From the IMG/VR virus record IMGVR_UViG_3300008108_000666, positions 1 through 20,182 of that record: a stretch of DNA of 20,182 nucleotides. The stretch is one strand, 5' to 3'. The translations under genes were made by a program, and so were the position numbers. This DNA comes from a virus. Shown here one piece after another: positions 1 through 20,182 of the stretch; the first letter of the stretch is position 1; each line of letters starts with the position of its first letter. Below the pieces are notes generated by a model that was not told where the DNA came from, did no database searches, and saw only the letters and a program-made list of their open reading frames with translations.

Positions 1-79
1 CCTCAAACAGCGAAGCACTAACGAGCTGTTGCTCATTTTGTTCTGTGTAAGCCGTAAGGCCTGTAACCAAAAACGCCAT
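1..79 (-). CDS. Probable major capsid protein, N-terminal fragment
   Basis: An ATG at 79-77 opens a frame that runs off the left edge of the window; only 26 codons are visible, starting MAFLVTGLTAYTEQN. It begins 2 bases after the stop of the scaffold-like gene and has the A-rich leader typical of Bacteroidota genes. In tailed phages the major capsid gene usually follows the protease and scaffold genes directly, and the short visible N-terminus resembles capsid openings I recall from Bacteroidota phages. The identity is therefore mostly inferred from position; nothing in 26 residues proves it. Confidence 0.5.
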   Translation of the reverse strand, partial: MAFLVTGLTAYTEQNEQQLVSASLFE

Positions 80-81
80 CT

Positions 82-681
82 TTATTTGTTTTTAAATTGT
101 GAAACGAATTGTGAGTAAGATTTTATCTTGTCAGCTTTGCTTTCAACGCTGACTTTTTTAAAGTTGTTAGGAACTTCAGCCGGTGCTTGAGAAGGTACGT
201 TTACCAAAGTATCTACAAGCTGAATAAGTCCCTGCATTGCTTCGCTCTGTTTTGCAAATGCAGCTTTCATCGTGTTGTAATCAGATTGTAAAGCAGAAAA
301 ACTTTGTTCACTTGCTGCTATTCTGTTTTCAATTTCAGAAAACTTTGCGGCCATTTTCGCTTTCTCTTCTTCGTCTTTCTTTTCCATATCTTTTCCGCTT
401 TCGATCTCAACACTAACTTCTGGAGCTTCAACTTCTTTCGGCTTAATTTCTGCGATCACACCGCCTTCAGCAAGTACGATCTCCGTACCATCTGCCAAAG
501 TATGTTCACCGGCTGGCGCAGGTGAGCCGTCTTCGAGTGTAACGATACCGCCAACTTCTAAAGCTGAAACCATGATCTTAGTGCCATCTGCCAAAGTGTA
601 ACCTGGTGCCGGCATTGTTTCTTCCTGAAAAACAAGTTTTTTAACCTGTGATAAAAGTTCGATTGGGTTCATCATGCACAT
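82..681 (-). CDS. Scaffold-like capsid assembly protein with TLADGT repeats
   Basis: A 199-residue protein in two parts. Residues about 28-79 hold three related short beta-type repeats (TLADGT, TLEDGS, TLADGT) spaced by acidic and glycine-rich stretches. Residues about 97-161 are highly charged and helical, as in a coiled coil, and a basic tail follows. Short coiled-coil proteins placed between a head protease and the capsid gene are usually scaffolds that are cleaved or expelled during prohead assembly. The repeat domain is one I recall from Bacteroidota phage head genes, but its function is unknown to me. The start is uncertain: ATG codons at residues 1, 3 and 4 (MCMMNP) are all usable. The capsid-like gene follows after 2 bases, so the pair is probably co-transcribed. 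Confidence 0.6.
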   Translation of the reverse strand: MCMMNPIELLSQVKKLVFQEETMPAPGYTLADGTKIMVSALEVGGIVTLEDGSPAPAGEHTLADGTEIVLAEGGVIAEIKPKEVEAPEVSVEIESGKDMEKKDEEEKAKMAAKFSEIENRIAASEQSFSALQSDYNTMKAAFAKQSEAMQGLIQLVDTLVNVPSQAPAEVPNNFKKVSVESKADKIKSYSQFVSQFKNK

Positions 682-829
682 ATATACCGAAACCTAAAAA
701 AACTAGACATTTATCAATGAAAAGCGGCATTTTGTAAAAGCAAAAAGTATGTTTTTATGTACGTTTTTTTGTACTTACATTAACCGTACAAACTAAAAAA
801 ATTTTAAAATTGAATTGAGATGTGTGAAA

Positions 830-886
830 CACATACTATACTTTACTTTATTTCTTTTATTTACTTTACTTTATTTACTTTACTTT
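830..886 (-). other. AT-rich purine tract flanking iteron array A
   Basis: Read on the minus strand this stretch is almost only A and G with scattered T, built from short units such as AAAGTAAAGTAAATAAAG. It lies directly downstream of array A in the same relative position as the AT-rich tract beside array B in the initiator gene. No open frame of note crosses it. By analogy with lambda it could be a DNA unwinding element. The remaining non-coding bases (685-829) contain a weak inverted repeat around 758-780 and possible but poor promoter matches before the scaffold gene (TAGGTTTC on the minus strand, about 687-694), which I do not call. Confidence 0.5.
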
Positions 887-941
887 CCTTTGTTGAACGG
901 CTGTTGAACGACCGTTTAACGACCGTTGAACGACCGTTGAA
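887..941 (-). repeat. Iteron-like array A: five 11-bp direct repeats (inverted copy of the origin-like array)
   Basis: Read on the minus strand, five units follow each other without gaps: TTCAACGGTCG (931-941), TTCAACGGTCG (920-930), TTAAACGGTCG (909-919), TTCAACAGCCG (898-908) and TTCAACAAAGG (887-897). The same 11-bp period, unit number and last unit (TTCAACAAAG) recur at 19512-19566 on the plus strand inside the initiator gene, also followed by an AT-rich tract. Here the array is non-coding and starts three bases after the glycosyltransferase stop codon. The 11-bp period is about one helical turn, which is typical of initiator binding sites. A second origin, a titration or incompatibility site, or a relic of a recombination event are all possible. 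Confidence 0.85.
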
Positions 942-944
942 AAA

Positions 945-1949
945 TTAACTCAATAACTTTAAAAAAGCTGCTTTTCTTTTTTCGTTTATCTCATTGAAAT
1001 TGAAGTATTTAGCGCAGTATGTATGCAATAAAATTCCAAGTTCATCCCGCATATCTTTATCATTCACCAAATCGTTAATATATCGAGTCCAGTCGTCTCT
1101 TTTTTTGACATATTTTACGACATTTTCTGGAAAACCTAAGTACGGATCGACATGTGAAACAATGACAGGAATAGCCTTTCCGGCAGCTTCTAAAATTTTA
1201 ATATTTGACTTATATCCGTTAAAATTATTCTTCACCAAAGGCACTAACATAATGTCAGAATGTTTGAACATTTCGTAATAATTAAACACATCTATGCCAC
1301 GAATTAACGTGTGAGGTAAAGCCTGGTCCGCTGTGAAATAGTTAGCCATTTTATGCCAGTAATAACGCTCCGTATCATTCGAATCTGCAAAGCCACCCAT
1401 CACCATTTGAATGTTACCGGATAGCTTTTTTAAAGGCGCTTGTAATAACTTTAAATCCTGATCATGTGTAATCCCCCCCGCCCAAAACAATTTTACAGCA
1501 TCGGTTACAACTCTTTCCCCATTGAATTGAACTTGGCCGTAAGGAATTGCATTCGGTAATATTTCAACGTTTTTATTGTGATAATAAATAGCATCAGCCA
1601 ACCTCTCATGAGTACATGTAACCAGATCGGCTTCCCTCATGTGATATATTAATTTTGCTGCGAAATTTGAAGCGTTATAACTATCGTACATCAAATGATC
1701 GTGCGATAATATCCAATAGTCATCCACATCCACAACTAACTTAAAACCTTTCTGCTTTCGCCTTTCGATTAGATTTTCAGGTTCCCAAATTCGATTGATA
1801 AAAACAATATCGTAATTGTGTTCATCCCATTGCTCTTCCGTCATTGAATCGGTTATTCTGCCGTATTCTTTTTCCATTAAAGAGATCGGGAGCATTAATC
1901 TGTGATAGCCGCAGCCGCTAAATTTTTGTGTTAATGTTAGGATTTTCAT
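945..1949 (-). CDS. Glycosyltransferase, GT-B fold (GT4-like)
   Basis: A 334-residue protein with the two-lobed plan of GT-B glycosyltransferases. The N-terminus MKILTLTQKFSGCGYHR is a typical acceptor-domain opening; DVDDYW lies at 74-79, the inter-domain LPNAI at 131-135, and the donor-sugar side has FWAGGITHDQDL (155-166) and YKSNIKILEAAGKAIPVIVS (246-265), close to the usual nucleotide-sugar-binding helix. It lacks membrane segments and should be cytoplasmic. Substrate cannot be read from sequence; phage-borne enzymes of this kind decorate host surface polymers, capsid proteins or modified DNA bases. It lies between the head protease and the scaffold, which are normally neighbours, with a terminator-like hairpin before it and the iteron array after it, so it looks like an inserted cargo gene. 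Confidence 0.8.
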   Translation of the reverse strand: MKILTLTQKFSGCGYHRLMLPISLMEKEYGRITDSMTEEQWDEHNYDIVFINRIWEPENLIERRKQKGFKLVVDVDDYWILSHDHLMYDSYNASNFAAKLIYHMREADLVTCTHERLADAIYYHNKNVEILPNAIPYGQVQFNGERVVTDAVKLFWAGGITHDQDLKLLQAPLKKLSGNIQMVMGGFADSNDTERYYWHKMANYFTADQALPHTLIRGIDVFNYYEMFKHSDIMLVPLVKNNFNGYKSNIKILEAAGKAIPVIVSHVDPYLGFPENVVKYVKKRDDWTRYINDLVNDKDMRDELGILLHTYCAKYFNFNEINEKRKAAFLKLLS

Positions 1950-1964
1950 ATTAATAAATACTAA

Positions 1965-1997
1965 TAAAAAACCCCACCCGTAAAAACAGGTAGGGGG
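1965..1997 (-). terminator. Rho-independent terminator after the protease gene
   Basis: On the minus strand CCCC-U-ACCUG pairs with CGGGU-GGGG around a UUUUUA loop, followed by a U run (UUUUUUAUU). One pair is G-U only when read on the minus strand, which supports this orientation. It lies about 30 bases after the stop at 2025 and just before the glycosyltransferase start. Confidence 0.75.
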
Positions 1998-2024
1998 TAA
2001 CCTAAATCAAACACAAAAACCGAA

Positions 2025-3056
2025 TTAAAAGTCTTTAAGCAAATCTCTTAGTTTTTCAATTATCTCTTCTTCTTTCATTCTCATTTTTACTTCTGTCATA
2101 TCGAACATACCTTCAACGCTGAATCCTTTGAACGTACCGTCTTTCACTTTTGCCCACGTTTCATCATTCATAACCTTTGCACCCAAAAACCACGTGCCAT
2201 CTGGTAGGTCTTCAAACTGCTTCATTTTCGGAATGCCTTTGCTTTCATCTGCTATCCAAGACATAAAGAAAGTAATACCTTCAACTGGCTTTGTATGCAT
2301 TTCGTTTGCGCTTTGCTGAAACCCTTTTGCGTAAAACTTCAAAGCGATTGTTTCAATAGTCTTTTTGTCAAAAAATACATAATATTCGCCTGTTTCATCT
2401 CTTCTGTAAATAGGCATGTCCGGGATCATTGCAGGGCCGACTACAATACGTTCTTCATTATTGACTACAGAAAAAGCATGCATCTTTTGACGATCTATCT
2501 GCTCAAGTTTACGCTGCGCCCACTCAATGCCAGCATCACCACCCCAAGCAAGCCACATAAGCCGTCCGCATCCGTCGCCTAATTCCTTTTGTGAGTTTTG
2601 CCTGTGCCTTTCAAAGGCTGCCATTTTTGCTATCGTGTCTCTCGATAGAGGTCGACCAGCTGCGAGATCGTTAGCTCTTTTTTTCCCGACAGGCGTTCCA
2701 CATTCACCCCATCCGTTTTCTTCAGCCCACCTCAAAGCAACCTTTGCGTTCTCGCTTGCTTCTTTTGGATAGTCGCTGTAGCTTTCCTGAAAGTTCTGAT
2801 CTTTGTTCTCCCATTTGCTATAACAGATCGCAGCCGCCTGTTCCTGATCTTTGCCTTCACCTACCATATACGAAATGCAGCGAGGTATAAACTCATCTTC
2901 CGATTCGCCTGCATTCGGCTCAACAAATATCTGTTTTTCAAATGCGAAAAACGTTTCATTAATGGCCGGCACGTCAACGAGTGCTATTGCGTTAACTTCC
3001 TGAATAGAGTTTTCGTCTTCTTTGATTGTCAATTTGAATAAAGGTAACTTTTCCAT
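2025..3056 (-). CDS. XkdF-like prohead protease with two extra N-terminal modules
   Basis: A 343-residue protein counted from the ATG at 3056, chosen because it begins one base after the tape-measure stop; the longer frame would need a TTG at 3083. Three modules are visible. Residues 47-82 form a Cys module (RCISYMVGEGKDQEQAA then ICYSKW) known to me from phage head proteins. Residues 96-185 hold a domain with YPKEAS, KKRANDLAAGRPLSRDT and WLAWGGDAG, also recurrent in phage proteases and portals. Residues 204-320 match the XkdF/S78-type phage serine protease, with candidate catalytic His254 (NEMHTKPVEG) and Ser313 (GFSVEG). Family role: cleaving scaffold and capsid proteins in prohead maturation. 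It is unusual that it follows the tail genes. Confidence 0.8.
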   Translation of the reverse strand: MEKLPLFKLTIKEDENSIQEVNAIALVDVPAINETFFAFEKQIFVEPNAGESEDEFIPRCISYMVGEGKDQEQAAAICYSKWENKDQNFQESYSDYPKEASENAKVALRWAEENGWGECGTPVGKKRANDLAAGRPLSRDTIAKMAAFERHRQNSQKELGDGCGRLMWLAWGGDAGIEWAQRKLEQIDRQKMHAFSVVNNEERIVVGPAMIPDMPIYRRDETGEYYVFFDKKTIETIALKFYAKGFQQSANEMHTKPVEGITFFMSWIADESKGIPKMKQFEDLPDGTWFLGAKVMNDETWAKVKDGTFKGFSVEGMFDMTEVKMRMKEEEIIEKLRDLLKDF

Positions 3057-3057
3057 A

Positions 3058-5250
3058 TTATCCGATCCTTGCATTACGCTCAAGGTACGCGTTTCTTTGA
3101 TTGTTATTTTGAATGTCTGAATTCATGACATAAGCTCTTAAAGACTGATTCCCTAGATCATTTATTGCTTGAGCATTTAGTGCCTGCCCCTGTACAGCAG
3201 GTGAAAGTCCAGGCTGCATTGGTGCGTTTAAATTGCCCGGAGGAGGAGGGGGAGTAGGACCAGTTCCACCTCCTCCACTGCCATTCATAAATTTACCTAT
3301 TGAAGTTGCTGATATTGTTGCAATAGAACCAGCCGCTCTAATTTTTGCAGCTATAGCTTGTTTTGTAGCTAATGCCATCCCTGAACCTGGCACTATTAAA
3401 TTCATAGGACTTGCCGCTCCAGCTGCATAATATGAAGCTATTTCTCTTTGCGTATCCATTATTATTTTAACTATTGCCAAAGCTTTATCTATTACAAAAA
3501 ATGCGTTAGCCAATTTTTTATTCTTACCTGCTAATGACTCTAATGCATTAAGTCCGGCACTTGTTGCGGCAAATGTTGCATTTTGTAATTCTATTTCCGC
3601 TTGTAATATTTGATTATTAAATTCTTGTTTTTTCTGTAAATCTTCTTGTTTAAACTTATCTTCTAATGCAACTTCTTCCTGTCTTTGTTTTTGACGTAAT
3701 GCAACGGTCAAAGCTAAGCGTTGCATGAAATTCAGATTTTCATTTGCAGCGATCTGACTCAACTGCTCCTGATGTGTTATTTGTAACTCCGCTTTTTCTT
3801 TTTCCCTTTGATCTTTAATACCGGCTAACCTTATTTCCTCATTTATTTTGTTTATTTCATTTGCAAACTCTTTTTCTTTTTCTTTTTGCTCTTTTCTATA
3901 TTGATCTTCAACTTCACTTCTTTGTCTTCTATATGACTCTTTTAAAATGTTTATCTCTTCTTCTGACCTTCCTGTTAATTTAATTAAATCTTCATTGTAT
4001 TTTTTGTCAATATCTAAAAGCTCCTGATCTCTTTTTGTCATTAAAGATTTGCGTCTTTCAGCTACAACCTGATCAGCCTCTTCTCTTCTTTTGTTTTCTT
4101 CATTTGCCGCTTGTTCGTTAGCTTCTGATCTATCTTTATTCCCTTTATTATTTGCACCGTTTAATTGATTCTGATAGCCTGCATATTGATTCTCTTGCTG
4201 AAGAAGAGTACTCTTCATTGTTTTTATTGATTCATCCGCTTCGGTTTTTACTTTTTCAGGATCAAAGAGCTGATTCGCAACCCAATCAGAAGCCGCTACA
4301 TTCATCTTTGTAATTTCCTCATTTATTGTAGTAGCAACAACTTTGCCAAATCCTAAAACATCACTAACTTGATTAACTGTTAAAATAATCAAATCAATAG
4401 GTGCGGCTAATGCTCTTAAAATAGCAGTATTGGCTTCAATAGCGCCACGAATAACCATTTTTGTTAATTCGTTATTTCTTTTTGCAGCTGCTATCTGAGA
4501 TACTTTTGTTATTTCAGCTTGTTCTATTCTTGCTTTACTTTCTGCAATAACTAATTTTAGCTGACTCATTTTAATTTGCAGTATCTCCTTTTCGCTTTTC
4601 CCTTGCAGCTTTAATATCTCATCTGATGAATTTAAAGCGTCCATCTTTTCTTGTTCCGCTTTTAAATTCTTTTCTGTTTGTTCATTTAATTTTTCCTGTT
4701 CTTTTGAAACACCATTTACAAGACCTTTAATATCATCCCAATAAGCAACCAAAGTACCGACTGCTACAACTAAGGCACCGATGCCAGAAGATATAAGAGC
4801 TTTTTTAAACCCACTCACACCTTGTGTAGCAGCATTGACAAAAATCTTTAACTGCTGCCAACTTTTACCTAAATCCTTTAATTGGCTTAACCCTTGCGCC
4901 AAAGCCATCGCACCCTGAACTTTCAATAATGCCTTTTGTACGTCCTCACTTTCAGCACCAACCAAAGCCATTGCACCTTGCACCGCACTAAAACCGGCTG
5001 CTATCTGCGAACCCAATGTAACAAATGCCTGAAACTTTTTCCCAGGATCAAATAAATCCGCCGTCTCCCTTGCATCATCAATTCTATCTTTTAAATCAGC
5101 TACTTTTCTTGCAGCATCAATAGCCTGCGTTGCCCCGAATTTATCCTGCATTGCAAGCAACTCCTGATTAGCTTCTTTCAAAGCCTTTCGCATATTACCT
5201 ACCGACTGAAAATCCACCTGTACCGTTGCCCCTATAACCGTATTAGCCAT
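3058..5250 (-). CDS. Tail tape-measure protein
   Basis: A 730-residue protein from the ATG at 5250 (MANTVIGATVQVDF); the upstream TTG at 5256 is less likely. It has the standard plan: a short N-terminal domain, helical segments, a hydrophobic stretch near residue 155-172 (SSGIGALVVAVGTLVAYW), a long Lys/Glu/Gln-rich coiled coil (about 380-560), a second hydrophobic and Ala-rich region, and a C-terminal Gly/Pro linker (GGGGTGPTPPPPPG). Tape-measure proteins fill the tail lumen and fix tail length; at about 0.15 nm per residue this would correspond to roughly 110 nm, but only as a family rule. Its start overlaps the preceding frame by 8 bases. It is rather short for the family, and no peptidase or lysozyme domain is seen. 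Confidence 0.88.
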   Translation of the reverse strand: MANTVIGATVQVDFQSVGNMRKALKEANQELLAMQDKFGATQAIDAARKVADLKDRIDDARETADLFDPGKKFQAFVTLGSQIAAGFSAVQGAMALVGAESEDVQKALLKVQGAMALAQGLSQLKDLGKSWQQLKIFVNAATQGVSGFKKALISSGIGALVVAVGTLVAYWDDIKGLVNGVSKEQEKLNEQTEKNLKAEQEKMDALNSSDEILKLQGKSEKEILQIKMSQLKLVIAESKARIEQAEITKVSQIAAAKRNNELTKMVIRGAIEANTAILRALAAPIDLIILTVNQVSDVLGFGKVVATTINEEITKMNVAASDWVANQLFDPEKVKTEADESIKTMKSTLLQQENQYAGYQNQLNGANNKGNKDRSEANEQAANEENKRREEADQVVAERRKSLMTKRDQELLDIDKKYNEDLIKLTGRSEEEINILKESYRRQRSEVEDQYRKEQKEKEKEFANEINKINEEIRLAGIKDQREKEKAELQITHQEQLSQIAANENLNFMQRLALTVALRQKQRQEEVALEDKFKQEDLQKKQEFNNQILQAEIELQNATFAATSAGLNALESLAGKNKKLANAFFVIDKALAIVKIIMDTQREIASYYAAGAASPMNLIVPGSGMALATKQAIAAKIRAAGSIATISATSIGKFMNGSGGGGTGPTPPPPPGNLNAPMQPGLSPAVQGQALNAQAINDLGNQSLRAYVMNSDIQNNNQRNAYLERNARIG

Positions 5251-5911
5251 TATCAATTATTTTTAAAAGTTCAACCTTTACCAATTCATTATTTGTAACA
5301 TCGTAATCGCTCACCTTATTCAACCGGAACCGCACCCCGTCAATAAATACCGCTTTGCCAAAATCGAGTTGCGCTATGTCCAAAGGTTTCAAATAAACAT
5401 GACACGTTAACAGCTTACTATCTTTGTCAGCTATTTCAGCAATATAGTTGCTCCAAAATCTATTGAATAGATTTTGAGAAGGATATGTTCCTACAGTAAA
5501 ATAAACCTCGCTAGGTGCGCCAAAATTAAGATCTTGAGTAGGTGTAATCGGATCATCTAAGTGACCAGCGTAACCATAAAACGTCTTTGCAAAATTGCTG
5601 CCACCGACCATAATATTCCAACTACTTGCACTTTTCTTTTTGCTGAATAGAATCCTTATGTTTGAATCCGTCCTGTCTTCCGCTAATAACTCATTTGATT
5701 TTTTGTAAATAGGAACCACATATTTATCAGATGCTTCATATTGAATAAGCGGTGAAGATGCAAATATTATATCAGTCGTTTGTTTGTCGTTTGAAAACTG
5801 AAAACCAGTATCGAACTGTCTATCCGCATAATTCTGATTAAACTTCTTCTTGTAACTTTCATTATAAAAATCTGAATCTTGGTACGATCTGCCAGCTCTT
5901 ATCTCTTGCAA
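5243..5911 (-). CDS. C-terminal part of a tail protein, probably separated by a frameshift
   Basis: This 222-codon frame has no good start: its first codon is a TTG at 5911 and the first ATG lies about 100 residues in. It overlaps the end of the preceding 461-residue frame by 50 bases in the +1 frame. Its beginning (YQDSDFYNESYKKKF, then QFDTGFQF and SPLIQYEAS) looks like the natural continuation of that tail protein rather than a free N-terminus. I infer that the two frames were once one gene of about 680 residues, or are joined by frameshifting. The product would be a tail-tip or baseplate-type structural protein found next to the tape measure in Bacteroidota phages; its exact role is unknown. 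Confidence 0.6.
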   Translation of the reverse strand: MQEIRAGRSYQDSDFYNESYKKKFNQNYADRQFDTGFQFSNDKQTTDIIFASSPLIQYEASDKYVVPIYKKSNELLAEDRTDSNIRILFSKKKSASSWNIMVGGSNFAKTFYGYAGHLDDPITPTQDLNFGAPSEVYFTVGTYPSQNLFNRFWSNYIAEIADKDSKLLTCHVYLKPLDIAQLDFGKAVFIDGVRFRLNKVSDYDVTNNELVKVELLKIIDNG

Positions 5912-7247
5912 CCTTATAAGTCCAGTCTATATCAGCACCACTCATGAAATCCACATAAGGCACAATATTAAGCGTCTTCTCATTCTCTTTATCTTCATAA
6001 ACGTAAAGATTAAACATCTTGATTATTGACGCTAAAAAGTCTTTTTGAAATATACCCTTCGGTATCGTTTCATTTACAGGCACCGTATCTCCACTTGTTA
6101 TTAATGTCGGTATTGCATTGTCAACATTTATGTAAAAATTACTGATAATTCTCGACAATAAAACGGTCTTTGTTAATTCAGGATTCAAACTGAAAACTTT
6201 TATTTCAAAAACATCATTTTGTACTATAGGCTCTTCAAAGCTGAAATCTATATTTATCTGCCCTATTTCACCGCTATATTCAAAGATGTATAAAGCATTC
6301 CCGTTTTTATTAATAGATATCCTTAAAGCTTTTTCCTCAACTCCACCTGTAATGGTATATCCGCAGTTCAAAGTGAATCTGCATTTTCCATTTATAGGTG
6401 TTGCAATGTTATATGTGAATTGATCTTTTGTGCCGCTTATAACAAAGTTGCCGCCTATTGCAGTTACATAACTCAAAAGTGTATTGTCTATTGTGCTAAG
6501 GCTTCCGCTTCTTCTTTCACACCTTAGCTGACGTGTATCTAATTTAGTTAATTCTTTTGTATTGTGCGGAATGATTAAAGACTTAAAATAACTTGTATTA
6601 AAAAAAGATGAGTTATAAGTATATCCAGCCGCTGTAAACATTTTATCGATATATTCTTTTACATACAAAGCAGGCCTAAAAGTACCTATTTCATAATCAT
6701 CATTCAATCCTGAAAGAACTGCCGTCTCCCTATATAAACCGTAATCAATAAGCGGATAAAAGTAACCGCTGCCAGGTGTATTATCCCAGCTTGCGGATAT
6801 GTTTGAATGGCTTAATGTATGATCGTAAGTACTAAAATCTAGATCTTCCAATTTCTTATTACTGATCTCGGCCATTAACCCTGAAAGCTCACCAAACAAT
6901 GCGCCTTCATATTCTAACATGTCGCCTTCTTTAATTATACCTGTAAGTCTAAAAACACCCCTAAGCACTAACAAACCATTTAACCTTAATTCGGCCCTGC
7001 TCGTTTGCGCTACATTGAAAGCAGACCCGATATTAGGCTGTCCCGGTGTATAAGGATTATTGCTACCCATCTCCGCAATATGTCCGAATATAGTATTATT
7101 GTTTCCGGTACCTGGTAAAACTATCTGTTTGCTAAATGATGTTTCACGTGAAGCAAAGTTCCTGATGTCATCAATGGCAAAAGTTAATTGAATACTGATC
7201 TGATCATTTATATCTGCTCTTTGCCCTTCTATAAACAGTTCATACAT
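5862..7247 (-). CDS. Large tail (baseplate-like) protein, N-terminal part
   Basis: A 461-residue frame from the ATG at 7247 (MYELFIEGQRADINDQ). The opening with DDIRNFASRETSFSKQIVLPGT is one I recall from proteins that sit next to the tape measure in Bacteroidota phages and prophages, often unnamed. It is rich in beta strands and aromatic residues, has no membrane segment, and is likely a virion protein. The frame ends soon after DWTYKVARDKSWQIVP with RFRFL and a TAA, where related proteins as I remember them would continue; the continuation seems to be in the next frame (5243-5911). It starts one base after the stop of the upstream tail gene, so both are in one operon. Confidence 0.7.
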   Translation of the reverse strand: MYELFIEGQRADINDQISIQLTFAIDDIRNFASRETSFSKQIVLPGTGNNNTIFGHIAEMGSNNPYTPGQPNIGSAFNVAQTSRAELRLNGLLVLRGVFRLTGIIKEGDMLEYEGALFGELSGLMAEISNKKLEDLDFSTYDHTLSHSNISASWDNTPGSGYFYPLIDYGLYRETAVLSGLNDDYEIGTFRPALYVKEYIDKMFTAAGYTYNSSFFNTSYFKSLIIPHNTKELTKLDTRQLRCERRSGSLSTIDNTLLSYVTAIGGNFVISGTKDQFTYNIATPINGKCRFTLNCGYTITGGVEEKALRISINKNGNALYIFEYSGEIGQINIDFSFEEPIVQNDVFEIKVFSLNPELTKTVLLSRIISNFYINVDNAIPTLITSGDTVPVNETIPKGIFQKDFLASIIKMFNLYVYEDKENEKTLNIVPYVDFMSGADIDWTYKVARDKSWQIVPRFRFL

Positions 7248-7248
7248 A

Positions 7249-8364
7249 TTATCTGAATTGAACGTTATTATCTATTGAAAATTCAATATTGACCGTCAAA
7301 GTATCTGTTTTATTTATTCGATCGTCTTTAAACTCATAATTTGAATCCGTTATAATTACAGGATAAAATTCCTGAGTTGTTGAATTTAGCAGATAAACAA
7401 GCGAACTATTAATCAATTCAGATAGCCAGTCGTATTCGCCTGTACTTAGAATATCGCTTGTTAATTGCATCTTTTCTTTGTAGCTGCCAGCGTAAACCTT
7501 TGAAGCCTCATTATAAGCATATCCAAACTTGTCAACCATTTGACCGCCTGATAAGGACCATCTCATTTGCTCGAATCTCTTTTTCTGATTTTCATTTAAT
7601 ATCTTACCATGTATGAAAGTATATGAATCAAAAGCACCAAAAGCATTCAGAAAAACAAGCGTATATGTGTCATATTTAGCGCACTTCTTTTTTATGTTTC
7701 GTGTGCCAATAATACCCGAAACAGTACCCGATAATTGAAAGGTAATTTCATCATTTGCAGGCGTCCAACCGAAAACAAAAGCATTGCCATTGCCGGTATG
7801 CGTATATTCATTCTGCACCGATCCGTTATATTTTTCCTGTCTTGCAAACGTTTGACCTGAAGGTAGGAAAACAGATAATACAACAGGCTCACCAGCATAC
7901 CAATACGTATCTGTCGGCCTGTTACTTAGAATCATTGGCCCTGTAATATCTGACGCTTTACGATCCCACACGTTGCGTGTATAATTGTTATAAACCCGAT
8001 AAGTGCCGGAAGCTATGTTTGTAGTTGTCACACCGCCGCTCACCTCACCATACCGTACATCGTATTCAGTCCAAAATTCTTCAGCACCCATCTGTTGCGT
8101 TGTGTCAAAAGAAAATACATCCAAATTAGATAATACGTTCCCTGATTCTAAGGTAGCTCTGACAATATTGCCTAAATCCAATACACCATATTTGCCCGTA
8201 CCATAAGGACTATTCTTAACCCTTGTCACTAAGCTGCCAGACTTGTAAATGTCAAAGACATATTGAAATCCTGTAACTGCTTTGTTTGTCGATTCAGCAA
8301 CGTGCCATACTTCGCCATGCGCTGACTGATAACCTGTTGGTGATTGTGAAACTGTTATACTCAT
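7249..8364 (-). CDS. Conserved tail-region structural protein
   Basis: A 371-residue protein from the ATG at 8364, overlapping the previous stop as ATGA. Composition is beta-rich with many Tyr, Thr and Gly residues, and it has no signal peptide or membrane segment. The N-terminal half (MSITVSQSPTGYQSAHGEVW, then a KSGSLVTRVKNSP stretch) resembles immunoglobulin-like or fibronectin-like strands; the C-terminal half has charged helices (KRFEQMRW, YKEKMQLTSDIL). Proteins with this arrangement accompany the baseplate-like protein and tape measure in Bacteroidota phages, but no specific function is known to me. It is placed as a distal tail or tail-tube-associated component by position only. Confidence 0.6.
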   Translation of the reverse strand: MSITVSQSPTGYQSAHGEVWHVAESTNKAVTGFQYVFDIYKSGSLVTRVKNSPYGTGKYGVLDLGNIVRATLESGNVLSNLDVFSFDTTQQMGAEEFWTEYDVRYGEVSGGVTTTNIASGTYRVYNNYTRNVWDRKASDITGPMILSNRPTDTYWYAGEPVVLSVFLPSGQTFARQEKYNGSVQNEYTHTGNGNAFVFGWTPANDEITFQLSGTVSGIIGTRNIKKKCAKYDTYTLVFLNAFGAFDSYTFIHGKILNENQKKRFEQMRWSLSGGQMVDKFGYAYNEASKVYAGSYKEKMQLTSDILSTGEYDWLSELINSSLVYLLNSTTQEFYPVIITDSNYEFKDDRINKTDTLTVNIEFSIDNNVQFR

Positions 8365-9053
8365 ATTGTTGGTATTTTAACTCCCCTTCCCGGCCCTTTG
8401 CTTTTAAAGTTTGCCAAGTCTTCTTTCATTTGTTCTAAATTAACTGTAATCGTTTTGCCCAATGCAGCGGACATTTTTTGCCCAAAATCTTTAAATGTTT
8501 GATCAAAAGCATCTGACCAGAATCCTGTCTCATAAAGACCGTCTCTTTTAATACTCTTTGCGATAATATAAGCAAGCGTTCTTCTTCCCTTTGTAGGATC
8601 TATTGCTTTGCGTTCCCTACCTTCGCGGCCTTTTAAATCTCTTGCTGTAGCTGTTAGCCTGTTTTGAATTATCCACTTTTCAATGGCCGTGACATGGCTT
8701 TTTGAAGGTGTAATATATTTAAACCGATATGGCGAAGTATTGTTCTTTCTGCTTGCACCGGCACCTCTTACACCTTTGTCAACAAATTTAAAATAGTCTA
8801 AGGCTTTGAAGTTAATAAGATAACCGCCCTTAGCCGGCATGACTTCAAATGACAAACTTCTATCAAGCGCACCTGTAGTGATCGAATTAGTCTTATTTAA
8901 GTTATCAGAAGCTGTTTCCAAAAACTTCACAATATACCGGCTCATTTCTTTTTCAAGTTCGCTCAATTCAGCAACATCTTCACGTAACATGCCGCCGGTA
9001 TCAAGACCGCCCATCTGTAAAAATTTAGCCTGTGCTTCCGCAATACTTGCCAT
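8361..9053 (-). CDS. HK97 gp10-like tail completion / neck protein
   Basis: A 230-residue protein counted from the ATG at 9053 (MASIAEAQAKFLQMGG); the longer frame needs a GTG inside the terminator-like hairpin. Typical gp10 features are present: an N-terminal helix with TGALDRSLSFEV, then YFKFVDKGVRGAGA, a block SPYRFKYITPSKSHVTAIEKW, and RRTLAYIIAKSIKRDGLYETG near the end. Proteins of this family join the head-tail connector to the tail. The gene is separated from the chaperone genes upstream by about 92 bases that hold a promoter-like site and a hairpin, and it overlaps the next gene as ATGA. Confidence 0.7.
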   Translation of the reverse strand: MASIAEAQAKFLQMGGLDTGGMLREDVAELSELEKEMSRYIVKFLETASDNLNKTNSITTGALDRSLSFEVMPAKGGYLINFKALDYFKFVDKGVRGAGASRKNNTSPYRFKYITPSKSHVTAIEKWIIQNRLTATARDLKGREGRERKAIDPTKGRRTLAYIIAKSIKRDGLYETGFWSDAFDQTFKDFGQKMSAALGKTITVNLEQMKEDLANFKSKGPGRGVKIPTI

Positions 9054-9073
9054 GTAATTAAATACCGATAAAA

Positions 9074-9102
9074 GAAAAACCCCCACCTATAAAGGCAGGG
9101 GG
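9074..9102 (-). terminator. Terminator-like hairpin in the leader of the gp10-like gene
   Basis: On the minus strand CCCCC-UG-CC pairs with GG-U-GGGGG around UUUAUA and is followed by UUUUUC. It sits 43 bases after the chaperone stop and about 20 bases before the ATG at 9053. It closely resembles the hairpin at 1965-1997. Because a promoter-like site lies upstream of it, it could also act as an attenuator. Confidence 0.7.
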
Positions 9103-9135
9103 AGCTGTAAACATGTAAACTAAACAATGACACCG

Positions 9136-9164
9136 CAAAGATAGTTTATTTTTTCCTTTTCAAA
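9136..9164 (-). promoter_or_regulatory. Bacteroidota-type promoter for the tail operon
   Basis: On the minus strand the -7 element TATCTTTG (9143-9136) matches TAnnTTTG exactly. A TTTG at 9164-9161 gives a -33 element with a 17-base spacer, slightly shorter than the usual 19. It lies at the end of the chaperone frame, so transcription would start near 9130, before the hairpin at 9102-9074. Confidence 0.55.
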
Positions 9165-9436
9165 TCTTCCATCTGCTTTGCCTCAAGTTTATTCTTCATC
9201 TTCATATAAGCCAAGCCATTAAGGAACTGCAAAATAGGAAGATCAAAAGCAGCGTCTAAGCTGATTCTTTCATGATCTGCGACAACGGTCGCGGAATAAA
9301 CCCATCCGTAATGCTTTGAAAAGACTGATTCAATATTTTCAGATCCTGGCTCTTCATCTTTTGCTGTAGCTCTTTCTCCGAATAAGACAGGATATCTTTT
9401 ATCGATCCCATTAATACACTGCAAAAAAAAACACAC
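9146..9436 (-). CDS. Tail-assembly chaperone, -1 frame extension (GT-type)
   Basis: A frame of 96 codons opening at a weak GTG inside the upstream gene and overlapping it by 181 bases. Its C-terminal part (FSKHYGWVYSATVVAD, then AFDLPILQFLNGLAYMKMKN) is like the conserved extension of tail-assembly chaperones. I propose it is made by -1 slippage on the T9 run at 9431-9423: the join would give 157 residues from the first frame plus 92 from this one, 249 in total. In lambda and many other phages, the short and long chaperones at a fixed ratio load the tape measure. Independent translation from the GTG is possible but less likely. Confidence 0.65.
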   Translation of the reverse strand: MCFFLQCINGIDKRYPVLFGERATAKDEEPGSENIESVFSKHYGWVYSATVVADHERISLDAAFDLPILQFLNGLAYMKMKNKLEAKQMEDLKRKK

Positions 9437-9894
9437 GCATTATAAACAAAAGGAAACGGAGCATCGAGCAAATCAGTTGCATACTTTTCATGATCGGCCG
9501 CATTGTACTTTTTGTCAAAGTAAAGGAAACCGATTCGCCTTTGAGGAATAACACACGAAGCCATTAACCTGTGAAGGTTTTTAAACATGCCACCCCCGGT
9601 AAATGTCTTTGCCTCAATATACCTTGCAGCAGGTAGCTTTTCAATCTGCCAGTTTAAACGATAATACCTTCCGTTTACCTTTATTCGCTTTCTTGCTTCC
9701 TTTTTAAAGTCAAACTCAAAGAAGTGTTTATATTCGTTAACTTTCTCAAGTGGCCAGCTATCGACTTCATCTTCACTTTTGCCGGTAAGTACACAAATAA
9801 CCTTAACCAATTTATCGAGATCGGTAAAGGATTCGTTTTCAATAATAGGCAGCATATCCTGATATTGCCTAACTGTAATTTGATTCCAATTCAT
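9256..9894 (-). CDS. Tail-assembly chaperone, short form (G-type)
   Basis: A 212-residue protein from the ATG at 9894, overlapping the terminase stop as ATGA. Opening MNWNQITVRQYQDMLPI and the central block (KVNGRYYRLNWQIEKLPAA, then KTFTGGGMFKNLHRLMASCV) are features I recall from Bacteroidota phage proteins placed upstream of the tape measure. The helical composition and the overlapping -1 frame downstream fit a tail-assembly chaperone, which binds the tape measure during tail building. Function is inferred from layout and frameshift more than from a clear domain. The tape measure lies about 4 kb downstream rather than immediately next door, which is a departure from the usual order. Confidence 0.65.
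   Translation of the reverse strand: MNWNQITVRQYQDMLPIIENESFTDLDKLVKVICVLTGKSEDEVDSWPLEKVNEYKHFFEFDFKKEARKRIKVNGRYYRLNWQIEKLPAARYIEAKTFTGGGMFKNLHRLMASCVIPQRRIGFLYFDKKYNAADHEKYATDLLDAPFPFVYNACVFFCSVLMGSIKDILSYSEKELQQKMKSQDLKILNQSFQSITDGFIPRPLSQIMKESA
9423..9431 (-). promoter_or_regulatory. Predicted -1 ribosomal slippery site (T9)
   Basis: On the minus strand the zero-frame codons read GTT TTT TTT TGC, so T_TTT_TTT (9430-9424) is a perfect X_XXY_YYZ heptamer. A slip by -1 moves ribosomes into the frame that ends at 9146. A run this long may also cause polymerase slippage or a sequencing error. Confidence 0.65.
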
Positions 9895-11063
9895 AAAAAA
9901 GAATATTTAACTTGACCGCCGTTATCTTGCACGTACATCGACCATGCCAAGGCTAAGGCATTCACGCAGTCATCATGCAGGCCTACAGGTGCTGTATATT
10001 TTACCCCTGTTCCCGTCATCTGATATTCAAAAGATTCTAATTCTGCCCTGATCGTACCTTCAGGAAAGATCACACGCCTTTGATGAATGGCAGCCGCTAA
10101 CCCTTCCATAAGCTGCTGCTTGCTCGTTTGCGTATACTTGAAAGAATGTACATCAGATCGCACACGTTGAATATCCTCTGTGATAGGATCGCCTACGCCT
10201 GTAGAATCGATTTTAAGCGCACCTTTCGGCAAACGTGAGATTATCTCTTTCGTTTCATTCCAGGGCCTCTGAAAGCGCTCAAAATAGCTCACAACACCAA
10301 ACCGATCTAAACCAATGATAACAGTCCAATCGAAAGACTTGGCAAGGTCTATCCCAAAGCATACAGGAGGCTCGTGCGACATCTGACCTGTGCAGATACG
10401 TATGTATTCTAACCCGAAAGGATTAGCCACATTGTCATTGAATTCAGCAAGGTATTCCTGTTTGAAGGCAAGTTCTGGAAGGTCACGCCTTGCAGCCTCG
10501 ATCTCTGAAGGGTCTATATGCGGATTGCTAAGGGTAGGCATCTGCCAGCTCATCCAGTCCGGCTCACCTGTCTGCCCTCGCATCCACAATTTATAAAAAT
10601 CATTCTTACCTTTTGGAGTTGACATAAACCAAGCATCCCCTTTGAGATCGGTAAGAGTAGGTCTGATTGCCTCTGTCCATGACTGCCATAGGTTACGATT
10701 GAACGCGGCTTCATCCACAATAGCTAACTTGTATTTGCGTGAACGACCTGCAAGCGGATTCTCTAAAGACCAAAACTCAATAATGCCACCTGTGACAAGC
10801 TCTATAAACTGATTGTCATGCTTCTTCTTTATGATAGGATTAAGGGCAGCAAGTAGCTCTTTATACGTTCCCTCAAGTAGTTTGTATGTAGGAGCAAAGT
10901 AAGCAACAGGATGCTTTTTAATAACGTAATGAGAAAGCAGATAGCCAGCAAGTACCGACTTCCCCCACCTCCTACCGCAGTCTAAAACATTAAACCTTTT
11001 ACGCTCAGATAATACCGAGGTCTGAACCTGCGTTAGTATCGGAAGCGTTATGTCGATGTCCAT
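9891..11063 (-). CDS. terL: Terminase large subunit
   Basis: A 390-residue DNA-packaging motor. The ATPase part shows Walker A GRRWGKS (30-36), Walker B LAIVDEAA (113-120, D117/E118) and the coupling motif STPKG (148-152). The RNase H-like nuclease part has FGIDLAKSFDWT (D239), IDSTGVGD (D286) and GLHDDC (D364/D365), giving the expected acidic triad. All key residues are present, so the enzyme should be active; it pumps DNA into proheads and cuts concatemers. The start ATG at 11063 lies within the small-subunit gene (59-base overlap). Length is a little short for the family but both domains are complete. Packaging type (cos or pac) cannot be decided from this. Confidence 0.95.
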   Translation of the reverse strand: MDIDITLPILTQVQTSVLSERKRFNVLDCGRRWGKSVLAGYLLSHYVIKKHPVAYFAPTYKLLEGTYKELLAALNPIIKKKHDNQFIELVTGGIIEFWSLENPLAGRSRKYKLAIVDEAAFNRNLWQSWTEAIRPTLTDLKGDAWFMSTPKGKNDFYKLWMRGQTGEPDWMSWQMPTLSNPHIDPSEIEAARRDLPELAFKQEYLAEFNDNVANPFGLEYIRICTGQMSHEPPVCFGIDLAKSFDWTVIIGLDRFGVVSYFERFQRPWNETKEIISRLPKGALKIDSTGVGDPITEDIQRVRSDVHSFKYTQTSKQQLMEGLAAAIHQRRVIFPEGTIRAELESFEYQMTGTGVKYTAPVGLHDDCVNALALAWSMYVQDNGGQVKYSFL

Positions 11064-11400
11064 AATGCACGTTGATGTTTATTTCCCCCGTATGATCTTG
11101 CTGTTCTTTCGGCTTACCCATTGCCCTCGTGATGATCGTTTCAATATTGTAAAGGCTGCCCTTCTCGATGCTCTTCCTGATCGCACCGGCAACAGCCTTC
11201 TCTAATACCGTTGCTTTCGGATTCTCGAATACTTCCTTCAGTTCGTTTATATCCATTGACAGCAAAGCCATTAACGTATCGTTAATCTCTGAAAGCTTAT
11301 ACCCCTGCTCTTTGAGTAGAGATACGAACTTGCGAGGCCTTCCGTTCGGATTACCACTTTCGCCTGGCTTAAATTGACTATGTTCTGGAGGTATTGGCAT
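11005..11400 (-). CDS. terS: Terminase small subunit-like protein (DUF5681 type)
   Basis: A 131-residue protein with the N-terminal motif FKPGESGNPNGRPRK (10-24), the hallmark of DUF5681 proteins commonly found beside terL. The middle part is helical (LSEINDTLMALLSMDINEL, AVAGAIRKSIEKGSLYNIE) and the C-terminus is polar and His-rich. Small terminase subunits recognise the packaging site and load the large subunit. Position directly before terL, with overlap, supports the role. The start ATG at 11400 is 5 bases after the Mom-like gene's stop. Confidence 0.8.
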   Translation of the reverse strand: MPIPPEHSQFKPGESGNPNGRPRKFVSLLKEQGYKLSEINDTLMALLSMDINELKEVFENPKATVLEKAVAGAIRKSIEKGSLYNIETIITRAMGKPKEQQDHTGEININVHYGHRHNASDTNAGSDLGII

Positions 11401-11405
11401 CCCTG

Positions 11406-12092
11406 TTATTTCCCTGTTTTATTGAGCGACAGGGTGGAATCGAACCCCTCCTTCAAGCTGGAAGCCTGATGTGCTACCGGTAACACTTCTGTCGCATTTG
11501 TTTCTTTTCTTGGATATGATATACTTAACGATTTGCAGAAAGGTATAAAACTTTTGTCAATGGGGTAAATATATTTCCATTTAGGTTTTGTTTTTAATAC
11601 TTTAACATTTAAACCTTTTTTTCTTAATTCAATAGCTGAAGATGTTCCATATCTGCTACATAAAGTTCTTCTGTGTTCTCTTTTACCATTAACTATTAAG
11701 TTTGTATCTGTTGAAAATCCTGTGTATATCCAATTTGTAGCTTGGTATATCGTTCCAAAATGACCTTGTTCACTATCTGCATAACTTACTACCAATTTAC
11801 ATAATGGCAGGTTTTTCTTAATTAGCTTTAATGCTATTGAAAGTGCTTTACTTGTTAATTCATGCTTACCATTTAAAGCTATTCTAACTAATTCCACTAC
11901 TTGACCTTGTTTAAGTCCATAAGGTTCAGCAAGATTATTTGTTGCACCACTTCCGAACAAAATAACACCACACCATTCATTTTTATCATTAAATACTGAA
12001 AAGCCAGTGACATTTACAGGTACTGCTTTTGCATAATGAAAATTCATGCAAGCATATTTTATAGCTTTATATGATGCTTTTTCTAATCTCAT
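11406..12092 (-). CDS. Mom-like adenine modification protein
   Basis: A 228-residue protein that resembles phage Mu Mom, which converts adenine in DNA to N6-carbamoylmethyladenine and so blocks host restriction enzymes. Visible family features are QVVELVRIALNG (64-75) and the strongly conserved block VSYADSEQGHFGTIYQATNW with IYTG after it (102-125). A basic region follows (KREHRRTLC). The ATG at 12092 overlaps the ParB-like stop as ATGA. Residues 200-223 are encoded by the bases of the tRNA-Gly gene, so the natural C-terminus may have ended near residue 198 or been altered by tRNA acquisition. The gene looks more AT-rich than the terminase genes next to it, which suggests later acquisition. 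Confidence 0.75.
   Translation of the reverse strand: MRLEKASYKAIKYACMNFHYAKAVPVNVTGFSVFNDKNEWCGVILFGSGATNNLAEPYGLKQGQVVELVRIALNGKHELTSKALSIALKLIKKNLPLCKLVVSYADSEQGHFGTIYQATNWIYTGFSTDTNLIVNGKREHRRTLCSRYGTSSAIELRKKGLNVKVLKTKPKWKYIYPIDKSFIPFCKSLSISYPRKETNATEVLPVAHQASSLKEGFDSTLSLNKTGK
11425..11495 (-). tRNA. tRNA-Gly(UCC), overlapping the 3' end of the Mom-like gene
   Basis: Folding by eye on the minus strand gives a complete cloverleaf of 71 bases. The acceptor stem is GCGACAG/CTGTCGC (7 perfect pairs), the D arm GTGT/GCAC with GG in the loop, the anticodon arm TCAGG/CTTGA with loop CTTCCAG (anticodon TCC at 11462-11460), and the T loop TTCGATT is canonical. The T stem is weak (AGGGG against CCACC, only three pairs), the variable loop is three bases and no CCA is encoded. 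It may be functional or slightly decayed. It would supply glycine for GGA codons and must be cut from the operon transcript. Confidence 0.75.
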
Positions 12093-12619
12093 ATTTCACC
12101 TGCACTTACTGAAAAGTAAGCTCCTTTATATTTTCTATCTAAAAGTTCCTGTATATCTATTTCAGCTTTTTGTAGTTGTTCTGGATTTTCAAATGTTATT
12201 TTCATAGTAGGAGGTTTGTTTTTTTCTTCTCCTATCAATTCATCTTCACTTGGCATTATTGCAAAGTCAGGAACATCCAAACCCCATTCATTAAGCTTTT
12301 CAGCATCCCATTCATTTGCAAGCATGTCCCAATCCCATTCGCCATAACCTACATTATCTTTGATCGTGAAAGCTCTTTGCTTCTCCTCTGACCAATCGAC
12401 TATTTCGCATGGTATCTCTTTCCATCCCAACTCCTTTGCCGCCTTTAGTCGCATATTGCCGCCAATAACGATCATATCGGTATTGCAAACAACAGGACGC
12501 ACGTTGCAAAAGTCAGGGTCTTCATCAAGTGATTTAACGAGCTTGTAAAATTTGTCATCCTTAATTAACCTCGGGTTATTAGGATTGCTTTTGATCTGAC
12601 TTATTTTAACCTTGTTCAT
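12089..12619 (-). CDS. ParB-like nuclease-domain protein
   Basis: A 176-residue protein starting at the ATG at 12619 (MNKVKISQIKSNPNNPR); an extended frame would require a TTG at 12643 inside the previous gene. Residues 1-90 form a ParB/Srx-type domain: the N-terminal SNPNNPR (box I-like) and VIGGNMRLKAAKELGW (51-66, the box II GG-x-x-R signature), then EEKQRAFTIKDN. The C-terminal half is acidic and not recognised. In phages such free-standing ParB domains often stand beside DNA methylases or other DNA-modifying genes. It may bind DNA or act as a nucleotide switch with the Mom-like protein, whose gene overlaps it by 4 bases. The exact role is not known. Confidence 0.75.
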   Translation of the reverse strand: MNKVKISQIKSNPNNPRLIKDDKFYKLVKSLDEDPDFCNVRPVVCNTDMIVIGGNMRLKAAKELGWKEIPCEIVDWSEEKQRAFTIKDNVGYGEWDWDMLANEWDAEKLNEWGLDVPDFAIMPSEDELIGEEKNKPPTMKITFENPEQLQKAEIDIQELLDRKYKGAYFSVSAGEI

Positions 12620-12629
12620 TATATAAATA

Positions 12630-13196
12630 CTATTTTTTCTCAAATAACTTTGACCACGTTGTCGGCACGTTGGTATCTCTTACAAGTATATAACCTTTCT
12701 TTTCGAATAGCTCAACCCATTCTGTTTGTTCTTTTACGTTAATATGTCCCCACGCAGCATCCCAAACGGTGCGCTCTGATGTGGAAGAAAACAGGATGTA
12801 TTGCGGCTGTATTGCTTTAAATAGCTTGTCTAATTCTTTATCTGTCATGTGTTCTGCAACCTCGATAAACAGCATAAGATCAGTCGTAATTGGCTTATCT
12901 GATATTTTAAGGTGAGGCAAACGATTCGACAAATACTCTTTGTGAGCTTTGAACTTCTCCCAGATAGTAACCTCATATCCTGAAACGTAGAAGGCTTCAG
13001 CGTATGCACCTGTACCGGCACCGTAATCGAGAACGGAGTTAACAGGTAAGGACTTAAGATCGTTCACCAACCCGAAAGCCAGGTTCATAAACTCTTTGTT
13101 ATCCGGTGAAATGCCAGCGTCTAATTCTGTTTTGAGAAACAGCTCTTCGCTCACCATTGCGCTTTGTTCGGGGATGTTTACTGTATTTAAACTCAT
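12630..13196 (-). CDS. Class I SAM-dependent methyltransferase
   Basis: A 188-residue protein with the Rossmann-type methyltransferase core. Motif I is VLDYGAGTGAYAEAF (55-69), the acidic end of the second strand is TIWEKF (77-82), and LFIEVAEHM (109-117) is the usual motif IV position; C-terminal strands follow (YILFSST, YILVRDTNVP). The catalytic (D/N)PPY motif of N6-adenine and N4-cytosine DNA methylases is absent, so it is more like small-molecule, sugar or protein methyltransferases (Methyltransf_23 type). Overlaps at the start (ATGA with the upstream gene) and a 10-base gap to the ParB-like gene place it in the same operon. Its substrate cannot be inferred. Confidence 0.75.
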   Translation of the reverse strand: MSLNTVNIPEQSAMVSEELFLKTELDAGISPDNKEFMNLAFGLVNDLKSLPVNSVLDYGAGTGAYAEAFYVSGYEVTIWEKFKAHKEYLSNRLPHLKISDKPITTDLMLFIEVAEHMTDKELDKLFKAIQPQYILFSSTSERTVWDAAWGHINVKEQTEWVELFEKKGYILVRDTNVPTTWSKLFEKK

Positions 13197-13441
13197 AAAT
13201 TAAAATGATGTATTAAGTCTTCAACTGCTTTAAAGTAGCATCCTGAACAATATCTGTTAGGAAGCCAAGATTGATCTAACTCTTCCCTGTAAATACGCTC
13301 GATCTCATATCTGGCCAACTGATCGAGGTCGCGAATGTAACCAATGCGAACCGTATGCCAGGAATGCTCAATACTGATAAAGGCTTCTCGATTCTTTTCG
13401 TATTGCGTTTCGCTTATTTGGTTTTTAGGTTTTCGAGCCAT
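13193..13441 (-). CDS. Small hypothetical protein with a CxxC motif
   Basis: An 82-residue protein from the ATG at 13441, not recognised. The N-terminus is basic (MARKPKNQ) and the middle helical and charged (YEIERIYREEL). CSGC (65-68) near the C-terminus followed by FKAVEDLIHHF could bind a metal with the terminal His pair. It overlaps its upstream neighbour by 28 bases and its downstream one as ATGA, so it is co-translated in the late operon. Confidence 0.55.
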   Translation of the reverse strand: MARKPKNQISETQYEKNREAFISIEHSWHTVRIGYIRDLDQLARYEIERIYREELDQSWLPNRYCSGCYFKAVEDLIHHFNL

Positions 13442-13650
13442 GCCGCTAGTGCTGCTGTTGAGGATGTTACAAATAAAAGCTCAATGACAAAGGTAGGGCA
13501 AAAGTACATAATTGCACTAAGCCACATTGCAAAGCACATGGGGCAGGAGAATGGTTTATGTCTTAATAGTTTATACCTTTCATCCATTCGGAAGACACCG
13601 AACCATATCCAGGAGCAAAGTATCGCTGTAATTGGTATGAGTATAATCAT
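13414..13650 (-). CDS. Small membrane protein with a CPMC motif
   Basis: A 78-residue protein from the ATG at 13650, overlapping the preceding stop as ATGA. Residues 1-20 (IILIPITAILCSWIWFGVF) form one membrane segment, KPFSCPMCFAMWLS (32-45) holds a CPMC pair, and residues 40-71 make up one or two further hydrophobic segments. Similar small membrane proteins with a CxxC after KPF are common in Bacteroidota phages, with no function known to me. A holin-like role cannot be excluded but nothing specific supports it, and the position far from any lysin argues against it. Confidence 0.6.
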   Translation of the reverse strand: MIILIPITAILCSWIWFGVFRMDERYKLLRHKPFSCPMCFAMWLSAIMYFCPTFVIELLFVTSSTAALAAWLENLKTK

Positions 13651-14390
13651 ATTACTTTTTTTACTCTTATAGGTTGAATATCTTTGATGTAACCATTCTT
13701 TTGCCCTTTGCTGGGTATGATGCGACCATGTAACCTTTGCATCATGTATTCATGTACTTCCTCAAGAATGTCATTAATATTATCCGGAGTGACATTTTCA
13801 GGAACGTCTATAAGCATTTCGTTTGTTACAAGTAGGTAGTTACCTATCATTTTTCCCGTCATCGCTGTACGTATTTTTTCTTTCCCTTTCTTGTAAATAC
13901 GTTCAACCTGCTTCATACTTATTTTTGTTTCCTTGCTGATCTTTTCCATACTGCCTAGCTCCTGGTGAAGTTTCAGCATTGCCTTTTCAACCCAGTGAAG
14001 GTCCTTATCTATAGCCTGCTCCATTGCTTGCAGTTGGCTTTCCCTTTCCGCCCGGCTGTCATCTGTTTGCTCATTAAATAGGGCCTCTGTGAATTCATAA
14101 GTTTGAGAACGGTAGCGCCTGTGAAACCTGTTTCCGGGTTGAAAGATCATCCTTTGCACTATTCCCGTAGCGTAAAACATTAACTGTTTTTTCTGATAAA
14201 GATCTATTATCAGTTCATCTTTTTTCTCGCAAAGGGTAGCAAATAGTTCGGACTTGAGATCATCCTGCCCGGCGCCAGCATTGAATTTACCCAGCATTTT
14301 GTCAATATCCGGACTGCTAAATAGTTCCGCTAAAATCGTGCGGCCGAAAGTGGATGCACCCGAATCCTTCGTCTGTTTCGACTGTAGCAT
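13647..14390 (-). CDS. Sigma factor-like transcription regulator
   Basis: A 247-residue protein from the ATG at 14390. Residues about 42-95 (DDLKSELFATLCEKK, then FYATGIVQRMIFQPG and an Arg-rich stretch) resemble sigma region 2. Residues about 130-176 look like region 4, with the helix-turn-helix GSMEKISKETKISMKQVERI (146-165) followed by the basic helix YKKGKEKIR. The C-terminal 70 residues are not recognised. Placed at the head of the late operon, it could guide host RNA polymerase to late promoters or act as an anti-terminator; both are inferences. It overlaps the preceding small gene by 74 bases. Confidence 0.6.
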   Translation of the reverse strand: MLQSKQTKDSGASTFGRTILAELFSSPDIDKMLGKFNAGAGQDDLKSELFATLCEKKDELIIDLYQKKQLMFYATGIVQRMIFQPGNRFHRRYRSQTYEFTEALFNEQTDDSRAERESQLQAMEQAIDKDLHWVEKAMLKLHQELGSMEKISKETKISMKQVERIYKKGKEKIRTAMTGKMIGNYLLVTNEMLIDVPENVTPDNINDILEEVHEYMMQRLHGRIIPSKGQKNGYIKDIQPIRVKKVI

Positions 14391-14550
14391 GAGGAATTAT
14401 ATTTATTGCATTATCATTAGGTATTAAAAGAATCTGCTGCATGGCTGTAATATTGCGGCAAATACCGATGTTTGAAGTGAATACCACACCTAGAAAATTA
14501 TTGTTTTTCTGATGCTTTTTCTCCCAATATCGACACGTTGCGCATATCAC
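14317..14550 (-). CDS. Small Cys4 (zinc-ribbon-like) protein
   Basis: A 77-residue protein with Cys3, Cys6, Cys31 and Cys65 in the arrangement CxxCxxW...C...GFGCIHF. This is the plan of a family of short phage and bacterial proteins with paired cysteines and a GCIH ending, which likely bind zinc. The only start is GTG at 14550, since the nearby ATG at 14545 is in another frame. It would be the first gene of the leftward operon and overlaps the sigma-like gene by 74 bases. Function is unknown. Confidence 0.6.
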   Translation of the reverse strand: MICATCRYWEKKHQKNNNFLGVVFTSNIGICRNITAMQQILLIPNDNAINIIPHATVETDEGFGCIHFRPHDFSGTI

Positions 14551-14585
14551 GCCCGAAAAATAAATAAAAAAAAGTTTAAAAAAAA

Positions 14586-14616
14586 TTTGGAATTGTGTAA
14601 AAGCTGTGTATATTTG
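14586..14616 (+). promoter_or_regulatory. Early promoter, perfect Bacteroidota consensus
   Basis: TTTG at 14586-14589, a spacer of exactly 19 bases and TATATTTG at 14609-14616 match the TTTG-N19-TAnnTTTG consensus in every defined position. Transcription should start near 14622, about 24 bases before the first rightward ATG at 14646. It should be recognised by the host's main sigma factor, as expected for an early phage promoter. Confidence 0.85.
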
Positions 14617-14630
14617 CTATATCAAACAAA

Positions 14631-14662
14631 CAAAAACTAAACAAAATGAGAACTTTCACAAA
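14631..14662 (-). promoter_or_regulatory. Possible divergent promoter for the leftward operon
   Basis: On the minus strand TTTG (14662-14659), 19 bases, then TAGTTTTTG (14639-14631) is one base longer in the -7 box than the consensus. It would overlap the start of the first rightward gene and face the early promoter. The imperfect box is compatible with a site that needs a phage factor. This is a weak call. Confidence 0.3.
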
Positions 14663-14825
14663 CGAATCAGGAACAAAATCAGTAAGAATAACTCAAGAAT
14701 TTACTGGTATTATTAGAGCTGCCTATTTTCAAATTTACAACAACGAAGAGCAGGTCCTTTTATTCAAATCATTTAACTCAATTAAGCAAGCTGAAAAATG
14801 GGCTTTTAATATTTTAGGAATTTAA
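14646..14825 (+). CDS. Small hypothetical protein, first early gene
   Basis: A 59-residue protein starting at the ATG at 14646, 29 bases after the end of the perfect early promoter. The beginning reads MRTFTNESGTKSVRI and the end KQAEKWAFNILGI. It has mixed alpha/beta character with alternating hydrophobic residues (IIRAAYFQIYN, QVLLFKSF) and no membrane segment. I do not recognise it. First-expressed small phage proteins often act against host functions, but nothing here indicates a target. Confidence 0.6.
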   Translation: MRTFTNESGTKSVRITQEFTGIIRAAYFQIYNNEEQVLLFKSFNSIKQAEKWAFNILGI

Positions 14826-14857
14826 TATATTTTTTGTAAACTTTAAAACTAAACATT

Positions 14858-15019
14858 ATGTTACTTTGGATTATCGGACTTTTAGTCTTCGCTTACTTTT
14901 TCGACTACCTTAATGTGAAACGAATTAAACAGATGCCTATCTGGAAGGGAAAGCACCTTCGCGTTCACAATCAGAAACAAGCTATTAAAGAATCTAAATC
15001 AAAAAATTATGGTAGTTAA
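14858..15019 (+). CDS. Small single-pass membrane protein
   Basis: A 53-residue protein from the ATG at 14858. Residues 2-18 (LLWIIGLLVFAYFFDYL) form a membrane segment, followed by a basic cytoplasmic tail (KRIKQ, WKGKHLR, KQAIKES). It overlaps the next gene by 11 bases. Not recognised. Confidence 0.55.
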   Translation: MLLWIIGLLVFAYFFDYLNVKRIKQMPIWKGKHLRVHNQKQAIKESKSKNYGS

Positions 15020-15263
15020 AATCTTAATAGAATCAACAGATCTGAACCATATTAAGTCAATCTGTTATAACGATCCAGAACATACGGAAGAGAGTTTTGT
15101 TGCTAGATTAATAGCCGTTCATCCTGTAACTGAACATCACTTCAGATATGTTGAAATTGAAATTAAAGATATGCAAATGTTTTTAACGTCTCTTTTCATA
15201 AAAGGAAAACAAATAGGCAGTAAAATTGAACCTTCATATTATAGCAACCCTTTACCATTTTAA
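15009..15263 (+). CDS. Small hypothetical protein
   Basis: An 84-residue protein from the ATG at 15009, inside the end of the preceding gene. It has beta-alpha character (VVKILIES at the start, FRYVEIEIKDMQMFLTSLF in the middle) and ends in NPLPF. I do not recognise it. The position between the promoter-proximal genes and the ERF gene suggests an early accessory protein. Confidence 0.6.
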   Translation: MVVKILIESTDLNHIKSICYNDPEHTEESFVARLIAVHPVTEHHFRYVEIEIKDMQMFLTSLFIKGKQIGSKIEPSYYSNPLPF

Positions 15264-15281
15264 ACATAAAACCCAAACATC

Positions 15282-15824
15282 ATGAAGCAACTACTTCAAA
15301 TTCAGGCCGAATTAAAAGCGCCAAAAAATCAATTCAACTCATTCGGTAAGTACAAGTATCGATCCTGTGAGGATATTCTAGAAGCTGCAAAACCTGTACT
15401 TCAAAAACATGGCTGCACCTTAACATTATCAGATTACATTCAAACAGCCGGCTCTTTAATATATGTCGAGGCCGTTGCAACTATTACAAACGGAACAGAT
15501 ACCATACAAGTAAAGGCGCAGGCTGGCATTGATACAAACCGCAAAGGGATGGATATAGCGCAGTCATTCGGTAGCTCAAGCTCATACGCTCGAAAGTATG
15601 CGCTCTCAGGTCTTTTCCTTTTGGATGATACTAAAGATGCAGACGCTACAAATACACACGGAAAAGAAATACCTACAAGGGCAGATAAAGACGCCTTGAT
15701 CAAACAAACTGAAAAGCTACCTGAGGAAAGAAGAGCAAAGGCTATTGTTGCTATTAACAAAGCAGAAACTCATGACGAATTTATTAAACTTAAAACCGCA
15801 TTAGATGGCATCAAAATTAACTGA
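15282..15824 (+). CDS. erf: ERF-family single-strand annealing protein
   Basis: A 180-residue recombinase of the ERF superfamily. The core runs from about residue 12 to 121, with NSFGKYKYRSCEDILEAAKP (19-38) and the signature GSSSSYARKYALSGLFLLDD (97-116) with TKDAD after it. The C-terminal part is a polar linker and a helical region. ERF proteins anneal complementary single strands during phage recombination and genome circularisation, working with an exonuclease and SSB; the small gene ending at 17203 could be the SSB-like partner. No matching exonuclease is visible nearby, though the VRR-NUC protein is a nuclease. Confidence 0.9.
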   Translation: MKQLLQIQAELKAPKNQFNSFGKYKYRSCEDILEAAKPVLQKHGCTLTLSDYIQTAGSLIYVEAVATITNGTDTIQVKAQAGIDTNRKGMDIAQSFGSSSSYARKYALSGLFLLDDTKDADATNTHGKEIPTRADKDALIKQTEKLPEERRAKAIVAINKAETHDEFIKLKTALDGIKIN

Positions 15825-16014
15825 ACAACAGATTAAAGATGTAAACGAGTTGTTATCTTCCGGAACATTAAGACAATTTGAAATAGCTCGTAAATTAAAC
15901 ATCGATGCAGCTACTATTAACTACTACCATAAGTTACAAAAAGGATATAAAATGGTAGTAAAAGAAGGTTATTTCAATGTAAATTTATACACTAAAGAAT
16001 TAGTAACAATTTAA
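15805..16014 (+). CDS. Small helix-turn-helix protein
   Basis: A 69-residue protein from the ATG at 15805, overlapping the end of the ERF gene by 20 bases. Residues about 6-42 fit a resolvase/sigma-type helix-turn-helix: QQIKDVNELLSSG, then RQFEIARKLNIDAATINYYH. The remaining 25 residues are a short beta tail. It is likely a DNA-binding regulator or accessory factor; its target cannot be read. Confidence 0.65.
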   Translation: MASKLTEQQIKDVNELLSSGTLRQFEIARKLNIDAATINYYHKLQKGYKMVVKEGYFNVNLYTKELVTI

Positions 16015-16024
16015 AACCTAAACA

Positions 16025-16237
16025 ATGGAAACAAAAAAAACAGCTATTGATGAATTCTGGCAAAAGCTATTATCTAAGGATGAAACCCTTGCGCTTAAAA
16101 TGGTAAGCGAATACATGGAATGCAAAAGATTAGAAAGCATACAAATACGCAATGCCATGCGATATGCCAGGAACCAAGCTAATAATAACAAATCAGGTGA
16201 AGATTATATCCTTGAAACATTTGGATATACCGTTTAA
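16025..16237 (+). CDS. Small hypothetical helical protein
   Basis: A 70-residue, mostly helical and charged protein from the ATG at 16025 (METKKTAIDEFWQKLLSKDE). It has no recognisable domain or membrane segment. It lies 10 bases after the preceding gene and has the usual A-rich leader. Confidence 0.6.
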   Translation: METKKTAIDEFWQKLLSKDETLALKMVSEYMECKRLESIQIRNAMRYARNQANNNKSGEDYILETFGYTV

Positions 16238-16254
16238 AATTTAAAAAACAAAAC

Positions 16255-16482
16255 ATGAAAAAAATAGTAATTCTTAAGGATAGAGCCGAATATATCGTAA
16301 AGGAACTCGGCGACAAATGCAAGTATATTGAGGAAGCTGGCTTCTTTGATATTGAAATAGATAATAATGATATTGATACATTAGTGAAATTATTTCATGC
16401 CGGAATTGAATACGGAATGAATAAGGCACATAAAAACATAGAAGATATTTTAAACAAAAAACTCGGAGTATTTAACTATTAA
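16255..16482 (+). CDS. Small hypothetical acidic protein
   Basis: A 75-residue acidic protein from the ATG at 16255. The middle is FDIEIDNNDIDTLVKLFHAG and the end helical. It is not recognised. Its stop codon lies in the first copy of the repeated leader that precedes the next gene. Confidence 0.6.
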   Translation: MKKIVILKDRAEYIVKELGDKCKYIEEAGFFDIEIDNNDIDTLVKLFHAGIEYGMNKAHKNIEDILNKKLGVFNY

Positions 16483-16496
16483 CCAATAAAATCAAA
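16479..16496 (+). repeat. Repeated A-rich leader, copy 1
   Basis: TTAACCAATAAAATCAAA occurs here and again, identically, at 16930-16947. Each copy contains the upstream gene's TAA and ends 5 bases before the next ATG. It looks like a duplicated intergenic leader that serves as the translation start region. Confidence 0.7.
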
Positions 16497-16501
16497 TCAA
16501 A

Positions 16502-16933
16502 ATGGCAAATTTAACATTTTACAAAGTATCTGCATTTGTATACGATATGTATTGCAAATCGCAATTAAGTGACAATAAAACACCAATTTATAAAATAATA
16601 GAATACCATAAGATCGGGAAGCATATAGGTGAAGCAATGTACCAATTGGGAATATATGAAATGAAGGGATCAAAAATTATATGGAAAGCAAATGCACCAA
16701 CTATTGAATTGATTGAAAAGATAGAAAGTAAAAGAAAAGAGATTCAAGATATAGGAAAAGCAAAATATATTCAAAAAATGGTGAATAAAAAAAAGGAACT
16801 ACCTAAAATTTCTGAAGTCGATCAATACAAAGATGCACTTGAAAAGGCTTTATTACGTATCAATGAGCTTGAAAGTAAAAAAGAAATTCAGCAGCCTGTG
16901 AAAAAATCATTCATATCAAAACTTTTTAATTAA
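16502..16933 (+). CDS. Hypothetical protein with possible winged-helix N-terminus
   Basis: A 143-residue basic protein from the ATG at 16502. Residues 1-68 (LTFYKVSAFVYDMYCKSQLS, then KIIEYHKIGKHIGEAMYQLG and SKIIWKANAP) could form a small winged-helix fold. Residues 75-130 are a charged helical region with coiled-coil character (DALEKALLRINELESKK), and the end is basic and aromatic (KKSFISKLFN). I do not recognise the family. Confidence 0.6.
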   Translation: MANLTFYKVSAFVYDMYCKSQLSDNKTPIYKIIEYHKIGKHIGEAMYQLGIYEMKGSKIIWKANAPTIELIEKIESKRKEIQDIGKAKYIQKMVNKKKELPKISEVDQYKDALEKALLRINELESKKEIQQPVKKSFISKLFN

Positions 16934-16947
16934 CCAATAAAATCAAA
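16930..16947 (+). repeat. Repeated A-rich leader, copy 2
   Basis: Identical to the 18 bases at 16479-16496, again overlapping a stop codon and ending shortly before an ATG (16952). Together the copies frame the gene 16502-16933, as if that gene had been inserted or duplicated with its leader. Confidence 0.7.
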
Positions 16948-16951
16948 ACAA

Positions 16952-17203
16952 ATGTCAAACTACGACAACACGAACAAAGGTGTATTATTCACCAACGATC
17001 AGAAAGGAAATGAGAAAGCGCCTAACTACAAAGGCAAGCTGAATGTAAACGGAAAGGAATACGATATAGCAGGATGGGTAAGACAAGGTAAAAATGGAAA
17101 TTTCCTTTCGCTTACCATTGCAGAACCTTTTAAAAAAGATAGCGATTCACCTAAGCAAACCACATACAATAAACCAAAAGACACCGGCGATCTGCCATTT
17201 TAA
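16952..17203 (+). CDS. Small SSB-like or DUF736-like protein with acidic PF tail
   Basis: An 83-residue protein from the ATG at 16952. The first 55 residues look like a small beta barrel of the DUF736 type (GVLFTNDQKGN, YKGKLNVNGKEYDIAGWV, FLSLTIAEPF), followed by a polar linker and the ending DTGDLPF. The last residues resemble the C-terminal tip of bacterial SSB (D-x-P-F), which docks DNA-processing enzymes. It may bind single-stranded DNA or mimic the SSB tip in replication or ERF-driven recombination. This is inferred; the domain match is weak. Confidence 0.6.
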   Translation: MSNYDNTNKGVLFTNDQKGNEKAPNYKGKLNVNGKEYDIAGWVRQGKNGNFLSLTIAEPFKKDSDSPKQTTYNKPKDTGDLPF

Positions 17204-17205
17204 TT

Positions 17206-17643
17206 ATGACACCAGAAGAAGCACTAAAAGAGATTAAAGATTATTTCAACCTGGAGCTTTTACCTTATTCAAGACAACGTTTATTTTCAATACTTGAAAT
17301 GCTCGATAAAACAAAAACAATTACCAAAATAAAAAAGGTATATGTTTATAGTGATAATGAAGTTCAGCATCAAGAAAATAGATTAGATCTTGTTGAAGAA
17401 GCGCAAAGGATAGCTCACATGTACGATACATCTTTGCATGAAATGAAAGGACGCAGGCGGTTTGTAAATATTGTTTCAGCACGTGCGCATTTCTGCAGAT
17501 ATGCAAAGTTAAATTCGGATATCAGTTTGAGTGAATTAGGTAGGTTTCTAAGGCGGGACCATACAAGCATAATGCACCTTATTTATAATTCAAAACAAAG
17601 ATGTATAATACCACCTTTGCCACGTAAAATCAGAAAGAAATGA
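17206..17643 (+). CDS. Stand-alone DnaA domain IV-like DNA-binding protein
   Basis: A 145-residue protein from the ATG at 17206. Residues about 83-126 match the DNA-binding domain IV of the bacterial initiator DnaA: RRRFVNIVSARAHFCRY (83-99), then ISLSELGRFLRRDHTSIMHL (106-125), with RDHTSIMH (117-124) in place of the DnaA signature RDHTTVxH. The ATPase domain of DnaA is absent. The N-terminal 60 residues are charged and not recognised. Such proteins bind DnaA-box-like sites and may recruit or compete with host DnaA. The gene lies in the replication block, about 2 kb before the initiator with its iterons. Confidence 0.8.
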   Translation: MTPEEALKEIKDYFNLELLPYSRQRLFSILEMLDKTKTITKIKKVYVYSDNEVQHQENRLDLVEEAQRIAHMYDTSLHEMKGRRRFVNIVSARAHFCRYAKLNSDISLSELGRFLRRDHTSIMHLIYNSKQRCIIPPLPRKIRKK

Positions 17644-17738
17644 TCTATCTTATAATTCTTTTAATATTGATCGGATTCGGACTTTTATTTATAAGCGGCT
17701 TTAATGCTTTAAATCATAATCATGAAGAAGATAACTGA
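17640..17738 (+). CDS. 32-residue single-pass membrane micro-protein
   Basis: An ATG at 17640 overlaps the DnaA-like gene's stop as ATGA and opens a 32-residue frame. Residues 2-19 are continuously hydrophobic (IYLIILLILIGFGLLFIS), followed by a polar end rich in Asn, His and Glu. It overlaps the start of the nuclease gene by 17 bases. The tight coupling on both sides argues that it is translated. Confidence 0.55.
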   Translation: MIYLIILLILIGFGLLFISGFNALNHNHEEDN

Positions 17739-18108
17739 AAAAGACGTACATACAGCCGTTTGCAAATACCTAGATGCTCAATACCCAGATGTGATCTATT
17801 TATCAGATCCGTCCGGTATGAGGGTCACAATAGGCCTGCAAATGGAACTGAAGCGTAAAAGATGCAAAAGGTATAAGATTCCTGATCTGATTATTCTGCA
17901 TCCTAATAAAATTTATAAAGGACTTGTAATCGAAATAAAGACTGATCTGTCAAAGGTTGTAACTAAGTCTGGAGACTTGCGTAAAGATCCACACCTACAG
18001 GATCAGCTTATAACCTTAGAACGATTGCAGGTATTAGGATATGCAGGTGTATTCGGTTGCGGATTCGATCACATCAAAAGCCTTTTAGATGAATATTTTA
18101 AACCATAA
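17722..18108 (+). CDS. VRR-NUC domain nuclease
   Basis: A 128-residue protein that fits the VRR-NUC fold of PD-(D/E)XK nucleases throughout. The helical start TEKDVHTAVCKYLDAQYPDV is followed by KIPDLIILHP (PD at 54-55), then LVIEIKTDLS (EIK at 71-73) and DPHLQDQLITLERLQVLGYA (89-108), the conserved C-terminal helix. All catalytic positions (D55, E71, K73) are present. Family members cut branched or flapped DNA such as Holliday junctions, and this one may resolve replication or recombination intermediates made with the ERF protein. Confidence 0.85.
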   Translation: MKKITEKDVHTAVCKYLDAQYPDVIYLSDPSGMRVTIGLQMELKRKRCKRYKIPDLIILHPNKIYKGLVIEIKTDLSKVVTKSGDLRKDPHLQDQLITLERLQVLGYAGVFGCGFDHIKSLLDEYFKP

Positions 18109-18118
18109 AACTATATAA

Positions 18119-18763
18119 ATGAGAATACTTGTAGCTTGTGAAGAAAGTCAAGCAGTAACAAAAGAATTTAGAAAAAAAGGATTTGAAGCATTTAGTTGTG
18201 ATTTATTACAATGTTCAGGTGGTCATCCTGAATGGCATTTACAACAAGATGTTACTGAATTGTTGAAACAAAAATGGGATATGATTATAGCATTTCCTCC
18301 ATGCACTTATTTAACAGTAACAGGCAACAGATGGTTTAATATAGATCGGTACGGGCAAAAAGCAATACAAAGACATCAAGATAGAAAAGATGCTGTTAAA
18401 TTTTTTATGATGTTTGCAAATGCTGATTGTAATTACATAGCTATTGAAAACCCAGTTGGCATTATGAGTAGTGAATGGAGAAAACCAGATCAAATAATTA
18501 ACCCCTATAATTTTGGAGACCCATACGAAAAAAAAACGTGCTTATGGCTTAAAGGATTAAAAACATTAAAATATACGAATGTTGTAAAACCTGAACCACG
18601 AAAACAATTTAAAAGCGGTAAAACAATGCCTAGTTGGTATGCTGATGCTTGGAAATTACAAAAAGATGAACGTGCAAAATTAAGATCAAAGACTTTTTTA
18701 GGAATTGCTCAAGCAATGGCAGATCAATGGGGTACTTTTTTATTAAACCATAAAAACCAATAA
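18119..18763 (+). CDS. Compact cytosine methyltransferase-like protein
   Basis: A 214-residue protein with motifs of DNA cytosine-5 methyltransferases. MRILVACEES (1-10) is motif I-like with the following acidic residue in FSCDLL, AFPPCTYLTVTGN (58-70) contains the catalytic PC of motif IV, and AIENPVGIM (108-116) resembles motif VI (ENV). CLWLKGLKTL (141-150) is a conserved trailing block. It lacks the large target-recognition region of typical enzymes. This short family is frequent in phages and is often annotated as a cytosine methyltransferase; activity is not established from sequence. Its bases look more AT-rich than those of neighbours. Confidence 0.7.
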   Translation: MRILVACEESQAVTKEFRKKGFEAFSCDLLQCSGGHPEWHLQQDVTELLKQKWDMIIAFPPCTYLTVTGNRWFNIDRYGQKAIQRHQDRKDAVKFFMMFANADCNYIAIENPVGIMSSEWRKPDQIINPYNFGDPYEKKTCLWLKGLKTLKYTNVVKPEPRKQFKSGKTMPSWYADAWKLQKDERAKLRSKTFLGIAQAMADQWGTFLLNHKNQ

Positions 18764-18765
18764 AC

Positions 18766-19056
18766 ATGACACGAACTCAAGCACTAGCAAAGCACCTGTT
18801 AGCGGGTAAACCAGTAAGCATCAAAACAGCTTACAACTATTTCGGAATCAGTAATATTAGCAGGGAAGTGATAAGGTTAATTGAGCGACCTTTTGGAGTA
18901 ATCCTTACACGTACAAAAAAGGAAGGGAAAACGAAATACGGATCGTATTGCAATTGGATCGAATATAGTCTAATGACTAACAAGCTAAATGCAGCCGGGA
19001 TAAAAAAGCTAAAAAAATTCCTACAGGAAAGCCAAAATAAACAGAAAGTTTATTAA
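18766..19056 (+). CDS. Small winged helix-turn-helix protein
   Basis: A 96-residue basic protein from the ATG at 18766, 2 bases after the preceding stop. The N-terminus TRTQALAKHLLAGKPVSIKT followed by AYNYFGISNISREVIRLIER is a winged-helix type DNA-binding region, with a wing containing KKEGKTKYGSYCNWIEYSL. Proteins with this pattern are common in Bacteroidota phages. Placed directly before the initiator leader, it may regulate replication, but no direct evidence exists. Confidence 0.65.
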   Translation: MTRTQALAKHLLAGKPVSIKTAYNYFGISNISREVIRLIERPFGVILTRTKKEGKTKYGSYCNWIEYSLMTNKLNAAGIKKLKKFLQESQNKQKVY

Positions 19057-19061
19057 ATTTG
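19054..19061 (+). promoter_or_regulatory. -7 promoter element before the initiator leader RNA
   Basis: TAAATTTG matches TAnnTTTG exactly and overlaps the TAA of the preceding gene. No TTTG is found at the expected -33 distance. Transcription would start near 19067, exactly at the beginning of the structured leader. Confidence 0.45.
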
Positions 19062-19065
19062 TAAA

Positions 19066-19150
19066 CGATGAGTAACGGCATCACTTTAACTTTTTAGCCT
19101 GGATGGAATAGCTGCGACCGTTACCGCACTATTCTTGAAGGGCTTTTTTA
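19066..19150 (+). ncRNA. Structured leader RNA with predicted pseudoknot before the initiator gene
   Basis: Pairings found by eye: an inner hairpin GAATAG/CTATTC (19106-19111 with 19129-19134) continued, after one bulged C, by TGCG/CGCA (19113-19116 with 19125-19128), with an 8-base loop ACCGTTAC. Seven loop bases, CCGTTAC (19118-19124), are complementary to GTAACGG at 19072-19078, giving a pseudoknot. An outer stem AGCC/GGCT (19096-19099 with 19141-19144) is followed by six T and ends six bases before the start codon. The pieces fit a cis-acting attenuator, a riboswitch-like element or a small separate RNA. It does not match any riboswitch class I recognise. Confidence 0.6.
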
Positions 19151-19155
19151 TTTTT

Positions 19156-19878
19156 ATGAATAAAGACGCATTTTACTTTCCGCATTTCAGCAATGCAAGG
19201 AACGACCGCAAAATATTAAGACTGCGAAGGGAACTAGGTACTGAAGGATATGGCATTTATTTTATGATTCTTGAGATACTTAGGGACTCAACAGATTACA
19301 AATATCCATTGCAAGATATTGATCTGCTTGCAGATGAATTTAAAGTAAGTGAACCTAAAGTTAAAACAGTTATTTGTAACTATAATCTATTTGAAGTTGA
19401 TCAAAATGAAATGTTTTTTAGCGCTAAATTTAACGAATACCTTGCCCCTTATATCAGGATGAAAGAGCAAAGGAGATTAGCCGGAATAGCAAGCGCTTCA
19501 AAAAGATTAAACTCAACAACCGCTCAACAACCGCTGAACGACCGTTCAACGACCGTTCAACAAAGTAAAGGAAAGGAAATAAAAGAAAGTAAAGTAAATA
19601 AAGTAAATAAAGGAAATATATTTACACCACCACAGATAGAAGAAGTTAAATTATTCTTTGAAGAAAACGGATATGTAAACGGTGAGAAGGCATGGAATTA
19701 TTACAACGATGCAGACTGGAAGGATAGCACCGGAAAGCCTGTAAAGAATTGGAAACAGAAAATGCGAGGCGTATGGTTTAAAGATGAAAACCGAAAGCCA
19801 GCACCAAAAGAAAGAATATTAACCTTATCAGAATTAATCGAACAAAAAAAAGCAGAAGGCGATGAAAACTATTTTTAA
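19156..19878 (+). CDS. Replication initiator, Lin1244/Lin1753 (DUF4373) and DnaD-like domains
   Basis: A 240-residue protein from the ATG at 19156 (MNKDAFYFPHFSNARNDRKI); a longer frame would need a TTG at 19135 in the leader hairpin. Residues 1-100 are the winged-helix Lin1244/Lin1753 type domain, with KILRLRRELGTEGYGIYFMI as its core. Residues 117-155 are a low-complexity linker encoded by the 11-bp repeats and the purine tract. Residues about 156-207 (FTPPQIEEVKLFFEENGYV, then WNYYNDADWKDSTGKPVKNW) resemble the C-terminal DnaD-like region. Such proteins initiate phage replication and load helicase. As in lambda O, the origin probably lies within the gene. Its stop overlaps the next gene by 17 bases. 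Confidence 0.8.
   Translation: MNKDAFYFPHFSNARNDRKILRLRRELGTEGYGIYFMILEILRDSTDYKYPLQDIDLLADEFKVSEPKVKTVICNYNLFEVDQNEMFFSAKFNEYLAPYIRMKEQRRLAGIASASKRLNSTTAQQPLNDRSTTVQQSKGKEIKESKVNKVNKGNIFTPPQIEEVKLFFEENGYVNGEKAWNYYNDADWKDSTGKPVKNWKQKMRGVWFKDENRKPAPKERILTLSELIEQKKAEGDENYF
19512..19566 (+). repeat. Iteron-like array B within the initiator gene: five 11-bp repeats
   Basis: Units are CTCAACAACCG (19512-19522), CTCAACAACCG (19523-19533), CTGAACGACCG (19534-19544), TTCAACGACCG (19545-19555) and TTCAACAAAGT (19556-19566). Eleven is not a multiple of three, so the repeat runs through all codon phases and encodes an unstructured Ser/Thr/Gln-rich linker; selection on the DNA is more likely than on the protein. 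The core AACGACCGTT is nearly palindromic. It is probably the initiator binding region of the replication origin. Confidence 0.85.
19567..19620 (+). other. AT-rich purine tract beside iterons B, probable origin unwinding region
   Basis: The tract directly follows the iterons and consists of A/G-rich units such as AAAGTAAAGTAAATAAAG on the plus strand, encoding a Lys/Ser/Val linker. Iterons followed by an asymmetric AT-rich tract inside the initiator gene is the layout of the lambda origin. Array A has the same neighbour at 830-886. Confidence 0.65.
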
Positions 19879-20182
19879 ACTATTACCACACGAAGCAGAA
19901 ACGGCGATAAAATCTGCATTGAATGAAGCCGAAATGATCGCAGGGCGTAATCTTACCGATGAACAGAAAAGCACTATTATCCGTTTTCTTTTGGATGATG
20001 TGAAAACAAAGTTCAACTGGTTAACCGTACCATATCTTAACCAGGCGATCAGAAACGGCCTTTCCTCTGACTTTAAATACTTAGACTATAAAACTATATG
20101 CAAATGGTTTTGGGAGTTTAAAAACCTTCCTGAAATGCGTTTAAAGATAATTCTGAACACACCCCTAACACCGACAAACGTG
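19862..20182 (+). CDS. Probable replication-associated protein, C-terminus outside window
   Basis: The frame opens at the ATG at 19862, inside the last codons of the initiator gene, and runs 107 codons to the right edge without a stop. It starts MKTIFKLLPHEAETAIKSAL and is helical, with LTDEQKSTIIRFLLDD, FNWLTVPYLNQAIRNG and YLDYKTICKWFWEF. No catalytic motif is visible. Bacteroidota phages often have a gene of this helical type after the initiator, where a helicase loader or helper would be expected. The overlap indicates translational coupling. Function is inferred from position only. Confidence 0.65.
   Translation, partial: MKTIFKLLPHEAETAIKSALNEAEMIAGRNLTDEQKSTIIRFLLDDVKTKFNWLTVPYLNQAIRNGLSSDFKYLDYKTICKWFWEFKNLPEMRLKIILNTPLTPTNV

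Follow-up and report, generated by a model that had tools for sequence, protein, structure and literature searches.

A non-coding iteron array in the late region of a viral contig as a candidate second site of the phage's own replication initiator

The two arrays and their surroundings

The window, which is the whole stretch of DNA analysed here, is a viral contig of 20,182 bp, with late genes directed leftwards from about 14.4 kb and early genes rightwards from about 15 kb. The leftward late block encodes the terminase (9891-11063), tail proteins, a protease and a glycosyltransferase (GT; 945..1949, minus strand; phrog_7162, E=3.8e-61), and with respect to its own direction of transcription the GT gene immediately precedes array A. 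The gene downstream of this locus (locus A) encodes 199 aa (82..681, minus strand) and shows a weak match to phrog_24921, a profile that also matches the protease-like protein at 2025-3083 of the window. It is associated with a promoter-like element (CATTGATAAATGTCTAGTTTTTTTAGGTTTCGGTATATATG; 679..719, minus strand), and locus A is situated just upstream of that element. Furthermore, a tRNA-Gly (TCC) gene was predicted at 11424-11495 (minus strand), within the 3' end of a Mom-like DNA modification ORF (11406-12092).

On the early side, an ERF single-strand annealing recombinase (15282..15824, plus strand; PF04404, E=4.2e-38) is of the protein kind used in recombination-dependent concatemer replication; a recombination function for this type of replication is present in the phage with this gene (15282-15824). 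A small protein of the early operon (17206-17643) carries the DnaA C-terminal helix-turn-helix domain (PF08299, E=2.8e-8) and is a possible binder of DnaA-box-like sites. The protein at 17722-18108, adjoining the replication genes, shows a weak VRR-NUC-like match with E=0.028, which is below the cut-off, and is a candidate junction nuclease. Neither origin nor terminus was located by the GC skew of the window, because the skew tracks gene orientation and is uninformative in this respect. The sample consists of metagenomic contigs, mostly fragments, in which no end repeats were found. No prophage was found in sequenced bacteria with the 199-aa gene and the initiator as queries, and we infer a Bacteroidota host solely from the similarity of the initiator C-domain to Flavobacterium phage replication proteins.

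Array A is located in the non-coding gap between the GT gene, which ends at 945 (minus strand), and the next gene, which starts at 681 (minus strand). It consists of five GTTNAAC units at 11-bp spacing (GTTNAAC plus 4 bp; 892..942, plus strand) with cores at 892, 903, 914, 925 and 936, and reads GTTGAAC GGCT GTTGAAC GACC GTTTAAC GACC GTTGAAC GACC GTTGAAA. Its motif score of 29/30 compares with a maximum of 21 when the whole window was simulated 300 times under a first-order Markov model, and its period-11 score of 37/44 with values of at most 28 in 200 simulations. The only ORFs of at least 20 aa across the array are two short ones on the plus strand (30 and 42 aa), which are not kept in relatives, because arrays of other sequence occupy the spot there. 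The tract of locus A is purine- and AT-rich on the minus strand (AAAGGAAAGTAAAGTAAATAAAG...; 834..891) and pyrimidine on the plus strand, and is a candidate DNA-unwinding or R-loop-prone element. Past the tract lies a small hairpin (ATGTGT-TTC-ACACAT; 820..834, minus strand); relatives show a T-A to C-G pair swap in it (ATGCGT..ACGCAT), and it was not found in contigs L013, L022, L332 and L333.

The primary array of direct repeats with its AT-rich region, array B, sits within the replication initiator gene (19156..19878, plus strand), whose product comprises a Lin1244_N N-domain, a disordered linker and a C-domain common to relatives. The protein matches PF14297 (Lin1244_N) with E=8.6e-14 and 52.5 bits, the curated cut-off being 25, and phrog_2562 'replication initiation protein' with E=1.7e-20. 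Array B is made up of five GYTSAAC-like units at 11-bp spacing (19511..19561, plus strand), which code for part of the linker, and has a purine- and AT-rich tract (19562..19616, plus strand). AlphaFold2 modelling (mean pLDDT 66) gave a confident N-domain at about residues 20-90 and disorder at residues 124-155, a stretch encoded by most of array B together with the tract. No PDB sequence match was obtained, and the PDB fold search gave nothing at E<=0.001; its top ranks, none of them significant, were mostly MarR-type regulators and other winged-helix folds.

The modules of array A and array B (19513-19612) match in inverted orientation over 100 nt with 76% identity (BLAST E=1.3e-18), and the two tracts over 50 nt with 86%. 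Iteron counts are equal, and the distance between the arrays is 18.6 kb. Together with the simulations, the inverted match (100 nt, 76%) confirms what the sequence-only reading had described, namely five 11-bp units plus tract, non-coding and about 18.6 kb from array B. The spacer divergence that it had noted (GGTCG vs GACCG) is largely an effect of orientation: on the plus strand the units are nearly alike, with GTTGAACGACC in A and GTTCAACGACC in B. The iterons of A and B run in the same direction on the plus strand, with the tract on the opposite side and strand. Unit, spacing and number are common to both arrays; it is the tract that is reversed relative to the iterons in A, most clearly in the homologous arrays of relatives. 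There, the reversal is clear in the GCCCCC type (scores of 22-27 vs 5-12) and the GCAAATG type (20 vs 11); it is slight in the GTTSAAC type (26 vs 23), and the CATATG type is not reversed.

Locus A and iteron arrays in related contigs

Relatives of the GT gene were found in 72 viral loci. The clade with GT at least 90% identical comprises 17 contigs, which are the window, L009-L022, L332 and L333 (the last two via the promoter-like pattern). In all 17 an array is found between GT and the next gene, starting near the GT stop codon, and the gene order at the locus is constant. A contig chimera is ruled out, since 16 further contigs have an array in this position. The GT clades at about 72% and about 60% identity lack an array at the locus. 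Two contigs of the 72% clade (G044, G049) contain an initiator gene with a repeat linker and no convincing second copy on the contig. Furthermore, no second array was found in the complete Flavobacterium phages morran9-1 and tooticki9-1, and none that is convincing in 70-odd loci with the conserved C-domain, within the stretches examined.

The arrays at locus A can be classified into five subtypes, and for each of them a related initiator gene has a counterpart in its linker, the tract subtype included. These are TTCAACGGTCG, GGGAGGCTATTA with a CAAAG tract, GGGAGGCCAATA with a GGCAATAAAG tract, GCATTTG, and CATATG with a GAAAATG tract. The GGCAATAAAG tract at locus A of L022 and L332 matches the linker of L237, and the GCATTTG array matches L240, a relative (L240:873-2976) in which a DnaB replicative helicase gene directly follows the initiator gene. 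Two array types stand in tandem in 7 of the 17 contigs (L010-L012, L013, L022, L332 and L333). Because of these tandem loci, locus A might be regarded as a collecting point for origin modules, which holds arrays of the own initiator and those of co-circulating relatives' initiators. We consider this quite doubtful; if true, a phage in a mixed infection could exploit the initiator of a competitor or deplete it, as a weapon or an insurance at the level of replication.

The position of array A between GT and a conserved promoter-like element would fit a regulatory role, in which initiator bound at A would repress or block the late transcription that runs from GT into the next gene, or set the timing of the downstream promoter-like element. 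In the same gap, most members of the clade at about 60% identity show an intrinsic-terminator-like stem with a T run. However, the spacing between the last iteron and the promoter element ranges from 76 to 189 bp, stretches resembling this element also precede the gene in GT clades without an array, and it is not obvious why regulation should need a purine tract whose subtype is that of the initiator. Such a role is rather improbable. Alternatively, the array could act as RNA, as an attenuator or structured leader in the late transcript. Array A of the window (z=-3.3) and the CATATG array (z=-6.5) do fold better than shuffles, but the GGGAGGC array of G011 does not (z=-0.6), palindromic DNA sites yield such folds for free, and no Rfam match was obtained at the array; we regard an RNA element as extremely improbable.

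An exact 4-unit GYTNAAC array was found in at least 120 viral stretches. Among the matches listed, 115 of 120 arrays are inside an ORF, and these ORFs include 102 of DUF1376 type and 4 of Lin1244 type. Five of those listed lie outside ORFs, and two of these, L123 and L154, represent locus A of the present phage group. The DUF1376-type genes (contigs L081-L200) represent a further family with an initiator-like N-domain and encode a similar RSTTVQ-like linker, and the two N-domain families have one iteron alphabet in common. Judged by these sequences, the 11-bp GYTNAAC array marks predicted initiator genes of phages; having a second, non-coding copy is apparently specific to this lineage. Each of 50 other larger contigs with GYTNAAC arrays has a single array place among the matches listed. 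As these contigs and the GT clades mentioned above are without a second array, the latter is dispensable for replication generally.

Co-variation with the initiator and conservation of the cores

Three genomes are readable at both loci, and in each of them locus A includes the type of the own initiator. The shared types are GTTSAACGACC, AATAGCCCCCC and AAACATATG. The window has GTTSAACGACC at A and GTTCAACGACC at B. G011 (35.4 kb) carries ATAGCCCCCCTA in the initiator gene (21453-21490) and AGCCTCCCTATT after GT (548-595), and G003 (31.4 kb) carries AAACATATG in the initiator gene (4521-4567) and CATATG after GT (23224-23277). The two CATATG modules of G003 are 85% identical over 105 bp (E=2e-26), including a different tract, GAAAAT. 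When arrays at A were compared with arrays at B in a matrix, cognate pairs scored 20-34, with the 99th percentile of the null at 7-13 and non-cognate pairs at or near the null; an exception is given by the related GCCCCC subtypes of L237 and G011, which also score above it. Given the frequencies of types at locus A, the chance of three matches in these three genomes is estimated at about 0.04.

Locus A has thus changed in relatives to match a different initiator and is therefore probably a working site. The search for paired arrays, with locus A changing type along with the initiator in 3/3 readable genomes, supports an initiator-related site, and array A is probably a cognate binding site of the phage's own initiator. 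If the arrays are cognate throughout the clade, the initiators of L010-L012 are predicted to be of AATAGCCCCCC type, those of L022 and L332 of GATGCAAATG type and that of L333 of AAACATATG type. A recent simple duplication, which had been considered unlikely, remains so for the window, but the switching of types means that new modules have repeatedly been placed at the locus. An inversion hotspot, which had also been suggested, is not supported, as all three readable genomes agree in the A-to-B orientation and the gene order at A is constant in the 17 contigs.

The initiator itself is modular: in G003 and G011 the C-domain is near-identical and the N-domain is swapped together with the iterons. 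In G003 the N-terminal region is different and the C-domain nearly identical (94%). The initiator of G002/L203 shows a related N-domain and the same iterons joined to an unrelated C-domain. G003 has a tandem locus, in which an additional TTGAACGACC array (23310-23360) adjoins GT; this array nearer to GT is non-cognate and seems to be left over from a previous initiator allele.

Type matching fits equally well with titration or copy control, in which array A soaks up initiator or handcuffs with array B, in the manner of P1 incA and similar iteron control loci, and so limits firing of the main origin, without itself initiating or blocking replication. The same applies to the conservation of the cores described below, and the iteron number of A equals that of B. 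Such iteron copy control is familiar from plasmid maintenance, but no plasmid-maintenance gene was identified among the genes searched. Moreover, a pure decoy needs no AT-rich tract, whereas here the tract is retained and takes on another subtype when the iterons change (GAAAAT in G003, GGCAATAAAG in L022 and L332). We therefore consider titration unlikely.

Across the six distinct GTTNAAC arrays at locus A, the cores vary at 2 of 30 sites, and centre plus spacer at 7 of 21 (Fisher p=0.019). In the adjacent GT gene, 177 of 334 third codon positions vary (53%); at this rate, the probability of at most two variable sites in 30 is about 9e-8. Recent shared ancestry of the arrays through recombination could contribute to the conservation of the cores. 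These data also bear on the idea that ERF-mediated exchange between the purine tracts merely drops functionless copies of the initiator linker at A. The tracts are homologous, the phage encodes ERF, and tandem arrays occur in 7/17 contigs, with one of them non-cognate in G003. On the other hand, cores stay intact while spacers drift, the exact spot is kept in 17/17 contigs, and the three contigs searched over their full length contain no comparable iteron copy elsewhere. Apart from array and tract, the locus showed no initiator coding sequence, and simple copying would not give iterons reversed relative to the tract, as in the GCCCCC and GCAAATG types. Such a mere record of recombination is decidedly improbable. 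An initiator pseudogene at A was likewise considered and rejected: tblastn matches in G006 and G007 cover only array and tract and contain internal stops.

Comparison with known replication systems

Bacillus phage SPP1 shares this anatomy, and for that reason a second origin or a site of replication switching is the best fit among the functions listed in the sequence-only reading. In SPP1, oriL lies inside gene 38 and oriR in an intergenic late region; both consist of direct repeats and an AT-rich element and are bound by gp38 (PMC6316719). At oriR, gp38 has been proposed to stall the theta fork and to trigger recombination-dependent concatemer synthesis (PMC3485210; see also PMC5615212), and this fork stalling with a theta-to-sigma switch at the second site is a model even for SPP1 (PMC3485210). 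The phage studied here resembles SPP1, whose initiator G38P is a replisome organizer, in that the main origin is placed in the initiator gene and a second site in the non-coding late region, in that both sites combine direct repeats with an AT-rich element, and in that an annealing recombinase is encoded. The sites are about 13 kb apart on the 44-kb SPP1 genome, and 18.6-20.9 kb apart in the three readable genomes, measured along the route that these contigs cover.

There are also differences. The initiator is of Lin1244_N/DUF4373 type, and the likeness to the G38P system described here is one of anatomy. Binding at both sites has been demonstrated for SPP1, whereas here it is predicted from the co-variation of sequences. 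Unlike in SPP1, close relatives differ in iteron type, and do so at both loci together; the iterons at the second site are often reversed relative to the AT tract, and arrays of different types occur in tandem. A similar switching of the N-terminal DNA-binding domain together with the origin repeats, the C-terminal domain being constant, is found in the RepA_N/ori modules of V. cholerae PLE (PMC8263062). In PLE this covariation concerns one origin, whereas in the present phages a second, distant array follows too. As in lambda O/ori-lambda and other phage origins placed in initiator genes, the iterons of array B are inside the initiator gene; to our knowledge, lambda has no second, distant, non-coding iteron array. 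Iteron arrays that lie away from the origin and are cognate to the initiator are known from the plasmid control loci P1 incA and F incC. These loci are close to the rep gene and lack the AT-rich element of the origin, whereas array A is 18.6 kb off, in the late region, and has an AT tract.

As its anatomy matches SPP1 and the phage has ERF, we read array A as an oriR-like second initiator site. The primary origin would be array B with its AT tract, and the initiator N-domain would bind both arrays, as their co-variation suggests. By analogy with SPP1 oriR, array A, when occupied, may serve as a late origin and/or as a barrier that stalls theta forks. Stalled forks would then promote a switch to recombination-dependent concatemer synthesis, served by the ERF annealing protein. 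When N-domain and iterons of the initiator are swapped for another allele, a matching module would join locus A, where the previous one may survive as a relic. If array A is a cognate binding site, a replication role of the oriR kind appears reasonably probable; the complete reading, a cognate second initiator site that works like SPP1 oriR as secondary origin or fork barrier, is the one to which we lean slightly.

What a second, non-coding initiator site does for a phage is understood best in SPP1, and even there the fork barrier and the switch are still a proposal. What is new here is a different phage lineage with SPP1 anatomy, combined with a natural experiment in which the distant array differs with the initiator allele over several iteron alphabets. 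The question is therefore directly testable with matched and mismatched pairs of initiator and array. Our results also suggest a way to find second sites: the repeat coded in the initiator linker of a genome can serve as the query against that same genome.

Follow-up and report, generated by a model that had tools for sequence, protein, structure and literature searches.

A kissing-loop leader RNA ahead of replication initiator genes in phages of probable Bacteroidota hosts

Results and discussion

Architecture of the leader RNA

A leader RNA of roughly 90 bases, in which a first hairpin and a second, terminator-like one pair through their loops in a 7-bp kissing helix, is encoded directly ahead of a replication initiator gene in the window, the 20,182-base stretch of DNA analysed here, which constitutes an IMG/VR virus record. 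This architecture is derived from sequence and from comparison with homologues, in which the loop-loop helix is established by covariation. Leaders of this plan look like a family of RNA switches for virus replication genes that had previously gone unnamed, and the promoter box together with the isolated relatives suggests Bacteroidota as the host phylum. The leader and the genes flanking it comprise the following features:

18766–19056, + strand: upstream 96-aa gene, a constant neighbour of the element in class A (the homologues described below)
19054–19061, + strand: -7 promoter box TAAATTTG (consensus TAnnTTTG), recognized from sequence
19067–19082, + strand: hairpin P1, GATG[AGTAACGG]CATC, with a 4-bp stem (GATG/CATC) and an 8-nt loop, from sequence and folding
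19072–19078, + strand: kissing strand 1, GUAACGG, in the P1 loop, with seven Watson-Crick pairs to 19118–19124
19083–19095, + strand: U-rich single-stranded linker between P1 and hairpin 2, from sequence
19096–19144, + strand: hairpin 2, from folding, with P2a–c pairs that covary in homologues
19096–19100/19140–19144, + strand: outer stem P2a, AGCCU/GGGCU, with an internal loop next to it
19105–19111/19129–19135, + strand: stem P2b (7 pairs)
19112: bulged C between P2b and P2c
19113–19116/19125–19128, + strand: stem P2c (4 pairs)
19117–19124, + strand: apical loop of hairpin 2, ACCGUUAC, 8 nt (1 unpaired + 7)
19118–19124, + strand: kissing strand 2, CCGUUAC, the perfect complement of GUAACGG
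19144–19149, + strand: T6 tract, which finishes the terminator-like fold (from sequence)
19156–19878, + strand: replication initiator gene, 240 aa, with a Lin1244_N domain (PF14297, 8.6e-14; phrog_2562, 1.7e-20)

An earlier note on this DNA had placed a compact pseudoknotted leader at 19066–19150, and the structure was confirmed at that position, including the 8-base loop of which seven bases are complementary to GTAACGG. The note had, however, treated GTAACGG as a linear upstream strand; it is in fact part of the loop of the 4-bp hairpin P1, which makes the arrangement a pair of kissing hairpins. The longer hairpin had been described as having 10 bp and one bulge, and while the bulged C was found, the number of pairs is 11 (7 + 4). 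The TAnnTTTG box was likewise found just before the fold, as had been noted; the upstream 96-aa gene ends with the TAA within TAAATTTG as its stop codon, and P1 begins five bases after the end of the box. In Flavobacterium the -7 box spans -12 to -5 (PMC9723704), and this position would place the transcript start at or next to P1. Hairpin 2 ends 11 nt before the initiator ATG (19156), which itself lies 89 nt past the first base of P1. That the leader ends at the start codon of an initiator, also part of the earlier description, is upheld by the matches of the encoded protein to PF14297 and to phrog_2562, a replication initiation protein.

The stretch folded better than 198 of 200 shuffles (z −2.45), using an energy model that cannot score the kissing helix. 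A strict descriptor was also applied, consisting of two hairpins with at least four Watson-Crick pairs and an 8-nt loop each, which share at least seven Watson-Crick loop-loop pairs. Of 60,000 dinucleotide-shuffled versions of the region, one matched it; related phage DNA, taken as 7,785 windows of 90 nt, gave one match as well. The arrangement had been judged unlikely to arise by chance, and these frequencies, together with the compensatory change in homologues, bear this out: conserved as it is across sequences, the two-hairpin kissing structure is beyond chance. A simple terminator scan missed the terminator-like hairpin of the window because of its internal loops.

Conservation and covariation in class A

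Homologues of the window's leader, here called class A, were gathered by a motif scan and by searches with the downstream and upstream proteins. The class amounts to 21 distinct elements in phage contigs, all of which are recovered by the covariance model, and loci that were newly reached via the upstream protein, and not picked by their RNA, carry the leader anyway. Two pattern hits outside the gene context (L102 and L105) were without a complementary second loop.

In the kissing helix, 147 of 147 cells are Watson-Crick paired (n = 21) across 11 loop sequences, with changes on both sides at five of the seven pairs and the remaining two invariant. When the 3' partners were slid by 1–3 columns, pairing dropped from 96% to at most 51%. 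These counts are not circular, since the model to which the alignment was fitted held the P1 and P2 pairs and no kissing pairs. The stems of hairpin 2 (P2a–c) covary as well, and the check proposed in the earlier note, a search for compensatory changes in homologous leaders, thus gave a positive outcome for both the loop-loop helix and the hairpin-2 stems. The P1 stem is paired in all 21 elements and almost invariant; covariation therefore speaks neither for nor against it in class A. Parts of the linker, which measures 15–18 nt by alignment columns, are also invariant.

The placement of the element is equally constant, with a TAnnTT(T/A)G box 4–5 nt ahead of P1 and a distance of 88–92 nt from the P1 start to the ATG (21 of 21 in both cases). 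The terminator-like outer stem with T6 tract, which had been noted previously, stands for the window itself, but within class A a clean T-run following the stem is found only in the window and its relatives, and the U-rich tail is looser in most homologues. In most members no T-run adjoins the stem, so the output conserved in this class cannot be termination.

Loop pairs differ among close relatives, and the two copies within a single phage differ as well; the loops turn over at a rate similar to fourfold sites. Set against the tree of the upstream gene, every part of the element is scrambled, which makes recombination possible, and the exchange of loops may reflect this rather than selection. 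Positive selection on the loops was considered and dropped, as all parts of the element are without signal on the upstream-gene tree. Two other candidates were also rejected: a mini-ORF beginning in P1, the frame of which is broken by single-base indels in homologues, and a link of the kissing 7-mer to other sites in the phage (8 seen against 7.8 expected).

Genomic context

The class A element sits between a gene encoding 96–106 aa and the replication genes. The initiator keeps its place while its N-terminal domain varies (Lin1244_N, DUF1376-like or DUF6291), and the leader stays. Such swaps of the N-terminal domain, often with the same C-terminal module, are seen among the initiators of the window, L005, L008, L011, L013 and L024. 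In several phages the protein encoded next is one that we take to be a DnaB-type helicase.

At four loci (L021, L054, L055 and L061) a small gene now separates the leader from the initiator, and this gene's own ATG is found at the same spacing; similarly, in L058 a methyltransferase-like gene has entered and its ATG takes the same position. The position of the leader is also kept in L118, L150 and L166, where another gene follows. Two elements with different loop pairs are present in one phage in L058 (826–916 and 2476–2569) and also in L059. The first element of L058 precedes the methyltransferase-like gene and the second precedes the initiator; the latter lies behind an unrelated upstream gene, with the box and the spacer kept and the 96-aa neighbour absent. 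Because box and spacing are kept across inserted genes and in this second element, the box, the RNA and the spacing appear to form one cis-acting unit, and by its position the leader is strongly suggested to act on the gene directly behind it.

Within the initiator gene of the window, 11-bp iterons (CTCAACAACCG, CTGAACGACCG and TTCAACGACCG) are located at 19512–19555. The iteron core CGACCGTT, an 8-mer, occurs again in intergenic DNA at 909, 920 and 931; this stretch (905–940) has AT-rich runs resembling those beside the iterons of the initiator gene and is possibly a second or duplicated origin. The same core is also found inside hairpin 2 at 19115, probably by chance. Elsewhere in the window, a tRNA-Gly gene (11424–11495, − strand) overlaps the end of an ORF on the same strand (11406–12092).

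Related leader classes and isolated phages

A related initiator, used as the query, led to 56 loci outside the family of the window whose upstream sequence could be read, and 54 of these carry a leader of class B (30 loci) or class C (24 loci). Both classes have the architecture of class A in a different sequence, ahead of related initiator genes, and both have strong T-runs after hairpin 2. In class B, P1 is long and its loop of the GUAGGAG type; a small hairpin in the middle comes next, followed by AGCCAG..UGC[A CUCCUAC]GCA..CUGGCUUUUUUU. Its 17 distinct members have five loop sequences, with Watson-Crick pairing throughout the kissing helix (119/119), and P1 shows double changes at 9 of its 11 pairs. 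Class C reads AAUCGC[CUCACUAC AUUAUA]GCGAUU .. UUGG[AA GUAGUGAG]CCAA .. GAGGCAUUUUU and has seven distinct members, four loop sequences, stems that covary and an 8-bp kissing helix with 56/56 Watson-Crick pairs, a figure that is partly a matter of choice as the kissing strands were located by complementarity, so that the evidence lies in sequence change with complementarity kept. The tip stems are short (P2c of 3–4 bp) and the apical loops large (8–10 nt). The class A and class B models miss each other's members, the class B model having been run on the window and L005. The leader of L004 (2872–2999; L112), located before a related initiator, has a 5' end, GTGCGAAAAAAAACTTAC, that complements the loop of a terminator hairpin at 17 of 18 positions; this single case is possibly a further class.

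The same plan was found in isolated phages. An Elemovirus of Flavobacterium sp. BAL314 has three loop pairs (GUGAGAUG/CAUCUCAC, UGAGAGC/GCUCUCA and GUGGAGG/CCUCCAC), and the Polaribacter phages Danklef_1 and Freya_3 have GGUGGAA/UUCCACC, again with an 8-nt loop of 1 + 7. The permissive scan used on the isolates also matches loops in about 10% of random windows, and as the Polaribacter leaders offer no variation, their assignment rests on position and shape. For phages of Bacteroides fragilis and Porphyromonas with related initiators, no such leader was found in the stretches scanned.

Comparison with known systems

Comparison with Rfam at gathering score gave no relevant match, including to the covariance models of guanidine-IV and c4 (RF01695), and neither did a search of 18950–19250 at E ≤ 5, again including guanidine-IV. 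Phage and plasmid collections, searched for distant nucleotide similarity to classes A, B and C, yielded no homologue. A pattern scan of host-genome contigs produced 16 hits, none better than E 0.099 with the class A model R1. In larger genome sets, where stricter filters may lose weak matches, R1 found none in about 700 sampled Bacteroidota genomes, and the class B model R2 gave one weak hit in 395 genomes, an ordinary terminator without loop complementarity. No published description of the leader was found in the literature searched, and one may exist elsewhere.

The closest studied analogue is the guanidine-IV riboswitch (mepA), in which P1 kisses the loop of P2 and P2 is also the terminator; kissing opposes the terminator, and as P2 elongates the linker becomes shorter and the kissing is broken (PMC11611296). 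In classes A, B and C covariation likewise shows that a 5' hairpin kisses a terminator-like hairpin. Guanidine-IV, however, responds to a ligand, belongs to bacterial genes and keeps its loop bases conserved, whereas here the loops vary as pairs and a phage replication initiator gene follows. In the pT181-type attenuator of plasmid repC, kissing hairpins decide terminator formation before the initiator gene (PMC5435934). The leader described here is also located ahead of a replication initiator gene, but its two loops belong to a single transcript in all classes, whereas the kissing partner in pT181 is a separate antisense RNA made from the opposite strand.

Long-range loop pairing beside the initiator start codon also controls replication in IncB/IncI-alpha plasmids (ColIb-P9, pMU720), which rely on translation of a leader peptide and on an antisense RNA. 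The loop pairing near the initiator start is alike, whereas the possible P1 mini-ORF is not kept in frame here. The P4 CI RNA and the c4 antisense RNA (RF01695) are short phage RNAs before a replication or anti-repressor gene that act by base pairing and termination; they differ from the present leader in structure and host group, and no Rfam model was matched.

Proposed mechanism and alternatives

The earlier note had likened the fold to attenuation or copy-number control RNAs of plasmid initiator genes, or to a novel riboswitch-like class; its interpretation is supported in part, with attenuation, copy-number control and ligand binding as candidate functions. We consider it about an even bet (probability roughly 0.5) that the leader is a cis-acting, promoter-proximal attenuator module that sets the expression of phage replication genes. 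The module is made up of promoter box, 5' hairpin, linker and 3' hairpin; as its position shows, it starts at the promoter box, and the spacing between its end and the next start codon is constant, whichever gene that codon belongs to. As the polymerase leaves the promoter, P1 would fold first and would subsequently kiss the tip of hairpin 2. The linker would be barely long enough to allow kissing and a closed outer stem together, and the two would consequently compete. By our estimate, P1, the kissing helix and hairpin 2, if stacked end to end, would form a chain of about 31 layers or roughly 87 Å, a distance that 15–18 linker nt would span only when nearly extended, and opening of the outer stem would bring relief. 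Competition is thus favoured by the linker geometry as well as by the guanidine-IV precedent.

The outer stem would serve as a terminator in classes B, C, E and F and in the window, and would overlie the translation initiation region. It lies about 10–14 nt from the AUG, and translation is therefore probably affected too; mRNAs of Bacteroidetes are by nature without a Shine-Dalgarno sequence, and structure tunes their initiation (PMC6847099). The balance between kissing and closure of the outer stem would decide both read-through to the initiator and its translation, and a protein, another copy of the RNA or the state of growth may shift it. We infer the polarity, the trigger and whether the leader acts in cis or in trans, and the opposite polarity would give identical covariation.

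With that opposite polarity, kissing would assist hairpin 2 by nucleating a terminator that has a weak tip, and the kissed state would be OFF. The short tip stems (3–4 bp), the big loops (8–10 nt) and the fact that the kissing helix is always perfect are consistent with this reading, which we regard as unlikely, though the strongest of the alternatives, as kissing with a closed outer stem would strain the 15–18 nt linker (an estimate) and the closest studied analogue works in the opposite way (PMC11611296).

Action in trans seems somewhat less probable still. Terminated copies would here pair with nascent leaders by kissing between loop 1 of one molecule and loop 2 of the other, whereby gene dosage would be reported and replication copy number or superinfection (incompatibility) controlled without an antisense promoter; swapped loop pairs would act as specificity groups, in several of the leader classes. 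Mutually complementary loops make dimers possible, the strong terminators of classes B and C would release a small RNA, and the differences in loop pairs, seen among close relatives as well as in the phage with two copies, would fit. Promoter boxes are not in excess on the antisense strand: no consensus -7 box was found on it from 19054 to the window end, and the homologues have 8 boxes in 8,400 nt, where the background rate is 0.0007 per nt. The linker is nonetheless conserved in length and the distance is short, both of which favour pairing within one molecule, and the exchange of loops may be recombination, given that the whole element is scrambled when set against the tree of the neighbouring gene.

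T4 gene 32 is a precedent for a protein that represses its own operon through the leader, and a phage protein such as the initiator, the 96-aa neighbour or a single-strand binding protein could bind the present leader to the same end. The invariance of P1, of linker parts and of two kissing pairs, with the others varying, would fit recognition of shape and a few bases, and the 96-aa gene is a constant neighbour. The reading is nevertheless improbable, as the N-terminal domain of the initiator is swapped with the leader class unchanged and the second element of L058 lacks the 96-aa neighbour. That the element works as DNA (inverted repeats, a cruciform or origin hairpins) and not as RNA is very improbable: it adjoins an initiator gene carrying iteron-like repeats, but promoter box, element and start codon keep a fixed order and spacing, T-runs are confined to one strand, and where genes were inserted between element and initiator the spacing to the new ATG was kept.

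Implications

Replication initiators under the control of kissing loops have been known chiefly from plasmids that use antisense RNAs. The phage initiators considered here are related and are preceded by several leader classes that differ in sequence but have one architecture, with loop pairs that change freely and always together. The leaders thereby provide a comparative data set on the diversification of kissing loops and a source of naturally different loop pairs. They may also represent a first regulatory handle on replication in phages of Flavobacterium and Polaribacter, some of which have been cultured.
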